Below, piece by piece: positions 1 to 64,000 of a DNA stretch of 64,000 nucleotides; position 1 is the first letter of the stretch, and every line of letters begins with the position of its first letter. The translations under genes were made by a program, and so were the position numbers. Origin of the DNA: Candidatus Nitrosotalea sinensis (lineage in GTDB: Archaea; Thermoproteota; Nitrososphaeria; Nitrososphaerales; Nitrosopumilaceae); contig NZ_FRFC01000003.1 in the NCBI RefSeq assembly GCF_900143675.1, positions 436,095 through 500,094 of the forward strand. Reading direction: 5' to 3'. The notes below the pieces were generated by a model that saw nothing but the letters and a program-made list of their open reading frames with translations, had not been told where the DNA came from and did not search any database.

Positions 1-467
1 AAAGTATCTGACTCTTGTTTGAGTGATGTAATCTTTGACATCTCATCGCTTATCTCAGATTGAGGTGCCCCTGACTTTATCTTGTTTGCAAGAGACATGG
101 TCTCTGCTAGATAGTCGTTGTACTTTTTGAGGGATTCATAATATGCACCATAGCTCTGCTTCCACTCTGCAGGTGGATTGCTTTCAACCAACTCTGTTAC
201 AAGTGATGAAACTTGAGACGATGCAACCTGGGCCTGGCTTGTATAGTTGTCAGGTGAGACGGTCTTGTCTGATAATCCTTTCATGCTTGCATCTGTATCT
301 GCTATGATTAACGACTGTTTCTCTTTGACACTGTCCAGCTCGGCTTTATAGTCTGAAACAACAAACGTAGAACCGTGGTTTTGCGGGAGGAACCATATCA
401 TAAAACTTGCTCCCCCTATGGCTGCCAATATTATGCCTGTGACTATGATGCCTTTTCTGCTGGCCAT
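1..467 (-). CDS. Membrane-anchored exported protein, C-terminus cut by window edge
   Basis: The frame opens at an ATG (467-465) and runs off the left edge without a stop, giving at least 155 residues. The N-terminus has basic residues (MASRKG) followed by a hydrophobic stretch of about 18 residues, so it looks like a signal anchor with the rest outside the cell. The remainder is polar and predicted helical, rich in Ser, Lys and Glu, with no cysteines and no motif I recognise. A coiled-coil or S-layer-associated role is only a guess. Real coding is supported by the clean signal-anchor start and the long open frame. Confidence 0.65.
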   Translation of the reverse strand, partial: MASRKGIIVTGIILAAIGGASFMIWFLPQNHGSTFVVSDYKAELDSVKEKQSLIIADTDASMKGLSDKTVSPDNYTSQAQVASSQVSSLVTELVESNPPAEWKQSYGAYYESLKKYNDYLAETMSLANKIKSGAPQSEISDEMSKITSLKQESDT

Positions 468-688
468 TCAAGTGAATCTTTTTATCGCTTTTAAAAGCAT
501 AACTACAGTAAACAATTTGATTATTCTTGTACCCAATTTGTTAATTTCACGGTCTTGGATCCTTTCCTCGTAAGAAATATGATAAAATCATGTATTTTTA
601 TGTAAAAACTAGATCTATGATCTGAATTAGGCCATGTAAAAATTTAACACCCTCTAGTGTATAGTGAAATAATTTTTACAGCGTCTTG

Positions 689-697
689 CTATATACC
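689..697 (+). promoter_or_regulatory. TATA-like box of the DUF5679-type gene
   Basis: The sequence CTATATACC ends 22 bases before the ATG at 720. That is the spacing expected of an archaeal promoter driving a leaderless or nearly leaderless transcript. Confidence 0.45.
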
Positions 698-719
698 ACT
701 TCATTCGTAAGAAGTTGAA

Positions 720-863
720 ATGACTCAAGCGTACTGCGTAAAATGCAGAAAAAAAGTCGACATCGCAAATCCAAAGGAAGTTAAGCTAAAGAACGGACGA
801 CCTGCGGTTAAGGGCACATGTCCAAAATGTGGTACTAACGTCTTCCGAATAGGTAAGGCTTAG
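720..863 (+). CDS. Small zinc-ribbon protein (DUF5679-like)
   Basis: This 47-residue protein starts with MTQAYCVKCRKKV and has a second knuckle CPKCG near the C-terminus, so it carries two CxxC pairs (C6/C9 and C33/C36) that should bind one zinc. Size, layout and the basic middle section match the DUF5679 zinc-ribbon family that is widespread in archaea. Its molecular role is unknown; RNA or nucleic-acid binding is an inference from the fold. It stands alone with its own TATA-like box. Confidence 0.8.
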   Translation: MTQAYCVKCRKKVDIANPKEVKLKNGRPAVKGTCPKCGTNVFRIGKA

Positions 864-1095
864 TACAATTTTCTTCTTTTTCAAGATACCTGGTATACTG
901 TCACATTTCATGTTCTTTTGAGAAACTGTATGCCTGGTAGTATGTAATTTTGTTTTACGGGTGTCACTTTTCTAGTATCATTTGGATTTTGGCTGTCTAG
1001 TTTGGTGCAAATGAAAATGTCTAAAACGTGTGGATTTTGAACCTATTTTTTGGAATTTTGTGCCTAAAATCACTGGAAAATTAATTCGTACGGTG

Positions 1096-1326
1096 CTAGT
1101 TTACTAGGCTCTCTAGGCGTGCACACGCAAGTTGGTTTCGTAGTATGTGTACCTGAATAGAGTCTCTAAATGAATTATCTATCTTGCCAAGTTTCAGGTA
1201 CAATCTAAAGACTTGACCGTTGTCTAGGCTTGCCTTGTCCGGTGCCATGTCTATTGGATCTAGAATCTTATCTATGTACTGCCACATTTGAGCAAGTGTT
1301 GGTGTGTTATTTTGTAAACTTGACAT
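1096..1326 (-). CDS. Small hypothetical helical protein
   Basis: The 76-residue protein has no signal peptide, membrane segment or cysteine pair. It is soluble and predicted mostly helical, with a basic, Leu/Arg-rich C-terminal half. I do not recognise a family. It lies 48 bases downstream of another small gene on the same strand (1375-1536), so the two may be co-transcribed. No convincing alternative gene exists on the other strand, where overlapping frames are strongly hydrophobic in a way typical of antisense frames. Confidence 0.5.
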   Translation of the reverse strand: MSSLQNNTPTLAQMWQYIDKILDPIDMAPDKASLDNGQVFRLYLKLGKIDNSFRDSIQVHILRNQLACARLESLVN

Positions 1327-1374
1327 ATTTTATCGACTTTTATTGGGATTTTCCTGCTTGGGGGATGATGTTCT

Positions 1375-1536
1375 TCATCTGGTTCTCCTCTTCTTCTGGT
1401 TCTTTGATATGATCATCTTTAGAAACGTGCTATTGTCAAGTGAAGGATCGTCCTTCTGTGCCTTTTTTATGGCTCTTGTAAACATCTGAAAGGCAGCTGT
1501 TTTTACAGTGATGGTCTTGTACTCTTTCCTAGGCAT
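1375..1536 (-). CDS. 53-residue basic protein, ribbon-helix-helix-like
   Basis: The protein starts MPRKEYKTITVKTAAF, with an alternating beta-like segment (YKTITVK) followed by two amphipathic helices and a basic tail (KNQKKRRTR). This strand-helix-helix layout is that of a ribbon-helix-helix DNA-binding domain, although the match is by pattern only. A DNA-binding regulator of itself and the downstream 76-residue gene is an inference. A 12-residue frame lies between the two genes and was not called. Confidence 0.5.
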   Translation of the reverse strand: MPRKEYKTITVKTAAFQMFTRAIKKAQKDDPSLDNSTFLKMIISKNQKKRRTR

Positions 1537-1668
1537 CATTTTCTATGTCCGGGATGTATGGATAAACTCTAGGTAGACCTTTTTAGACAGCGATCTGCTG
1601 TTATTACCATTTTAGGGGATTTTAGGCAGATCGATTACCTTAAATGGTGAAAGTGTACTGGATATGGT

Positions 1669-1977
1669 ATGGCATTGAGCGAGTCCCACCGCCAATTGTT
1701 CATAGATGAATGCTCACGACTTACTGTGTTGGTATGTGAGTGCCTAAGCGCTCTTGAAAAGGACCCATCTGATGCTGACACTATAGAAAAAATGGTCAAT
1801 GCTGCAGATGTCATACGTGGTGGGGCAAGATTTCTCCAGGACAAAAACATGGAACAGAGTGCTCAATTGTTAATTGAACTGTTCAAAGGAGCTCAGGATG
1901 TACGTGAAAGACAAGAGGGGTTTAATGTTGTATCCAATCTCTTTGGCAGGCTGACTCCACTATCTACGTTGAACTAG
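1669..1977 (+). CDS. Hpt-like domain protein lacking the phospho-histidine
   Basis: The 102-residue protein aligns by eye with the histidine phosphotransfer domain of CheA: an N-terminal helix with acidic/Leu pattern, ALEKDPSD like the usual linker, then NAADVIRGGARFLQ where the family has RAAHTLKGSARMLG. The phospho-accepting histidine is replaced by Asp47 and the following lysine by Arg50. It therefore should not carry phosphate in the usual way. No CheA, response regulator or histidine kinase lies nearby. It may act as a protein-binding helical bundle. The Hpt relationship is an inference from the motif pattern. Confidence 0.65.
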   Translation: MALSESHRQLFIDECSRLTVLVCECLSALEKDPSDADTIEKMVNAADVIRGGARFLQDKNMEQSAQLLIELFKGAQDVRERQEGFNVVSNLFGRLTPLSTLN

Positions 1978-2097
1978 TATTGTTCGCCTGGTATTTTTCG
2001 TCCGATCTTTGACACAAGTACCTAAAATGCGGCAGAAATAGTTCTTGTTTTGGTACCATGTAAATCCATATAGGTGGCAATTCTCAAAGATGATTAG

Positions 2098-2520
2098 TTG
2101 ACAAAAGCAGAATATGAAAAATTACTAAAAAAGATTCAGGATAAAGTATCTCAAAACAAGACAGGTTCCACATCAAGATTTGAGCTTCCCAAAGTGGATA
2201 TCATGTGGCAGGGAAATAGGACATTTTTTAGAAACTTTTCAGAGTTTCCAAAGGTACTAAGAAGAGATCCTGAAAAACTCTTACAATACCTATCAAAGGA
2301 ATTTGCAACTCCTGCACAATTTGCAGGAGACAAAGCAGTATTTGTGGGAAAAAAGGAACCTCCAGAGTTTACTGCTCTTTTGGCTAGATATCTAAAAGAG
2401 TACGTTGAATGTCCAACATGTAAAAGCCCTGATACTAGAGTTGAAAAAGAAAATAGAGTAACATTGCTAAAATGTGAAGCATGTGGAGCACGTTCTCCTC
2501 TAAAAGGTCAATATGCGTAA
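2098..2520 (+). CDS. Translation initiation factor aIF2 subunit beta
   Basis: This 140-residue protein is the beta subunit of archaeal IF2, the heterotrimer that delivers initiator Met-tRNA to the small ribosomal subunit. It has the short N-terminal helix that contacts the gamma subunit, the central alpha-beta domain and a C-terminal zinc finger with C105, C108, C126 and C129. The length is typical of the family. It starts at TTG; a nearby ATG at 2090 is out of frame and stops at once. It is followed directly (no gap) by the DUF424 gene and heads a translation/ribosome-biogenesis run reaching 4684. Confidence 0.93.
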   Translation: MTKAEYEKLLKKIQDKVSQNKTGSTSRFELPKVDIMWQGNRTFFRNFSEFPKVLRRDPEKLLQYLSKEFATPAQFAGDKAVFVGKKEPPEFTALLARYLKEYVECPTCKSPDTRVEKENRVTLLKCEACGARSPLKGQYA

Positions 2521-2817
2521 ATGGCTTTTGCAGTCAGAGTAGTCATTCATAAAGAAAATAGGATGCTCAACATTTGCGATGTCGAGCTTGTTGGAAGAAC
2601 TGTGAGAAAAGATGATCTTGAGATGAACATCAGCAAGAGTTACTATGCAGACCGCGTTGTTGATGAAACTGAGGCCAAGACTCTGCTTCAAAATTCTTCC
2701 ATCATTAACATGGTGGGAAAACAAACAATTGATCTTTCATTAAAACTTGGAATAGGATCTGCAAAAGGTGTCAAAGAAATTGAAGGAGTTCCTTTTCTTA
2801 TTGTTTTCAAATTCTAA
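2521..2817 (+). CDS. DUF424 family protein
   Basis: The 98-residue protein matches DUF424 in size and pattern, with VRVVIHKENRMLNICD at the start, an internal DLEMNISKSYY and an ATLLQNSS-like middle helix. The function is not known; in archaea this family sits beside aIF2-beta or other translation genes, as here. The ATG follows the stop of the aIF2-beta gene without a gap, implying one transcript. Confidence 0.85.
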   Translation: MAFAVRVVIHKENRMLNICDVELVGRTVRKDDLEMNISKSYYADRVVDETEAKTLLQNSSIINMVGKQTIDLSLKLGIGSAKGVKEIEGVPFLIVFKF

Positions 2818-2865
2818 CAAATACAACGATTATATACGTACGAAGAACATTGTTGTCTGAGAATT

Positions 2866-3177
2866 TTGGGTAAGCGAAAAGTACTAAACGAAAGTGAGCT
2901 CAAAGAGATGCAACTTCCAGGAGAAGGAGAGCTATTAGGTAGAGTTGTAAAACTTTTGGGAAGTGATCACATTCTTGTAAGGTGTACTGATGACAAGACA
3001 AGAATGGGAAGAATCAGAGGTAAATTAAAAAGAAAAATCTGGATTCGTGATAATGACGTTGTAACTATTGCCCCTTGGGACTTTAAATCCGATGACCGTG
3101 GTGATATCACTTGGAGATATACATTGGCCCAGGTAGATATGCTAAAACAAAAAGGACTATTGCCGCAAGATTTCTAA
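2866..3177 (+). CDS. eif1A: Translation initiation factor aIF1A
   Basis: The 103-residue protein has the S1-like OB fold of eIF1A: basic N-terminus, GEGELLGRVVKLLGSDHILVRC, GRIRGKLKRKIWIRDND and the terminal helix. It helps mRNA scanning and subunit dissociation on the 30S particle. The chosen start is a TTG (2866); no ATG gives a better N-terminus. It lies between DUF424 and RIO1 in the translation run. Confidence 0.93.
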   Translation: MGKRKVLNESELKEMQLPGEGELLGRVVKLLGSDHILVRCTDDKTRMGRIRGKLKRKIWIRDNDVVTIAPWDFKSDDRGDITWRYTLAQVDMLKQKGLLPQDF

Positions 3178-3224
3178 CAACAATAAATTTTACAAGGTCT
3201 AATTACAAGTTGTAATGTTGTTAG

Positions 3225-4115
3225 GTGCAAGTTTGGATGGATGAAGATGCTGTAGATGATTTTGAAGATGAATTATCCTCTGATATGGCAGAAGAGCCAA
3301 TAGAGGAACTTGATGATTCTGATGCTGGGGAAAATGAGATGGGCTTGCAAAACAAGATGGCAAAAAAGATGAATCTAAGATTGGCAGAAAAGGAAAGAGC
3401 GCGAAAAACTGAGAAGGACGTGTTTGACAAAGACAAGGTGCTTGAGGCAGTCTTTGACAAGACTACTGTAATGACACTCTCAAGAATGATTAATGACGGG
3501 ACAATCTCATATGTGAACGGAGCAGTAGGTGCAGGAAAAGAATCTCAGACATATTGGGCTGTTGCACCTTCAGGCCAGGACTTGGCAGTGAAAATCTATC
3601 TTGTTACTACCTCTAATTTTAAAAAGAGATTTCCATATCTTATGGGAGACCCACGATTTACAAGAATAAAAAGTGGAACAAGAAATCTTGTAGAACTTTG
3701 GGCCCAAAAAGAATTTCGTAATTTGTCCAAGACATTTCAGTGTGGGATTCCATGTCCCGAGCCGATAACTGTAACTAAAAACATTCTTGTAATGAAATTT
3801 GTGGGCATCAATGGGGTTCCAGCCCCAACGCTTGTTGAATCAGAGGTGGATTATTCTGATTATGAAAAGACCCTATTGATAATTTCTGATCTTTACAAAA
3901 AAGCAGAACTTGTCCATGCAGATCTTTCCGAGTATAATATTTTCAAGACAGAAGATGGACCAATAGTTTTTGATTTTGGTTCTGCTGTGGACATTAGACA
4001 TCCAAAAACAAGGGAGTTTCTTGAAAGAGATATTAGTAATGTTACAAGATTCTTTGTTAAGAGAGGACTTACTGTGGACAATCCAATTGATGTATTTGAG
4101 AGGGTTACAAGATGA
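3225..4115 (+). CDS. rio1: RIO1-type serine/threonine protein kinase
   Basis: RIO1 is an atypical kinase/ATPase needed for 40S/30S maturation. Visible are the RIO flexible loop and nucleotide region (GAGKESQTYWA), the ATP-contacting lysine in AVKIYLV, the catalytic loop HADLSEYNI and the metal-binding DFGSAVD. A strongly acidic N-terminal extension of about 45 residues precedes the domain. Starts at GTG 3225 or ATG 3237 are both possible. The stop overlaps the next start by 4 bases (ATGA), so kinase and KH protein are translationally coupled. Confidence 0.92.
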   Translation: MQVWMDEDAVDDFEDELSSDMAEEPIEELDDSDAGENEMGLQNKMAKKMNLRLAEKERARKTEKDVFDKDKVLEAVFDKTTVMTLSRMINDGTISYVNGAVGAGKESQTYWAVAPSGQDLAVKIYLVTTSNFKKRFPYLMGDPRFTRIKSGTRNLVELWAQKEFRNLSKTFQCGIPCPEPITVTKNILVMKFVGINGVPAPTLVESEVDYSDYEKTLLIISDLYKKAELVHADLSEYNIFKTEDGPIVFDFGSAVDIRHPKTREFLERDISNVTRFFVKRGLTVDNPIDVFERVTR

Positions 4116-4684
4116 TCTTTGAAAAAACTATACTTATTCCACTTGATCGTGTAGGTGTATTGATTGGCAAAGCAGGTAAAGTAAAAGCCAAGATAGAAAA
4201 AATTTGTTCTGTATCTTTGTCCATTGATGGCCAGACCGGCGAGACAGTCATAAGGGGAGTTGGAGACGTTGAAAATATAATGCCGTTCAAGGCCGAAGAG
4301 ATAGTGATGGCAATAGGTAGGGGATTTTCAGCAGAAAATGCAATGAGCCTCGTACAAGAAGAGACTTCATTACATATTGTAGATTTGAGACAATTTGCTG
4401 GAAGATCCTCAGCACAGGTTGAGAGGATTAAAAGCAGAATAATAGGAGAGGGTGGCCGGGTTCGAAAAAATATCGAGGACCTAAGTGGGGCAAAAATCTC
4501 TGTCTATGGCAGAACTGTAGCAATCATAGGGGATGGCACTCAGCTCAAGTCTGCTGTAAATGCAATAACTTCTATCTCAAGTGGCAGCACTCATGGCAAA
4601 GTCTACAATGATCTCCAAGAATCACGCCGAAGGCAAAAACTAGACAGACTTCAACTTTGGGAGGGTGGAAACATACTTGAGTAA
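4112..4684 (+). CDS. KH-domain ribosome biogenesis protein (Pno1/Dim2-like)
   Basis: The 190-residue protein has two KH domains: the first with IPLDRVGVLIGKAGKVKAKIE, the second with IKSRIIGEGGRVRKNIEDLSG, both carrying the GxxG loop. This is the archaeal Pno1/Dim2 family, which binds the 3' end of small-subunit rRNA and partners RIO1 during maturation. The 4-base overlap with RIO1 fits that partnership. The 3' end carries a strong GGAGG sequence that serves the next gene. Confidence 0.88.
   Translation: MIFEKTILIPLDRVGVLIGKAGKVKAKIEKICSVSLSIDGQTGETVIRGVGDVENIMPFKAEEIVMAIGRGFSAENAMSLVQEETSLHIVDLRQFAGRSSAQVERIKSRIIGEGGRVRKNIEDLSGAKISVYGRTVAIIGDGTQLKSAVNAITSISSGSTHGKVYNDLQESRRRQKLDRLQLWEGGNILE
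4660..4664 (+). promoter_or_regulatory. Ribosome-binding site deciding the top6B start
   Basis: GGAGG sits 12 bases before the TTG at 4677 but directly abuts an in-frame GTG at 4665, which would leave no spacing. This favours the TTG as the start of topoisomerase VI subunit B. Confidence 0.5.
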
Positions 4685-6509
4685 AGAGACCTTCAGCCAA
4701 ATATCACCAAGTGAATTCTTTTACAGAAACAGAGACCTTGCAGGGTTTAGCAATCCTACAAGATCACTTTACACATCTGTTAGAGAATTTGTGGAAAATG
4801 CACTTGATGCATGTGATCAAAAAAAGATACTTCCTGATATTCATTTATCCATAAAGGCAGTTGATCCTGAAAAAGCAGATCCAAAACATTACATCCTTAC
4901 AGTAAAAGATAATGGACCTGGAATAGACCCAGAACACATCCCACTTGCATTTGGAACCGTACTCTATGGTTCCAAGTTTGGATTAAAACAGGCAAGAGGA
5001 ATGTTTGGTCTTGGTGCTACGATGGCAATATTGTACGGTCAAATCACTACAAACAAACCGGTCACTGTGAAGAGCTGCTCTGATAACAAGACACTTGATG
5101 AGTTTGTAATGTTGCTTGACATTCAAAAAAATAAACCTGTCATACAAAAACATACCACAAAAGAAGCTACAAAAACAGGACTGAGTGTAAGCATTGTACT
5201 TGAAGGAGACTATTCCAAGGCAGGATCAAAAATCCGGGACTATGTGTACCAAACTTCACTTATCACACCTTATGCTTCTATAACTTTTGAAGATCCTGGA
5301 GGAGAAAAGTTCCATTATGCAAGAATTGTCAAGGACATGCCGCGTCCCCCAACTGTAATCAAACCTCATCCGCATGGCATTGATGTTGAAACAATTCGCA
5401 GAATGATATCTGAGACGCATTATGAAATTCCTGCACTTGACAACAAGATGATAGACAAAGTCAAAAAAGAACTTGGATTGAAGAAAAATCTCTCAAACAA
5501 AGAAATCATGGAAAAGGCACAAAAGAGATGGTCTGACCTGTCAAGGCCTGTAAGGACAATAATGGCTGCCATGTCGTTCCTAAATGTTGACTTTGAGGGA
5601 CTACAAAAAATACGAATAGACGACCTTGATATTGCAAATAAAACACTGACATACTGGGACTTTGGGCAATCACAGTCTCATGCGGTAGAACTTGACCCCG
5701 AGAGCCCATACTACAAGCAACTTGCAAATACTGTTCAAGGTGATACACTTCTTACATTTCTTACAAAGAGGTTCCAAAGGGTAGGGCCTACCACCGCAGA
5801 AAAATTCTGCGAGTTTGCAAAATTCAAGCCAGAGCGAAGAATTGGAAGCATGACAAACGAGGAACTGGTAAAACTTGCAGATGCACTACAGAAATTTGAA
5901 GAGTTTCTCGCGCCAGACCCAAGTTGCCTTGCACCACTTGGAGAAGAGCCGCTCTCAAAAGGAATAATGAAGTTCTTCAATCCTGAATTTGCTGCAGTGT
6001 GGCAGAGAAACGCATCTGCATATTCTGGGTTTCCGTTTATTGTTGAGATGGGAATTGCATATGGTGGAGATATTCCTCCAAATGGCCTTAAGGTTTACAG
6101 ATTTGCAAACCGTATACCGCTATTGTATGATGAGGGAAGTGATGTGGTGCTCAAGATAGTAAATGAAACAGAGTGGGCCAGATACAAGATAAAAGGAGAT
6201 CCTCCGCTTGTAATTGTATCACATATTTGTTCAACAAGAATCCCGTACAAGACTGTGGGAAAAGAAAATGTGGCAGACAGACCAGAACTTGAAAGGGAAT
6301 TGAAAAATGCATTACAATATCTTGCAAGAAAGTTGGCAGTACACATGTCAAGACAAGGAGCAGCTGACATGGCAAAGAAGAGGGCAAATCTTTACTCAAA
6401 ATATGTACCACTTATTGCCCAGTTTGCAACAGAACTTGCTGGCAAGAAAAAAGAACCAAATTATAAACAACTGATAAGGATGGGTAGTGAGATTGAAGAA
6501 CAAGTCTAG
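4677..6509 (+). CDS. top6B: DNA topoisomerase VI subunit B
   Basis: The ATPase subunit of the type IIB topoisomerase that relaxes and decatenates DNA. The GHKL fold is clear: VRENALDACD-type N box (read here as REFVENALDACD), DNGPGI, GMFGLGA and TGLSVSI, then the H2TH domain and the transducer domain (SKEPL-like switch at PLSKGIM). About 610 residues is a little longer than the Saccharolobus protein but complete. The TTG start at 4677 is chosen over GTG 4665 because of the upstream GGAGG. Subunit A begins inside its 3' end, so the two are co-translated. Confidence 0.95.
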   Translation: MSKETFSQISPSEFFYRNRDLAGFSNPTRSLYTSVREFVENALDACDQKKILPDIHLSIKAVDPEKADPKHYILTVKDNGPGIDPEHIPLAFGTVLYGSKFGLKQARGMFGLGATMAILYGQITTNKPVTVKSCSDNKTLDEFVMLLDIQKNKPVIQKHTTKEATKTGLSVSIVLEGDYSKAGSKIRDYVYQTSLITPYASITFEDPGGEKFHYARIVKDMPRPPTVIKPHPHGIDVETIRRMISETHYEIPALDNKMIDKVKKELGLKKNLSNKEIMEKAQKRWSDLSRPVRTIMAAMSFLNVDFEGLQKIRIDDLDIANKTLTYWDFGQSQSHAVELDPESPYYKQLANTVQGDTLLTFLTKRFQRVGPTTAEKFCEFAKFKPERRIGSMTNEELVKLADALQKFEEFLAPDPSCLAPLGEEPLSKGIMKFFNPEFAAVWQRNASAYSGFPFIVEMGIAYGGDIPPNGLKVYRFANRIPLLYDEGSDVVLKIVNETEWARYKIKGDPPLVIVSHICSTRIPYKTVGKENVADRPELERELKNALQYLARKLAVHMSRQGAADMAKKRANLYSKYVPLIAQFATELAGKKKEPNYKQLIRMGSEIEEQV

Positions 6510-7590
6510 CACAAAAACAGCAGAGGCAAGAAAGAAACGCTTGCTATCATTGCTTGAGCAGCAGGGAATGAGCATTTATGATCATCTTGACAAGGGCCAG
6601 TTCCCGCAATTTGTCATTCCAAGTAGGTCTGTAAGCAACATTGTATATGATAAAAAAATACGACAATACATACTTGGAAGTGCAAGCGCCGTACGCAGCT
6701 CAAGAAACATGTCTCAGTTGCGTTCGTACACACAACTTGCATGGCTTGCATTTTTTGTAAATAGGCTTGTGCGAGAGGGAAAATCATCTACATTGAGAGA
6801 TATCTATTATTCATCACAGGCTTTTAGCATAGACTTTGAGGACCAGCCAGAGTCTGATAATATTATAGTGGATTTGGAGGCAGTCTTGACCAGTCCTCGT
6901 GAGGAGTTCCATATCTTTCCAGAAGAAAGAAGCAGTGTGTTTGGAGATCTTACAATAGAGTATACCGTTCCAGGATATGAAGGAAAGAGGATGAATCTTT
7001 CTGATCATCCTGATGGATATTTGATAGGACCGAGTTTGAGCAGTGCTGAACTGGTAGATACCAGTGCAGAGCTTGTCATTGCAATAGAGAAGGGTGGTCT
7101 TTTTACAAGATTTGTTGAAGAAAAAGTTCATCAAAAATTCAAGGCAATCATTGTAGATACTGCAGGACAAGCTCCAAGGTCAACAAGAAACTTGTTACGA
7201 AGACTCAACTCTGAAATGGGATTGCCAGTTGTCATACTTGCAGACGGAGATGTGTATGGTGAACACATTGCAATGGTAATCAAGTCAGGTTCTGCAAATG
7301 CTGCGCACCTCAGAGAACTTACTGTACCTGATGCCAAGTGGCTTGGTGTCTGGGCAACTGACATTGAAAAATACAAACTTCCAACAATACCGATGACTGA
7401 ATCTGACATTAAGAGAATCTATGATTTGCAAAAAGATCCAAGATATCAGGAAGGAAACTGGAAGAAACAGCTGGATGTATTCTTGAAACTAAAAAGAAAG
7501 GCAGAGCTTGAGGCCTTCTCAAAATATGGATTGACAAACATTACTGACAAGTATCTTCCTGCAAAACTTGAAGAATCAAAGAGTCTCTAG
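6487..7590 (+). CDS. top6A: DNA topoisomerase VI subunit A (Spo11 homologue)
   Basis: The DNA-cleaving subunit of topoisomerase VI. The winged-helix region carries TLRDIYYSS, whose second tyrosine (Tyr108) is the expected catalytic residue; the Toprim domain has AIEKGG for the first acid and ILADGDVYG for the metal-binding aspartates. The 367-residue length is normal. The reading frame begins at GTG 6487 (TTG 6493 also possible) and overlaps subunit B by 23 bases. The 3' end overlaps the convergent Hsp20-like gene by 15 bases. Confidence 0.95.
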   Translation: MRLKNKSSTKTAEARKKRLLSLLEQQGMSIYDHLDKGQFPQFVIPSRSVSNIVYDKKIRQYILGSASAVRSSRNMSQLRSYTQLAWLAFFVNRLVREGKSSTLRDIYYSSQAFSIDFEDQPESDNIIVDLEAVLTSPREEFHIFPEERSSVFGDLTIEYTVPGYEGKRMNLSDHPDGYLIGPSLSSAELVDTSAELVIAIEKGGLFTRFVEEKVHQKFKAIIVDTAGQAPRSTRNLLRRLNSEMGLPVVILADGDVYGEHIAMVIKSGSANAAHLRELTVPDAKWLGVWATDIEKYKLPTIPMTESDIKRIYDLQKDPRYQEGNWKKQLDVFLKLKRKAELEAFSKYGLTNITDKYLPAKLEESKSL

Positions 7591-8049
7591 CTTTCTAATC
7601 TTTAGTGTTAGTACGCCGTTTCTGTATTTGAAATCGTAAATTCCCATATCTGGAGTTGATTCTATTGGTACTTCTTTTGAAAAGTGACCAGAGCCTCGTA
7701 TGTATAGGATTCCCTCAATCAATCTGACTGTTACCTGGTCTTCAGGACCTGGTACCTCTGCTACAAAGATTATCTCTCTTTCTCCCTTGATGAGGTCGTA
7801 AACCCAGTTCTTGGTATCTACTTCCTTTGGCGTATACTGTGGGACGCTATTTTCTATAGTCATCTTCTTGAGCACTCTGACCCAGTAAATCATGGTTGCA
7901 GCAGCCACACCAATTAAGATAAAGCTGACATATCCTTGAGATGATCTAAGTGAGAGCATGTATACTACTCCAAGGAAAAGCAGAACCATTAATGGAATGA
8001 TAAAATCAAGAGACTTGTCATTAGAGTATCTGCTTTTGTAGCTTGCCAA
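7576..8049 (-). CDS. Membrane protein with Hsp20/CS-like domain
   Basis: The 157-residue protein has two adjacent hydrophobic segments (about residues 15-33 and 40-58) and then a soluble domain of beta strands. That domain (REIIFVAEVPGPEDQVTVR, YIRGSG, FKYRNGVLTLKI) has the look of an alpha-crystallin/Hsp20 fold, including the GVLTLKI motif. A membrane-tethered small heat-shock-like chaperone is an inference; the fold assignment is reasonable. It ends convergently with top6A. Confidence 0.72.
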   Translation of the reverse strand: MASYKSRYSNDKSLDFIIPLMVLLFLGVVYMLSLRSSQGYVSFILIGVAAATMIYWVRVLKKMTIENSVPQYTPKEVDTKNWVYDLIKGEREIIFVAEVPGPEDQVTVRLIEGILYIRGSGHFSKEVPIESTPDMGIYDFKYRNGVLTLKIRKLETL

Positions 8050-8141
8050 AGATATTCTGTATCTTTTAACGATGCTCCAAATATAAACACTCGTAGAATT
8101 TTCATCAAATAATTTGTTGTATCTTCAATGATTACTTGGGA

Positions 8142-8699
8142 TTAGGTTGTTTCCCATCTTTTGAAGAGCTCATGCTCTATTCCGAATTGATCCAGACACT
8201 TGCCTACTACATGATTTACGATATCATCAATGCTTTTTGGTTTGTTGTAAAAGCCTGGCATTGCGGGCAATATTGTGACACCTATCTTGGATAGTTTTAG
8301 CATGTTTTCAAGATGGATGCTTGTAAGTGGAGTCTCTCTTGGAACAAGGACAAGCTTGCGGGACTCTTTCATTGTAACACCTGCTGCACGTGCAACAAGT
8401 GTCTCTTCATATCCGTTTGCAATACTGGAAAGTGTCTTCATAGTGCAAGGAATTACAATCATTCCGTCTGTCTTGTGGGTTCCACTTGAAACACTTGCAG
8501 CCATGTTGGAATCATCTGAATAATGACTTGCAAGTGATTTTACGTATTTTAGATCATAATCAGTCTCAAGTACCAGACATTTTTTTGCCCACTCGGTCAT
8601 GATGAGGTGAACATCAACATTGCATTTTTTGAGAACTTCTAACATTCTTACGCCATATAGGATTCCGGAACTTCCTGTCAATCCTATGATTAATCTCAT
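8142..8699 (-). CDS. ubiX: Flavin prenyltransferase UbiX
   Basis: UbiX joins dimethylallyl phosphate to FMN to make the prenylated cofactor of UbiD-type decarboxylases. The sequence has the N-terminal GLTGSSGILYG nucleotide loop, SGTHKTDGMIVIPCTMKTL and LVPRETPL, which are diagnostic. The ATG at 8699 (185 residues) is preferred over a TTG at 8714 because a TATA-like element (8721-8730) lies about 26 bases upstream of it, predicting a leaderless message. No UbiD gene is in the window. Confidence 0.92.
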   Translation of the reverse strand: MRLIIGLTGSSGILYGVRMLEVLKKCNVDVHLIMTEWAKKCLVLETDYDLKYVKSLASHYSDDSNMAASVSSGTHKTDGMIVIPCTMKTLSSIANGYEETLVARAAGVTMKESRKLVLVPRETPLTSIHLENMLKLSKIGVTILPAMPGFYNKPKSIDDIVNHVVGKCLDQFGIEHELFKRWETT

Positions 8700-8720
8700 G
8701 ATAAAATTGCTCAAGTTCCA

Positions 8721-8730
8721 TATTTAATTT
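8721..8730 (-). promoter_or_regulatory. TATA-like box of ubiX
   Basis: On the minus strand this reads AAATTAAATA, centred about 26 bases before the ubiX ATG at 8699. The spacing supports a leaderless transcript and that start codon. Confidence 0.45.
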
Positions 8731-8782
8731 CTCCTTGGTATTTTGGCATGTTTATTTATGGCATTTTCAAGATTGATACCTG

Positions 8783-9151
8783 ATGAGTGTAAATATTGAT
8801 ACAATTGAGGAGAATCTTGTCTCAGAACTTCGACTCTCGCCTCTCCAGTCCAAGATCTATGTCTTGGTTGTAAAAAAAGGCAAAATGTCTGCGTCTGCCA
8901 TGGCAAAAGAGATTGGTGTGTCAGAAACAGAAGCTCAACAGGTGGCAACAAGTCTTGTCCAAAATGGTGGGTTTATCGATATAACCGAAACAGAGTTTGA
9001 GTCAATGCATCCAAGGTTTGCAGTTGTTAACATGTATCGAAGAATGTGTCAGCGAGAAAATATTCCATTTAAGAAGAATCTTTTGGTTGACAACATGTCG
9101 ATTGTTTTGGAAAAACCGTATGATGATGCAAGGACTAAATATAACCGATAA
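8783..9151 (+). CDS. Winged-helix transcriptional regulator (TrmB-like)
   Basis: The 122-residue protein has a winged helix-turn-helix near residues 15-65 (LSPLQSKIYVLVVKKGKMSA, then SAMAKEIGVSETEAQQVATSLV), a pattern typical of TrmB-like regulators. The rest is short, with no sugar-binding domain as in full TrmB. What it controls is not shown. The next gene starts 13 bases after its stop behind a perfect GGAGGAGG, so both are in one operon. Confidence 0.7.
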   Translation: MSVNIDTIEENLVSELRLSPLQSKIYVLVVKKGKMSASAMAKEIGVSETEAQQVATSLVQNGGFIDITETEFESMHPRFAVVNMYRRMCQRENIPFKKNLLVDNMSIVLEKPYDDARTKYNR

Positions 9152-9152
9152 T

Positions 9153-9160
9153 GGAGGAGG
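9153..9160 (+). promoter_or_regulatory. Strong ribosome-binding site fixing the start at 9165
   Basis: GGAGGAGG lies 4 bases before ATG 9165. It argues that the gene starts there rather than at codons further upstream in the same frame, which overlap the regulator. Confidence 0.6.
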
Positions 9161-9164
9161 AAAC

Positions 9165-9566
9165 ATGTCTGTAGACGAAGAGTCTTCTTGTAAACATGAA
9201 ATAGTATACTTTGGGGTAACCAACATAAATTATGAAAGAAGGACTATTGGATCTGTTGACACATGGAGATGTGCCAAGTGCAAGAAAATTTTCTGTGAAG
9301 AAAAACAACTTGGAATAGATAGCATTGTGGATTACATTGGAATGCCAAAAATATCTGCAGATCAAAAATGGGCTGTACTGTTATGCAATCTCAAAAAACA
9401 CAAGGACAAGTGGAAACTGGTCAGAATAAAAAAAGATGATGAAATACAACATGAATGTGTTGATGAAAAAGTGATTAAACTAAAAATAAAGGACTTTAAG
9501 GTAGACGACGATAAACATTGGAACTTTCTTATCGAAAACTCAATTAACAAAGCAGTAGAGATCTAA
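9165..9566 (+). CDS. Hypothetical protein with zinc-knuckle-like cysteines
   Basis: The 133-residue protein begins MSVDEESSCKHEIVYFG and continues with WRCAKCKKIFCEE, so Cys/His in CxH followed by CxxC could bind one zinc. The rest is highly charged (KKHKDKWKLVRIKKDDE) and predicted alpha/beta. I do not recognise the family. The frame stays open upstream to 8997 but that part overlaps the regulator in another frame and lacks a ribosome-binding site. The next gene begins 7 bases after the stop. Confidence 0.65.
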   Translation: MSVDEESSCKHEIVYFGVTNINYERRTIGSVDTWRCAKCKKIFCEEKQLGIDSIVDYIGMPKISADQKWAVLLCNLKKHKDKWKLVRIKKDDEIQHECVDEKVIKLKIKDFKVDDDKHWNFLIENSINKAVEI

Positions 9567-9573
9567 GTCTCAC

Positions 9574-9858
9574 ATGGACATCCAAGTTCATATCAATAAT
9601 GTAAGGGGAAGCCAGATAGCAGCCAAGATAACTGGAACATTTACTGTAGATGATTACCAGTTCAAGTTCAACGCAATTGCTTTTGGAAGAATAGGTGGAC
9701 ACAACATTGGTGCCAAGATATCAAAGACTGTGGAAAAGGATCTCGTAAAGCTTGGATACGATGTTGATAAGGTCATTGACGAGTTGCAACAAAAACTGGT
9801 TCGTGGAGATATAACACTGCCAGAAGGACTAGAAAAGGAAACTTTTGCAGACGACTAG
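9574..9858 (+). CDS. Conserved-looking hypothetical protein
   Basis: The 94-residue soluble protein has a beta-rich N-terminal half ([30 protein letters not shown]) and a helical C-terminal half ending acidic (EKETFADD). No motif, cysteine or membrane segment is visible. It closes the small operon with the TrmB-like regulator and the zinc-knuckle protein. Its last 4 bases overlap the convergent mtnP gene. Confidence 0.65.
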
Positions 9859-10649
9859 AACTGGGCTTCTTCAAATGCCTTGTGGCATGAGCAACCACGT
9901 TGTTGTGGTATCTCATCAAAGAGCATTGATAGTATGTTCTTGGTGGTTCCGACATTTTTAGATAGGGTCTCAAGTACCTCTCTTGCTGTAACTGGTTTGT
10001 CTGCCCATACGTCATAGTCTGTTACTGTGGAAATTGATACATAGCACATCTGTGCTTCTCTTGCAAGCTGGCATTCTGGAACCAGGGTCATTCCTATAAT
10101 GTCTGCTCCTATTACATTTTTGTAAAACTTTGACTCGGCTCTTGTGGAAAATCTGGGACCTTCAATGCAGATGTATGTGGCATCTTTGTGTATTGGGAGA
10201 TTCATTTTCTTTGTAACTTTTGATATGACGCCTTGAAGCTCAGGGCAGAATGGGTCTGCTACTGATATGTGAATTACTTTGTTGTCTTCGTATAGTGTGT
10301 ACTTTCTTGATTTTGTAAAATCAATAAATTGTGATGGTATTACTACATCTCCTGGCTTGAGCTCCTCTTTTAGACTTCCTACTGCAGATGGTGCAATTAT
10401 TCTCTTGATGCCCATCTCCTTGAATGCCCAAATGTTTGCTCTAAAGTTTATGAGGTGTGGAGGGATGGTGTGTTTTTTTCCATGTCTTGGCATGAATGCA
10501 ACCTTTCTTCCCTTGTAGATTCCAACTGTTATGGAATCTGATGTCTTTCCAAATGGGGTGTCTATTGTAATTTCTTTACTCTCTGTGAGAAGTCCTGAAT
10601 CGTATATTCCAGTTCCGCCAAAAATTCCAATCTCTGCTTGTTCTGTCAA
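9855..10649 (-). CDS. mtnP: S-methyl-5'-thioadenosine phosphorylase
   Basis: The enzyme splits methylthioadenosine with phosphate into adenine and methylthioribose-1-phosphate, the first step of methionine salvage. It shows [12 protein letters not shown], the phosphate/purine loop [31 protein letters not shown] and GMTLVPE. At 264 residues it is a normal trimeric purine nucleoside phosphorylase family member. Its start overlaps the end of apt by 4 bases, so adenine released here is taken up by the enzyme encoded next door. Confidence 0.93.
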
Positions 10650-11158
10650 TATTTCACCAGCGCGTTATACTTGTAATCCTTGATTGCTTTAGATCCTTTC
10701 AGATCAGTTAATTCTATGATAAACACAAAACCTGATACTTGACCTCCTACTTTTTCAACTAGTTTTGCTGCTGCCTTTGCAGTTCCTCCAGTTGCAAGCA
10801 AATCGTCACAAATGTACACCTTTTGGCCTTTCTTTAGTGCATTGGCCTGTATCTCCATTACTGCTGTTCCGTATTCTATATTGTATGATACCTTGTGAGT
10901 AACACCGGGGAGTTTTCCTTGCTTTCTAATCATTATCATTCCCTTGTTGTACCTGAGCGCAAGTGCACATGCAAGCGGGAATCCTCTTGATTCAATTCCT
11001 GCAAAGACATCTACTTCACTTGGATGTATTACCTTTGCAAGCTCATCAACTACAAGTGATAGTGCTGCTGGATCTCTTAGAACAGGACTGATGTCTCTGA
11101 AAAGAATTCCTTTCTTTGGAAAGTCAGGTATCTCGGCAATGATGTCTTTTAGATTCAC
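10646..11158 (-). CDS. apt: Adenine phosphoribosyltransferase
   Basis: This 170-residue enzyme converts adenine and PRPP to AMP. The PRPP-binding loop is [17 protein letters not shown], and [14 protein letters not shown] plus [10 protein letters not shown] are typical of the family. It is the upstream gene of a two-gene adenine salvage operon with mtnP, overlapping by 4 bases. No other purine gene is present nearby. Confidence 0.93.
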
Positions 11159-11199
11159 AAAACGTTCTCAAGTGGTGGCTGTAAAAAATATTACTAAAT

Positions 11200-13413
11200 T
11201 TACTGGATTGTTACTCCAATTGTTGCCTTGCCTGTAATTGACGTGGCAGTAATGGTGTATTGACCTGGGTTTACATTGCGTGGGACTTGCCAAATTGTAG
11301 TGTAATCCCCTCTGTTTGTTGATGATGTGGGCAAGCTGTCTACGTTGGTGCTGTTACTACCTATTGTGACTGTTACTGGTGTTGTAATGCCGGCATCAGT
11401 TCCTGAGATTGTTATCAGGTCTCCCCTAGAGTATATTCCAGAGAGTCTGTCAAGATGAACTGTAATTCCTTGAGTGCTTGATTTTACAACAAGTTGCATA
11501 GCTGTATGGCTTACACCGCTGGATGCATCAAGCTTCCATGTTCCTGGTGTTGACACTGATGGTATCTTGAAATCAAATGATGAAAAGTGTCCTGTCTTGT
11601 CAGAGAATGTCTGTATTGACTTGATTATCAGTCCGTTGGGATCAGTCAAAGATAACTGGAGAAGGCTGTTTGCGTTGGCAGTTCCTATGATTATGATGTT
11701 ATCGCCTGGCATGTATGAATCTTTTACTGTACTAAGTGTGATCTTTCCTGGTCCTACTGCTAGACCTACTGCAAATTCTTTTTCTATCTTTTCTTCTGCA
11801 TGTGAAACTACGGCTGAATAAATTCCAGGAGTGTATGATGTCAAGTTAAATGAATATGTTGCCTGACCATCTGTTCCTAAGTTGATAATGTCTGCAAACT
11901 TTTGTTTGTCAGATGGATCTACTATGACAAGGTTTAGTGTTGATGACTGTGGGCCTGTCACTCTGATTACTGGCTTGTCTGTGTTTTGGTAACTAAGCTT
12001 GTCAAGTGTTGCAGTGATTGGATATGATGGGTCTTCGCCTATTCCAACAAACAAGACCACGGTATCACTTCCTTGTGATACATTGATTGTGTAGGTTCCC
12101 TTTATTGCAGAGTCTGGTATCTTGTATGTTGCAGAGACTGTGCCACTTGATGTAACATTTGCATCCTTTGAGTACACCTGCTGACCTGTAGGATCAGATA
12201 TGGTGAAATCTACTGGTTGATTTGATATTGATGTGCCATTTATGACAAGTGTCTGTCCTGTTTCGTATCTTTGTGCAGTTGTAGACACTACAACACTATG
12301 AGTTGAGACAATGCTGTATTGTTTAGTAACTTGGTTTTTTCCATCTGATGCAGTAACTGAATACTTGCCAAACTCTCTGTCAATTGGAACACTGTCTTGC
12401 ATAGAATATTGACCGCTCTTGTCGGCTTGTACTGCTGACGTTGTTATTGGATTTCCTTTGGAATCATATAGTGTTAGAGTTACCGTAGTGCCAGCTGTTG
12501 CAGTACCGGAGATTGTCTTGGTATCACCTCTGTGATATATTGGATCTATGTTCAATGTGAGTGGAATTTCTACAACGCTTCCATGATTGCCCTTTGCTGG
12601 TGCTCTGATGTTTGTAGAAAATGATTTCTGGTTGCCTTGCTGATCTTTTAGAACAAAATTGATGGCGCCTTGCTGTTCTGATCCTGGAAGAACTACAGTT
12701 GTAACAAAGTTTCCTTTGTCATTTGATGAAAATGAGTCAATCTTGTCGCTGCCTGCATATAGGTCAAGACTTGCTGATGATGAAAAACCATAACCAAGTA
12801 CGCGAATGTGTGATCCTGGTGCTGGGGTTGCGGGAATTATTCTAAACACTGATGAATCTAGGATGCCATTTGGTGGAGGCGGAGGTTGGGTTGTAGTCTG
12901 GGTTTGCTGTTGTGTTTGTGTACTTCCCTGATTGTTTTCTCCTTGATTGCCAGTTTGCTGTTGTGTTTGTGTACTTCCTTGGTTATTTTCAGACTGTTGT
13001 GCTCCAATCTGTCCTGTCTCTCTGTCTTGGCCGTTTGCATCTGATGACTTCCAAGTCAGTACTGGTGACTGCTGATCTGTTTTGATTTCAATTGATAGTG
13101 TATCTCCTGGCTTGAGTGGATTTGTTGCACTAAATGCCAATGTGTTTGGTGACATTTTGTTGCCATTCCATCCGTCTACCTTGTATGACTTGAATACTCC
13201 ATCTCCGTTTATCTGTAAACTAAATGAAACAATGTCTGCTGTATTGCTTGGACTGTTGGTTATTGACAAAACAGTTTTTCCATTATCTGTGTTTGCGGTA
13301 ACTGTGACAAATGATGGTGCTGCATATGATTGATGAATGCTTGATGCTGCAAATATGCTAGCAACAATTAATGTGAAAATAATTGCCGATTTTAATAACA
13401 CGTTACTCATCAA
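11200..13413 (-). CDS. Large secreted multi-domain surface protein
   Basis: The 737-residue protein starts with a clear signal peptide (about residues 1-31, ending QSYAAP). A low-complexity linker rich in Gln, Thr and Asn, with a 17-residue repeated unit and a PPPPPN run, lies at about residues 140-180. After it come five or so Ig-like beta domains recognisable by repeated patterns such as GDTKTISGTA, TGQTLVINGTS, PGDNIIIIGTA and RGDLITISGT. There is no C-terminal membrane anchor or PEFG tail. A cell-surface or extracellular binding role is inferred. It lies downstream of an unrelated OLD-like gene. Confidence 0.85.
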   Translation of the reverse strand: MMSNVLLKSAIIFTLIVASIFAASSIHQSYAAPSFVTVTANTDNGKTVLSITNSPSNTADIVSFSLQINGDGVFKSYKVDGWNGNKMSPNTLAFSATNPLKPGDTLSIEIKTDQQSPVLTWKSSDANGQDRETGQIGAQQSENNQGSTQTQQQTGNQGENNQGSTQTQQQTQTTTQPPPPPNGILDSSVFRIIPATPAPGSHIRVLGYGFSSSASLDLYAGSDKIDSFSSNDKGNFVTTVVLPGSEQQGAINFVLKDQQGNQKSFSTNIRAPAKGNHGSVVEIPLTLNIDPIYHRGDTKTISGTATAGTTVTLTLYDSKGNPITTSAVQADKSGQYSMQDSVPIDREFGKYSVTASDGKNQVTKQYSIVSTHSVVVSTTAQRYETGQTLVINGTSISNQPVDFTISDPTGQQVYSKDANVTSSGTVSATYKIPDSAIKGTYTINVSQGSDTVVLFVGIGEDPSYPITATLDKLSYQNTDKPVIRVTGPQSSTLNLVIVDPSDKQKFADIINLGTDGQATYSFNLTSYTPGIYSAVVSHAEEKIEKEFAVGLAVGPGKITLSTVKDSYMPGDNIIIIGTANANSLLQLSLTDPNGLIIKSIQTFSDKTGHFSSFDFKIPSVSTPGTWKLDASSGVSHTAMQLVVKSSTQGITVHLDRLSGIYSRGDLITISGTDAGITTPVTVTIGSNSTNVDSLPTSSTNRGDYTTIWQVPRNVNPGQYTITATSITGKATIGVTIQ
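12903..12990 (-). repeat. Direct repeat in the Gln/Thr linker of the surface protein
   Basis: Two 37-base copies at 12903-12939 and 12954-12990 differ at only three positions and are offset by 51 bases (17 codons). Each encodes the NNQGSTQTQQQ unit. The in-frame period points to recent slippage or unequal exchange that keeps the protein open. Confidence 0.8.
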
Positions 13414-13522
13414 CCTGAAAACCTTTCTCTCAATTAAATCTTAATAAGAAATCATACTTTTTTTCTTACGCCTTGATATGATTCATGAGTAAAGTTCTAA
13501 TGCTGAATATTTTTTGTCGGTC

Positions 13523-15598
13523 CTAGTGTTTGAAGATGTTTGTATTGCCCAAGTTTTGATTCTGTCGTATCCTCTCAGCAATCAATCTGTATAATGACCT
13601 GAATTGGTCCTTTGTCTTGTCTGACAAAAAGTCTGTCTCATCCAATACTATCTTCTCACAAATGTATCTGCAAATGTCTTCTCTGTCAAATGTATCCCAT
13701 CCCAAGTGTTGATTCTCTTTCCAGATTTCATTTAGGTTGTCAATTATGCTCTTTTTGCCCTTGCTTGCTACTTGATCCTTGGTAAGTGTCGTATATCCTT
13801 CTTTTCTTAGCTTGACTTCGTAGGTCTGGTTTACTGCATACAGGTAATCTTCATCTATTAGAAGATCTTCGATGTAGAGTTTTGGCTGTCCTGCAAGCTC
13901 AAAGAAGACCATCTGTACTGATTTGAATTCATTTGACTGCAAATCTGATGCAATCTTTCTCGAGTCTTCAGTGTTGTCAAGCAGAATAAATGTGTCATAC
14001 CCATGGTTTCTGTAAAATATTGAAAGTGGCATGACGGAATTTTTGTTGTATGCTGGAACTATGTTTAGTGGATTCATGGAAAGATTTGGATCTTTTAGGA
14101 ATCTGTCAAATGCATTAAGGTACATACAGTCTGCCATTGTTTCAACTATTATGACTGGTCTAGAGTTGAAACCAATTTGCTTGTCAACTACGGACTCTAC
14201 AAGACCGCGTGATAAGCCATATAATATTGGAATAAGTGTCTGGTCATCTGCATTCCAGTAATCATAATAGATCTTGCTGAGATGTCTTCTCTTGTCCAGT
14301 TCTACTACAAGGAGATTTCCTTGAGTGTAATCAAATATCATAAACGGTGAGTGTGTTGCATAAAGTATCTGGTTTGATCCTGCAAGGCCCTTTAGAAGAT
14401 CTGATATTCCTCTCTGTTGTGCAGGATGCAAGTTTCTTGCAGGCTCGTCAAGTAATAGTATTGCCTCTTTTAGTTCTGCCTTTTGAGTCTCAGCTGCAAA
14501 GTTTACAATAAATGAGAAAGTCCACTTGAATCCTTCTGCTCTTCTGTTTAACAGTCCTGTGTTTGTTACTGTTCCATCCCTGTGAACATCTGATATTACT
14601 ACACTCAAGACATTTCCTGGGTTCCATCGCAGCTCTACATGTATTGGGTCTCCCTTCCATGCAGGGTTTAGTCTCTCACTGAGTCTTCTGCTTGATGTGT
14701 TCAATAATTTTATCAATCGAGATGGGCTGTTTTGCACCTCTTCGAGTTTCTGTGCATCAAGTTCTGCAAGATAAAACAAGTTGTTTACAGTCTCAGCCTT
14801 GTCAAACTCTTCAACATACTCTAATCCCTTTGCTCTGATTCCTTTGATTTCTCTGAGGAATTCTTCAAGGTCGATATTACCAAGTATCTTCTTGTAATCT
14901 GAAAAATAGACAAACCTTGGATGAAGCTTGTCCTCTATGAAATTGTCAAGTGCGGAGCGCTCGTTTGTTCCAATCAACATGTTGTCAAATATGCTCTCCA
15001 AGTCTCTGTAAATCTCTCTCCATTCTGCAATTACTTGGGGCTCTTGAGAAGCAATCAGGTATACATTGTTGTTAAATTCTGCCATCATGTCCATGAAGAC
15101 TTCTCTTGTTCTTGGTGCTGGGGCATCTAGGAACTTGGTATCAATTCTAATTCTTATTGGGTTTGGCATGGCCAAGACAAAAGATCTGATTCTATCAACA
15201 AAATTTTCCCAGGAGTTGAGCCTTTTACTTGCATCTCCACTTATCTTGACTTCACCAAAATCATACTGGACTCGGGGATTCTTGTTTGTCCTGTAGATTG
15301 TCATTTTTCGTATGTCTTGTAGATTTGGAAACTTTTCTCGAATGAGTGTAGTCTCTTTCTCGTTTAGTACAAACTCTCCCTCCGCAAGTCTTACTTCTGA
15401 CTTTAACTCCTCTGTCATTTCATCACAGAGGTCCAATTCGGAAAGTTTTGCATCCTTGTTAAGTAATGTGAGCGCCTCTAGGATTGTTGTCTTACCACTC
15501 TCATTTCGTCCAACAAATGCTGCAAGATCACCAACCTTGATCTCTCCTGAATCATGAATGCAACGATAACCTTGAACTCTAAACTTTCTAAGTCGCAT
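13523..15598 (-). CDS. OLD-family-like ATPase with C-terminal Toprim-like domain
   Basis: The 691-residue protein has an SMC/RecF-like ATPase head: Walker A GRNESGKTT at about residues 30-38 and Walker B AILLLDEPARNLHPAQ at about residue 385, followed by a conserved THSPFM histidine switch. A C-terminal region resembling Toprim (VIIVETMADCMYL, then FILLDNTEDSRK) would supply nuclease metal ligands. This is the plan of overcoming-lysogenization-defect (OLD) nucleases. No UvrD-like partner, as in Gabija, lies next to it. A role in DNA repair or phage defence is inferred. Confidence 0.78.
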   Translation of the reverse strand: MRLRKFRVQGYRCIHDSGEIKVGDLAAFVGRNESGKTTILEALTLLNKDAKLSELDLCDEMTEELKSEVRLAEGEFVLNEKETTLIREKFPNLQDIRKMTIYRTNKNPRVQYDFGEVKISGDASKRLNSWENFVDRIRSFVLAMPNPIRIRIDTKFLDAPAPRTREVFMDMMAEFNNNVYLIASQEPQVIAEWREIYRDLESIFDNMLIGTNERSALDNFIEDKLHPRFVYFSDYKKILGNIDLEEFLREIKGIRAKGLEYVEEFDKAETVNNLFYLAELDAQKLEEVQNSPSRLIKLLNTSSRRLSERLNPAWKGDPIHVELRWNPGNVLSVVISDVHRDGTVTNTGLLNRRAEGFKWTFSFIVNFAAETQKAELKEAILLLDEPARNLHPAQQRGISDLLKGLAGSNQILYATHSPFMIFDYTQGNLLVVELDKRRHLSKIYYDYWNADDQTLIPILYGLSRGLVESVVDKQIGFNSRPVIIVETMADCMYLNAFDRFLKDPNLSMNPLNIVPAYNKNSVMPLSIFYRNHGYDTFILLDNTEDSRKIASDLQSNEFKSVQMVFFELAGQPKLYIEDLLIDEDYLYAVNQTYEVKLRKEGYTTLTKDQVASKGKKSIIDNLNEIWKENQHLGWDTFDREDICRYICEKIVLDETDFLSDKTKDQFRSLYRLIAERIRQNQNLGNTNIFKH

Positions 15599-15703
15599 CT
15601 AGCGGCTATTGCCTTGGCTATGATTTAACTTATTCGTCAAATTTGTTAATTAGATCTTTTTCGACCAAATAGATATATGGGAACCAGCGAGGTTATACTG
15701 TAA

Positions 15704-16183
15704 TTGGCAGTAAAAAAAATTGCTTATCTTGTTTTTGTATTTCCTGTGATTGCATCACTTGTGTTTGGTGGATATGTGTTATCTGATGTTTTAGGACAAC
15801 CAGACAGACAACTAAACATGTGGCAATTCAAACCGACAGCTCACTTTGAGCAGCAAGGTGATTCTACAATAAGATTTACCAATCTTGTAACTAATTACAC
15901 TGTATCAACTCCAATGAACTTTAGAGTGATGGTAAATGATACAAGCTTTGATTGTGGTGACTTGTATCTTACAATTTACAATCCAAGTACATCTCCACAA
16001 CAAATAGTTGTACAACATGCTTACTTTTCACAATGCTTTACACAAGGCAACTCTGACATGCCAATCCAGGATACCTTTAATCCTGTGATTGACAAGGCTG
16101 GCATCTATGAGATTCAAGCAGAAATGAAAGACAAGGCATATGAGAAAAGCATCAGTGTCAAGGCGGACTTTAGGGTACAGTAA
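15704..16183 (+). CDS. Exported or membrane-anchored beta-rich protein
   Basis: The 159-residue protein starts at TTG with a basic, hydrophobic leader (AYLVFVFPVIASLVFGGYVL) that could be a signal peptide or anchor. The outer part is beta-rich with two cysteines (FDCGDLYLT and SQCFTQG) that could form a disulfide bond. I do not recognise a family. It is monocistronic and divergent from the OLD-like gene. Confidence 0.65.
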   Translation: MAVKKIAYLVFVFPVIASLVFGGYVLSDVLGQPDRQLNMWQFKPTAHFEQQGDSTIRFTNLVTNYTVSTPMNFRVMVNDTSFDCGDLYLTIYNPSTSPQQIVVQHAYFSQCFTQGNSDMPIQDTFNPVIDKAGIYEIQAEMKDKAYEKSISVKADFRVQ

Positions 16184-16263
16184 ATACGACTTTAAAAAAT
16201 TATATGTTATTATACAGCACAGGTCTCTGTAATAAAGGGAGTATTTTCATCTAGTGAATAATT

Positions 16264-16824
16264 ATGGCTAAAAAAGAAAAGAAATCATCTAAAAAAGACG
16301 AGGAAAAACCAGTCAAGGCAAAAAAGGAATTAAAATCTACAAAACTTGAAGATGAGAAACTAAAGAAAAAAGGCAAAGCTGAGAAAAATGCCGAGCTAAC
16401 TGAAGAAGAACTAGAGGCAATTGATGAGAAGGAGATTGAGAATTTCCAAATTGAAGGCCTTGATATGGAGAAGCTCAAGACTACAGTTCTTGGTCTTGTG
16501 GCAAAGCGTGGTGATAACGGCATGTTCCAAAGTGAACTGTGGAAGAAACTCAAACTTTCAAGCAGAGATGGCTCTAGACTTGCACTAAAACTTGAGAGAG
16601 AGCACCTTGTAAAAAGAGAAAAGATTCTTGAGGATGGCAGATGGACATACAAGCTAAAGATTGCACATACTCCAGTAACAACACAATCAATAGAATCTGC
16701 ACCATGTTTGATATGTCCTGTCGAGTCCAAGTGTACAGTAGATGGAGAGATTAGCCCTAGAACTTGTCCATTGATTGAACAATGGGTGATAACAGAACTT
16801 TCTAACAAGAAGGCAAAGAAATGA
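16264..16824 (+). CDS. Transcription factor E subunit beta (RPC39-like, Fe-S)
   Basis: After a highly charged Lys/Glu N-terminal tail of about 60 residues, a winged-helix domain (LKTTVLGLVAKRGDNGMFQSE, KKLKLSSRDGSRLALKL) is followed by C148, C151, C157 and C168. This pattern fits TFE-beta, the archaeal homologue of the RNA polymerase III subunit RPC39, whose four cysteines hold a 4Fe-4S cluster. With TFE-alpha it aids DNA melting at promoters. The long charged tail is unusual. The stop overlaps the next start by 4 bases. Confidence 0.8.
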   Translation: MAKKEKKSSKKDEEKPVKAKKELKSTKLEDEKLKKKGKAEKNAELTEEELEAIDEKEIENFQIEGLDMEKLKTTVLGLVAKRGDNGMFQSELWKKLKLSSRDGSRLALKLEREHLVKREKILEDGRWTYKLKIAHTPVTTQSIESAPCLICPVESKCTVDGEISPRTCPLIEQWVITELSNKKAKK

Positions 16825-17417
16825 AACTACTTGATGCAAGGCGTGACTTGTATAGGAGACTGGCCCACAAGGAAGGGTATAGGAGCAGAGCTGCATACAA
16901 GCTAAAAGAACTTAATACATCTTATAGAATAATCGGTCCTGGATTTTTTGTCTTGGATCTTGGGTGCTCACCTGGTGGATGGACTCAGGTTGCACAAGAA
17001 CTTGCTGGAAACAAGGGACAAGTTATGGGAATTGACAAGTCATATGTTGAAGAAATTCCTGGTGCGAATATCATACGGGGTGACATTGAAGATGAATCAG
17101 TTGTGGAGCAAATTTTTGAATACTTTGGAGGAAAAATTAATGCTGTAATTTGTGACTTGTCTCCAAATGTAACTGGAGTTTGGGATGTTGATCACAGCAG
17201 ACAAATTTCTTTGAACTATGCTGCAAGCAAGATAATGGATCAAGTGTTGGCAAAAAAAGGAAATGCCTTGTTCAAGGTCTTTGACGGACAATACTCGATA
17301 GAGTTTCGAGATTATATCAAGAAAAAATTTGCCAAGGTTCAGCTAAGAAAACCGCAGGCAAGTAGAAAGTCTAGCAGTGAGCTATACTATGTCTGTCTTG
17401 GATATCTAGGGAACTAG
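16821..17417 (+). CDS. rlmE: RlmE/FtsJ-type rRNA 2'-O-methyltransferase
   Basis: The 198-residue enzyme has the full FtsJ/RrmJ fold: YRSRAAYKLKEL (first catalytic Lys), FVLDLGCSPGGWTQVA for SAM, ICDLSPNVTGVWDVDH, FKVFDG and the final SSELYYVC (Glu of the K-D-K-E tetrad). It should methylate a 2'-hydroxyl in large-subunit rRNA. It lacks the TRAM domain of some archaeal forms. It is coupled to TFE-beta by a 4-base overlap and overlaps the convergent trm1 by 12 bases. Confidence 0.92.
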   Translation: MKLLDARRDLYRRLAHKEGYRSRAAYKLKELNTSYRIIGPGFFVLDLGCSPGGWTQVAQELAGNKGQVMGIDKSYVEEIPGANIIRGDIEDESVVEQIFEYFGGKINAVICDLSPNVTGVWDVDHSRQISLNYAASKIMDQVLAKKGNALFKVFDGQYSIEFRDYIKKKFAKVQLRKPQASRKSSSELYYVCLGYLGN

Positions 17418-18542
17418 AGCCAAAATCTCGTCTATTTTTGCATCTGTCTTTACGCCCGATGGGTTCATGCTTGTCCTTGTTGCTCTAAATCCTGATTTTT
17501 GCAGTTTTTCTATGATTCCTCCAAGAGAGGGTGGTGCTGAATGCTTTCTCTGCCCTAGTTCATCTAGAGCAAAATAAGCCGGAGGCATGCCTGACTCTTC
17601 TTTGCATTTTTCCAAAAATGTAGAGCAGGACTTGTCAACTTTGAGGTTTTTTTCCTCTGATATCATGGAATCTATAAAGTCCTTGTCATACATGCTGTCT
17701 ATCCATAGGGGTCCTGCAAGTTCTGCTTTAGAGTTGCAAATGTTACATGTGCGTTCAACATCTTGTACAACTTTTCTGTTACCGCAACCATGACAGTGCA
17801 GTATGTATCCCATGCAGTTTTTGGTGTTTGTTTTTACAAGCACCTTGGTGTAAGCCTTGTAGTAATGCATACTGTGTTGGACAAAAAGTGGTACCAACAT
17901 GATGTCTAATCTTCCTGCAACCATGTTCATACATCCAAGTATCAAACGAAGTGCAATCTCGTTTCCGTATATTGTTCTGACTGGAGTGCCGTAATACTTG
18001 CGTTGACAGGCCTCTGGAAATATTCCATGTAATACTGTCATGTCTGTGGCAGTAACTGATAGCAATCCTCCATGAAATGTAGCCCTCATTGCACAATCAA
18101 GATATCTTGATGGAGATCCAAACGGGTCAACATCTACAATTGCACCGCGTCCGTCTCTTGTGGAATGAAGGCTGAGAAATCTGCATGCTTCGTTTTCAGA
18201 AAATTCGCAATTTGTTACATTGTTGAGTTGGGCAATTTTTTTTCCAATCTCGAGTGCTTGTGGGTTTACATCATTTGCTATTGATTTTTCAATAGATGGT
18301 ATCTCGTTTGCAACACGGACGCTTCGCGCACCGATTCCTGCAAGTGAATCCAAAAAGATCTTGGGGCCCTTGAAGTTTTTTACAAACGCAGAATATGCTA
18401 TTATGGAAAAATCTCTGCTAACTCTAGCTCTTGGATTGAAAAATGCGGGTTCTTTTGGGGGGACCTCTTCTGATAGCGAATCCTTTGGAACAAGAAGCCG
18501 TGTACTTCCCTCTGTAATCTCTGCAAGTTCTGATTCCAACAA
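17406..18542 (-). CDS. trm1: tRNA (guanine26-N2)-dimethyltransferase Trm1
   Basis: The 378-residue SAM enzyme dimethylates G26 of tRNAs. It has FLDSLAGIGARSVRVANEI, IVDVDPFGSPSRYLD and a zinc site with CHGCGNR and CNIC in the C-terminal half, followed by AELAGPLW, as expected of the family. It is convergent with rlmE, an RNA-modification neighbourhood. Confidence 0.93.
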   Translation of the reverse strand: MLESELAEITEGSTRLLVPKDSLSEEVPPKEPAFFNPRARVSRDFSIIAYSAFVKNFKGPKIFLDSLAGIGARSVRVANEIPSIEKSIANDVNPQALEIGKKIAQLNNVTNCEFSENEACRFLSLHSTRDGRGAIVDVDPFGSPSRYLDCAMRATFHGGLLSVTATDMTVLHGIFPEACQRKYYGTPVRTIYGNEIALRLILGCMNMVAGRLDIMLVPLFVQHSMHYYKAYTKVLVKTNTKNCMGYILHCHGCGNRKVVQDVERTCNICNSKAELAGPLWIDSMYDKDFIDSMISEEKNLKVDKSCSTFLEKCKEESGMPPAYFALDELGQRKHSAPPSLGGIIEKLQKSGFRATRTSMNPSGVKTDAKIDEILALVP

Positions 18543-18602
18543 GGTTGCTGTGCCAAAATTGATTTAATAAATTGAAATGTAGATGAAAAATTGCTATACC
18601 TA

Positions 18603-19595
18603 CTATATGAGAAGAAAGTCCTTTGCCTCAAAAAAGCCTGATAGTTCCTTTGATAATTGGTCTGAGAATATGCCTAGAATCTCAAAATCGCTTGGCGAGA
18701 AGGATTTCTCACTAAATATTGCCAATACTGCAACAACCTCTCCCTTGTACAATATGGGATATCCTGCAAAAGACCTCATTTTCTCCTTTTTTGCCCAATC
18801 ATGATGTTTTATCCTCGGGTCGTGTACTACATCATTTGAAACAACTGGCTTCTTTGTCTTTGCAATGGAGCCTATCTTCAAGGAACTCTGGGGGACTCGG
18901 GAAAACTCGCCGTTTATGTTCTTGTATTTGCCTGCACTATATTTTAGAATCAACACTTTTGATTTTTTGTCATAAAACCAGATTCGTGCAAATTTGGCAT
19001 TGAAATACTTCACGAGGCTTTCAACAATTGTTTGAAGTCTGTCGTTTAGGTTGTCGTGCTTTTTGATTGAATTTAGTATTGTGTATACCTGAAGCTTTTT
19101 CTCACTTGAAGCATGTTCATCAAAGAGAACATATGGAGAGGATTTGGTTGCCTTTGATTCATACGAGCGAAGATCTGATATTATGTCTGAAAATCTATTT
19201 AGAAAATTGTTTGTTTCAAGGTCGTATTGTTCTATTGATGAGAAAACAAAATGGCAAACCCAGTCAAAATCCCCACTAAGACGTGCAGAATATATGCAAA
19301 AGGGGGACTCGTTTAGATATTTTGTTAGTCTTTCTATTCCATCTGTAATGTTTTTTGAAAATTTGAACTTGACAAGTATTGTTCTGTTTACTTTGTCTGA
19401 TACTAGGCTTGGATTTAAGATGGTGGAATATCCTAAAATGGATTTGTTCTTTTCAAGTCTTTGCAATCTTTGGCGTATGGCTCTGTCTGTGATTGTAAAC
19501 CCCATACCTTGAAGCGTACTTGATATCTCTTGAGAAGAGACTCGGGCATTTTTTCCCAAGTGGAATAGTATGACCTTGTCTATCTCATCAAGCAT
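18603..19595 (-). CDS. Lrp/AsnC-type regulator fused to a GAF domain
   Basis: The 330-residue protein has an N-terminal Lrp-type helix-turn-helix (MLDEIDKVILFHLGKNARVS, RAIRQRLQRLEKN) at residues 1-60, an Lrp ligand-domain-like region at about 70-150 (RTILVKFKF, ARLSGDFDWVCHFVF), and a GAF domain at about 170-320 (ARIWFYDKKSKVLILKYSAG, KPVVSNDVVHDPRI, AGYPILYKGEVVAVLAIF). The GAF domain probably binds a small ligand or senses redox state. Paired palindromes just upstream suggest autoregulation. The combination is unusual. Confidence 0.8.
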   Translation of the reverse strand: MLDEIDKVILFHLGKNARVSSQEISSTLQGMGFTITDRAIRQRLQRLEKNKSILGYSTILNPSLVSDKVNRTILVKFKFSKNITDGIERLTKYLNESPFCIYSARLSGDFDWVCHFVFSSIEQYDLETNNFLNRFSDIISDLRSYESKATKSSPYVLFDEHASSEKKLQVYTILNSIKKHDNLNDRLQTIVESLVKYFNAKFARIWFYDKKSKVLILKYSAGKYKNINGEFSRVPQSSLKIGSIAKTKKPVVSNDVVHDPRIKHHDWAKKEKMRSFAGYPILYKGEVVAVLAIFSEKSFSPSDFEILGIFSDQLSKELSGFFEAKDFLLI

Positions 19596-19627
19596 ATCTT
19601 TGATATGGGACGTGTTGTTAATATTGA

Positions 19628-19693
19628 TTTCCGAATTGGAAATTATATCTAGTATGTATTTATCTGATAAGGTAATTTACTTCCAAACTGGAA
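19628..19693. promoter_or_regulatory. Twin operator-like palindromes (TTCC-N5-GGAA)
   Basis: Two similar inverted repeats occur: TTTCCGAATTGGAAA (19628-19642) and TTCCAAACTGGAA (19681-19693). Their centres are 52 bases apart, about five helical turns, so proteins bound to both would face the same side. They lie in the divergent promoter region between the Lrp-GAF gene and a small exported protein gene, and are the natural binding sites for that regulator. Confidence 0.55.
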
Positions 19694-19751
19694 ATTTTAA
19701 CGTGATTTTTCTTCCATCTAGAATATAGCATAAAGTTGACCTTGTATTTTC

Positions 19752-20015
19752 ATGAATAAAAAATCCATCAACAAGTTTGCCATCCTAGTTATTTTGATGG
19801 TGGCAGTTCCAGAAGCTGTTGGTCATACCATGTTTGAAAAATCTCATGGTCCGGACTCGTCTGTCAATGCCGCAATTGCATTTACAGAAAACTTGCGTGA
19901 CAACACAGACAAAAATGGTATATGCCATATAACATTACAAAACGACCAGTCAGGATCTGATGTAGCACGTGCAACTGGCTTTCAGGGAAAATATGGTGAT
20001 CTCTCTTGCACCTAA
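19752..20015 (+). CDS. Small exported hypothetical protein
   Basis: The 87-residue protein starts MNKKSINKFAILVILMVAVPEAVGH, a signal peptide with a likely cleavage near residue 24. The mature part of about 60 residues has two cysteines (GICHI and LSCT) that could pair. No family is recognised. It is divergent from the Lrp-GAF gene and shares its regulatory region, so it may be a target of that regulator. Confidence 0.6.
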   Translation: MNKKSINKFAILVILMVAVPEAVGHTMFEKSHGPDSSVNAAIAFTENLRDNTDKNGICHITLQNDQSGSDVARATGFQGKYGDLSCT

Positions 20016-20092
20016 TCCTGTACTAGTTCTATGTTTTTTGAAACGTCTTTTTTTAAAATGATTTAATACTGATATTACAAGATAAACTTGAC

Positions 20093-20713
20093 ATGTTAGT
20101 GTGTGGAGTAGATGATGCAGGTCGTGGTTCCGTACTTGGACCTCTTGTAATTGCTGGAGTTTCTGTTGAAAGAAAAAACATTAAACAACTTGTCAAGATT
20201 GGAGTAAAAGATTCAAAACAACTCAGTCCGCAATCTAGGGAGAAATTATACCATGAGATACTCTCAATTGTACAAGGATATCATGTTGTGAAAATTTCTC
20301 CAAAAATAATAGACAAAAACGTAGCAAAAAATCTGTTAAACCAACTGGAGGCAAACTATATGGCCAAAGTTATAAAAAAATTAGAAGCAAACTCGTCATA
20401 TGTTGACTCGTGTGACGTAAATCCAAAAAGATTTGGTGCATACATTTCAAGTGTAGCTAACACTGGAAAAATAATTTCTAGCCATCATGCTGACAAGAAA
20501 TATCCTGTAGTCTCTGCTGCCTCAATTATTGCCAAGGTGACAAGGGACAGGGAGATTGAAAAACTGCGAAAAAAGCATGATCTTGGAAGTGGGTATCCGT
20601 CTGACTCTAAAACTATGGGTTTCATCAAGCAATGGATGTCTCAAAATGGAGACGTTCCTGTCTTTGTTAGGAAGAGCTGGAAGCCAATACAGGTTCTGCT
20701 TGCCTCATCCTAA
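20093..20713 (+). CDS. rnhB: Ribonuclease HII
   Basis: The 206-residue enzyme removes RNA from RNA-DNA hybrids and single ribonucleotides. The family start CGVDDAGRGSVLGPLV is present, but the usual DEAGRG is DDAGRG, so the second catalytic acid is Asp instead of Glu. Later acids appear in ANSSYVDSCDVNP and the YPVVSAASIIAKVTRDR segment with GSGYPSD is typical. It is convergent with the fibrillarin gene, overlapping by 9 bases. Confidence 0.9.
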   Translation: MLVCGVDDAGRGSVLGPLVIAGVSVERKNIKQLVKIGVKDSKQLSPQSREKLYHEILSIVQGYHVVKISPKIIDKNVAKNLLNQLEANYMAKVIKKLEANSSYVDSCDVNPKRFGAYISSVANTGKIISSHHADKKYPVVSAASIIAKVTRDREIEKLRKKHDLGSGYPSDSKTMGFIKQWMSQNGDVPVFVRKSWKPIQVLLASS

Positions 20714-21379
20714 ATACTTGGCTACAATCATGCCATGGTCTCCTTCGTAAGGCTCTAGGTTTATCACTTGAACTATCTCAAAATTGGCAGATAGTTTCTT
20801 TGCTTCCTCGCGCATGACCTGGGCTGGGTCCTTTGTTACATCAATACTTCGTGTCTTGACTACTAGCATCATGTATCCTTCTTTTTTCAAATATGTCTTG
20901 CAATTTAGTATTGCAATCTCTGTCTGGTCTGGTTGTGCTATATCTACATAGACAACGTCTACTGGACCGTACACTGAAAAATATTCTTTGGGCTTTCGTG
21001 CATCTTGCAATATTGGTATGATGTTTGATCTGTATGATGCTACTCTGTCCAAAAAATCTCTTGCGACCCGACTGGAATGTTCTACTGCAAAGACAATCCC
21101 GCTGGGACCTACAATATCTGACACATGGCTTGCAGTAGTACCTGTTGATACCCCAAGATATAGTACTGTTGATTTTCGTACAATTGGAAGTATCTCAAGA
21201 CCGTTCATTATTGCAGCTCCTAGTTTGCTGCGATATGGATCCCATGCTCTAAATTCCTCGTCATTTATCTTGACTAGTTTTTCTCTGTAAACTTGATTTC
21301 CAGGTACAAGATTTAATGTTGCAAGTTTTTTCTCGCCTTCAATTTTTACCCAAAAAATATTATCTTCTTCGTTTTCCAA
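20705..21379 (-). CDS. flpA: Fibrillarin-like rRNA/tRNA 2'-O-methyltransferase
   Basis: Fibrillarin is the catalytic subunit of box C/D RNPs that methylate rRNA and tRNA. SAM motif VLYLGVSTGTTASHVSD, FAVEHSSRVARDFL, VDVVYVDIAQPDQ and the C-terminal LEPYEGDHGMIV are clear. The frame extends upstream to 21571, but that part is the antisense-like second frame of the Nop5 tail. TTG 21379 gives 224 residues, the normal archaeal size. Its start lies 20 bases inside nop5, so both are made together. Confidence 0.93.
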   Translation of the reverse strand: MENEEDNIFWVKIEGEKKLATLNLVPGNQVYREKLVKINDEEFRAWDPYRSKLGAAIMNGLEILPIVRKSTVLYLGVSTGTTASHVSDIVGPSGIVFAVEHSSRVARDFLDRVASYRSNIIPILQDARKPKEYFSVYGPVDVVYVDIAQPDQTEIAILNCKTYLKKEGYMMLVVKTRSIDVTKDPAQVMREEAKKLSANFEIVQVINLEPYEGDHGMIVAKYLG

Positions 21380-22646
21380 ACTTCTTTCTCTTACTCTTTT
21401 GCCAGTCGTTTCTCTTGTCTCCGCCGCCTCTGCCTCCTCCAAATCTTCGGTCTCTTCTGTCAAATCTTCGGTCTTGGCGTTCATCATTCCTGCGTGGCTG
21501 AACTGCTGGTCTCTCTGGCTGGTCTTTGTATTTTTCTCCAATCTCGCCAACACGAACATTGAGTTTTTCAAGCAATGTATCGTTTCTTCCTCCTCCGTAA
21601 ACGTCTACTCTTGCACCAATTGCAGCCTTGGCAGCTATTGCACGAGCAATCTTTCCTCTTTGCCATCGTGGGGCAGAATGAACTAGTTGATGTTGAAACA
21701 ATAAACCGTGTTTTGGAGGCTGTGCTCCTGTCTTGAGTGCTCTGAATAATGCCTTTTCTGCACCTAGAACCTGGATTGTACTTGCAGGCATTGTTGCAAG
21801 TCTCTTCAAACTTCCTGCCTTGGCAAGAACTCGGGCACCTACTGCAGAGCCAAGTATGACCGTAGTATTTGGTGCTATTTTTTCCATCTGGGTTTCAATG
21901 TGTTTTTCTAATGATTGTCTTAGCTCAAAAAGATCAAGAATTTGTTTTGCAATGCTTTGTACTATGGATAGATTCTCATCTGATATCTGGCCACCTCTGC
22001 TTTTCTTCTGCAAAAGAAACAGCATCTCTGCCTTTTCCTCTGGGAATCCGGCATTGGTGTATGTACTTTGAGTAAAGTTGTCTCTTCTTCCCTCTACAAC
22101 AATCTTAGAGTATCCACTGATTGTGTCTATCAGGTTGTCAAGCTCTGGAAAGTGTAATCCGTACCATTCTCTTACTCTTGAAGATAACAGATTGATTATC
22201 TTGTCAGTCTCATCTAGTGTATTGATTGCTTGTATGATGTGAAGGTCTGGGCTCTCTGATATCTCGGTAACTCGTGATGATGACAAGCTTAGTGCAAAGT
22301 CTCGCAACTTGCCTCTTGCATCACCTTCGTTTGTTGCAAAACCTGAATCTACTAGAACACGTAATTTTGAGGACTGGATTGTCTCTATCTTTTTTTCTTC
22401 CATGAGATCTGCTTCGATGGATTTTTTTCTCAATTGTTTTAACAGTGAAGAATCATTTACAATCACGGCACTTCCAAGGCTTGTAAGAAATTGCTCTAAT
22501 TCATTTAGATGTGCTTGCTCTTTTTTGAGCTCTACATATTGTGTGGCTGGATTTGAAAATGGAAATGACTTGACACATTTGTTATCATCAAAAACTGCAA
22601 TACCAAGCTCTGTTAAAATGACAGAATACATAGAGTGCATTTTCAT
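21360..22646 (-). CDS. nop5: C/D box RNP core protein Nop5 (Nop56/58 homologue)
   Basis: Nop5 bridges L7Ae-bound guide RNA and fibrillarin. The 428-residue protein shows the N-terminal fibrillarin-binding domain, a central coiled coil, the Nop domain (PNTTVILGSAVGARVLAKAG, GAEKALFRALKTGAQPPKHG, APRWQRGKIARA) and a Lys/Arg-rich C-terminal tail with GGGRGGGDK. ATG codons at 22646, 22640 and 22631 are all possible starts; the last gives the usual MYSVILTELG. It is the upstream gene of the fibrillarin operon. Confidence 0.94.
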   Translation of the reverse strand: MKMHSMYSVILTELGIAVFDDNKCVKSFPFSNPATQYVELKKEQAHLNELEQFLTSLGSAVIVNDSSLLKQLRKKSIEADLMEEKKIETIQSSKLRVLVDSGFATNEGDARGKLRDFALSLSSSRVTEISESPDLHIIQAINTLDETDKIINLLSSRVREWYGLHFPELDNLIDTISGYSKIVVEGRRDNFTQSTYTNAGFPEEKAEMLFLLQKKSRGGQISDENLSIVQSIAKQILDLFELRQSLEKHIETQMEKIAPNTTVILGSAVGARVLAKAGSLKRLATMPASTIQVLGAEKALFRALKTGAQPPKHGLLFQHQLVHSAPRWQRGKIARAIAAKAAIGARVDVYGGGRNDTLLEKLNVRVGEIGEKYKDQPERPAVQPRRNDERQDRRFDRRDRRFGGGRGGGDKRNDWQKSKRKKFGKRRR

Positions 22647-22723
22647 GGCTTACTAAAAAATGTAACAGTATCGATCTAAAACTACATCAAACGTTATAAG
22701 AGAACCATTTTTTATTACTAGAA

Positions 22724-23632
22724 GTGAGTCCTGACATCTCAACACATGTGGGCCCAATTTCACTTGAGAGACCCACAATGCTTGCATCTGGCATACTTGG
22801 TATATCACTTGACGTCTTTGGGCGTCTATATAAGGAAGGTGCAGGCGCACTTGTTACAAAATCCCTAAGCAAGGAGCCATGGGATGGATATCCAAATCCT
22901 ACTATCATCGGACTAAAACATGGATATCTTAATGCAGTAGGGCTGTCAAATCCTGGGGCTCCATACTTTGCAAAGATGTTGTCTCAAAATCAAACGGTTC
23001 CAATTATTGTCAGCCTTGTTGGCTCTGTACCTGAAGACTTTACATTTATGGTAAAACAATTTGAGAATGTCAAGATTCTTGGATATGAGTTGAATCTATC
23101 ATGCCCCCACGTTGAAAAGGTTGGACTTGAAGTAGGTGACGACCCGGAACTTGTTCACACTATAATTAAATCTGTAAAAAAAGAATCCAAGGTTCCAGTG
23201 CTTGCAAAAGTTGGCCTTGGCTCATCTGATTATCTAGAGACAGTACGAACTGCATGCGACAGTGGAATTGATGGCATCACTGCAATAAACACACTACGTG
23301 CAATGGCAATAGACATCCAAACTGGCAGGCCAATTTTGAGTCACAAGATAGGAGGTATGTCGGGTTCACCAATCAAGCCTGTTGCAGTAAGATGTGTCTA
23401 TGAGATATCGTCCAAGTTTGATATTCCAATAATTGGATGTGGAGGAGTGTCAAGCTGGGAGGATGCTGTAGAATTTTTGCTTGCAGGTTCTAGCGCAGTA
23501 CAGATTGGCAGCGCTGTTGGAGAAAAGTGGACTGGAGTGTTTTCTGAAATAAATGACGGAATTTCAAAATACATGGAGAAAAAGAACTATAAAAAAATAA
23601 GTGAGATGGTTGGAATTGCAAAAAAGTTTTGA
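22724..23632 (+). CDS. pyrD: Dihydroorotate dehydrogenase, catalytic subunit (class 1B)
   Basis: The FMN enzyme oxidises dihydroorotate to orotate in pyrimidine synthesis. Visible are LASGILGIS near the start, VGLSNPGAPYFA, YELNLSCPHVEKVG, and the C-terminal FMN phosphate site IIGCGGVSSWEDAVEFLLAG. At 302 residues it is the class 1B size. It starts at GTG 22724. The following gene is the electron-transfer partner PyrK, whose frame begins 32 bases inside this one. Confidence 0.94.
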   Translation: MSPDISTHVGPISLERPTMLASGILGISLDVFGRLYKEGAGALVTKSLSKEPWDGYPNPTIIGLKHGYLNAVGLSNPGAPYFAKMLSQNQTVPIIVSLVGSVPEDFTFMVKQFENVKILGYELNLSCPHVEKVGLEVGDDPELVHTIIKSVKKESKVPVLAKVGLGSSDYLETVRTACDSGIDGITAINTLRAMAIDIQTGRPILSHKIGGMSGSPIKPVAVRCVYEISSKFDIPIIGCGGVSSWEDAVEFLLAGSSAVQIGSAVGEKWTGVFSEINDGISKYMEKKNYKKISEMVGIAKKF

Positions 23633-24428
23633 TACACCAAAGATTGTAACAATAGATAAAGTGGTTGATGAAACCCCTACTGTTCGTACAATTTACTTTG
23701 CTGATGATGTCATGTCAGGTGTTCTTCCAGGGCAATTTGCAATGGTGTGGGTACCAGGGGTAAATGAAATTCCAATGAGTGTGATGATATCACAAGAGAA
23801 AGGAAAAGCAGCATTTACGGTGAGAAAGCATGGATCTGCAACAACAGAACTATTTTCCAAAAAAGTAGGAGATCAGATAGGCATCAGGGGTCCTTATGGA
23901 AATTCCTTTACAATAAAACAAGGCAAGTTACTTTTAGTTGGAGGTGGAACAGGACTTGTTCCTTTGATTAGACTTGTGACATTTTTACAAAAGACAGACG
24001 ATGTAACAATAATCATGGGCTCCAAGACAAAATCTGAGGTCTTTTTTGAATCTGCTGCAGAAAAATTGCTAGAGGGAACAAAGCATCAAGTGATTGTTGT
24101 AACTGAAGATGGAAGCTATGGAAAAAAGGGACTTGTAACAGATGTGATGGATGAGCTGGTCAAGACAAACAAGTTTGATGGAGTCTACACATGTGGTCCT
24201 GAAAAAATGATGTACAAGGTTGTACAAATTGCGTCAACAAACAACATCCATGTGGAGGCAAGCATTGAGAGGATGATGAAGTGTGGAATTGGAATGTGTG
24301 GAAGTTGCTGTTTTGGCGATATGATGGCATGCAAAGATGGAACAGTGTTTGATGGTAAGACACTTCTTTCCAACAAGGAATTTGGACACACGCATAGAAC
24401 AAAATCAGGCGTGCTTGAGAATTACTAG
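23601..24428 (+). CDS. pyrK: Dihydroorotate dehydrogenase electron-transfer subunit
   Basis: PyrK passes electrons from PyrD to NAD. It has an FAD domain (PGQFAMVWVPG, GIRGPYGNSF), the NAD loop LLVGGGTGLVPLIRL and a 2Fe-2S site with CGIGMCGSCCFG and a fourth Cys in MACKDG. The start may be GTG 23601 or TTG 23610/23616, all overlapping pyrD, so the 275-residue length may be a few residues too long. Together with PyrD it forms the NAD-dependent class 1B enzyme. Confidence 0.92.
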   Translation: MRWLELQKSFDTPKIVTIDKVVDETPTVRTIYFADDVMSGVLPGQFAMVWVPGVNEIPMSVMISQEKGKAAFTVRKHGSATTELFSKKVGDQIGIRGPYGNSFTIKQGKLLLVGGGTGLVPLIRLVTFLQKTDDVTIIMGSKTKSEVFFESAAEKLLEGTKHQVIVVTEDGSYGKKGLVTDVMDELVKTNKFDGVYTCGPEKMMYKVVQIASTNNIHVEASIERMMKCGIGMCGSCCFGDMMACKDGTVFDGKTLLSNKEFGHTHRTKSGVLENY

Positions 24429-24483
24429 ATTTTGGGAATTCCGGAAAACTTAAAATGCTATAAAAAACCATCAAAATTGAAAA

Positions 24484-26202
24484 TTGGCAAAGATTGTCTT
24501 AACTGCAGATAGAACACTAATGTCTACATATCGTGGGATATCTCTTGCTACATTCTTTGGTTGCGCACCTGCAATAGATCCGCACAGGCCAAAGGATAGT
24601 TTCTGGTATAAAATTCTAAAAGATCAAGTAACTCCAAAAATTCTCTTTGATTTTATCTGTAATCCAATCACTCACAGAAATGGAGTTGCAACTCATGCTC
24701 CATATGGATTAAGAAAAGTAGAGGCGGCACTTCTCCGTGATGGATACAAGAGAGAGGAAGTTGTTGTTGCACATCCTGATTATGTTGATAGATTCATCGG
24801 TCCCGAGACTGAGGTAGTTGGAACTTATGAAATGGATCCTCTTGGAATGGGTCCTGTAACTATGACATTTACTTATGGTAGAAAACAAACATCATATGAT
24901 GAATTTTACAATCGCGACCTTCACATGAAAATAAATGCAGCAAAGAAAAAGAATGGCAGCCATGCAAAAGTAATTGCAGGAGCCTCTGGAACATGGCAAT
25001 ACAACTATGATCCAAAGAAGATTCAAGAATATGGTCTCTATGCTGTACTGGAAGGAGAACTTGGTGGTATTGCACCAGAGATTGATGGACATGCTGGAGA
25101 ATTCTTCAACAAACTAATTGCTGGTGAATTTGAGAACATGAATCCATTTGTCAAGAGTGATTTCAAAGTTGAAGTAAAAGAATTTGGAAAAGAAGGCAAC
25201 AAGTTCCATGGAAGATTCATCCACTATTGGGATGAGCCAGATGTTGAAAGCATACCAAACATTGTAGAACCAAGTATACATGGAATGGTTGAGGTCATGA
25301 GAGGATGTGGAAGAGGTTGCAAGTTCTGTGATGTTACATTAAGACCGTTAAGATACTATTCACCTGAAAAAGTAAAACAGGAGATTGAGGTCAACATAAA
25401 GAAGGGAGGACAGAGAAATGCATGGCTTCACAGCGATGACATTTTTGTTTATGGGCTTGATCCAAGAAAGACAAAGAACATGGCTCCAAACAGGGAAGCA
25501 TTAGAAGAACTCTTCAAGGCAGTCATGTCTTGTGGTATAGAGCATACCAACCCAACACACGGTACACTTGCAGGTGCAATTGCTGATGAAAAATTACTTC
25601 CAAATCTCTCCAAGATAATCAAGTCTGGTCCAAACAACAAGACTGGAGTTCAATGTGGATTTGAGACAGGAAGTCTAAGATTGATTGGAAAATATGCAGA
25701 CAGAAAACTCTCACCATACAAGCCAGAGGAATGGCACTGGGTTGTAAAAGAGGGAGTAAAGACACTAAATGAGAATCATTGGATTCCTGCATTTACACTC
25801 ATCATGGGATTAGATAATGCAGAGACTGAAGAAGATGCATGGGAGACAATCAGACTCATCAACGAACTTGAGAGAGAGCAGCCAGAATCCCAGTTTACAG
25901 TAACTCCGCTCACATTTGTTCCAATTGGATTGCTTGAAAAGTCCGAGTTCTTTGATATTGGAAATGAATTGACTGCACCACAACTTGGTGTAATGTACAA
26001 GACTTGGCAGCACAACTTCAAGTATGGTATACAAAAGTTCATGGACAAGACAGGAAGCAACAATACTCTAAAGAAAAAGGCATTCACAGGACTTGCAAGA
26101 ACACTAGGTGGTGTACCACTTACTGCTATGGAAAAATATGCAAGAAAGAAGGGCCAGGAACACGAGAGAGTAATTGAAACAATCAAGACCAAGTACTGGT
26201 AA
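24484..26202 (+). CDS. Radical SAM protein with N-terminal cobalamin-binding-like region
   Basis: The 572-residue protein has a radical SAM domain with C275, C279 and C282 in RGCGRGCKFCDVT, followed by FETGSLRLIG and the expected barrel features. The first 260 residues (RKVEAALLRDG, VVVAHPDYVD, GTYEMDPLGMGP) resemble a Rossmann-like B12-binding region, but the DxHxxG histidine motif is absent. The substrate is unknown. Enzymes of this general plan act on lipids and tRNA; a membrane-lipid role is a guess. It starts at TTG and is a single-gene unit. Confidence 0.85.
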   Translation: MAKIVLTADRTLMSTYRGISLATFFGCAPAIDPHRPKDSFWYKILKDQVTPKILFDFICNPITHRNGVATHAPYGLRKVEAALLRDGYKREEVVVAHPDYVDRFIGPETEVVGTYEMDPLGMGPVTMTFTYGRKQTSYDEFYNRDLHMKINAAKKKNGSHAKVIAGASGTWQYNYDPKKIQEYGLYAVLEGELGGIAPEIDGHAGEFFNKLIAGEFENMNPFVKSDFKVEVKEFGKEGNKFHGRFIHYWDEPDVESIPNIVEPSIHGMVEVMRGCGRGCKFCDVTLRPLRYYSPEKVKQEIEVNIKKGGQRNAWLHSDDIFVYGLDPRKTKNMAPNREALEELFKAVMSCGIEHTNPTHGTLAGAIADEKLLPNLSKIIKSGPNNKTGVQCGFETGSLRLIGKYADRKLSPYKPEEWHWVVKEGVKTLNENHWIPAFTLIMGLDNAETEEDAWETIRLINELEREQPESQFTVTPLTFVPIGLLEKSEFFDIGNELTAPQLGVMYKTWQHNFKYGIQKFMDKTGSNNTLKKKAFTGLARTLGGVPLTAMEKYARKKGQEHERVIETIKTKYW

Positions 26203-26252
26203 ATTTTTACGCCAAACACAATACATAAATTGAATACAAGTAGAGTTTTCTC

Positions 26253-26432
26253 ATGCCAACTCACGGATCGCTTACTAAAGCAGGAAAAGTAAGAGGACAG
26301 ACTCCTAAAGTTCAAGCAAGAGAACGACACGGAGATATTTCCATGACACGAAACAAGGATAATTTCAGAAAAAGATTCATCCTAAAACGAGTTCCAGGCC
26401 AAAACAAACCGGGCCAAAAGAGAAGAAAATAG
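26253..26432 (+). CDS. rps30e: Small-subunit ribosomal protein S30e
   Basis: The 59-residue, very basic protein reads [20 protein letters not shown], then [15 protein letters not shown] and a C-terminal NKPGQKRRK. This is eukaryote-type S30 without the ubiquitin fusion, found in Thaumarchaeota and some other archaea. It follows the radical SAM gene by 50 bases. Confidence 0.9.
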
Positions 26433-26738
26433 TTTCTTGTAAATTCTATATCTTAATTTTTGTAGTTTTTTCATTGTGGTATCATTTGATCATTTTTTCA
26501 AATAATGGCAAAAAATGAAACCGTGGACATTAGGGACTTGTGTCAGTGATGGTGTGTGATCGTACACGGGAAGACACATCCACGGTTCCAATAATATTTT
26601 GTTTCTGATGTATAAAAGACTCGATGAACTATGTTACTTAATTTGAAATCTTGTGTTGAGTTCAAGTTTGCATGATTATACTATATTTTTGGAAAATTAG
26701 GATCATGCTTTTATCATTTGATTACTATTTGGGGTACA
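26433..26738. other. Intergenic region holding a structured RNA candidate
   Basis: No protein gene is visible in these 306 bases. The centre holds a strong branched hairpin (26519-26587), described separately. Both flanks are AT-rich; T-rich runs after S30e (around 26458-26472) may end its transcript, and the last 100 bases carry the Dps promoter. Confidence 0.6.
26519..26587 (+). ncRNA. Structured RNA candidate with kink-turn-like loop
   Basis: A 9-bp stem (26519-26527 with 26579-26587) stacks on a 6-bp stem (TGTGTC 26539-26544 with GACACA 26573-26578), leaving an 11-base bulge on the 5' side. An apical stem (26552-26556 with 26563-26567) closes over a TGATCG loop. The internal loop has AGTGATGG opposite GGGAA, resembling the GA pairs of a kink-turn bound by L7Ae. 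GC content is higher than the flanks. Strand is assumed from the orientation of the kink-turn-like motif. A small guide RNA or a stable sRNA is possible; it does not match a standard H/ACA pocket. Confidence 0.5.
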
Positions 26739-27215
26739 ATGGAACCAAATATTGGAATCTCTGCACAAAATAGGAAAAAAATAGTGGACATTCTGGTTCG
26801 CCTGGTATCTGATGAATACCTCTTGTATACAAAAACCAGGAACTATCACTGGAATGTTACTGGGATCCAGTTCAACGATCTGCACAAGTTCTTTGAATCG
26901 CAATATGAAGAACTTGATACTGCAATAGATGATATTGCAGAAAGAATCCGGGAGATTGGCTCAAAAAGCGTTGCCACTCTTGGAGAGTTTATCAAGCATG
27001 GAAAAATCAAAGAAGAGCCTGGGAGATATCCTGATGCAAAAACCATGCTGACCAACCTGTTATACGATCATGAGTATGTCATTCGCGCTCTTCGTGCAGA
27101 TGTTGATGCCTGTACCAAGTATAATGATGCTGGCACTGCCGACTTTTTGACTGGCCTTATGGAGCAACACGAAAAGATGGCATGGATGCTACGATCATTT
27201 TTGGATGCAAGGTAA
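26739..27215 (+). CDS. dps: Dps-like ferritin (DNA protection/iron storage)
   Basis: Dps dodecamers store iron using hydrogen peroxide and protect DNA. The 158-residue protein has the shared-interface ferroxidase residues: NYHWNVTG with its His, NDLHKFFESQYEELD and AIDDIAERIREIG. No Cys-pair or basic tail specific to DNA binding is obvious. ATG 26739 is chosen; the frame also runs upstream to 26718 from a TTG. A T-rich stretch follows the stop. Confidence 0.9.
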   Translation: MEPNIGISAQNRKKIVDILVRLVSDEYLLYTKTRNYHWNVTGIQFNDLHKFFESQYEELDTAIDDIAERIREIGSKSVATLGEFIKHGKIKEEPGRYPDAKTMLTNLLYDHEYVIRALRADVDACTKYNDAGTADFLTGLMEQHEKMAWMLRSFLDAR

Positions 27216-27221
27216 TTCCAA

Positions 27222-27238
27222 AATTTCTTCTTTTTTTA
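27222..27238 (+). terminator. Oligo-T terminator candidate after dps
   Basis: A pyrimidine-rich tract with T runs (T7 at 27231-27237) begins shortly after the dps stop. Archaeal RNA polymerase often ends at such oligo-T tracts without a hairpin. Confidence 0.4.
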
Positions 27239-27323
27239 TCTCTGCTCTTGTTTTGTAGCTTACCTGAGATTGATAATATTTCAATCAAATCCATTAAATC
27301 AAAAACTGTTTTTAAATAAAAAA

Positions 27324-27440
27324 ATGCCATATACTTGTAAAGAGTGTAAATTAGAATTCTACTCTAGGGAAGGACTTGAGGTGCATGTATTGAGAAAACA
27401 CACTACGCCAATTCCAAAGGGATTGGATCATTTTTCTTAG
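27324..27440 (+). CDS. Single C2H2 zinc-finger microprotein
   Basis: The 38-residue protein MPYTCKECKLEFYSREG continues to a HVLRKH pair, giving C5, C8, H21 and H26 in the classical C-x2-C-x12-H-x4-H spacing with the conserved aromatic and Leu between. A TATA-like TTTTTAAATAAA precedes the start. Single C2H2 fingers are known in archaea and may bind nucleic acid or protein. Confidence 0.75.
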   Translation: MPYTCKECKLEFYSREGLEVHVLRKHTTPIPKGLDHFS

Positions 27441-27900
27441 ATGACCATGTACACATTATCTCTTGTATTTTTTTATCTATGGTTTATCCTATCTTAGACA
27501 TCATGGACAAATCTGTTTTCTCATACTATGCTTTTTTGTCAGCCAGTCGTATTCCTGAACAACTTTTTTTGAATGTCAATTCGTAGACTCTATGTCATTT
27601 GTTATTTTTACAGATGGTGATTGATCACGTATCTCTAATGTGTGATAGATGAAAACATTAGAGTCAGTTTGGGTTTCATCTAATGACCAACATTGACTAA
27701 AAGCAATGTCAGAATACTCTATTGATTCTTCCACCATACTACACACCACCTAACAGGCTAATGGTAAAATTACAGGATATTAGATTTGAGGAACAATGTT
27801 CTCACTAAATGGATTCAATACCATTGCATTCAAATCGTCAGAAAATTTCTAAAGTATAATTAAACTTGACAGAACCCTTTTTGGATCATATTTTTATGTA
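27441..27900. other. Long AT-rich gap without a supported gene
   Basis: No frame of convincing composition appears here on either strand. It contains one clear inverted repeat (27646-27682) and a weaker one near 27690-27713 (ACATTG with CAATGT). Low GC and absence of coding suggest decayed or regulatory sequence at the start of an accessory region. Confidence 0.5.
27646..27682. repeat. Inverted repeat, 9-bp arms
   Basis: TAGATGAAA (27646-27654) is the exact reverse complement of TTTCATCTA (27674-27682) with a 19-base spacer. It could form a hairpin in RNA or be a protein-binding site. It is not next to a start codon. Confidence 0.5.
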
Positions 27901-28029
27901 ATGAATGCACTATATTGTATGATGTCTGACTATTCTCTAACACAAAATGGGATGAGAATCCTCAATGGCATTAAAATCGCGTTCAAAACTCTAACTCTGG
28001 ATGTTGAAGAGTTGGAAAAGAAGAACTAG
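27901..28029 (+). CDS. 42-residue hypothetical microprotein
   Basis: The frame reads MNALYCMMSDYSLTQ and ends DVEELEKKN. It is mixed helical with no membrane segment. An AT-rich TATA-like stretch (around 27888-27897) precedes the ATG closely, and an internal ATG at 27919 may be the true start. No family is recognised. It lies just before a coiled-coil membrane protein gene on the same strand. Confidence 0.4.
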   Translation: MNALYCMMSDYSLTQNGMRILNGIKIAFKTLTLDVEELEKKN

Positions 28030-28077
28030 ATCATTTGAGAGTAAATCTAAATAATAGATTTCTCTGTTTTTTCTTGT

Positions 28078-28449
28078 TTGACTGAGTTTGACTTTCTAGC
28101 AGACAAATCCATTGACATAATCATTGCCGCGTCTCTTGGTATCTTCATAATGATATTGCATCGAAGGGCAGACAAGAATGTACACAAGATGATAGAAAGC
28201 CTTCATGATTACGTGACTAAAGAGCACAAGGAGGTAATATCTAAAATTCAGGAGATGCTAGAAGCTGAGAAAAAAATTGACGATGAGGTACACAGCATGG
28301 TTGAAAAACAAAAGAAACTGATGGAAGACATACATGCCATGTCTGTTGCAGAACAACACATAGACCAAAGTGTACATGACATGATATCAGAGCAGCAGAA
28401 ATTGATAAAAGAACTACACGATGTATCTACTAGAAACAATAAATCCTGA
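28078..28449 (+). CDS. Membrane-anchored coiled-coil protein with internal repeats
   Basis: The 123-residue protein starts at TTG with a short polar segment and one membrane helix (IIIAASLGIFIMIL, about residues 13-27), followed by about 95 residues of amphipathic helix. That helix contains a repeated unit: VHKMIESLHD, EVHSMVEKQKKLMEDIHAM and SVHDMISEQQKLIKELHDV, about 28-30 residues apart in the last two. Histidines recur at fixed positions. Function is unknown; an oligomerising cytoplasmic or surface stalk is likely. Confidence 0.65.
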   Translation: MTEFDFLADKSIDIIIAASLGIFIMILHRRADKNVHKMIESLHDYVTKEHKEVISKIQEMLEAEKKIDDEVHSMVEKQKKLMEDIHAMSVAEQHIDQSVHDMISEQQKLIKELHDVSTRNNKS

Positions 28450-28659
28450 TTTTTGATGTATTGCTTTTCAAATGCAGATGTATGCTATTGTAATTTCGAC
28501 TTGTTGTAGGTCTACATTGTATACGTGGATACTCATATGAGATCATGCCAAATGGATTCAATCAGAGTATTATCGATTAGACTGGAAAATACATTGATCA
28601 GCCTGATATGTGTTGACATCGTACTTGTAAACATGTTGCAAATTAATCAACGCACTTTG

Positions 28660-28944
28660 ATGGAAAATGCAAATCAAGATCTGGTACATAAAGCACTAGT
28701 CGGTTTGACAATAGAACAGGTTCTTCTTAAAATTGGCAAGCCCATTTACGACAAGGCTGCATCTGTGTTAAATGAAAAATATCAATGCTACATATTTGAC
28801 TGCTATGATAATCCACAATATCTTAGTACAGTACTTGAGGAATTGTTTGGTGATGCACATCATGTTGTTGTAAAAGAGATCAAAAAAGAACTGATGATAT
28901 TTTCTCACAAATATCGGATATCTCAATTCGTGGAAGCAATCTAG
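28660..28944 (+). CDS. Hypothetical protein of about 94 residues
   Basis: From ATG 28660 the protein reads MENANQDLVHKALVGLTIEQ and contains YQCYIFDCYDNPQYLSTVLEELFG, with two cysteines and an acidic helical middle. The frame is open upstream to 28525, with possible starts there or at 28633, but the upstream part is less conserved in character (hydrophobic and irregular). The pattern resembles small thaumarchaeal proteins of unknown role; I cannot name a family. Confidence 0.6.
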   Translation: MENANQDLVHKALVGLTIEQVLLKIGKPIYDKAASVLNEKYQCYIFDCYDNPQYLSTVLEELFGDAHHVVVKEIKKELMIFSHKYRISQFVEAI

Positions 28945-28995
28945 TCTACATTGGCTAAATTGTTGAAATATTCAGCATGCTGCTCTGGTAGTAGA

Positions 28996-29382
28996 TTATT
29001 TTGTATTCTTGAAATGATTGTTTATGAGAATTGCTATTTTTGTAGCAAATGAGATTGGGCTAATTTTCTTGGTACTGGTAGTGATGATGACATTTTCATC
29101 ATATGGGAAGCTAAACATTATGAAATCGTCTTTGATTGAATGGTGGTATCTTATGGGACCATACAAATCATCAAATTTTTTCCCCATTGAAATATCAAAA
29201 GTACATTCCATGTAATGGGAATCATTACACTTGTCAAGGTCTGGTTGAGCAAATCCGCGACGACTCTCGCTATGAATCAATCTTCGTTTTTTGTCCAATA
29301 TTGCAACAGAGCGCACATTTCTATCTGCATTCATGATGGACCTGCATACGCGGTCTAATTTTACAATTTTTGCAATGGTCAT
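28996..29382 (-). CDS. Hypothetical protein (DUF6659-like)
   Basis: The 128-residue protein has an N-terminal helix with CRSIMNADRNVRSVAILDKKRRLIHS, a middle FDISMGKKFDDLYGPIRYHHSI and a final hydrophobic IIMFSFPYDE-like strand region. This looks like the small alpha/beta family often labelled DUF6659 in ammonia-oxidising archaea, possibly of profilin or roadblock type. The assignment is by pattern memory only. It stands convergent to the preceding gene. Confidence 0.55.
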   Translation of the reverse strand: MTIAKIVKLDRVCRSIMNADRNVRSVAILDKKRRLIHSESRRGFAQPDLDKCNDSHYMECTFDISMGKKFDDLYGPIRYHHSIKDDFIMFSFPYDENVIITTSTKKISPISFATKIAILINNHFKNTK

Positions 29383-29530
29383 TGATCAACAATATTCTAA
29401 AGCCATCAATAAAAAGCCGATCATTTGAAAAACAAATTTTATTCTGTCTGATTATTCGGTTTATCTTGAATCACGTACATGTGTAAAATGGTACACCACA
29501 TTCATTAGGGATCAAGTGCTCAAAATTGTC

Positions 29531-29743
29531 ATGTCGTCTATTGGAATAACTAATGAACTTGTTACAAGAATATGCGCAATTACTGCCATCTTTTCTGTTA
29601 TCTCTTTTGTTATTGTATGGAAGAACGTGGGTGTACCTGGGCGATTAGAGATGGCTATCCCGCCATTTTTTGTCCTTTTTGGGGTTGTGATACTGATTAG
29701 TGTTCTATATTGTCTCAAAAAGTACCATGTTTCAAACAAGTAA
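29531..29743 (+). CDS. Two-helix small membrane protein (copy 1)
   Basis: The 70-residue protein starts MSSIGITNELVTRICAITAI and has two membrane helices (about residues 12-31 and 43-62) with a positively charged end LKKYHVSNK. It is clearly related to the protein at 30582-30806: VTRICAITAIFSV against VVRICIITAVFSV, and FGVVILISVLY against FGVVILVNVLY. GTG 29516 is an alternative start. Function is unknown. Confidence 0.6.
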   Translation: MSSIGITNELVTRICAITAIFSVISFVIVWKNVGVPGRLEMAIPPFFVLFGVVILISVLYCLKKYHVSNK

Positions 29744-29824
29744 CACATGATTACAAAATTAGATCAAAATACCAGTAAAAATTAATCATAGAGATATTCA
29801 TTCCCTGCAGTATTTCATTTTCTT

Positions 29825-30493
29825 GTGAGAAAGATACTTGCAATGGCCGTATTGCTGTCAGTCGCATGTACATCTGCATATGCAACATCCTTGGCTACAT
29901 TGTATCTGAACCCTATTGGTAATGAAATAACAGAAGGTGATAATGTAACTTTCACTGGAAGGTTTGTCACTACAGATGGTAGCTCAATTGCTAATCGTAC
30001 TATATTCATCCTAGATGATACAGCATATGTGAGACCAGACATTATTCTGGCTGTTACAACTACTAATCCTGATGGCCAGTTCTCAACATCCTGGATTGCT
30101 GTTCCAAAAGATAATGGAAGCCCATTTCATTTCTATGCTAAATTCATTGGAGGTAACACATTTGGGTATGCTAGAAGTGAGTCTTATGAATCTACTTTGG
30201 AAAAATCTGGTACCACATCAGATATGATTCCTCCAAAAACAATACCTGCATGGTTCAAAAATATATCACAAATGTGGAGTGTCGGAAAGGTTAGGAATGT
30301 AGATTATGCATTTAGCATCCAAAACATGGTTGATTACGGTATGATCAAGACAACATCTTCTTCTGGTAATGAATTGAAAATTCCTACATGGTTAAAGCAT
30401 CCTGCAATGGAATTGTATAGTGGCCAGATCTCAGATGATGATTATGTCAAGATTTTGGGATATCTTTTGGATAAAGGACTAATCAAATTATAA
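29825..30493 (+). CDS. Secreted protein with Ig-like domain and two C-terminal helical motifs
   Basis: A GTG start gives a signal peptide (MRKILAMAVLLSVACTSAYA). The following region (residues 25-110) is beta-rich and Ig-like (NEITEGDNVTFTGRFVTTDG, NPDGQFSTSW). Two helical motifs end the protein: IPAWFKNISQMWSVGKVRNVD and IPTWLKHPAMELYSGQISDD-type segments, each followed by a Tyr-Leu-x-x-Gly-x-Ile pattern, as in many thaumarchaeal secreted proteins. It sits between the two related small membrane proteins. Confidence 0.75.
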   Translation: MRKILAMAVLLSVACTSAYATSLATLYLNPIGNEITEGDNVTFTGRFVTTDGSSIANRTIFILDDTAYVRPDIILAVTTTNPDGQFSTSWIAVPKDNGSPFHFYAKFIGGNTFGYARSESYESTLEKSGTTSDMIPPKTIPAWFKNISQMWSVGKVRNVDYAFSIQNMVDYGMIKTTSSSGNELKIPTWLKHPAMELYSGQISDDDYVKILGYLLDKGLIKL

Positions 30494-30581
30494 TTCTTGA
30501 AACTCAATGATAACTAACAGATTATTTTAATTCAGAACGCTTGTGAAAAAATAACAACTAGCTATATTCATTAATCTTATT

Positions 30582-30806
30582 TTGTCTAGTTTATTCATGT
30601 TTAATTTAGTAACAGACATAGTCGTCAGAATCTGTATTATTACTGCGGTATTTTCAGTACTTTCGTATTATTTGATACGAAAATATGCTACAACACAGAG
30701 CAAGTTGCAAATGCGTATATCGCTGCTTTTTGTTGTTTTTGGGGTTGTAATACTGGTCAATGTTCTATATGTACTAGAAAGATATCATGTCATGACCACA
30801 GCCTAA
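30582..30806 (+). CDS. Two-helix small membrane protein (copy 2)
   Basis: The 74-residue protein from TTG 30582 (ATG 30597 is an alternative) is a paralogue of the protein at 29531-29743, sharing the two helices and the LYVLERYHV end. The TTG start reproduces the MSS beginning of copy 1. The pair flanks a secreted protein on the same strand, so a small envelope module is plausible. Confidence 0.6.
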   Translation: MSSLFMFNLVTDIVVRICIITAVFSVLSYYLIRKYATTQSKLQMRISLLFVVFGVVILVNVLYVLERYHVMTTA

Positions 30807-30964
30807 AGAAAAATGATTCCGTCTTGATTCATGGCTATCAAATGTACCATAACTACCTACGACCTCATATGGGGCTAAACGGAAAAACTCCTGCCGAAGC
30901 GTGCGGTATCACAATTCAAGGTGATAACAAGTGGATGACGTTGATACAGAGGGCTAGTTTATGA
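30806..30964 (+). pseudogene. Remnant of a DDE transposase C-terminus
   Basis: The frame ending at the TGA 30962-30964 encodes GYQMYHNYLRPHMGLNGKTP, then AEACGI and NKWMTLIQRAS. This is the C-terminal signature of integrase-core (DDE) transposases of the IS6/IS240 type. Only about 50 residues remain; no start, catalytic triad or terminal inverted repeat can be seen. It marks an old insertion event in this region. Confidence 0.75.
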
Positions 30965-31083
30965 TTGATCTTGAAACACAAATTCTGATATATCTTGGAT
31001 TGGGATTTGCTTGTTTTTTTGCTGGCTATTATTATCATGCTGATTCAGTTTTGAGAAAGAGAGGATCTAATGCCACTAGCTAA
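30961..31083 (+). CDS. 40-residue single-helix membrane microprotein
   Basis: The frame reads MIDLETQILIYLGLGFACFF and ends with a polar, basic tail (VLRKRGSNATS). A single membrane helix is clear. It overlaps the transposase remnant by 4 bases and the convergent gene at 31045 at its 3' end. It could be a real microprotein or a by-product of the decayed element. Confidence 0.35.
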   Translation: MIDLETQILIYLGLGFACFFAGYYYHADSVLRKRGSNATS

Positions 31084-31293
31084 AATTACTGACCCTATTG
31101 CAATAACCACCGCAATAACACCAATAACCAAAAATGTATTTGGATCAGATAATGCAGTATATGATCTTGCAGTTACTTGTGTTGCATTGGTAGGATTTGA
31201 CAAAACACCATTTTCACCATACCACATACGCAACCAAGCTAAAGCTCCTATTGCTAGAATGATTGAACCGATGATGATTCGTTTAGTTCCCAT
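31045..31293 (-). CDS. Small two-helix membrane protein
   Basis: The 82-residue protein starts MGTKRIIIGSIILAIGALAW and has a second membrane helix (FLVIGVIAVVIAIGSVILA) near the C-terminus, with a polar Asn/Thr-rich loop between that should face outside. Its start overlaps the stop of the gene at 31293-31442 (TAATG), so the two form an operon transcribed away from radA. Function is unknown. Confidence 0.55.
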   Translation of the reverse strand: MGTKRIIIGSIILAIGALAWLRMWYGENGVLSNPTNATQVTARSYTALSDPNTFLVIGVIAVVIAIGSVILASGIRSSLSQN

Positions 31294-31442
31294 TATTCGT
31301 TCAATCCATTACCATGTCTTAAGTCAGCTTCAAAATGCTTTTTATCCACAAACCCGTATGATTTGCAGTTCCAAACGCCCTCAATTTTTTGAGGGTCGCC
31401 TCGTTTTCCATGAGCCGAGCCTTTACACAGAGAATAATTCAA
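31293..31442 (-). CDS. 49-residue basic protein with Cys/His pattern
   Basis: From TTG 31442 the protein reads MNYSLCKGSAHGKRGDPQKI and continues EGVWNCKSYGFVDKKHFEADLRHG. Two cysteines and several histidines could bind a metal. The frame is open upstream to 31508 but that part runs over the radA promoter; a TATA element (31478-31490) lies about 35 bases before this TTG. The stop is coupled to the next gene. I do not recognise the family. Confidence 0.5.
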   Translation of the reverse strand: MNYSLCKGSAHGKRGDPQKIEGVWNCKSYGFVDKKHFEADLRHGNGLNE

Positions 31443-31477
31443 CTCATGTGCCGTTAATTGTACAGAACCGCTGACCG

Positions 31478-31490
31478 ATATATTTATAAG
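31478..31490. promoter_or_regulatory. Bidirectional TATA-like element between radA and the small operon
   Basis: The sequence ATATATTTATAAG reads as a TATA box on both strands. On the plus strand it ends 26 bases before the radA ATG; on the minus strand it lies about 35 bases before the TTG at 31442. One element may thus serve both directions. Confidence 0.5.
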
Positions 31491-31498
31491 GTACTGGT

Positions 31499-31513
31499 AC
31501 CGTACCATACGGT
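31499..31513. promoter_or_regulatory. Inverted repeat just before the radA start
   Basis: ACCGTA-CCA-TACGGT is a perfect inverted repeat, ending 3 bases before the radA ATG; a second palindrome GGTACC (31496-31501) overlaps it. Placed downstream of the TATA box, it is positioned as a repressor operator or an RNA hairpin over the start. Confidence 0.45.
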
Positions 31514-31516
31514 AAG

Positions 31517-32515
31517 ATGGACGAATTAAGATTAGATAGTCTAGATGGGGTAGGCCCAGTAACTTCCAAGAAGCTAAGTGATGCAGGGGTTCATAACATA
31601 TTGGATCTTGTTGTAAGAGGACCTGTTGACATATCAGAGATAACTGGTATGGAACTAGAGTCTGCTGTTAGTCTGGTAAACAAGGCAAGACAGCAACTTA
31701 TCGATAATGGTCAAATTGCAAAAGAGTTTGTTTCTGCAACTGAAATTTACAAACGAAGACAAGACATTGGCAAAATAAGTACAGGAACCAATTCACTTGA
31801 TACACTATTTGATGGTGGAATAGAGACTCAGGCAGTAACTGAGGTTTATGGTGAATTCGGTGCTGGCAAGACACAGCTTTGTCACACATTATGTGTCATG
31901 GTTCAAAAACCAAAAGAAGAAGGTGGACTAGATGGTGGAGTCTTGTACATTGATACAGAACACACATTCAGACCAGAAAGAATTGTATCAATTGCAAAAG
32001 CAAAAGGTCTTGATCCAGAAAAGACACTTGATAGAATCATGGTAGCAAGAGCATACAATAGTGCTCACCAGGAACTTATCTTGCAAGAAGCAGGACCTGT
32101 AATTGAAGAAAACAAGATCAAGCTAATTCTTGTAGATTCCGCAGTAGGTCTATTCAGATCAGAGTTTCTCGGAAGAGGTACTCTCTCTGTAAGACAGCAA
32201 AGACTAAACAAGTTCATGCACTTGCTTTCAAGAACTGCAGAAACATACAACATTGCTGCAATAGCTACCAACCAAGTTCAATCATCTCCTGACCAGTTCT
32301 TTGGAGATCCAACAAAGCCTGTTGGAGGAAACGTTGTAGCACACGCATCAACATATCGTGTCTATCTTAAAAAATCTGGCAAGAAGAGAATTGCCAGAAT
32401 GGTTGATAGTCCTCATCATCCAGAACAAGAGGCCATCTACATGCTAACAGAAGGCGGTGTAGCAGACCCAGAGGATGAGACCAAGAAGAAAAAGAAAGAA
32501 GAGCCTGAAGAATAG
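31517..32515 (+). CDS. radA: DNA repair and recombination protein RadA
   Basis: RadA is the archaeal RecA/Rad51 strand-exchange protein. The 332-residue sequence has the N-terminal helix-hairpin-helix domain (LDGVGPVTSKKLSDAGVHNI), Walker A GEFGAGKTQ, Walker B LILVDSAVG, the L2 region (ATNQVQSSPDQFFGDP) and a lysine-rich C-terminus. No intein is present. Its promoter is shared with a divergent small operon and it is followed by a hairpin-T-run terminator. Confidence 0.97.
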   Translation: MDELRLDSLDGVGPVTSKKLSDAGVHNILDLVVRGPVDISEITGMELESAVSLVNKARQQLIDNGQIAKEFVSATEIYKRRQDIGKISTGTNSLDTLFDGGIETQAVTEVYGEFGAGKTQLCHTLCVMVQKPKEEGGLDGGVLYIDTEHTFRPERIVSIAKAKGLDPEKTLDRIMVARAYNSAHQELILQEAGPVIEENKIKLILVDSAVGLFRSEFLGRGTLSVRQQRLNKFMHLLSRTAETYNIAAIATNQVQSSPDQFFGDPTKPVGGNVVAHASTYRVYLKKSGKKRIARMVDSPHHPEQEAIYMLTEGGVADPEDETKKKKKEEPEE

Positions 32516-32535
32516 GCTATTCATTTCTCCCCCGA

Positions 32536-32572
32536 AGGTGGAAGCAACGTCTTCCATCTAGTACAGTTTTTT
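32536..32572 (+). terminator. Hairpin plus T-run after radA
   Basis: AGGTGGAAG (32536-32544) pairs with CTTCCATCT (32551-32559) through nine positions, one of them G-T, over a 6-base loop, and a T6 run follows at 32567-32572. This looks like an intrinsic terminator for radA. Confidence 0.55.
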
Positions 32573-32621
32573 CCTTACCCAGTAAGTGTTAAATTATGGT
32601 CATCTCAAGTCTTAACGATTA

Positions 32622-32924
32622 ATGACTACTAAGAAACCAAAGGGTCGTTCACACGGCTTTATGCACAAGTCACGATCTGTAATGACCAAGGATAAGGTCA
32701 GAGGCGTCTCTTTCTTACTGAGAGAGTATGCTGTAGGAGATAAAGTTCTGGTAATCATAGATCCTTCACAACACAAGGCCCTTCCGCACAGACGTTATCA
32801 TGGAAAGGTTGGAACTATCACTACTGTTGGTAGAAGAACCGTAAAACTTGCAGTTAATCTTGGTGACAAGTCAAAAACCTTAATCACTAGGTTAGACCAT
32901 ATCAAACCATTTGGTGTTGCATAG
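32622..32924 (+). CDS. rpl21e: Large-subunit ribosomal protein L21e
   Basis: The 100-residue basic protein (KPKGRSHGFMHKSRSVMTKD, then VLVIIDPSQHKALPHRRYHG and VGTITTVGRRTVKL) matches L21e. It begins a conserved archaeal run: rpl21e, rpoF, DUF655, ksgA, HemK-like methyltransferase. The next gene starts directly after its stop. Confidence 0.95.
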   Translation: MTTKKPKGRSHGFMHKSRSVMTKDKVRGVSFLLREYAVGDKVLVIIDPSQHKALPHRRYHGKVGTITTVGRRTVKLAVNLGDKSKTLITRLDHIKPFGVA

Positions 32925-33251
32925 ATGGAAGAAGTAAAGAAGAAACAAGCCATTTCAATCCCAGAGGTAAAAGAGATTATGGAAAAAGTTGACACTGAAT
33001 CAATGGACCAAATCCAAAGATGGACATATGATTATGTTACCAAGTTTTCAAAAATTGATGCCAAGGCTGCCAAGAAACTAAAACAGCAGCTTGTAAAAGA
33101 CTGTGGCATACTAGAAGAAGAAGCAGTAGAAATTGTAAATAATCTCCCAAGTACTGAAGCTGAATTGCGAGCATTTACTTTTGGCTGGAAGAAACTAATT
33201 CTTGCTGAAACGCTCGACAAAATGCTAAAGATAATCAAGGAGAACTCTTAA
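32925..33251 (+). CDS. rpoF: RNA polymerase subunit F (Rpb4 homologue)
   Basis: RpoF pairs with RpoE to make the stalk of archaeal RNA polymerase. The 108-residue, mostly helical protein shows ISIPEVKEIMEK at the start, TYDYVTKFSKIDAKAAKKL and the HRDC-like EEEAVEIVNNLPSTEAELR. Placement between L21e and DUF655 is the standard archaeal order. Confidence 0.93.
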   Translation: MEEVKKKQAISIPEVKEIMEKVDTESMDQIQRWTYDYVTKFSKIDAKAAKKLKQQLVKDCGILEEEAVEIVNNLPSTEAELRAFTFGWKKLILAETLDKMLKIIKENS

Positions 33252-33270
33252 GTTTAGGAGTACGGTTTTC

Positions 33271-33831
33271 TTGGAACACCCCCAAACTAGAAAGTATGAA
33301 GAATACGCATACGTATTAGATTTTGTAACAAGAGGAAAATCAACAACTGTTCGAGGACGCGACGGAATAATTGTCACAGCAATAGGAGAAGAAAGACTTA
33401 CAATATTGGAATTACTCGCAATGCCAAACTCTACATTTGAGATTGGAGAACGTGTATACATTGGAAAGGAAGGAAGAACAAAAATTCTCTCAGTCCTTGG
33501 AAGGCTAGAACATGAACAGATATCATCATCTGCACAGAGTGAACTAAATTCTGTTGTAGAGAAAATTGTAATTCAAAATGAAAAACGATTTGTAGATTAT
33601 CTCAACAACGCACAACCTCTCACTCCGAGAATCCATGCACTTGAGTTAATCCCTGGCATTGGCAAGACCTACATGAAGACAATGCTTGAAGAGCGAGAAA
33701 AGAAAAAATTTACTGACTTTAAGGACCTCCAAGAACGCGTTGGACTAAAAGAGCCCGCAAAACAAATTGCAAAGAGAATCATCGAAGAAATTACAGGTGA
33801 AACAAGGATGAGTCTCTTTGTTAGAAAATGA
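33271..33831 (+). CDS. DUF655 family RNA/DNA-binding protein
   Basis: The 186-residue protein has an N-terminal OB-like part (EYAYVLDFVTRGKSTTVRGR, FEIGERVYIGKEGRTKI) and a helix-hairpin-helix region (HALELIPGIGKTYMKTMLEER). It belongs to DUF655, linked by context to rRNA processing and transcription; the exact role is unknown. It starts at TTG 33271 and its stop overlaps ksgA by 4 bases. Confidence 0.9.
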   Translation: MEHPQTRKYEEYAYVLDFVTRGKSTTVRGRDGIIVTAIGEERLTILELLAMPNSTFEIGERVYIGKEGRTKILSVLGRLEHEQISSSAQSELNSVVEKIVIQNEKRFVDYLNNAQPLTPRIHALELIPGIGKTYMKTMLEEREKKKFTDFKDLQERVGLKEPAKQIAKRIIEEITGETRMSLFVRK

Positions 33832-34532
33832 TCAAACGCAAGTTACTTGGTCAACATTTTCTAATATCTGACAAAATAGCAAAATCCATAGTTTCTTTTG
33901 CAGATGTCAAACCAGATGACATTGTATTGGAAATAGGTACAGGAAAAGGCATCCTTATTCCTCTGCTATGCAAGGATGCAAAGAAGGTCATCTCTGTAGA
34001 AAAAGACGAGATGCTATACCTTCAAGCAAAGAAAACGTTCTCTGACGTGCCAAATCTAGTGCTTGAGCAGGGTGATGCGTTCAAAAAAGACCTATCCTTT
34101 ACAGTTCTTGTCTCAAATCTGCCCTATTCTGAGAGTCGAACTGCTATAGAATGGCTTGTCCAAAAAAAGTTCAAGCATGCTGTTTTGATGGTGCAAAAAG
34201 AGTTTGCCCAAAAATTAGTAAAAAAGGAAGGAAAAGAAAGACGGGCCATCTCTGTGATTGCTGGATACTGTCTTGATATAGACGAGAAGCTAGATGTCAA
34301 AAATACTAGTTTTAGACCTCCTCCAAAGGTGGACTCGACAGTTCTTCTAATTGTTCCAAAAAATATTATCTCAAAAGATGTAATTGATAACATCAACAAG
34401 TTGTTCTCGTTTAGAAGAAAGACATTGAGACACATTGGAAAGAAAATGGGAATAGAGATTGATTCAGATAAGAGATTGGAAGATATTTCAGATGGAGAGA
34501 TAATAAATATTGCAAAACAAATCACAAAATGA
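33828..34532 (+). CDS. ksgA: rRNA adenine dimethyltransferase KsgA/Dim1
   Basis: KsgA dimethylates two adjacent adenines near the 3' end of 16S rRNA. The 234-residue enzyme shows LGQHFLISDKIAKSIV, SAM motif VLEIGTGKGILIP, catalytic SNLPYSES and SFRPPPKVDSTVL. The C-terminal domain is somewhat shorter than in bacteria. The next gene's start lies 23 bases inside its 3' end. Confidence 0.95.
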   Translation: MIKRKLLGQHFLISDKIAKSIVSFADVKPDDIVLEIGTGKGILIPLLCKDAKKVISVEKDEMLYLQAKKTFSDVPNLVLEQGDAFKKDLSFTVLVSNLPYSESRTAIEWLVQKKFKHAVLMVQKEFAQKLVKKEGKERRAISVIAGYCLDIDEKLDVKNTSFRPPPKVDSTVLLIVPKNIISKDVIDNINKLFSFRRKTLRHIGKKMGIEIDSDKRLEDISDGEIINIAKQITK

Positions 34533-35043
34533 TTATTACATTCCAGCAGAGGACTCTTTTTTTCTTGAAGATTACATAAAAAACCAAAAAGGACACTCTG
34601 CACTTGATATTGGTACAGGCTCTGGCATACTTGCCAAGTCTTTATCTGAAAATTTTGATCTTGTTATTGCAACTGATATCAATATGCATGCACTTGATAG
34701 GGCACACAAGTCTGTTGAAAACTGTATCTGTTGTAATGCTGCTGATGCATTACAACCAATCTTTGATCTTGTTGTGTGCAACTTGCCATATTTGCCATCT
34801 GATAATGTTCAAGACCTTGCAGTTGATGGACTAGAAGATGGTGTTCCAGTACCAAGCATGGTAATAAAATCTGCAACTCAAGTTCTCAAAAGTGGGGGAA
34901 AGATGATACTTCTTACATCTTCACTTGCAAACTATGAAATGTTATCAAGTCTTGCCAAGTCGCTTGGATTTGATGTCTCAATTGGTGCAAAAAAGAGACT
35001 CTTCTATGAAGACCTGGTAATACTTGAATGCAAAAAGAGATGA
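34510..35043 (+). CDS. HemK/Mtq2-like class I methyltransferase
   Basis: The 177-residue protein starts at TTG and has YIPAEDSFFLEDYI, SAM motif ALDIGTGSGILAKSL and the catalytic VVCNLPYLPSD, a variant of the NPPY motif that holds the amide of Gln/Asn substrates. This is the short archaeal form related to Mtq2, which methylates the GGQ glutamine of release factor aRF1. The target is inferred from the family. It completes the ribosome-related operon. Confidence 0.85.
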   Translation: MQNKSQNDYYIPAEDSFFLEDYIKNQKGHSALDIGTGSGILAKSLSENFDLVIATDINMHALDRAHKSVENCICCNAADALQPIFDLVVCNLPYLPSDNVQDLAVDGLEDGVPVPSMVIKSATQVLKSGGKMILLTSSLANYEMLSSLAKSLGFDVSIGAKKRLFYEDLVILECKKR

Positions 35044-35101
35044 AATGCGCTAATATGATTTTCTCACAAAAAGTACATCTAGTTTTTATCTACAAAAAAG
35101 A

Positions 35102-36001
35102 ATGGTTGGTTATTTGAAATCCATCATTACTGTATCAATTCTAGCGCTGGTTGTATCATGTCTAGTGTGGATTCCAAGTGCCCAAGGATATAACGCACAG
35201 GTCACAATTGTAAACGGCACATCAAGTCACTGCAAACCAGACCTCTCATGCTACGAGCCGTTCCAGGTAAACATCTCAGTTGGAGATACTGTAACATGGA
35301 CAAATAATGACAACCGAACCCATACTGTTACCACTGGCACCACAAATTATGGACCCCAAGGGGTGTTTGACAGTGGGTCGATACCTCCTGGAAAGTCATT
35401 TACCCAGTTCTTTGGCTCTGTGGGAAAATACAGCTATTATGACAAGACAGACATGTGGCCATCAGGTTTGGTTTCAGTATCAACGGGATTCTCACATGCT
35501 GAGCTGTCCTGGATCCAAAACTCACTTAAAATTGAAAAACAAAACTATACCTCAAATGGGTTGGTAATTACAAAACTAATTCAAAATACTGGAAATGCAG
35601 ACGCTAAATCGATTATATTCACATTAAAGATAAAAAATCAAACATCACTTCTTTACAATAATCTTGCCAAGCTTGATGTTCCTACTGGACAAAGTGTGCC
35701 AGTACAGTTTGTCTGGAGCAATCCCACAACAGGACAATACCAACTGTTCTTTGAAGCAAACTCTGCAAACAGCATAGGAGACATGAACGCAAATGATGAT
35801 AGGTCACTTGACATCATATCAATTCCATCAAATCCAGTATTAAACCAGCAACCATTAACACATGCAAACTTTACAATCATGAACAATCCAAACAATAATG
35901 CAAATGTTCCCGAGTTTGGACCTGTATCGTATATGGTTCTAATGATATCGATAATGTCTACAGTACTGGTTTTTAGATATCAAAAAAGATTATTTTCGTA
36001 A
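35102..36001 (+). CDS. Exported cupredoxin-fold protein with degenerate copper site and PEFG tail
   Basis: A signal peptide (residues 1-29) precedes a plastocyanin-like domain with VGDTVTWTNNDNRTHTVTTG, where His74 is the first copper ligand. The usual Y-x-C-x-x-H-P-x-M segment is YYDKTDMWP, so Cys, second His and Met are all lost. A CARDB-like beta domain follows (residues 135-255). The protein ends NVPEFGPVSYMV, a helix and RYQKRLFS, a PEFG-CTERM-type sorting tail. Copper binding is unlikely; a structural or surface role is inferred. Confidence 0.82.
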   Translation: MVGYLKSIITVSILALVVSCLVWIPSAQGYNAQVTIVNGTSSHCKPDLSCYEPFQVNISVGDTVTWTNNDNRTHTVTTGTTNYGPQGVFDSGSIPPGKSFTQFFGSVGKYSYYDKTDMWPSGLVSVSTGFSHAELSWIQNSLKIEKQNYTSNGLVITKLIQNTGNADAKSIIFTLKIKNQTSLLYNNLAKLDVPTGQSVPVQFVWSNPTTGQYQLFFEANSANSIGDMNANDDRSLDIISIPSNPVLNQQPLTHANFTIMNNPNNNANVPEFGPVSYMVLMISIMSTVLVFRYQKRLFS

Positions 36002-37018
36002 TTTCTGTTTTGCAATTTCAACAATTGCATCTGTCATCTGTTTTGTGGTTGCGCTTCCACCAATGTCAAATGTAACATACTTGCCCTCATTGATTACTTG
36101 ATCTGTTGCAGCAAAAATTGCATCCTTGATGTGTGTCTCACCTAGGTATTCTACCATCCAAGCACCTGATAATATTGCAGCAGTTGGGTTTACCTTGTTT
36201 AGGCCCTTAAATGATGGCGCACTTCCGTGAGCAGCTTCAAACATTGCAAATCTGTCTCCCATGTTTGCAGAATACACTAGTCCTATTGATCCAATAATGC
36301 CTGATGCCAATTCTGATATGATATCCATGAAAAGATTTGTGCTAATCAAGACAGAACCATTGAACTGTTCTGGTTTTATGACAAGTTGCTGTGTCATGTT
36401 GTCAATGTATAGTTCCTCTATTGATATTCCTGGGTTTGCTTTGGCTACCTTTTCCACCTCTTCCCAAAAGATTCCATCAGTAACTTTGAGTATGTTTCTC
36501 TTTGTTATTGCAACCATCTTGTTCATGTGGTATTTTTTTGCCCAATCTAGTGCAGAATTGATAAAGCGACTACTTCCCTGTCTTGTAATTTTTCTTATTG
36601 CAATTGCAGCATCGTCTGATACTTTGAATTCAATTCCTGTGTAAAGTCCCTCTGTTGCCTCTCTAAAGCAAACAAAGTCAAGTGTTCTATCTGGTGTTAT
36701 TCTCTTGTATGTCCTAATTGGCCTGATGTTTGCATAAAGATCAAATTTCTGTCTCAAGGTTACTGCAACACTTCTAGGAGAGTTTGGCTTTGGAATTGTT
36801 GTAGTTGGACCCTTAAATCCAGCGTCTGAGCTTTCCAGTATCTTCATTGTAGAATCTGGGATGTATGTCTCGCCGCCATGTTTTTCCCACTGCTCAGAGC
36901 CTGCCTCACAGAGAATTAGTTCCGTTTGAGTATTACATGACTTTAGTACATGCAGCATCGCATCTACGATTTCTGGTCCTATTCCGTCTCCTCTAATAAT
37001 TGCGGCCTTTTTTCCCAA
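35990..37018 (-). CDS. Isocitrate/isopropylmalate dehydrogenase family enzyme
   Basis: The 342-residue enzyme has IIRGDGIGPEIV, the substrate loop SPRSVAVTLRQKFDLYANIR, and the metal/cofactor region YSANMGDRFAMFEAAHGSAPSF and GLNKVNPTAAILSG. The loop favours isocitrate or homoisocitrate over isopropylmalate, but no residue is decisive. At the cofactor site HGSAPSF lacks both the KY of NADP-specific and the DI of NAD-specific enzymes. An isocitrate dehydrogenase of the TCA cycle is the most likely call. It starts at TTG and overlaps the convergent cupredoxin gene by 12 bases. Confidence 0.83.
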   Translation of the reverse strand: MGKKAAIIRGDGIGPEIVDAMLHVLKSCNTQTELILCEAGSEQWEKHGGETYIPDSTMKILESSDAGFKGPTTTIPKPNSPRSVAVTLRQKFDLYANIRPIRTYKRITPDRTLDFVCFREATEGLYTGIEFKVSDDAAIAIRKITRQGSSRFINSALDWAKKYHMNKMVAITKRNILKVTDGIFWEEVEKVAKANPGISIEELYIDNMTQQLVIKPEQFNGSVLISTNLFMDIISELASGIIGSIGLVYSANMGDRFAMFEAAHGSAPSFKGLNKVNPTAAILSGAWMVEYLGETHIKDAIFAATDQVINEGKYVTFDIGGSATTKQMTDAIVEIAKQKLRK

Positions 37019-37125
37019 ATCAGGCGAGATTGAAGTTTGAGTATATTTAATCCTACCTTGAGAAATACCTGGAATTTTCTATGTAATGCTAAAGCTTAAA
37101 CTCCTCAATTTCAGATATTTTTGTC

Positions 37126-37872
37126 ATGAAGATAGTGCAGATATCTGATATCCATGTTGGAGCACAATTCAAAGAAAGCACCTTTGATCTTGCAGTTGAA
37201 GAGATAAACCAACTCAAGCCGTCTGTTATTGTTGCAACAGGTGATCTTACAAATGAAGGACTGCTAAAAGAATATGAGAAATGCAAGGCAAAATTCTCCC
37301 AATTTGATGTAGAAAAAATAATTGCAATTAGCGGAAATCATGATTATAGAAACACGGGATATCTGTTGTTCAAAAAATATTTTCCATTTGATTCTGTAAA
37401 TGAACTTGATGATGACACAGTTCTTGTTACACTTGGTACTGCAAGACCTGACAGGGACGAAGGGGAGATTGGATATAGACAAAATCTATGGCTTGAGAGA
37501 ACTATGAAAAAATATGAAAACAAGACCAAGATACTTGCAATGCACCACCACCTAATCGGAGTTCCTGATACTGGAACTGATAGGGTTACTGTTATTGATT
37601 CTGGTGATGCGCTGCGCACGGCACTTGCAAGCAAGATAGACTTGGTCATATGTGGACACAAGCATAGGCCATGGTTTTGGCATTTTGGTAATTTATCAAT
37701 AGCAAATGCTGGAACCATATCTTCTGAGAGAATGAGAGGACTCTTTGAGAATACTTACAATATCATAACAATTGAGAAAGGCAAGATCAAGGTGGACCTC
37801 AAGATTGTAGGCGGAGAGAAGATACATCTCAAGGACCTTGTGGAAAACTACAAACGCTTTGGCGAAGAATAA
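37126..37872 (+). CDS. Calcineurin-like metallophosphoesterase
   Basis: The 248-residue protein has all the family metal motifs: QISDIHVG at the start, VATGDLTNEG, ISGNHDYR, MHHHLIGVP and VICGHKHRPWFW. This is a class III cyclic nucleotide phosphodiesterase-like or general phosphoesterase; the substrate is unknown. It is a single gene, followed after 55 bases by tRNA-Ser. Confidence 0.92.
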   Translation: MKIVQISDIHVGAQFKESTFDLAVEEINQLKPSVIVATGDLTNEGLLKEYEKCKAKFSQFDVEKIIAISGNHDYRNTGYLLFKKYFPFDSVNELDDDTVLVTLGTARPDRDEGEIGYRQNLWLERTMKKYENKTKILAMHHHLIGVPDTGTDRVTVIDSGDALRTALASKIDLVICGHKHRPWFWHFGNLSIANAGTISSERMRGLFENTYNIITIEKGKIKVDLKIVGGEKIHLKDLVENYKRFGEE

Positions 37873-37927
37873 CTGGTTAATACAAGTCCAAAGTTATAAT
37901 AACAGTTTAAAATTCAGCAACATCTGT

Positions 37928-38011
37928 GCGGGGGTCGCCTAGCCTGGTAGGGCGTGGGATTGCTAATCCCATGTCCGTAAGGACCCGTGGGTTCGAATCC
38001 CACTCCCCGCG
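37928..38011 (+). tRNA. tRNA-Ser (GCT)
   Basis: The cloverleaf has acceptor stem GCGGGGG with TCCCCGC, D loop with GGTAGG, anticodon loop TTGCTAA in stem GGGAT/ATCCC, a long variable arm (GTCC-GTAA-GGAC) and T arm GTGGG-TTCGAAT-CCCAC. The long variable arm and GCT anticodon give serine for AGC/AGU. The discriminator is G and CCA is not encoded. No intron is present. Confidence 0.95.
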
Positions 38012-38069
38012 CTTTTTCTAATATTTTATTTTGGAAAATATTTTGAATCTTGATTTGGAAAAACTAATT

Positions 38070-39356
38070 CTATGCTGATTCAGTATTTGGCATCTGGGTC
38101 TTTCTCAAAGTCAGTACCAGTGATGCAGAAATTGCTAGAAAAATAATCATGATTACAGTAGGTTGCATAAACGAACCAGTAGTTGTTCGAAGAACTCCTG
38201 TAATGTATGGACCAAAAAATCCCCCAATGTTTCCAACGGTTCCTATTACTCCAAGTGATACTGCGGCAGCTGTTCTTGACAAAAACATGGTGGGAAGTGT
38301 CCAAAAGATTCCAAATGCAGAACCAATTCCTGTCACTGCTATTGCAAGAATTATTGTTGCAAGCGTTGCATCTTGATGTATTGCCATACTTGCTGCAAGA
38401 GCAATAATTCCTATTACTAGAGGTATGAACATGTGCATCTTTCTTTCATTTTTCTTGTCTGAGGATCTCCCAACTAGAATCAAACCCACAAGGCTCCCTG
38501 TGTATGTGATTGCGGTAATGTATCCTACCGTGGTAACTGGAGTCTTTGTTATCTCACTGAACATTGTTGGCAAGAAAAATAGCAATGCATATGCTGTAGC
38601 AAGCCAGAATGTGTAAATTATACAGAGTATGATGGTCTCACGATCGCGTATTGCCTGTTTCCACGAGTAATCAAATTTTGTCTTGGCCTTGCTTTCCAAA
38701 TCCAGTTGATCTTCTAGATACTTTTTTTCTTCTGCATCAAGCCATTTTGCTTGACTTGGTTTGTCCTTTAGATAAAAATACGACATTATTCCAATTGCCA
38801 GGGCTGGAATGCCTTCAAGTATGAATAACCAGCGCCACCCTGTAATATCACCCCAATTGTATGTCAAAATCTGGGTGGATATGGGACCCCCAATTATTTG
38901 GGACACAAATATTGCAGAAAGAAGTATGGATATCACACCTGCTCTTTCTTTTACTGTAAACCAATGTGAAATATACACCACCAGGCTTGTAAACAGTCCT
39001 GCTTCTCCAACACCTAGTGCAAATCTCATTATGTAAAACTGCCAATCAAAGTTTACAAGAGAAGTAGCGATGGCAACAGCGGACCACACCATGATTGTCA
39101 TTGATATCCATTTTCTTGCACTCTTTTTTTCTGCAAATATTGTAACAGGGATTTGAAATATCAAATATCCTGCAAAAAAGATGCCTGCACCAAGACCAAA
39201 GGCAGCAGCTGTAAAATGCAGGTCCTTTGACATGGTAAGTGTTGCATAGCTAATGTTGGTTCTATCAAGAAACGATATTACATACAAAATGAATATGAAT
39301 GGAACAATTCGTAGAAACTTTTTTCGCCTTACAGAACTCTCTATTTTTGAATACAA
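38070..39356 (-). CDS. MFS transporter, anion:cation symporter type
   Basis: The 428-residue protein has 12 predicted membrane helices, the opening FLRIVPFIFILYVISFLDRTNISYA and FALGVGEAGLFTSLVVYISHWF, and a mid loop with WLDAEEKKYLEDQL. These are hallmarks of the ACS family that carries organic anions such as dicarboxylates, sugar acids or aromatic acids. Substrate unknown. It lies next to tRNA-Ser, a possible insertion point for acquired genes, and the family is commonest in bacteria. Confidence 0.88.
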   Translation of the reverse strand: MYSKIESSVRRKKFLRIVPFIFILYVISFLDRTNISYATLTMSKDLHFTAAAFGLGAGIFFAGYLIFQIPVTIFAEKKSARKWISMTIMVWSAVAIATSLVNFDWQFYIMRFALGVGEAGLFTSLVVYISHWFTVKERAGVISILLSAIFVSQIIGGPISTQILTYNWGDITGWRWLFILEGIPALAIGIMSYFYLKDKPSQAKWLDAEEKKYLEDQLDLESKAKTKFDYSWKQAIRDRETIILCIIYTFWLATAYALLFFLPTMFSEITKTPVTTVGYITAITYTGSLVGLILVGRSSDKKNERKMHMFIPLVIGIIALAASMAIHQDATLATIILAIAVTGIGSAFGIFWTLPTMFLSRTAAAVSLGVIGTVGNIGGFFGPYITGVLRTTTGSFMQPTVIMIIFLAISASLVLTLRKTQMPNTESA

Positions 39357-39512
39357 TGGTTCCTTTTGTCTTGATTAGCATTCTAGTTAACTATTCTGTC
39401 CATAGACTATGAATTGTTATACTACCTGGGGGGCTGTTTTCTCAAATACATGCCTGAACAATTGCCGCGATCTACGCTTAAACTTAATAAACCGAATTTC
39501 AGAAATCATGCA

Positions 39513-39674
39513 ATGGTAAGGAGAAAGTCTGTAAAACCACGTGCAAGCGGTCCAAAAAACGTTACAACTGGTCTTTGTCCTAAATGCGGTACGATAGGAA
39601 AAATTTTGATTATAGGATTGATTGGAAGCGAGAAAGGCAAATGTCAATCCTGCAACGGCGAGTTCACACTATAG
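39513..39674 (+). CDS. 53-residue zinc-ribbon protein
   Basis: From ATG 39513 the protein reads MVRRKSVKPRASGPKNVTTG, then LCPKCGTIGKILIIGLIGSE and ends KCQSCNGEFTL. The CPKCG and CQSCN knuckles bind one zinc ion; the basic N-terminus suggests nucleic acid or ribosome binding. The frame is open upstream but a TATA-like CTTAATAAA lies before this ATG. No family is named with confidence. Confidence 0.65.
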   Translation: MVRRKSVKPRASGPKNVTTGLCPKCGTIGKILIIGLIGSEKGKCQSCNGEFTL

Positions 39675-39709
39675 AAAATACTGACAAAACCCTCAACAAA
39701 ATAAACCAT

Positions 39710-39720
39710 AAATTTTTAAG
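39710..39720 (+). promoter_or_regulatory. TATA-like box before the coiled-coil microprotein
   Basis: AAATTTTTAAG ends 25 bases before ATG 39746, consistent with a leaderless transcript starting near that ATG and with the short version of the gene. Confidence 0.4.
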
Positions 39721-39745
39721 ATCACATCTAGTGAAGATTAGACGT

Positions 39746-39916
39746 ATGGCAGGCGAAGATGAATCCATTTACGAACGAGTAGCTAGACTTGAAGACGAAG
39801 TTGCCAGCCTGAGAAATGAGGTAGATGTCCTCAAAGGAACAATGCGAAACAAGATTGTTCGATACGAGCATAAGCTAATCAAGAAAGGAAAGGACATCCA
39901 ATCAATCATCGACTAG
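39746..39916 (+). CDS. 56-residue coiled-coil protein
   Basis: From ATG 39746 the protein is MAGEDESIYERVARLEDEVASLRNEV in outline, with heptads of Val/Leu (RVARLEDEVASLRNEVDVL) followed by a basic helix (YEHKLIKKGKDIQ). A short dimeric coiled coil is predicted. The longer upstream frame overlaps the zinc-ribbon gene and lacks support. It is convergent with the next gene, overlapping by 11 bases. Confidence 0.6.
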   Translation: MAGEDESIYERVARLEDEVASLRNEVDVLKGTMRNKIVRYEHKLIKKGKDIQSIID

Positions 39917-40727
39917 ATTTTTCTTTAATTCCTTTTATCATCTCTAAAATTTCATCCACATCATCAGCTTCCGGTGCAAGCTCAAGGTATTTGTTAAGAG
40001 ATATCAATGCAAGGTCGTCCTGCATCATTCTTGCTTGGACTATTCCCTTGTCTCTGATATCCTCCGGAAGGTCTGGCTCTAGACCAAGTATCATGTTTAT
40101 GCAACGCATTGCCCTGTCATAGCTAAATGATTCAGTATATGACCCCTTTAGGTTTCTTAAAATTCTGATGAGGATTTTTTCAGGTTCTATGTCATTTAGA
40201 AATTCTGGCTCAAACTCTACTCCTTCTCCATATGTTGAATCAAGTATGTCCTGAAGATCTTCAATATCTAAAAGACTACCACGATTAAATGGATCCAAGA
40301 TAAGCTCCTCTGAATATTTCACAAGAAAGTGACCCGGAAATCCAACAGGGTGTAGTTCAAGTCCTATTGCCCTTGCAATCTCGATGTAAATTATTGACAG
40401 TGTAATTGGTATTCCACTGCGCTTGTCAATTACCATGTTCAAGAAATTGTTGTGCGGGTTGTAGTAATCATCATTGTCTCCTCGAAATTCTAAAATATCA
40501 AACATGTATTCATTTAGCATCGATACAAGATAGATTGGATTTTTGACATCAGAGATGTGGTCTCGCAAGCCTTGCTTGAATGATTCTATCTTTTGGAGAT
40601 ATGCTGTAACATCAAGATCTGGGAATTCTAGTGTCTGAGCTAACTTGAGACATTTTTCAATCAATGTGTATTGTAGATTTTTTGCATAAGAGATCCACTC
40701 TGCTGCAAATGGATCAAAGTTATTCAT
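39906..40727 (-). CDS. SirB1-like transglutaminase-fold/TPR protein
   Basis: The 273-residue protein has the SirB1/UPF0162 signature: LNEYMFDILEFRGDNDDYYNPHNNFLNMV, RRSGIPITLSIIYIE-type segment (read here KRSGIPITLSIIYIEIA), GFPGHFLVKY and a C-terminal TPR-like part (CINMILGLEPDLP, YLELAPEADD). The fold is transglutaminase-like but its catalytic activity is unproven. The family is chiefly bacterial, so transfer is possible. Its start overlaps the stop of the upstream 402-residue gene by 4 bases. Confidence 0.8.
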   Translation of the reverse strand: MNNFDPFAAEWISYAKNLQYTLIEKCLKLAQTLEFPDLDVTAYLQKIESFKQGLRDHISDVKNPIYLVSMLNEYMFDILEFRGDNDDYYNPHNNFLNMVIDKRSGIPITLSIIYIEIARAIGLELHPVGFPGHFLVKYSEELILDPFNRGSLLDIEDLQDILDSTYGEGVEFEPEFLNDIEPEKILIRILRNLKGSYTESFSYDRAMRCINMILGLEPDLPEDIRDKGIVQARMMQDDLALISLNKYLELAPEADDVDEILEMIKGIKEKSSR

Positions 40728-41932
40728 TTTCTATTCAGATAACTCTCTGGGCTTTTTAGTTCTCGTGTTGTTGGAGGATTTGCAATCAATGTCTTGTATG
40801 TGTCCTTACCAATCTTTGCAAATACATGTTCTGTAAAGTCAGTTCCCATGCTCTTTCTTACTTGGTATGATGATATGTCACTATTTGCAAATGTTACAAG
40901 ATAATTTCCAAAATCCTTGTCATCTTTTAGGATATTTTTTACTGCAAATTCTGCCATTCCCTCCATCGTTGTAAATGCCGCATGGTGTGCCTGTATTGGT
41001 TTGAGCCATCTCTGGTAAATGTCAAGAAGTTGTGGAATCATCTCAAGTATCTTTGGGTCTACTGTCACCTTGGTAAATGTCATAACGTCAGGGCCCAGAA
41101 CTTGAACTATAAAGTTGTCAGGATTTAATATGAAAAATAAATTTGCCCTCTTGGCAACTGGATACTCATCTGGAACTTCTGGTAATTGCAAGTAGTTGTA
41201 CAGGTTCTTTGTAGCATTATCATCAAGACCCAGAATTATCTTGGCGAGCTCCTCGTTTATTGCATTTACTTCAGTTACTGCATTTTTGTTCATGTTATAC
41301 AAATTGCTTTGTATGGAGTGAATTTGCTCCTCAAGTATGGTCATCTTGAGCGCTCCTATGTATCCTGAATTTACTTGCTCAAATTTTGGTTCGTAGGGCT
41401 CACCTTGTTTGTACAAAATTATCTGAGGATAGCTTGATAGGATGAATTTGTTTAGGTATACTGCAGACTCGTAATAGTCTCCATATGTGGTTGATATCTG
41501 AGAGATGTACCCCTTTGCATATGTAGAGTATACCAGATATCTAAAGGTCTGACTCTCTGCAAGTGATGCGATTTTTTGTACATCCTCGTGTGCTATTGCA
41601 GTAAATAATTCATCTACAAATGCTGCTGATTCTTTTGTTGGGTATACCTTGCGCCCTTTGAGTTGCTTGAATCCGACAAGCTCGGGAAATTCTATCTTGG
41701 TGTTTGTGACTGGAATTCCTGTAAATTCTGTTATTTTCTTTGACATGTCTGAATAGATTCTGTTGCAGATTGACTCTATCTCTTCAAACTTTATCTTTGA
41801 GGCAAATGCCTGATCTGCTTTTTCCTTTGAGGAAATTATCTCTTTTTCCTCGTTTATCTCAACTGAGAGCTGATCCAAAAGTGCATATGCAAATTCTTCA
41901 AACTCTGTCATCAAAAGACTAGGGCCAGACAT
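40724..41932 (-). CDS. Hypothetical 402-residue soluble protein
   Basis: The protein has no signal peptide, membrane segment or cysteine-rich motif. It is mostly helical with an acidic N-terminal part (SVEINEEKEIISSKEKAD) and a helical core (SAAFVDELFTAIAHEDVQKI). I do not recognise a family. It forms a translationally coupled pair with the SirB1-like gene, suggesting a shared pathway. Confidence 0.7.
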   Translation of the reverse strand: MSGPSLLMTEFEEFAYALLDQLSVEINEEKEIISSKEKADQAFASKIKFEEIESICNRIYSDMSKKITEFTGIPVTNTKIEFPELVGFKQLKGRKVYPTKESAAFVDELFTAIAHEDVQKIASLAESQTFRYLVYSTYAKGYISQISTTYGDYYESAVYLNKFILSSYPQIILYKQGEPYEPKFEQVNSGYIGALKMTILEEQIHSIQSNLYNMNKNAVTEVNAINEELAKIILGLDDNATKNLYNYLQLPEVPDEYPVAKRANLFFILNPDNFIVQVLGPDVMTFTKVTVDPKILEMIPQLLDIYQRWLKPIQAHHAAFTTMEGMAEFAVKNILKDDKDFGNYLVTFANSDISSYQVRKSMGTDFTEHVFAKIGKDTYKTLIANPPTTRELKSPESYLNRK

Positions 41933-41996
41933 GCCAATTTAACATTAACTTTGAAGGTCTTGTCTACAAGTAATCAAAAGTATGTCAAACTAGCAT

Positions 41997-42488
41997 CTAC
42001 TGAGATGCAGTTGAATTTGTGTTTGTGCTATTTTTTGGCATGGTTGAATTCATGTTATTTGCTGCAATTGTGGAATTTGTATTGATGGTAATCTTTGTGC
42101 TGTTTTGTTGTACTGGTGGCATCATCTTTACTGGCATTTGTTGTGTTTGATTTTTCATTGGGGTTGATGGGTTTGGAATCATGACTTGGTTTTCTGATGC
42201 ATTCTTTGTCCAAGCGTTTACAACAACTTGATGCATTATGATGCTACCATATTGTCCGCCAGTGGCTTTTCCTGGGCCTTGGCGTTGTGATGCAGATACT
42301 GCAGATGACCACTTCATATTTTCTCCTGGTTGGCATATGTGTATTCCACATACTCTGCTTGGGTCAAGACTTGCAGTAGTGCGACTGTACTGACCTGATC
42401 CTCTTGTCAAGGCATTTGCCTCTTGGGTCAAAGCCATTGAAATTACAAGAGAGAACAATACTGCAAAAACTAGAATCTTCTTAGACAC
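41997..42488 (-). CDS. Exported Asn/Thr/Met-rich protein
   Basis: The 163-residue protein has a signal peptide (SKKILVFAVLFSLVISMALT, cleaved near residue 26). The mature part contains a CGIHIC pair that could form a disulfide or bind metal, then a low-complexity tail of Asn, Thr, Met and Pro with many N-x-S/T glycosylation sites (STMPKNSTNTNST). It is likely surface glycoprotein or copper/metal-linked, which is inferred only. It stands alone. Confidence 0.65.
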   Translation of the reverse strand: MSKKILVFAVLFSLVISMALTQEANALTRGSGQYSRTTASLDPSRVCGIHICQPGENMKWSSAVSASQRQGPGKATGGQYGSIIMHQVVVNAWTKNASENQVMIPNPSTPMKNQTQQMPVKMMPPVQQNSTKITINTNSTIAANNMNSTMPKNSTNTNSTASQ

Positions 42489-42636
42489 TTTGTGTATTTG
42501 TAAAGTCTTAGAATAAAAGGTATTCGCCTTTCATATGCTGCAAGACCATTTCAAAATCATCGTTCCTTTGGTCTAATGTCGATATCATGGATTTATTCTC
42601 GACAAATTCATATCTGATTTAAGAATCGGAGATGCA

Positions 42637-43923
42637 ATGTCTAATCTCACTAAGTCCCAGAGGTCTGTACTTCTTGGCTCTTTTCTTGGTTGGTCCCTTG
42701 ACGGATATGATCTTGTCCTGATGCTGCTTGTAATTCCGTTGATAAGTAACTTGTTCTTTCCATCAGGAAACACTACATTTTCTCTACTTGCTACTTTTGC
42801 AGCATATGTTGTAACACTGATAATGCGTCCTGTTGGCGGTGCATTCTTTGGAAACTTTGGTGATAAGATAGGGCGAAAAAAGATAATGATTGTAACTATT
42901 CTGGGGTTTTCTGCTGCCACTTTTTCAACTGGGTTACTACCGACTTGGACGATGGTCGGAATTCTTGCACCTGTACTTTTAGTAGCATTGAGATTTACAC
43001 AGGGTTTCTTTGCAGGCGGTGAATGGGGAAGTGGCGCTGTAATTGCAATGGAAATGTCTTCTAAAAATTCACGAGGATTGTTATCTGGAATTTTGCAAAG
43101 TGGGTATAATTTTGGTTATATTATGGCATCTGTTGTGTATTTTTTCATCATGTCTTCTTTTCCAGAATCTCAATTTACTGAGATAGGGTGGAGAATAATG
43201 TTTTTCAGCGGGATGATACCTGGCCTTATAGCTCTCTTTGTGCGGTTCAAGATGAAAGAGTCAGAGACTTGGCTTGAAAAATATCATCAAAAAAAGATAG
43301 AACGCACTCCGGTTCGAAAAATCTTTTCTACTGGAGAAGGGCGAAAACGTTTCTTTCTGGCATTGGTAATCACTGCAGGTCTAATGTATTCATATTACAC
43401 CACCATGGGGTTCTTTCCCACTTTTCTTCAAGGATATGTTAATGTCAGCAAATCTGAAGTACCTGCATTGATGATTGTTGCAACGACAACATCATTTTTT
43501 GGTCAGATATTTGCAGGATATGCAAGTCAAAAAATAGGCAGGATGAAAGTCCTTACACTGTTTGCAATCTCTGCTGCGATTCTGGCAATTCCTCTAGTCT
43601 CTGGATTGTATCACACTACATCATTTTATGAGAGATCCCTGTATACTCTGGCACTAATTTTTGTTGCAACATCAGGATTTGGTCCAATACCTGCCTTTTT
43701 GTCAGAAAGATTTCCTACAGAGGTACGAAATAGTGCAAGTGGGCTTACCTATAATGGAGGTCTGTTGTTTGGTGCATGGGCACCATTGATTGCAATTAGT
43801 ATGCTATCATTGAAAGGATACTTGACCCCCATTGCGCTGGGAGTAAACGTACTCATTGGATCACTGGTGGTAATACTTGGGTCTAGAATTAATCCTGAAA
43901 CAAAAGATGTCGACATACAATGA
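42637..43923 (+). CDS. MFS transporter, metabolite:proton symporter type
   Basis: The 428-residue, 12-helix protein shows SFLGWSLDGYDLVLMLLV, VVTLIMRPVGGAFFGNFGDKIGRKK and RFTQGFFAGGEWGSG, typical of the MHS branch that carries carboxylates or aromatic acids with protons. The C-terminal half has FPTEVRNSASGLTYNGG. Substrate unknown. It starts at ATG 42637, after AT-rich sequence. Confidence 0.88.
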   Translation: MSNLTKSQRSVLLGSFLGWSLDGYDLVLMLLVIPLISNLFFPSGNTTFSLLATFAAYVVTLIMRPVGGAFFGNFGDKIGRKKIMIVTILGFSAATFSTGLLPTWTMVGILAPVLLVALRFTQGFFAGGEWGSGAVIAMEMSSKNSRGLLSGILQSGYNFGYIMASVVYFFIMSSFPESQFTEIGWRIMFFSGMIPGLIALFVRFKMKESETWLEKYHQKKIERTPVRKIFSTGEGRKRFFLALVITAGLMYSYYTTMGFFPTFLQGYVNVSKSEVPALMIVATTTSFFGQIFAGYASQKIGRMKVLTLFAISAAILAIPLVSGLYHTTSFYERSLYTLALIFVATSGFGPIPAFLSERFPTEVRNSASGLTYNGGLLFGAWAPLIAISMLSLKGYLTPIALGVNVLIGSLVVILGSRINPETKDVDIQ

Positions 43924-43961
43924 TGTACTAGTGTATCTTTACTATTATTCTCCTGTATTAA

Positions 43962-44489
43962 TTATTCTTGAAACCTAAGAACAAGTGAATTGTTTGTAAC
44001 TGTTGTATTGCATGACTTGTCAAGTGTAGATCTTATTAATGTCTCTAAGAATGCCTTGAGAAATATGGAGCCTTTTTTTCCTAACTCGTGACGTACACTA
44101 AAGGTAATGTCATCTCCTGTCCTTGCCTTATCATGTGTACCATATCCACAATGATCAAAATACATCTCGATGAACTTGATCACATTGTCTGAAGAAATTC
44201 CTTTCCATTTGAACAAAATGAATTCCTTTGGTGCTTTCTCTGCAATATCTATAGCTAAATTTAAAATATTTTTTTCATCTAACGATTCAAGTATATTTTT
44301 GAAGGCTTCTCTACTTAGAACAATAATTCCAAACTTTTCCATGTATCTGTTCCATTCTGCATATCCTCCAAAAATCTGATTTGCAAGTGTGTTTACAGTA
44401 ATTTTCCTTGCTTTTGCTTCTTCTCGTAATGTCTTTTCATATTCTTTGTCTATTCTAAATGTGAAGGTGCTTGTTTTCTTGCTACTCAT
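43962..44489 (-). CDS. Ribbon-helix-helix-type regulator with C-terminal sensor domain
   Basis: The 175-residue protein has a short basic beta strand and two helices at the N-terminus (SKKTSTFTFRIDKEYEKTLREEA, KARKITVNTLANQI), as in ribbon-helix-helix proteins. The C-terminal 110 residues are alpha/beta (FIEMYFDHCGYGTHDKA, ITFSVRHELGKKGSIFLKAF) and may bind a ligand; two Cys and several His are present. It is divergent from the rhodanese/MBL operon, which it may control. Confidence 0.65.
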   Translation of the reverse strand: MSSKKTSTFTFRIDKEYEKTLREEAKARKITVNTLANQIFGGYAEWNRYMEKFGIIVLSREAFKNILESLDEKNILNLAIDIAEKAPKEFILFKWKGISSDNVIKFIEMYFDHCGYGTHDKARTGDDITFSVRHELGKKGSIFLKAFLETLIRSTLDKSCNTTVTNNSLVLRFQE

Positions 44490-44549
44490 TTACCATCTGA
44501 ACACAATTGATTACACTGCAGACTCATTTGCTAAATACTTTTTCGTGCA

Positions 44550-45974
44550 ATGTTTATTATGAATAAAAATAATGAATCAGAAAATCTAGTAATAGCATCA
44601 GATGAACTATACTCTGATCTAAAAAGTGGAATGCCTCTTCTTGTATTTGATCTGAGACTCAAAGAACACTATACTCATGGTCATATAGAAGGATCTGTTC
44701 ACGCTGTATGTGATTCCCGCGCCAAAGAAACAATCATGCCAAAGATTCCAAAAGGCGTAAAAATTGTATTAATTGATGAAGATGGCTCCATATCTGCCCC
44801 AACCGCAGCAATGATGGCATCATACGGTCTTGATGCACACTTCCTAAAAGGTGGAATAAAAAGTTGGGACAAATCTCTTGTGAAAAAAGACATTCACACA
44901 ATAATCACACCTGAAGAACTATGGCACAAAATAACAAACAATGAGAATCTAGTCCTGGTGGATGTACGACAGCCTGAAGAATTCTCTGATTTCAAGATTC
45001 CGGGAAGCATAAACATTCCACTTGGAGAACTGTTTGATATCCAATCTCTAAATAAAATTCCAAAAAGCAAACAGGTAGTTACCATCTGTCCGCATGGTAA
45101 TAGATCAATGGTTGCAGCATTTGCCTTGGCAAGAAATGGCATAAATGCATTATCTCTTGTAGGAGGTCTTGCAGGATGGGGACAAGTTCTAAATCCAAAA
45201 GTTGTAACTAGAGACGATGTAACTGTAATCCAAGTAGAAAAAATTGGAAAGGGTTGTCTTTCATATATTGTAGGATCAAAGGGAGAGGCTATGGTGATTG
45301 ACCCTGTCTATCCTGCAGAAAAATATGTCGAGTTTGCACGAAATGAAGGATTACAAATAGTCAAAGTAATTGATACACACCAACATGCAGATCATGTCTC
45401 TGCAGCACGAGAGATTGCCAAAATAACAAACGCCCAACTTTACATGAGTAAATACGAGCAATATGATTTTACAAGCAATAGGGTTGGAGATGGAGACCTC
45501 ATAAACTTGGGTGATTCAACCATACGTGTAATCCATACTCCAGGACATACTGCAGGAAGTCTGTCTTATGTACTGGATGAAAAATATGTCTTCACAGGAG
45601 ATATTCTGTTTGTAGATGGAATCGGTAGACCTGATTTGAGAGATAATGCAAAAGAGTTTGCAGAGGATCTGTATGACACACTACATCACAAACTGTTTGC
45701 ATTGCATGAAGAAACACTAGTACTTCCTGCCCATCATGGTGAGCAGAGCGGATACAAAAATAGTGTCTATCAGACAACTTTGAGGGATGCAAAAAAGATG
45801 CTCATGCTGGGTCTTTCACATGATAAATTCATCGACAAAGTAATGAATACAACACTTCCAAGACCAATGAATTACGAAAAAATAATTCAAATCAACAAAT
45901 CTTTGCAGCAAGTTCCTACTTTGGATGTTGCTAATCTGGAGATTGGCCCAAACAGGTGTGCCATCTCTACCTAG
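44550..45974 (+). CDS. Fusion of two rhodanese domains with a metallo-beta-lactamase domain
   Basis: The 474-residue protein has a first rhodanese-like domain (residues 15-115) where the active-site Cys position is Asp76, a second rhodanese (125-220) with C180 in VVTICPHGNRSM, and an MBL domain with THQHADHV (H277, H279, D281, H282), HTPGHTAGS, FTGDILFVDG and PAHHGEQ. Such proteins act as persulfide dioxygenase- or sulfurtransferase-like enzymes in sulfide handling. ATG 44559 is an alternative start. The TauE gene follows 15 bases after its stop. Confidence 0.88.
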   Translation: MFIMNKNNESENLVIASDELYSDLKSGMPLLVFDLRLKEHYTHGHIEGSVHAVCDSRAKETIMPKIPKGVKIVLIDEDGSISAPTAAMMASYGLDAHFLKGGIKSWDKSLVKKDIHTIITPEELWHKITNNENLVLVDVRQPEEFSDFKIPGSINIPLGELFDIQSLNKIPKSKQVVTICPHGNRSMVAAFALARNGINALSLVGGLAGWGQVLNPKVVTRDDVTVIQVEKIGKGCLSYIVGSKGEAMVIDPVYPAEKYVEFARNEGLQIVKVIDTHQHADHVSAAREIAKITNAQLYMSKYEQYDFTSNRVGDGDLINLGDSTIRVIHTPGHTAGSLSYVLDEKYVFTGDILFVDGIGRPDLRDNAKEFAEDLYDTLHHKLFALHEETLVLPAHHGEQSGYKNSVYQTTLRDAKKMLMLGLSHDKFIDKVMNTTLPRPMNYEKIIQINKSLQQVPTLDVANLEIGPNRCAIST

Positions 45975-45989
45975 TTCGGTTGATCTTTC

Positions 45990-46811
45990 ATGGAAATGGT
46001 GACTTGTCTTACTCTGATAGTAGGACAAATTCTTGATTTACAATTAGAGCCAATCATAATATTTCTCTCTTTAATCTCTGGCATTGTAGTAGGATTTAGC
46101 CTTGGTTTGATGGGAGGGGGAGGATCAATTCTAGCAGTTCCACTTTTAATCTATGTCGTAGGATTATCACCTCATCTTTCATTTGGAACTTCTGCTCTAT
46201 CTGTAGCAGTAAATGCAATCACAAATCTGATACAACACAAGAAAAATGGTCATGTGAAAATAAGAAAGGGACTGGTGTTTGCCATTCCGGGCGCTGCAGG
46301 TGCATTTTTTGGAGCACAGCTTGGGTTGCTTACTCCATCAAATCACCTGCTAGTTCTGTTTGGATTATTCATGATCGGAATTGCAATTTTCATGTTACGA
46401 CACAAACATACAGCACAGAATGTCGTAGTGGATAATTTTGGAACCATGCAGAAGATGCGTCTTGTCATTACTGGTCTGTTTGTAGGCGTTGCTGCTGGAT
46501 ACTTTGGAATTGGTGGTGGATTTCTAATTGCACCAACCCTGATTTACATTGGTGGGTTTGGCATATTGGATGCAATTGGAACATCACTTCTTCCAGTAAG
46601 TGCATTTGGGCTTACTACTGCTAGCAGATATGCAATGGATGGTCAGATCAACTTGATAATCTCTGCTCTTTTCATAGTGGGGGGTATTGGAGGGGGAATG
46701 TTAGGTACTAGACTTTCTACAAAAATACCTATAAGAAAATTAGCAAAATTATTTGCCATTCTCTTGATAGCTGTGGCCATATATGTGATTATGCGCAGTA
46801 TTTCATTTTAG
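45990..46811 (+). CDS. TauE/SafE-family sulfite/sulfur-compound exporter
   Basis: The 273-residue membrane protein has 7-8 helices and the family's repeated glycine motif: SLGLMGGGGSILAVPLL in the first half and AAGYFGIGGGFLIAPTL in the second. TauE/SafE carriers move sulfite, sulfoacetate or related anions. It lies directly downstream of the rhodanese/MBL gene, so export of sulfite made from persulfide oxidation is a sensible joint role (inference). Confidence 0.88.
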   Translation: MEMVTCLTLIVGQILDLQLEPIIIFLSLISGIVVGFSLGLMGGGGSILAVPLLIYVVGLSPHLSFGTSALSVAVNAITNLIQHKKNGHVKIRKGLVFAIPGAAGAFFGAQLGLLTPSNHLLVLFGLFMIGIAIFMLRHKHTAQNVVVDNFGTMQKMRLVITGLFVGVAAGYFGIGGGFLIAPTLIYIGGFGILDAIGTSLLPVSAFGLTTASRYAMDGQINLIISALFIVGGIGGGMLGTRLSTKIPIRKLAKLFAILLIAVAIYVIMRSISF

Positions 46812-46833
46812 ATGCATGTCAACTAGACCCTGT

Positions 46834-47346
46834 CTAGTGACCCATGTGTTGAGTTGACTGGAAATTCATGAATTGTTGTATGGCATCAAGTAGTTCTGTA
46901 TTATTTGCTCTCAAAATTAGAACAGAGCCACCATCAATGTCTTCTATTGAATATTGAATCATATTTTTCTTTGCAGTCATGATGTCGGTACCAGGAACAA
47001 CTTGGGCATGAATGTAGAACGGCTTTGTGAAATTTCCCTGCGAAAACTCGTACTGTATGTCTTTAACATGAGATCTTATCTCGTTGATCGTCTTGATATC
47101 ACTCATGTTTATTGACATTATCATAATTTCACCGCCTGTTTTTGTAGCCATAAAATGATGATGTATCATACTCTGATTGAATCCCATTGCAATGTCTCCA
47201 CGCTCTAGCATTGCAGTTTGATTAGAGTCTGTTATGTTTACATGATTGACAGCATGTTGAATGTTTGATGATGTTGAATAAAAAATTATTATTACAAAGA
47301 TCACTATTCCTACAATTATGGGTACTTTGAAATTCAATAATATCAC
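46834..47346 (-). CDS. Membrane-anchored extracytoplasmic protein
   Basis: The 170-residue protein starts with a membrane helix (VPIIVGIVIFVIIIFY, about residues 8-24) followed by an outer domain with IHHHFMATKTGGEIMIMSINMSD, a his-rich segment, then YIHAQVVPGTDIMTAKKNMIQYSI and the closing HMGH. The clustered histidines could bind a metal. No family is recognised with confidence. It is convergent to the TauE gene. Confidence 0.6.
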   Translation of the reverse strand: MILLNFKVPIIVGIVIFVIIIFYSTSSNIQHAVNHVNITDSNQTAMLERGDIAMGFNQSMIHHHFMATKTGGEIMIMSINMSDIKTINEIRSHVKDIQYEFSQGNFTKPFYIHAQVVPGTDIMTAKKNMIQYSIEDIDGGSVLILRANNTELLDAIQQFMNFQSTQHMGH

Positions 47347-47446
47347 TAATACATTGAATCCGAATATGAAATATCTGTTTTATTGACATGATTTAATTTT
47401 GGAGTTGATTCGCAATGCTCATTATCAATAAGAAGATCTCAATTCT

Positions 47447-48703
47447 ATGGCCGAATTAAAGAGAAGCCTAGGTCTGTTTGATGCAACTGCCCTTGCAGTT
47501 GGAGCAATCATAGGGGCAGGAATTTTTGTTATTTCCGGGGTAGCAGCAGGGCTTGCAGGACCTGCAGTTATTTTATCAATAATCATTGCTGGAATTGTAT
47601 CTTCATTTACAGCATATAGTTATGTGAGATTAGCTTCAAAATTCACAGAAGAAGGAGGTCCATATGTCTACGCAAAGAACACGATTTCACGTTTTGCGGG
47701 TTTTATCACTGGTTGGCTGTGGCTATTTGCAAATATTGTGGCAGGAGCTACTGTAAGCCTAGGTCTAGCAAGTTACGTGACATCACTCTTGCCTACCTTG
47801 CCTATTGTGCCTATTGCAATTCTGAGCATACTGATACTTGTTATACTGAATATAGTTGGAATAAAACAGTCAAGCATATTCAATGCAGTTCTTGTTGCAT
47901 TGAAATTATCTGCATTGTCTTTGTTCATAGTCATTGGATTCTCACATCTGAATTTCTCATTTTATGAACCCTTTTCACCAAATGGCATAAAAGGTATTTT
48001 GAGTTCTGCTGCTTTGATATTTTTCGCATATACTGGATTTGGCAGACCTGCTACTGCAGCAGAGGAAATCAAGGATCCTAAGCATACAATTCCACGTTCA
48101 ATTGTTCTCGCATTGGTATTATCATCAATTGTGTATATCCTAGTTGGAATAGTGTCAACAGGTCTGATACCTTATCAAAAGATTGCCAACTCTGGTTCTC
48201 CAATAACTGATTCTATTGAATATGGCATCAAAATTTATTGGCTAGAAATATTTGTAAGTTTTGCAGCTATTGTTGCTACCGTCAGTGTATTGTTGACAAC
48301 CATTATTGGAGTATCTAGAGTCTCATTTGCAATGGCAAGAGACAATCTCTTGCCGAAATTTTTTAGTAAAATGCACAAGAGATTCTCAACTCCTTATCTT
48401 TCCATTTTGATTACGGGGGCAGTTATGGCAATCTTGCCCATATTTGGCAGCTTAAAACAAACTGCTAATGTAACAAACTTTGGCTCATTGCTAGTTTATG
48501 CTATAGTTAATTTTACTGCCATTCTGCTAATAGCAAAGGACCAAAATCGTATGCGACGATATCTCATGGTGATTCCAGCCCTTGGGCTAATTTCTTGCAT
48601 TGCGTTGCTTTATTTTTTAACTCCCATTTCATGGATTATTGGAATTTCTTGGATTGCAGTAGGCTGTGTATATTATGTTGTAATAAAACATCGTCTTAAT
48701 TGA
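47447..48703 (+). CDS. APC-family amino acid permease
   Basis: The 418-residue, 12-helix protein has the APC opening GLFDATALAVGAIIGAGIFVI, with the GAGIF unwound-helix motif that binds substrate, and AYTGFGRPATAAEEIKDPKHTIPRSI. It likely takes up an amino acid or amine; substrate unknown. Promoter is not obvious beyond an AT-rich leader. It has no co-transcribed gene. Confidence 0.92.
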   Translation: MAELKRSLGLFDATALAVGAIIGAGIFVISGVAAGLAGPAVILSIIIAGIVSSFTAYSYVRLASKFTEEGGPYVYAKNTISRFAGFITGWLWLFANIVAGATVSLGLASYVTSLLPTLPIVPIAILSILILVILNIVGIKQSSIFNAVLVALKLSALSLFIVIGFSHLNFSFYEPFSPNGIKGILSSAALIFFAYTGFGRPATAAEEIKDPKHTIPRSIVLALVLSSIVYILVGIVSTGLIPYQKIANSGSPITDSIEYGIKIYWLEIFVSFAAIVATVSVLLTTIIGVSRVSFAMARDNLLPKFFSKMHKRFSTPYLSILITGAVMAILPIFGSLKQTANVTNFGSLLVYAIVNFTAILLIAKDQNRMRRYLMVIPALGLISCIALLYFLTPISWIIGISWIAVGCVYYVVIKHRLN

Positions 48704-48776
48704 AAATACTAAATAAATAAAAAACTAGAAATGTTCCAATTGCTATTGATAGTGGAACAAGTATTATCTTCTTCAT
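48696..48776 (-). CDS. 26-residue single-helix microprotein candidate
   Basis: The frame on the minus strand reads MKKIILVPLSIAIGTFLVFY and ends LFSIFN, a basic start plus one membrane helix. It overlaps the stop of the permease gene by a few bases. It is too short to judge by composition; it may be a real small membrane peptide or chance. Confidence 0.25.
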   Translation of the reverse strand: MKKIILVPLSIAIGTFLVFYLFSIFN

Positions 48777-49104
48777 CTTTGAGAATTTCTAGAAAGTAGA
48801 ATGAAAGATAAGTCTTCTGTAACTTGGTAAACTCACAAAGTTAATCATCTGATAAATATCAAAATGCACAAAGTGAATTAATGAATGAAATAGAAAATAC
48901 AAAAAGAAGAACTATTGAACAAAACCTATTCTGGATGGAAAAAAAATCTGGTATGATATTTGTAAAATTTCATAACAGTAAAAACTGTTAACAAATCTAA
49001 AACACGATTCTGTATTGTAGGCACGTCAGGCAATTCCCTGATCAAATTTCTGTTGTCCAAACCAATTTGTCCATTTGAATTCTTACAAACTTTTCAAAAA
49101 ATCG
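48704..49104. other. AT-rich gap with two microprotein candidates
   Basis: The 401 bases between the permease and the stress protein carry no ordinary gene. Most of the 26-codon minus-strand frame and the 36-codon plus-strand frame (listed separately) fall here. No tRNA-like or strongly paired element was seen. Confidence 0.45.
48881..48991 (+). CDS. 36-residue microprotein candidate
   Basis: The frame reads MNEIENTKRRTIEQNLFWME and ends FHNSKNC. A TATA-like GATAAATATC (about 48851-48860) lies some 20-30 bases upstream of the ATG, which is the spacing of leaderless archaeal genes. No motif is seen. Confidence 0.3.
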   Translation: MNEIENTKRRTIEQNLFWMEKKSGMIFVKFHNSKNC

Positions 49105-49530
49105 TTATCTTACTATTAATACTGGAATGTTGGATCTGTTCACCACTGTGTGGGATACACTACCGAGAAATGCTCCTTTAACAGAACCTAATCCTCTTGC
49201 GCCCATAACTATGATGTCAAACTTTGATCTTTTAGAAAAGTTCACTATCTCTGTAGCACTATCTCCAGTAGTTGTCTTACCGTGAAATACAATACCGTTT
49301 TGTGCACATCTTTTCTTTGCAGTTGACATTAATTCATTTGTAAATTGTACGAGATACTTTCTGTCGAAAGTTATTGGCTCAAATACAGTGATCTTATTTG
49401 GCATTACAAAAAGACCTGTTATTGTACCTCCGCACTGCCTTGCTAGATAAATTGCATTATCAAGTCCTTTATGCGAGTTTTTTGAACCGTCCATTGGAAC
49501 TAGGATCTTTTTAATTTGGTATTTTGACAT
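49105..49530 (-). CDS. Universal stress protein (UspA family)
   Basis: From ATG 49530 the 141-residue protein reads MSKYQIKKILVPMDGSKNSH and carries the ATP-binding G-x2-G-x9-G-S motif in GARGLGSVKGAFLGSVSH. UspA proteins bind ATP and act in stress physiology. The longer frame starts at 49551, but a TATA-like TTTTATAA (49551-49558) lies over it, placing the transcript start near 49530. An inverted repeat lies upstream (49601-49622). Confidence 0.9.
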   Translation of the reverse strand: MSKYQIKKILVPMDGSKNSHKGLDNAIYLARQCGGTITGLFVMPNKITVFEPITFDRKYLVQFTNELMSTAKKRCAQNGIVFHGKTTTGDSATEIVNFSKRSKFDIIVMGARGLGSVKGAFLGSVSHTVVNRSNIPVLIVR

Positions 49531-49600
49531 TGTTGTTAATATATCCCGCAATTATAAAAACTCGATCAAAAATCAAGCATAATTTGTTGTTAGCACAATA

Positions 49601-49622
49601 ATTGTTTTCTATTGTAAACAAT
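49601..49622. promoter_or_regulatory. Inverted repeat upstream of the stress protein gene
   Basis: ATTGTTT (49601-49607) and AAACAAT (49616-49622) are exact reverse complements with an 8-base spacer, about 45 bases upstream of the TATA box. It could be an operator. Confidence 0.35.
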
Positions 49623-49751
49623 CATGTCACAACCGTAACAAGATCCTCTACGCTGGGCTATGTGAGATCAGTGACTAAAAAATGGAAAATGATGTGTCCT
49701 TGAATTCATTATGTTTAGACAAAAATTTGCTTAATTAAGAATAATTATTTC

Positions 49752-50714
49752 TTAAAGTTTCTCACCTGTTCGCTTCTTCTTAAATTTGTCTCCCCATTTT
49801 GCCCAGATTATGATAAATGCAAGAGCTGCTATTGGAGGTCCAACAAAAACTATCTGGGTTTCTTGACCCAATTGTAGATTTCTTGCAGGCTGAATCACTG
49901 GAATTTCTTTTTTGATCTCTGATGGATTATCAAATACAAAAGTAGAAAATCTTACAGTTTCATTCATGTTGCCTATGTTTTCAAGTCTGAATTCTACTGG
50001 ACCTGACTTGTTAAATACAAAATATTTGTAAGCTCCACTATATTGTGTAGAATCTTCAGATGAGAATATCTCTGTACCATTTTGTACTATGACAAAACGA
50101 TAAGGCGTAGATGTCATAAACTCTGAAGAAGTTGCAGGATTGTAGAAATTAAATACAAATGTAACTTGTTCTCCAGTCAATATGATATGTGGCTCCCATG
50201 AGAGATCTGTCTCAACCATCTTATCATCAGTATACTTTACAACTGGCCATTTGTTGATTTTATTTCCCTCTGCATCTGTGGCATAATCCGGAATGTCCTG
50301 ACTTACTACTATTGCTCCATTCATCCAGGGGTGGATTGTACAAAAATAGTAAAATGTTCCGGGTTTATCGAACGTAAATGCCAATGATTGACTAGGTTTG
50401 AACGGGCCGCTGTCAAAATAACCATCTGGTTTTCCTTCCATCTTTCCTTGTGAAAATTCACCTCTGTCAACACCTTTACCGCTAGTTACAGTATGTACTT
50501 CCCTGTCAGAGTTGAGCCATACTATTGTATCATTGACATGTATGGTAAGAATTGGTGGAGTATACCAAAAGGGTGCTTCAGTCTCAAAGTGAGGATTGGA
50601 TGCTCCAAAAGGTATGGTCACAGTTCTATTCTCAGCAAATACATTCTGAGTACCACACACTGTAATTGCTGATATCAACAAAATGAGAAATATGATAAAC
50701 TTAGAATCTAACAT
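49752..50714 (-). CDS. Membrane-anchored plastocyanin-like copper protein
   Basis: The 320-residue protein has a signal peptide (residues 1-27), a cupredoxin domain with all four type-1 copper ligands (His74 in EVHTVTSGK; Cys125, His128 and Met131 in YFCTIHPWM), a second beta domain (about residues 165-270) and a C-terminal membrane helix with a basic tail (GDKFKKKRTGEKL). It probably carries electrons on the outer face of the membrane, in line with the copper-based respiration of ammonia oxidisers. It is about 35% alike by eye to the protein at 59385. Confidence 0.92.
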   Translation of the reverse strand: MLDSKFIIFLILLISAITVCGTQNVFAENRTVTIPFGASNPHFETEAPFWYTPPILTIHVNDTIVWLNSDREVHTVTSGKGVDRGEFSQGKMEGKPDGYFDSGPFKPSQSLAFTFDKPGTFYYFCTIHPWMNGAIVVSQDIPDYATDAEGNKINKWPVVKYTDDKMVETDLSWEPHIILTGEQVTFVFNFYNPATSSEFMTSTPYRFVIVQNGTEIFSSEDSTQYSGAYKYFVFNKSGPVEFRLENIGNMNETVRFSTFVFDNPSEIKKEIPVIQPARNLQLGQETQIVFVGPPIAALAFIIIWAKWGDKFKKKRTGEKL

Positions 50715-50750
50715 GTAATTTCATGTATGTTATCACATTTATTTTATATT

Positions 50751-50955
50751 CTATGTTGCAAGATCCACAAAAATTGTCTTTGTAACAGTTCCATTTGTAG
50801 CACTTATTCCTAAAGTTTCCAGATGGTATATTCAAATTTCTTAGATGCAATTGTACATATTCACTTTCGCTATAGATCTGAACTATTTTTGTGATATCGT
50901 GTGAGTTAATCTTGAAAAGCTCTGGGGTAGAAAATTCCAAAAAGTATAATCTCAA
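50751..50955 (-). pseudogene. Decayed fragment of a beta-domain protein
   Basis: A minus-strand frame from 50955 reads LEFSTPELFKINSHDI and LHLRNLNIPSGNF, then continuity shifts to another frame that reads LGISATNGTVTKTIFVDLAT and stops at 50751. Joined, they look like the C-terminal strand region of an Ig-like secreted protein with one frameshift. The start is missing: it begins 6 bases after the CDF gene. This may be a remnant, or a chance frame. Confidence 0.35.
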
Positions 50956-50960
50956 ATTTG

Positions 50961-51872
50961 TTAGTGATAAGGTTCTATCTGGATGGTAGAACGAATAATT
51001 CCAAATTTATTCTCAAGTATGGATCTTATCTCTAAAATTATTGCTTGAGATTTTTTCTGATCAAGTGTCACTACATGGGCAGACAATGCATTCATTCCTG
51101 ATGTTATGGCCCAAATATGCAGATCAAATATTCCAGTAACCCCTTTTATTTTCAATATGGCATTTTTTACTTCCTCATAATCTATGTTTGATGGTGTACC
51201 TTCCATCAAAATATTGATTGATTTTTTCATTATTGACCAAGTTCTGGGGAGAATGAATATAGAAAGACCAATGCTGAATATTGCATCAGCCAAATAAAAT
51301 TTAGTAAAAAATATTATAATTCCTGTTATAATTATGCCCGCGGCACCTGCTGTGTCACTTAGAACTTCTAACCTAGCACCTTTCATGTTGAGATTTTCTT
51401 CTTCATGTTTGTGATCATGTCCCTCATGTCCACCATCTTCATGTGAATGACCTCCAAGTATCTTCACACACAGTACATTTACTGCCAATCCAACACCTCC
51501 AATTATTGTCATTGGGATGCTTTGAATCTCTGGTGGTGCAAAGATATGACGATAACCTTCAATGAAAATGTAAATTGATAACATGACTAAAGCTACGCTG
51601 TTTACTAGAGATGCAAGTATCTCTGTTCTGTAAAATCCATAGGTACGTTGAGGAGTGGGTTTTTTTCGTGTAAAATTAATGGCAAAAAGTGACAAAGCAA
51701 GTCCTCCAACATCTGTTAACATGTGGCCTGCATCTGCAAGCAACGCAAGACTGTTAGTTAGTAAACTTCCTACAATCTCTGCAACAAAATATGTCGAAGT
51801 AAGAATTAGTACAATTTTGAGTTTTGATATTCTATTTGAAGATGTACTTTCAGTTTGCTGCATAATGCCCAA
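50961..51872 (-). CDS. Cation diffusion facilitator metal exporter (CzcD-like)
   Basis: The 303-residue protein has six membrane helices, the metal site motifs in ALLADAGHMLTDVGGLALS and SDTAGAAGIIITG, and a histidine-rich loop (GGHSHEDGGHEGHDHKHEEE at about residues 139-158) typical of Zn/Co/Cd exporters. The C-terminal cytoplasmic domain ends with LHIWAITSGMNALSAHVV. ATG 51863 is an alternative start. Three AT-rich palindromes lie just upstream. The plastocyanin gene follows on the same strand. Confidence 0.93.
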   Translation of the reverse strand: MGIMQQTESTSSNRISKLKIVLILTSTYFVAEIVGSLLTNSLALLADAGHMLTDVGGLALSLFAINFTRKKPTPQRTYGFYRTEILASLVNSVALVMLSIYIFIEGYRHIFAPPEIQSIPMTIIGGVGLAVNVLCVKILGGHSHEDGGHEGHDHKHEEENLNMKGARLEVLSDTAGAAGIIITGIIIFFTKFYLADAIFSIGLSIFILPRTWSIMKKSINILMEGTPSNIDYEEVKNAILKIKGVTGIFDLHIWAITSGMNALSAHVVTLDQKKSQAIILEIRSILENKFGIIRSTIQIEPYH

Positions 51873-51917
51873 GATTGATTCTAATTTATTAATTTAGTGC
51901 TATATTTTGATATGTTT

Positions 51918-51960
51918 TTAATAATTATTATTAATTTAGATTAATCTCATTAATAATTAA
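51918..51960. promoter_or_regulatory. Cluster of three palindromes upstream of the CDF gene
   Basis: TTAATAAT-T-ATTATTAA (51918-51934), AGATTAATCT (51938-51947) and TTAAT-A-ATTAA (51950-51960) are perfect or near-perfect palindromes within 43 bases. They could be an array of operator sites for a metal-responsive regulator, though AT-richness makes chance palindromes likelier. Confidence 0.35.
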
Positions 51961-52038
51961 CTCTGTTGAAATAATTTTCTACCATTTGCCAAATCTTTGA
52001 CAATGGATGTAAGATGTAATGTTGTGCAAAAAAGTGTA

Positions 52039-52132
52039 TACCGGGGGTGGGTTTCGAACCCACGACCTCCAGATTATGAGTATTACCCTTATGTGTGGAC
52101 TGGCACTCTAGGCCAGGCTGAGCTACCCCGGC
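52039..52132 (-). tRNA. Elongator tRNA-Met (CAT) with an unusual intron
   Basis: Read on the minus strand it starts GCCGGGGTAGCTCAG and ends with T arm GTGGG-TTCGAAA-CCCAC and acceptor CCCCGGT with discriminator A; the first pair is G-T. The anticodon loop reads CTCATAA as in archaeal elongator tRNA-Met. The 5' half of the anticodon stem is only CCAG unless about 18 bases (52082-52099) are removed, which restores CCAGA/TCTGG. The intron would then lie before the anticodon (30/31), not at 37/38. I could not draw a clean bulge-helix-bulge. Confidence 0.85.
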
Positions 52133-52174
52133 ATAACTAACGCCTAAATTCTTGATGCAATTAAATGTACTTGC

Positions 52175-53782
52175 CTAAACTTTTGCAATATCTTTCCAAG
52201 TGGTATCAACCTTTGAGACCCATTGGAATTTCTTTTGAAGTGCAGATGTGTAAAGTTTCTGCCAATCCAATTCCATTGCATCTGACCAGGACTTGACGAC
52301 TCGAGGATCGATATAATTTCTAAGTGACGTTCCCAAGTTATAGTCTCTAGTTTTTTCTGCAAGCTCTAATGCAAGTTTTAATTTTTCTTCACGTTGTTTT
52401 AATTTCTCTACTTGTTTGTCTGTCTTTGGTTTTGTTTCTTTTAATTTCTTTATTGCTTCTCGTTTTTTCTGGAGTGTTTCATCAAAGTTCTTTGGTATTG
52501 TTCTTTTGTGATTGCATGTTACCGCAGCTTCTAAGTTTGCAAGCTTGGCATGGTATATCTTGATATTTTCTGATTTTGATTTTATGTTGTCTACCTTTTT
52601 GAGATAGCTTGTTACCACCTGAGTTGCAAGATATGTTCTAAACACTTTGGCAGTAAGTCCCTTTACTATTCCACTCAAAAATTCGTTTACATGTCTTGAT
52701 GTTATCTCATGAAATATCAGTTCATCCTTTTTCTTTTTCTCTGTGAATTTCTTGAGGTTCTCATAAAATGCCTTGTCTTGTTCTGTTACTGGTAATGGTT
52801 TTTGCCATCTTACACTGTCTTTTCCTAAAAAGTCAAACTCTATCACGCCTGGCTTGAGGTTGACATGTTCTACTCGCAATGTTGTAGCACCTACGGTGTC
52901 TGCCTCATCTGGATCCTTTTCATCACCTACTCTCATGGCAGTTTTGTAAATTAAATAGCATACAGTCGCAACACTTCGAACCTTGTCGTCCTTGTCTGAC
53001 ATTTTCTTTATCACCATGCCTAGAACCTTGTCAATCTCCGCTGCAAGCTTTGTTGCCTTGTCATACTTCATCTTGTCTCGTTCCTGTTTGAGATCCGATG
53101 TGTCAGAGAGCCAAACGTACTTTCTCTTGCCTGTCAGCTCATCCATCCAGCTTGCAAGCCACATGAAGTCTTGTTCATGGATTATCTTTCCCCAGTTTCC
53201 AGGAGGAACTTTTGCTTCCTTTCCAAGGTTTAATGTAACATCTTTTTCTGTAATTCTTGGTTTCCACTTACCTCTTAGTGGGTGGTCTCCTCTTCCAATG
53301 AAAAGTCCTGGAGGCTCTGCCATCCAGTTTGCAACATCGACTTCTTTTCCATCAATTATTGCCTTGCCGTATTTTGCCTTCATCTTTTCTTTTATCTCCT
53401 TTCTTGTAGCTGCAATCTTTTTCTTCTCTTCTTTTGTCATGGTAAGCTTGGCATCTTTTTCCATGTCAACTACCTTGAAAGCTTCAGAAAAGTCAATGTC
53501 TGAAAGTGACACTCCTTTGAATTTTGCAGGAAGCTCTTTTACAAAGTGTGCAAAAAAGTTCTTTTGAAATACTGCATCCTTGACGTATGGCGTATCTTTT
53601 TTCTTTGCCCACTGGTATGCCATCTCTTCTGCATCAATACTTAGTGGAACTTTCTCTCCCTTGATCTTTACAGTAATGCCCTTTGATTCGTAGGGAGGAA
53701 GAAACGCAATGCCATTATGTTGAAGGGTTTTCCATTTCATTTTGTTATCACTAATTTTGATTAATTGTGTTGACTTTGACAA
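52175..53782 (-). CDS. Eukaryote-type DNA topoisomerase IB
   Basis: The 535-residue enzyme nicks and reseals one DNA strand through a tyrosine. It contains the core cap (PPGLFIGRGDHPLRGKWKPR, PPGNWGKIIHEQ), catalytic helices (TAMRVGDEK, LFLGKDSVRW-type segment), a coiled linker (about residues 415-470) and the C-terminal LGTSLRNYIDPR with active-site Tyr490. Among archaea, TopoIB is a hallmark of Thaumarchaeota. The start may be TTG 53782 or ATG 53740. Confidence 0.95.
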   Translation of the reverse strand: MSKSTQLIKISDNKMKWKTLQHNGIAFLPPYESKGITVKIKGEKVPLSIDAEEMAYQWAKKKDTPYVKDAVFQKNFFAHFVKELPAKFKGVSLSDIDFSEAFKVVDMEKDAKLTMTKEEKKKIAATRKEIKEKMKAKYGKAIIDGKEVDVANWMAEPPGLFIGRGDHPLRGKWKPRITEKDVTLNLGKEAKVPPGNWGKIIHEQDFMWLASWMDELTGKRKYVWLSDTSDLKQERDKMKYDKATKLAAEIDKVLGMVIKKMSDKDDKVRSVATVCYLIYKTAMRVGDEKDPDEADTVGATTLRVEHVNLKPGVIEFDFLGKDSVRWQKPLPVTEQDKAFYENLKKFTEKKKKDELIFHEITSRHVNEFLSGIVKGLTAKVFRTYLATQVVTSYLKKVDNIKSKSENIKIYHAKLANLEAAVTCNHKRTIPKNFDETLQKKREAIKKLKETKPKTDKQVEKLKQREEKLKLALELAEKTRDYNLGTSLRNYIDPRVVKSWSDAMELDWQKLYTSALQKKFQWVSKVDTTWKDIAKV

Positions 53783-53893
53783 AAATTGACCCTCTGTCGT
53801 ATATCAATCTAACCAAAATATTATTAAAAAAATTACAAAATTTACTACTTTTAGATTTTCATATTTGTCAAGTATTGGTAAAAAATATGTATT

Positions 53894-54718
53894 CTAGCTA
53901 AAAAGTTCCTTTTTTATGTAATTTTCAAACTCTATGTCCGTCTTGACCTTTTTTGCTTCAAGGAACATGGCTGCATCATTACCCACAGGATACCTTGGAA
54001 GGGGATTATCTGATGATACCGCCTTGACTATGGTGCTTGCTACCTCCTGTGGCTGTGTGCCCATCTGTGACATCATGATTAGCCCACTCAACACTTTCTG
54101 AGTGATATCCTTGTATGCAGGGTCTGCCTTTGTTGCCTTTTTGAGTGTTGTAAACAGGTTTGTCTTGACAACTCCTGGTTCTATGATTATCGTCTTTATT
54201 CCAAATGGCGCCAGCTCGTATCTCATGGATTCACTTAATCCCTCTAACGCAAACTTGGAACTGATATATCCTGGAGTTACAGGAAATCCTATCCTGCCTG
54301 CAACAGAGCTCACATTTACTATTGTTCCAGACTTTTGGTTTCGCATGGTAGGCAAAACCGACTGGATTATCCTTACTACTCCAAAAAAGTTTGTTTCAAA
54401 CTGATCTTTTAGATCCTTTTCTGTCATGTCTTCAAGACATCCTACCAAAAAGTAGCCTGCATTGTTTACAAGAAGATCTAATCTTTTATTTTCATCTAGA
54501 ATTTTTTTTACTGCATTTTTAATTGACTGGTCGTCATTTACATCAAGTTCTATTACTTTGATCTTGAGATTTTCTTTTTTTGCAATCTCCAAAATTTTAC
54601 TGCCCTTTGAGATATCACGCATTGTTGCATAGGTGTGATACCCATTGCGCCCAAGTTCAAGTGCTGTCTCAAACCCAATCCCGCTTGAACTGCCAGTCAC
54701 TAGAGCAACTTTATCCAT
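53894..54718 (-). CDS. Short-chain dehydrogenase/reductase
   Basis: The 274-residue Rossmann enzyme has VTGSSSGIGFETALELG (cofactor loop), NNAGY, NVSSVAGRIG with the catalytic Ser and YISSKFALEG with the YxxxK pair. Asp or basic selectivity at strand 2 (YATMRDISKG) hints at NADP. Substrate unknown. It stands as a single gene between topoisomerase IB and the helicase. Confidence 0.9.
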   Translation of the reverse strand: MDKVALVTGSSSGIGFETALELGRNGYHTYATMRDISKGSKILEIAKKENLKIKVIELDVNDDQSIKNAVKKILDENKRLDLLVNNAGYFLVGCLEDMTEKDLKDQFETNFFGVVRIIQSVLPTMRNQKSGTIVNVSSVAGRIGFPVTPGYISSKFALEGLSESMRYELAPFGIKTIIIEPGVVKTNLFTTLKKATKADPAYKDITQKVLSGLIMMSQMGTQPQEVASTIVKAVSSDNPLPRYPVGNDAAMFLEAKKVKTDIEFENYIKKELFS

Positions 54719-54771
54719 GTTGTATCTTGGCAGACCAGATTAATTTGTGTTATTCTGATACTCTGATATCG

Positions 54772-57276
54772 TCATACAAGCGGTTTGTCCCCTTCTGAGG
54801 GCTCTATTATCTCTGTTTTCTCTCCATCTTTTATCCTCTGGAGAATCTCTCTTGCAGACATTTTGTGAAGATATTCATTGTTATTTCCACACCTGTATGA
54901 AAAAGTACAGCGTGGGCATCCTGACTCATTTTTACAGGGACATTCTGTTACAATATCCAGGCTTCTCTCAAACGCCTTTTCTAGCCTATCATAAAGTGCC
55001 CTGCTTGCACCATTTCCTCCTATTGCCGAGTCATATACAAAGACAAGCCCAGACGTACCAAGAGATATTCCTCCAAGGTCTTGAGAGACGCCACCTGTTA
55101 TCATGTTGCTTCCCTCTATTACCACATGTTCTGTAGCGTGATAACCGCTTGCCTCGACATATTCTTCGTTTTCCGCCTTGCTGATTTCACCAAGAGGCCT
55201 TGGAGCCTTGAATACAATCCCCTTTGTAACAAAGTCATAATCGAGGGGCTTTTCCAAAATAATTTTTTGTCCCTGCCCCACCTCTTGACCCAATTCCAAA
55301 TTAACATATCCGTATACTCTTTTCTGAATGTGTAACTTGCAAAATGCAACTTCAATTCCCTTTGCAAATCTTTTCTCAAATACAGTCTCTATTGTAGGCC
55401 ACTCTTCTGTTAGTGCCTTGGTATAATATGGATAATTTTTTGGAAGATATTCTAATTTTGCAGTCATCTTTTCAGGATATCCTGTTTCTTTTACTTGATA
55501 TCTAGTTCCTGCCAAAAAATAAACCGCATGTGGATGAAGCTCCTCTAATGCAATCGGTAAAACTCGCTCTCCTACTTTTTTGTCATTTAAGAAAATATCA
55601 ATTGATCTTCCAATTCCTCTGATACTGTATTCTTCTAAAATGGATTTTATCTGATCATAGTTTGGAACATATCTATTTTCAATCAAGACAAGATTTCCGG
55701 CACCCACATGTCTTTGTATTACATCCTTATGCTCTGGCAATTCGTGTTTTGCAATTGGCTTGTCGCATGCCATTGCAATTACTTGAAACTCTTCAACAAA
55801 TGGATTCTTGGGGTCGATATACACTTGCTCGGTATCCTCAAAATAATCTGAAGGATGATTCTTGTAGTATTGTGATATTGGGTCGTTTCCCAGTATTAGA
55901 AACGCATATCCTCCCTGGCCCTTTCTTGCAGCCCTTCCTATTCTTTGTGTAAGCCTGTTGACAGGTATTGTAGATGATATCACACCATCCACATTTCCTA
56001 CATCAATTCCAAGTTCTAGCGTGGGAGTGGCAGATATTGCAAGCAACTTGTCTGATTTGAACATGTTCTCAACTGATCTCCTATAGTTTGCCATGAGCCC
56101 AGCCCTGTGAACCTTAATGTCCACTTTTTGCCTTCGGGCCTGAAGCGCCAAGAGCTCAGAATTAAGATGCGAATTACTAAAGACTAGAGTCTTGTGATGT
56201 TTTGTTGTTAGTTTTTTTAGAATGTCTATCATCAATGCACGCTGGGTCATCAATGAGGGAAACAACATTGAAAACTCGGTCTTGCCTTTTTTTCCAGAGC
56301 CTAATACCTGAACCATCTTCACGCCAAACAACATCTGACAAAAAGACAATGCATTATCAAGTGTAGCAGATGCTGCAATCATCTGCAGTTTCGGTGCAAT
56401 TCTCTTTAGTCTTTTTATGATGTAGTGAACATTGGAACCAAAAATTCCAGAATATACATGAGCCTCATCTACTGCAAGAAATCTTGCAGTATTCAATAAT
56501 GCCGCAAATCTTGTCCTATGCCATAAATGATAATGTAAGACATCAAAGTTGGTTATAATCACTTGAGGTGGACTAGAGAGAATATCTTGTCGCTCTGTTT
56601 GTTTTGTATCTCCATCAAATACTGCACATTGAATATTCATCTTGTCTGCAATCTCTTTTATCTTTGGATATTGATCCCGCGAAAGTGATTTTGTTGGATA
56701 GACAAAGATTGCTTGTATCAAAGAACTCTTTGAGCTTGCAATTTTTTCCATTATTGGAACAACAAAAGCCTCAGTTTTTCCCGATGCAGTTGGTGCAGTA
56801 ATTACAATATTGTCTCCTGATACTATATGATGTATTGCATCTTCTTGAAACTTGTAGAATTTTTTTATGCCTTTTGACTCTAATGATTCAATTATTCTCT
56901 TGTCTAATCCTGAATCCTCTACTGTAGAACCCATTTCAGGTTCAGGCTCTTCTATTACCTTAAAGTGTGATACGTAATGCCTCTTTGAGAATAAAACTGA
57001 CCTTGTAATGTCTCCGATTTTGGAATCACCTATCATCTTGTTTATCTCCTCTTCTGTCTGCAACATTCCCTCTTTCTCTAATGTTGATCCTACCTCCTTT
57101 TTGGTTGGTATCTCATCATTGTCAAATTTTATTAAAAATTCTAAAAATGCCTCATCTAGATTTTTTTTCGAATCTACAATATCTTCTATTTTACACTTGG
57201 AACAGCTAAAGTGTATTTTTTGATTAAACGTACGTTGTATCTCTATTCTTGATTTACACTTGGGACAGTAATGCAC
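54772..57276 (-). CDS. DEAD/DEAH helicase of the DUF1998/Hrq1-MrfA type
   Basis: The 834-residue protein has an N-terminal zinc-ribbon (CPKCKS and CSKCK), motif I APTASGKTEAFVVP, motif II VDEAHVYSG, motif III SATLDNAL, motif VI QRIGRAARKGQGG and a C-terminal DUF1998 region with a Cys cluster (CPCKNESGCPRC, YRCGNNNE). This is the Hrq1/MrfA helicase plan associated with DNA crosslink repair. It has an acidic region (SIGDITRSVLF to EEPEPEMGS). It is a single-gene unit. Confidence 0.92.
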   Translation of the reverse strand: MHYCPKCKSRIEIQRTFNQKIHFSCSKCKIEDIVDSKKNLDEAFLEFLIKFDNDEIPTKKEVGSTLEKEGMLQTEEEINKMIGDSKIGDITRSVLFSKRHYVSHFKVIEEPEPEMGSTVEDSGLDKRIIESLESKGIKKFYKFQEDAIHHIVSGDNIVITAPTASGKTEAFVVPIMEKIASSKSSLIQAIFVYPTKSLSRDQYPKIKEIADKMNIQCAVFDGDTKQTERQDILSSPPQVIITNFDVLHYHLWHRTRFAALLNTARFLAVDEAHVYSGIFGSNVHYIIKRLKRIAPKLQMIAASATLDNALSFCQMLFGVKMVQVLGSGKKGKTEFSMLFPSLMTQRALMIDILKKLTTKHHKTLVFSNSHLNSELLALQARRQKVDIKVHRAGLMANYRRSVENMFKSDKLLAISATPTLELGIDVGNVDGVISSTIPVNRLTQRIGRAARKGQGGYAFLILGNDPISQYYKNHPSDYFEDTEQVYIDPKNPFVEEFQVIAMACDKPIAKHELPEHKDVIQRHVGAGNLVLIENRYVPNYDQIKSILEEYSIRGIGRSIDIFLNDKKVGERVLPIALEELHPHAVYFLAGTRYQVKETGYPEKMTAKLEYLPKNYPYYTKALTEEWPTIETVFEKRFAKGIEVAFCKLHIQKRVYGYVNLELGQEVGQGQKIILEKPLDYDFVTKGIVFKAPRPLGEISKAENEEYVEASGYHATEHVVIEGSNMITGGVSQDLGGISLGTSGLVFVYDSAIGGNGASRALYDRLEKAFERSLDIVTECPCKNESGCPRCTFSYRCGNNNEYLHKMSAREILQRIKDGEKTEIIEPSEGDKPLV

Positions 57277-57370
57277 TAGTTTAATGACAACTTGTGGCTG
57301 ATTTAATTTTTGATTATACCTTGATGTCTATCAGAGGTTGAATCAAAATACCAAACCCTGATGACATATA

Positions 57371-58084
57371 ATGCGGTATGCGTTCCAATCTGATGTGGGT
57401 CTTGGAAGTTATTGGGGCGAAGTCCTCGATGTCTTGGAAAAAATAATTCCTGTTTATGATAAAGTAAATTCAATGATCTCACTTGGAAGAGATTCAGAGT
57501 TTCGGCAGCGTGGAATCAAAGGCAGAGTAAATCCTGGAGATCATATACTGGATGCAGGATCTGGTTTTGGAAACATGTCCAAGACTGCATCAATGATATG
57601 CAACAATAACATTGACATTACTCTTTATGATCCGCTCAGACCCATGTTGAAAAATACAAGTAGGTTGTTTTCCAAGACTCCAGTTCTTACTTGTGGTGTC
57701 TTTGAACATATTCCATTTCGCGATGAAAACTTTGATGCCGTATTGACTGGATATTCATTACGTGATGCAATAAATCTGCGAATTGCCATATCTGAGATAC
57801 ATCGTGTGCTCAAAAAAGGTGGACGATTTGTCATAGTGGATTTGGGCAAGCCAGATAATCCTGTAATAAGAATGGGAGTCTCGTTTTATCTTAGGGCTAT
57901 ACTTCCAATACTTGCAGTAATTGGTGGCGGAAAACTGGGACTAAAATTTGCCACACTTTATGGCACATACAAGCTATGGCCACAGAACAAAAAACTCGAG
58001 TCTCTCTTACTTGAGAGATTCTCAAGAGTAGAGTTTGAAACAGGAATGCTTGGTGGCGCAATAATGGTTGCAGCCTACAAGTAA
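57371..58084 (+). CDS. UbiE/MenG-type class I methyltransferase
   Basis: The 237-residue enzyme has YDKVNSMISLGRDSEFRQR, SAM motif ILDAGSGFGNMSK, VLTGYSLRDAINLR and EIHRVLKKGGRFVIVDLGKP, as in the ubiquinone/menaquinone C-methyltransferases. Ammonia-oxidising archaea make menaquinone-type quinones, so a quinone role is possible, but other SAM substrates cannot be excluded. The MFS gene starts one base after its stop. Confidence 0.86.
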   Translation: MRYAFQSDVGLGSYWGEVLDVLEKIIPVYDKVNSMISLGRDSEFRQRGIKGRVNPGDHILDAGSGFGNMSKTASMICNNNIDITLYDPLRPMLKNTSRLFSKTPVLTCGVFEHIPFRDENFDAVLTGYSLRDAINLRIAISEIHRVLKKGGRFVIVDLGKPDNPVIRMGVSFYLRAILPILAVIGGGKLGLKFATLYGTYKLWPQNKKLESLLLERFSRVEFETGMLGGAIMVAAYK

Positions 58085-58085
58085 G

Positions 58086-59219
58086 ATGAACAAAGTAACC
58101 CTTGTCTACATCATTGCACTGGTGGTAGGATTCTCATACGGAATGCACAATCCTGTAGTTCCTTTGTTTTCAAAAGATCTTGGTGCATCATATCTTGATC
58201 TTGGATTAATTGGATTTTCAAACTTCATTCCATACATGTTCATCCCACTCTTTGTCGGTATGCTTCTTGACCGGTTCAACAAGGGATTGCTGTTAACTCT
58301 GGGATTGGTCCTTGATACTGCGTCTATCTACGCGTTATCTACTGCAAATTCTGTGCCTCAGGTCATCCTGTTTAGAACACTTGTGGGAATCGCACATTCA
58401 TTTTTCTGGCCTCCATGTGAATCCATAATTTCACAATCATCCAGTCCGCATGATCGTGTCAAGGCAATATCAAGATTTATGGCATTTTTTGTTGCAGGAA
58501 TAATGATAGGCCCGCTTGTTGGATCGTTCCTACTTGAAAGTTTTGATGCATCATACAGAATGATATTCCAAGTCTCTGCCTTTGCAATAGCAACATCTCT
58601 TGTATTTTCTACCATGCTGTCAAAAAACAACATATCCAATCACAAGGGAAAAATATCTTTTGCATCTGCAAAACAAATGACAAAGTTTCCTACAGTGATT
58701 GCAATTTTGTTGTTCTGCAGCACAAGTTTTGGAGTATTTCTTGCAATACTTCCTGCATACATGAATGACAGAAAAATCTCTGAATCAAATATAGAATTAC
58801 TCTTTTTTGTCTTTGGCATCTCTAGGCTTGTATCTTTGCTGTCGTCTGGATTTTTAATGAAAAAATTCTTTGCAAGTGTCTTGATTGTAATTCTGTCAAT
58901 CTCCGTTGGAATGTTTCTATTGTATTATTCTCATTCTATGCTAGATTTTGGAATTGCTGTATTGATACTAGGATTTGGATTTAGTGTCTATTTCCCGCTC
59001 ACATTTGAGATAATCATGAGAAAGACACACGACAATCCAGGAGCATTAATTGGAGCCTATGAGGCTACCTTTGGAATGGGATGGGCATTTGGACCTCTAG
59101 TTATAGGTGTAATTGCAAACTCGTTTGAAAGTTCCATTCCTTATCTCATCTTGTTTGTATCAGGCCTAGCTGTTCTAGGATTTGTATTTGTAAAAAAGAA
59201 AGAGACAGTTCTTGCCTAG
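58086..59219 (+). CDS. MFS transporter
   Basis: From ATG 58086 the 377-residue protein has about 11-12 membrane helices with VVGFSYGMHNPVVPLFSKDL at the start and MLLDRFNKGLLLTLGL, an atypical motif A. It resembles drug/lipid-type major facilitators, but the substrate is unknown. Its start lies one base after the UbiE-like gene, so both are on one transcript. The earlier start at 58068 overlaps the methyltransferase. Confidence 0.86.
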   Translation: MNKVTLVYIIALVVGFSYGMHNPVVPLFSKDLGASYLDLGLIGFSNFIPYMFIPLFVGMLLDRFNKGLLLTLGLVLDTASIYALSTANSVPQVILFRTLVGIAHSFFWPPCESIISQSSSPHDRVKAISRFMAFFVAGIMIGPLVGSFLLESFDASYRMIFQVSAFAIATSLVFSTMLSKNNISNHKGKISFASAKQMTKFPTVIAILLFCSTSFGVFLAILPAYMNDRKISESNIELLFFVFGISRLVSLLSSGFLMKKFFASVLIVILSISVGMFLLYYSHSMLDFGIAVLILGFGFSVYFPLTFEIIMRKTHDNPGALIGAYEATFGMGWAFGPLVIGVIANSFESSIPYLILFVSGLAVLGFVFVKKKETVLA

Positions 59220-59350
59220 GTGTCGTACAATAAAAAACCAAACAGAAACGATACTTGCAAATCTTTAAAAACATCTTACTCAAAGACAAGGATGGCTATG
59301 ACATTAGCCTTGGAGTAAAATCCTAAACCGCCCAAGAATGGTGCTGATAA

Positions 59351-59382
59351 TGTCTACCTAATGGAAATTAAATAGGTAGACA
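59351..59382. promoter_or_regulatory. 10-bp inverted repeat before the plastocyanin operon
   Basis: TGTCTACCTA (59351-59360) and TAGGTAGACA (59373-59382) are perfect reverse complements around a 12-base spacer, with the ATG only 2 bases further on. In DNA it could be a repressor operator; in RNA a hairpin that hides the start codon. A TATA-like TCTTTAAAAAC lies upstream near 59262-59272. Confidence 0.6.
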
Positions 59383-59384
59383 AG

Positions 59385-60413
59385 ATGAACACAAAAAACA
59401 AAAAAAGAATTCGGGCTGGAATTGACACCATCACTAAAAGTAATTTACAATATTTTGTAATTGCATTTTCTATTCTAGTTCTTGCGTCAGGTCCACTCTT
59501 GTTGCATACTGTATCACCGCAGGTATTTGCAGCGGTGCAGATGATCACTATACCATATGGTGCATTTGATCCAAACTTTAACACTGCAGCACCCCAATGG
59601 TATCTGCCTACAGCTACTACTATACAGGTAAACCAAACTGTGACATGGCTAAACCAAGATACTGAAGGACACACTGTTACAAGTGGCAAAGCTGGAGGAA
59701 GAGAAGGGTTAATACAAAACAACATGGGCCAACCGTCTGGACTATTTGATAGTGGAACAATAATGCCTGGAAAGAAATGGTCATACACATTTACAAAACC
59801 AGGACAGTATGAGTATTTCTGCACAATACATCCATGGATGGATGGATACATTGTTGTAAATGAAAAAGAGCCAGACCCAACTGATGCTGATGGAAATAAA
59901 CTAACTCAATTCCCACAAGTACGTCTTACGCCTGACAGACGATATGAAGCAGACCTAAGCTGGGAACCACATTACATCATGACCGGACACAAGATAACCT
60001 TTGTATTCCAATTCTATGATAATGTAATGCCGCACCCAATTCCTGCTCATTATATATTTACTATAACGCAAAATGGAAAACAGCTCTTCAGGTCAGAAGA
60101 CAGGACACAGTTTGGAGGGGGATACAATTACTTTAGCTTTGACGAGCCAGGCCCTGCCATCTTTAGATTCGACGACATTGACAATAGTGGACAATCTGTA
60201 CAATATTCTGCGATGGTAGAGCAAATGGACTCTAATTCTGATATGAGTGGTATGGCCGGAATGGATGACATGGTCCAGCCTGCAAGAAACATGGCATTGC
60301 AAGATTATCTTATACCGTTATTCTTTACTCCTGCTTTGATTACTGCTGGAGTAGTGGTGCTTCTTGTGAAAATACGTAAAAAGAAGCCACATGAAGGAGA
60401 TTATGTACAATGA
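59385..60413 (+). CDS. Membrane-anchored plastocyanin-like copper protein
   Basis: The 342-residue protein has a basic N-terminus and signal helix (residues 22-50), a cupredoxin domain with the ligands His96 in EGHTVTSGK and Cys146, His149, Met152 in YFCTIHPWM, a second beta domain and a C-terminal membrane helix with a basic tail. A Met/Asp-rich linker (SDMSGMAGMDDM) precedes the helix and could help copper binding. It heads a four-gene operon and overlaps the next gene by 4 bases. It is a paralogue of the protein at 49752. Confidence 0.92.
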   Translation: MNTKNKKRIRAGIDTITKSNLQYFVIAFSILVLASGPLLLHTVSPQVFAAVQMITIPYGAFDPNFNTAAPQWYLPTATTIQVNQTVTWLNQDTEGHTVTSGKAGGREGLIQNNMGQPSGLFDSGTIMPGKKWSYTFTKPGQYEYFCTIHPWMDGYIVVNEKEPDPTDADGNKLTQFPQVRLTPDRRYEADLSWEPHYIMTGHKITFVFQFYDNVMPHPIPAHYIFTITQNGKQLFRSEDRTQFGGGYNYFSFDEPGPAIFRFDDIDNSGQSVQYSAMVEQMDSNSDMSGMAGMDDMVQPARNMALQDYLIPLFFTPALITAGVVVLLVKIRKKKPHEGDYVQ

Positions 60414-60994
60414 CTATGCAAACTAGAATACTAATTATTTCAGGAATACTAATCTTATCTGGAATTTTAATTGCAGTACTGTTATCAGGAAACGAATCTT
60501 TTGCACAGGAATCTGATGATTCTTCTCTTGTAGTGTCAAAAGGAATGTCCCAAGATGGCTCTGTTATTGTCACTATACTCTCTACACCTGTAGAGGTACA
60601 CAAGCCACTTGCATTACAGATTTCCTTTACTGATGCACAAGGAAACAAAATAGCCCATGAAAATTATGGTATACGTGCCATGCAGCAAGAAAGTAATGGA
60701 ATTACGGTATTGTCAAATCAAACTGCATACGCTGAAAATGGAGATGATTTACAGACAACTCTTCCATTGGATAATGCAAGCCCTGTAAACTTTCAGATAC
60801 AATTACAAGGTTCCGGACTTCCTGGAACTGATCCATCAACTTGGAAAGGTCAGATTGATACTGTCGGTATAACAGTAGTTCCAGAATTTGGACCACTGGT
60901 GTTGATAACATTGGTATCCTCACTTGCTGTAACCATACTTTTCATCAGAAAATTCGGAATAGGATTTTCACATATGGGAAAATATTCAAGCTAG
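60410..60994 (+). CDS. Exported beta-rich protein with PEFG-CTERM tail
   Basis: The 194-residue protein has a signal peptide (residues 1-33, ending NESFAQ), a mature part of beta strands (VIVTILSTPVEVHKPLALQI) and the C-terminus VPEFGPLVLITLVSSLAV followed by IRKFGIGFSHMG. The PEFG plus helix plus basic end is the thaumarchaeal PEFG-CTERM sorting signal recognised by an archaeosortase. It is translationally coupled to the plastocyanin and followed 12 bases later by crcB. Confidence 0.8.
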   Translation: MTMQTRILIISGILILSGILIAVLLSGNESFAQESDDSSLVVSKGMSQDGSVIVTILSTPVEVHKPLALQISFTDAQGNKIAHENYGIRAMQQESNGITVLSNQTAYAENGDDLQTTLPLDNASPVNFQIQLQGSGLPGTDPSTWKGQIDTVGITVVPEFGPLVLITLVSSLAVTILFIRKFGIGFSHMGKYSS

Positions 60995-61006
60995 GATGCT
61001 GGAGAG

Positions 61007-61393
61007 ATGAAATTCTTGGAAATTGTCTTGTTAGCTGCAGGAGGAGTTCTTGGAGTCTTTCTAAGATATGGTATAACAAAATCACAACTAATCCTCGGCA
61101 CACTGCCAGTTAACGTCCTGATTGTAAATATTGTTGGAAGTTTTGTGTTAGGATCATTTGCAGTCTTTTCTCAACAATGGAATCTTGATGAAAAATATGC
61201 AATGCTTGTGGCAATTGGATTCTGTGGCGGACTGACCACTATGTCGTCATTTGCTTTGGAATCAGCTAATTTAATTGACAACAAACAATATTCACTAGTG
61301 GCACTAAACATAGTTGCAAATGTTGGTCTGTCACTTGGTGCAATATTTGGAGGACGAGCATTGACCAGTATGATACTTGGAGGATTAAAATGA
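61007..61393 (+). CDS. crcB: Fluoride channel CrcB/Fluc
   Basis: The 128-residue protein has four membrane helices, GGVLGVFLRYGITK near the start, VNIVGSFVLGSF and the GFCGGLTTMSSFALE motif with the conserved Phe/Thr fluoride path. Fluc dimers export fluoride. It overlaps the DUF190 gene by 4 bases, a common pairing. No fluoride riboswitch can be present in the 12 bases before it. Confidence 0.94.
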   Translation: MKFLEIVLLAAGGVLGVFLRYGITKSQLILGTLPVNVLIVNIVGSFVLGSFAVFSQQWNLDEKYAMLVAIGFCGGLTTMSSFALESANLIDNKQYSLVALNIVANVGLSLGAIFGGRALTSMILGGLK

Positions 61394-61704
61394 GAACCCA
61401 AAAAATGTGGTCACTTGTTATCAGAATCAAGAAAAATGATACCGTACAAGGAAAGCGTGTACATATCTTGATACTTGACATCTTGAAAAAAGGCGCTATA
61501 CTGGGTGCAACAGTGTGGGCAGGAGTTGGAGGATATGGAAGAAGAGGAGAATCTACAATCCATGTAGAAGGAATATCAGTAAACATGCCACTTGTCATAG
61601 AAGTAATAGCAGATCTTGAAAAAATAGAAAAAGTGCTGCCTGACATAAAAAAACTAGTTGATGATAACGGCTTGATTACCTTGCACGAAGTCGGTGTTGT
61701 CTAA
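61390..61704 (+). CDS. DUF190 domain protein
   Basis: The 104-residue protein shows LVIRIKKNDTVQGKRVHILIL, a GAILGATVWAGVGGYGRRGE segment and VEVIADLEKIEKVLPDIKKLV-type end, matching DUF190, a PII-like ferredoxin-fold family. It commonly accompanies CrcB and is thought to be a regulatory subunit or sensor. Coupled to crcB by a 4-base overlap; it closes the plastocyanin operon. Confidence 0.88.
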   Translation: MRTQKMWSLVIRIKKNDTVQGKRVHILILDILKKGAILGATVWAGVGGYGRRGESTIHVEGISVNMPLVIEVIADLEKIEKVLPDIKKLVDDNGLITLHEVGVV

Positions 61705-61755
61705 ACCAAATCCATTCGTGAAACCTTTAATTTTAGAAACAAGTAAAATTACTCC

Positions 61756-62106
61756 ATGTTTGATTATGCACTAAACATCATAGGCAATGATTGGATAATG
61801 ATTGTCTTGGCTGCTCTAGTGCTATTTCTTGGAACAAAAAGGCTTCCTGATATTACAAAAAAGTTTTCCAGAGTAATGGCTCAGTATGACAAGACCAAGG
61901 GCATGGTCCAAGAAGAGATACAAAAAGCCAAGGGAGAGTTTAACCTCAACATCTCAGGACCTGTCATGTCTGAGAGACAAAAACTTGAGAGCCTTGCCAA
62001 GTCGCTGGGCATAACCACAGAAGGAAAGACTGATGATGATTTGAGGAGCATGGTGAACTTGAAGCTAGGCGGTTCTGCAAAACCCGATCAAGACACTAAA
62101 CAATAA
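61756..62106 (+). CDS. tatA: TatA/TatB-type twin-arginine translocase subunit
   Basis: The 116-residue protein has one N-terminal membrane helix (IMIVLAALVLFLGTKRLPDITKKF) with the family's helix-hinge-amphipathic pattern, and a long charged C-terminus. TatA oligomers form the channel for folded proteins carrying the twin-arginine signal. Other Tat genes are not in the window. It stands alone. Confidence 0.85.
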   Translation: MFDYALNIIGNDWIMIVLAALVLFLGTKRLPDITKKFSRVMAQYDKTKGMVQEEIQKAKGEFNLNISGPVMSERQKLESLAKSLGITTEGKTDDDLRSMVNLKLGGSAKPDQDTKQ

Positions 62107-62122
62107 ACGCGACCTCAACAAA

Positions 62123-62133
62123 TTTAAATATAA
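62123..62133 (+). promoter_or_regulatory. TATA-like box of gdhA
   Basis: TTTAAATATAA ends 26 bases before the TTG start at 62160, in the position for a leaderless transcript. Confidence 0.5.
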
Positions 62134-62159
62134 TATCCCGTGAGACATATCGGTTAAGA

Positions 62160-63407
62160 TTGACTAAAATCGATCCATGGCAGAATGCTCTCAAGCAACT
62201 TGCTGATGCCGCAAAAATTTTGAAACTTGATGCAGGTATACATGAAATGCTTGCAAATCCAAAAAAAGTTTTGACAGTATCATTGCCAGTCAAGATGGAC
62301 GATGGCAGAATCAAAGTATTTACCGGATATAGATCACAACATAATGATTTTAGAGGTCCACACAAGGGTGGAATTAGATATCATCCAGATGTAACAATTG
62401 AGGAAGTAAAGGCACTTTCAATGTGGATGACTTGGAAATGTGCAATAGTTGATGTTCCATTTGGTGGAGGAAAGGGTGGAATAATCTGTGATCCAAAAAG
62501 ACTCTCTCCAGGTGAAAAAGAGAGATTGACACGAAGATATGCATATGCAATATCTGAAATCATTGGACCGGGTAAAGATATTCCAGCTCCTGATGTATAC
62601 ACCACAGGAAAAGAAATGGCACAGATAATGGATGTTTATAGTGTAATGCACGGCCAGACAGAGCCTGCAGTTATTACCGGAAAACCAATACCAGCAGGAG
62701 GTTCCCTTGCAAGAAACGTAGCTACTGGTCTTGGTGTTGCTTATTGTGTAAGAGAGGGCGCAAAGAAACTAGGCCTCAAGCTCAAGGGTGCACGAGTTGT
62801 CATACAAGGATATGGTAATGCAGGCACATTTGCTGCAGAATATGTAGAAAAGATGGGTGCAAAGATTATCGGAGTAAGCGATTCTAAAGGTTCCATAATA
62901 AATCCGAAAGGACTTGATTCAAAGAAAGTACTGGAATACAAAAACAAGACTGGTAGCGTAGTTGGCTATCCTGGAAGTAAAAAAGTCACAACAGAAGAGC
63001 TTCTTACAACCCCCTGTGATGTCTTGATTCCAGCCGCACTTGAAAACCAAATAACACCACAAATTGCACGAAACATAAAATGTAAAATAATTGCAGAAGC
63101 TGCAAACGGCCCGACAGTACCTGAGGCAGATGATGTCTTACACAAGAACAAAATCATGGTCATTCCAGATATTTTGGCAAATTCCGGAGGTGTATGCATT
63201 TCCTACCTAGAATGGGTACAAAACTTGCAGCGATACTACTGGACATTTGACGAAGTTGCAGGAAAGATGGAACACCACATTGTACGGGGCTTCAACGACA
63301 CATACGAACTCTCAAAGAAACACAATGTCGACATGAGAAAGGCAAGTATGATACTAGCAGTAGGTAGAGTGCTAGAGGCATTTGACGCACGAGGCCTCTG
63401 GCCGTAG
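62160..63407 (+). CDS. gdhA: Glutamate dehydrogenase
   Basis: The 415-residue enzyme interconverts glutamate and 2-oxoglutarate plus ammonia. It shows RSQHNDFRGPHKGGIRYHP, the catalytic Lys in VDVPFGGGKGGI, the Rossmann GYGNAGTFAAEY and IIAEAANGPTVPEAD. It is the standard archaeal hexameric form; ammonia assimilation is central in ammonia oxidisers. TTG 62160 is chosen because of the TATA box. Confidence 0.96.
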   Translation: MTKIDPWQNALKQLADAAKILKLDAGIHEMLANPKKVLTVSLPVKMDDGRIKVFTGYRSQHNDFRGPHKGGIRYHPDVTIEEVKALSMWMTWKCAIVDVPFGGGKGGIICDPKRLSPGEKERLTRRYAYAISEIIGPGKDIPAPDVYTTGKEMAQIMDVYSVMHGQTEPAVITGKPIPAGGSLARNVATGLGVAYCVREGAKKLGLKLKGARVVIQGYGNAGTFAAEYVEKMGAKIIGVSDSKGSIINPKGLDSKKVLEYKNKTGSVVGYPGSKKVTTEELLTTPCDVLIPAALENQITPQIARNIKCKIIAEAANGPTVPEADDVLHKNKIMVIPDILANSGGVCISYLEWVQNLQRYYWTFDEVAGKMEHHIVRGFNDTYELSKKHNVDMRKASMILAVGRVLEAFDARGLWP

Positions 63408-63443
63408 AGAAATACCTAATACTTGATATTGTGATACTATTCT

Positions 63444-63671
63444 ATGAGCAAAGCTTTTGTCGCAATACATTGTGAGACTGGAAAAGAAAATCCAGTAATC
63501 CGTAAACTCATGGAAATAAGAGGAATATCTGAAGTCACAGGTACCCTCGGTCTGTATGATGTTATTGTCAAAGTAGAAGCCTCTGATTCATTGACCCTTG
63601 AGAAAATAATTACAAAAGAAGTAAGAAAAGTACCGCATGTTCTTACTACAATGACCTTGATGGTAATCTAG
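63444..63671 (+). CDS. Stand-alone Lrp/AsnC ligand-binding domain
   Basis: The 75-residue protein starts MSKAFVAIHCETGKENPVIR and contains VTGTLGLYDVIVKVEASDSL, the effector-binding RAM fold of Lrp-type regulators without a DNA-binding domain. Such proteins form oligomers with full regulators. It lies 36 bases after gdhA and may sense an amino acid linked to glutamate metabolism (inference). Confidence 0.85.
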   Translation: MSKAFVAIHCETGKENPVIRKLMEIRGISEVTGTLGLYDVIVKVEASDSLTLEKIITKEVRKVPHVLTTMTLMVI

Positions 63672-63715
63672 TTGCCACTAGACATTAGAAAATAAAAATT
63701 AAAGAAATCGAATTT

Positions 63716-64000
63716 TTAAGATGTGCTAAATGAACTGCCACAAGAGCAAGACTTGGTTACATTTGGATTGTTTATCTTAAATCCTGCACCCATGAGGCTC
63801 TCGATGTAGTCAATGTTTGCACCCTTGAGGTAGTCGACACTGTAACTGTCAATGACCATCTTTACGCCATTTTCTTCAATTACTAGATCGTCTTCTTCAG
63901 ATGCTTTTTCAAATCCCATTCCGTAGGATAATCCTGAGCATCCTCCACCTTGCACGTAGACTCGCAGAAACTCTGGCTTTTCTGTCTCTTCAGCCATGAA
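63716..64000 (-). CDS. A-type Fe-S carrier (HesB/IscA/ErpA), N-terminus cut
   Basis: The frame contains VYVQGGGCSGLSYGMGFE and ends VTKSCSCGSSFS, giving the three cluster cysteines of the A-type scaffold. The frame is still open at the right edge (a Phe codon precedes the first Met), and the usual upstream T-x-x-A-x-x-I helix is absent, so the true start is probably beyond 64000. It hands Fe-S clusters to other proteins. Confidence 0.85.
   Translation of the reverse strand, partial: FMAEETEKPEFLRVYVQGGGCSGLSYGMGFEKASEEDDLVIEENGVKMVIDSYSVDYLKGANIDYIESLMGAGFKINNPNVTKSCSCGSSFSTS

Follow-up and report, generated by a model that had tools for sequence, protein, structure and literature searches.

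Two copies of an inverted repeat lie in phase between a regulator gene and a divergent gene for a small exported protein in Candidatus Nitrosotalea sinensis, and together they probably constitute the operator of that regulator, an Lrp-family protein with a GAF domain (Lrp-GAF). Through the first site Lrp-GAF would repress its own gene, and through the second site and a further half-site it would control the divergent gene in a ligand-gated manner. The pair is very probably the site of the adjacent regulator, because it is kept in dozens of relatives in which the distance between the copies changes by whole helical turns only.

The window, that is, the whole stretch of DNA analysed, comprises 64,000 nucleotides. 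In it, predicted operator site 1 (TTTCCGAATTGGAAA) occupies positions 19628-19642 and predicted site 2 (CTTCCAAACTGGAAA) positions 19680-19694, 52 bp apart from start to start and with no strand assigned to either. As a preliminary description of this DNA had placed them, they lie between the regulator gene (18603-19595, minus strand) and the gene of the exported protein (19752-20015, plus strand). The same description took them to be two identical repeats 52 bases apart. The positions and the spacing are confirmed, but the full TTTCC-N5-GGAAA is found in site 1 only; site 2 starts with CTTCC. The core TTCCN5GGAA occurs five times in the window against an expectation of 1.0, a count reached in 1 of 100 shuffles, and 47 times singly in the 1.6-Mb genome. 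The search of the genome for spaced pairs that had been proposed returned exactly one with 25-55 bp between copies, the site 1/site 2 pair beside Lrp-GAF. A third copy of the core in this region (19553-19565) falls within the coding N-terminus of the regulator gene and is missing from all 15 same-genus orthologues; it was rejected as part of the operator and attributed to chance.

The regulator is a protein of 330 aa, for which profile, structure-prediction and fold evidence indicates an AsnC-type HTH, a RAM-like domain and a GAF domain. The N-terminal winged HTH is that of the Lrp/AsnC family: the NCBIfam Lrp model matches residues 2-145 (E 3e-10, below the equivalog cut-off), LrpA (1i1g) matches by profile (E 1.5e-7), and of the Pfam models HTH_12 scores above its cut-off and HTH_AsnC-type (E 6e-5) below its own. 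The recognition helix spans approximately residues 37-49 (TDRAIRQRL). After the HTH comes the beta-alpha-beta-beta-alpha-beta order of a RAM domain, predicted with moderate confidence (E71-79, H84-96, E100-105, E112-118, H121-134, E139-147); Pfam AsnC_trans_reg gives an E value of 0.057 only. The GAF domain exceeds the gathering score with both Pfam GAF_2 (68.5 bits) and GAF (60 bits), and its top Foldseek matches are GAF structures; the matches include those of NifA (8jrc), PtsP (3ci6) and a cAMP-binding GAF (5w10). Lrp/AsnC proteins are typically of about 15 kDa with two domains, a size that is not strictly required of them; with 330 aa and an extra GAF domain, the regulator is by its sequence a fusion variant of the family. 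No description of the fusion was found in the open literature, subscription papers being outside that search. Of 37 same-genus genomes searched, our own among them, 17 have a full orthologue, and full orthologues also exist in other families; a named example is the locus of Ca. Nitrosotalea devanaterra (LN890280.1, L101), with a match of 91%. A Nitrosopumilus-type Lrp-GAF locus (L120) nearly identical to L119 was also seen in a record titled Robiginitomaculum sp., whose contig is probably mis-binned.

The preliminary description had made the operator depend on conservation of the motif upstream of orthologues, and the computed conservation bears it out. Upstream DNA could be read for 15 same-genus orthologues, and every one keeps the pair at 52-54 bp. 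Where the spacing is 52 bp (14 loci, counting this one), 17 of the 20 arm positions are invariant as against 4 of the 37 between the sites, and these four sit at the edges. Across several families the pair is present at 36 of 47 distinct Lrp-GAF loci. More kinds of arm were accepted once the data had been inspected, so that the weak-arm loci L133 and L198-L201 are less secure in this count. The other 11 have one site or none, some of them with an identical recognition helix (L022, L117, L122, L130). Within the genus, presence of the gene and of the pair agree perfectly (17 genomes with, 20 without), but this agreement is partly circular because the pair adjoins the gene, and it is given little weight here. 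In genomes bearing Lrp-GAF the ideal form of the site, TTTCCGNNNCGGAAA, is found at the Lrp-GAF locus only. Ideal sites in G016, G017 and G020 were rejected as extra targets, as they lie inside a coding sequence.

Pair spacings at the 36 loci are 51-54 bp in 25, 62-63 bp in nine and 73 bp in two, which correspond to five, six or seven helical turns. With a period of 10.5 bp their phase has a mean of -0.28 bp and an R of 0.94, and the distinct spacings alone, compared with uniform draws from 45-80, give p ~0.0006, a value that ignores relatedness. On the protein tree the six-turn class needs two changes and the seven-turn class likewise two. In Nitrososphaeraceae, operators of 53, 62/63 and 73 bp all precede the same divergent gene, which encodes 103 aa. 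The earlier claim that the sites are in phase thus receives direct comparative support.

A third element belongs to the operator. A predicted half-site (TTCC, 19712-19715, plus strand) follows site 2 after 31 bp, or three turns. It falls where the BRE of the divergent promoter is expected and adjoins the TATA-like element of that promoter (AATATA, 19722-19727, plus strand), which is aligned in orthologues and located 25-30 bp upstream of the ATG. Beyond site 2, [TG]TCC is found in 30 of 35 loci, at 31 bp in 25 and at 32 bp in five, regardless of the distance between sites 1 and 2. Since the half-site keeps its distance whatever the pair spacing, site 2, half-site and TATA form a rigid block directed toward the divergent gene. 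On the other side, a TATA-like element (CAATATTAA, 19618-19626, minus strand) lies about 27 bp upstream of the start codon of the regulator; its TAATAT is kept in most same-genus orthologues, and site 1 covers the expected BRE, some 33-47 bp before the ATG. Judged from the sequence, site 1 and this TATA are a second block, facing the regulator, and only the distance between the blocks varies, by whole turns. The promoter assignments assume leaderless transcripts, and both TATA-like elements are putative in function. The comparison supports the operator model of the preliminary description with two corrections: the third half-site is to be included, and the looser motif found genome-wide is not exclusive to Lrp-GAF.

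The operator arms follow residues 39 and 42 of the recognition helix, for which reason also Lrp-GAF is very probably the binder. Ala39/Gln42 pairs with TTTCC/GGAAA arms, Gly39/His42 with (T/C)GTCC arms (5 loci) and Thr39/His42 with TTGCC arms (6 loci), neither of the latter two kinds of arm being seen at any other locus. In the Thr39/His42 clade, where the arms change to TTGCC, half-site 3 does not change with them. Genome G118 encodes two Lrp-GAF paralogues with different helices, which match different operators, one TGTCC-type of 54 bp (L191) and one TTTCC-type of 73 bp (L211), and may thus be a natural orthogonal pair. The computed covariation amounts to about two evolutionary changes, strong in kind but few in number.

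Similar sites are also found away from Lrp-GAF, in what we call class II promoters: TTCCANNNTGGAA-N18-TTCC, followed by a TATA box and a gene start at about +70. They are spread through the genus, also where Lrp-GAF is lacking, and one genome from another family (G038, L164) shows them strongly. The search pattern left their inner positions free, yet A (22/24) and T (23/24) recur there, which speaks for a real motif. In our genome class II sites lie at G000:C3:4277-12436 and C4:208598-208649 (L088, L089, L090, L094); the genes behind such promoters encode a KaiC-like ATPase, small unknown proteins and, near C3:4-12 kb, exported proteins. The proposal that every genomic TTCCN5GGAA is an Lrp-GAF target was rejected, because many copies are coding and the intergenic ones are class II, present without Lrp-GAF. 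Since class II exists in the absence of Lrp-GAF, another factor uses similar sites and could bind at the Lrp-GAF operator too; this factor is probably a separate one, and to call it another Lrp-family protein is a guess.

It may then be asked whether sites 1 and 2 serve mainly another DNA-binding protein, such as a stand-alone Lrp paralogue of class II promoters, with Lrp-GAF merely a target. In favour of this, TTCCN5GGAA, the 31-bp half-site and the start near +70 recur in class II promoters, genomes without Lrp-GAF have such promoters, and our genome does encode another Lrp protein. However, families that lack class II promoters still have the full double-site operator along with Lrp-GAF, and the operator arms vary with the recognition helix of this protein. 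The sites themselves also differ, class II having inner A and T and T/C after GGAA, and site 1 having G/C inside and A outside. Service to another factor is therefore unlikely. That the palindromes are there by chance, or are structural (a hairpin or terminator) with no regulatory role, might be entertained in view of how common TTCCN5GGAA is in the genome, but conserved arms in unconserved DNA, whole-turn spacing and helix covariation refute this here and leave it scarcely credible.

With Lrp-GAF as the binder, each 15-bp palindrome would accept one dimer through the AsnC-type HTH, a geometry consistent with Lrp-type palindromes of about 15 bp on one helix face. Autorepression is suggested because site 1 covers the expected BRE of the regulator promoter; its occupancy at the BRE edge would block TFB. 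Dimers on sites 1 and 2 are proposed to touch and to bind cooperatively on one face of DNA that is bent or looped between them, which would account for spacing changes by whole turns only; a gap of five to seven turns may be spanned by the GAF domain or by a DNA loop. Site 2 and half-site 3, three turns on, would present a rigid block before the divergent promoter, and a GAF ligand would switch the assembly and hence the exported-protein gene. Lrp-GAF might, on the other hand, act as a repressor of the two promoters alike: binding at half-site 3 would then hide the BRE of the exported-protein gene until the ligand brings release. Site 1 and half-site 3 each being at the expected BRE of a promoter, this is quite conceivable, if somewhat doubtful, but the rigid 31-bp block with a full site upstream would better fit a positionally constrained activator. 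By position alone, the arrangement fits an activator of the Ptr2 or Ss-LrpB type, which recruits TBP from upstream of the BRE, and activation of the divergent gene is slightly favoured over its repression.

The putative target encodes an 87-aa exported protein of a family found here only in Nitrosotalea, including genomes without Lrp-GAF; our genome has a second copy (G000:C3:635386-635640). The genes downstream of it vary among Nitrosotalea, so the neighbourhood changes around a constant unit of regulator gene, operator and exported-protein gene. In Nitrososphaeraceae (L124-L127, L129, L196, L199, L207, L208, L211) the divergent genes encode a conserved 103-aa protein and then a membrane protein of about 200 aa. 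No Pfam name was found for these proteins, the 103-aa protein belonging to no known family. At L117, L118, L133 and L191 the divergent genes are for DUF1348, a DUF6789 membrane protein, a zinc alcohol dehydrogenase and an alpha/beta hydrolase. The predicted targets change by clade while the operator persists.

Among known systems, archaeal Lrp sites align on one face with two or three turns between them, and activators bind just upstream of the BRE in a constrained position (PMC2995911); the spacing here, at five to seven turns, is wider, which is a point against the operator model. Ss-LrpB of Sulfolobus solfataricus binds a 15-bp palindrome (TTGCAAAATTTGCAA) and activates a neighbouring operon (PMC4046817). 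It shares an Lrp HTH and RAM with Lrp-GAF and, with the operator predicted here, 15-bp palindromic sites aligned on one face, three of them in its own control region, and a neighbouring target (PMC4046817, PMC2995911). It differs in lacking a GAF domain and in having juxtaposed sites; here sites 1 and 2 stand five to seven turns apart, and one element of the three is a half-site only, at the divergent promoter. Ptr2 of Methanocaldococcus jannaschii, an Lrp-family activator whose dimer site is tightly constrained to a position immediately upstream of the BRE (PMC2995911), resembles the arrangement of site 2 and half-site 3, but its sequence is different and it has no GAF domain. PMC2995911 describes for Ptr2 no operator that serves two divergent promoters and varies in spacing by whole turns. 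A copper-limitation motif of Nitrososphaera viennensis (TTCSGSMTTTGWACYANT; PMC7785015) was rejected as the same motif, its sequence being different.

In NifA-like regulators, as in Lrp-GAF, a GAF fold is joined as a sensor to a DNA-binding regulator. NifA is a bacterial AAA+ activator, whereas in Lrp-GAF the GAF domain is fused behind an AsnC-type HTH and a RAM domain. The fold is also shared with free methionine-R-sulfoxide reductase (3mmh, 4mn7), which is among the Foldseek matches, but thiol catalysis of this type is not expected in Lrp-GAF, because its GAF stretch (residues 182-318) contains no cysteine.

How ammonia-oxidising archaea, Ca. Nitrosotalea devanaterra among them, control transcription is little known. 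The present analysis yields a specific regulator-operator candidate, a predicted specificity code and a natural series of whole-turn spacings. Put tentatively, the Lrp-GAF proteins of these archaea may be ligand-gated switches that join divergent promoters over exactly five, six or seven turns, with residues 39 and 42 choosing TTTCC, TGTCC or TTGCC and so perhaps providing orthogonal pairs even within one genome.
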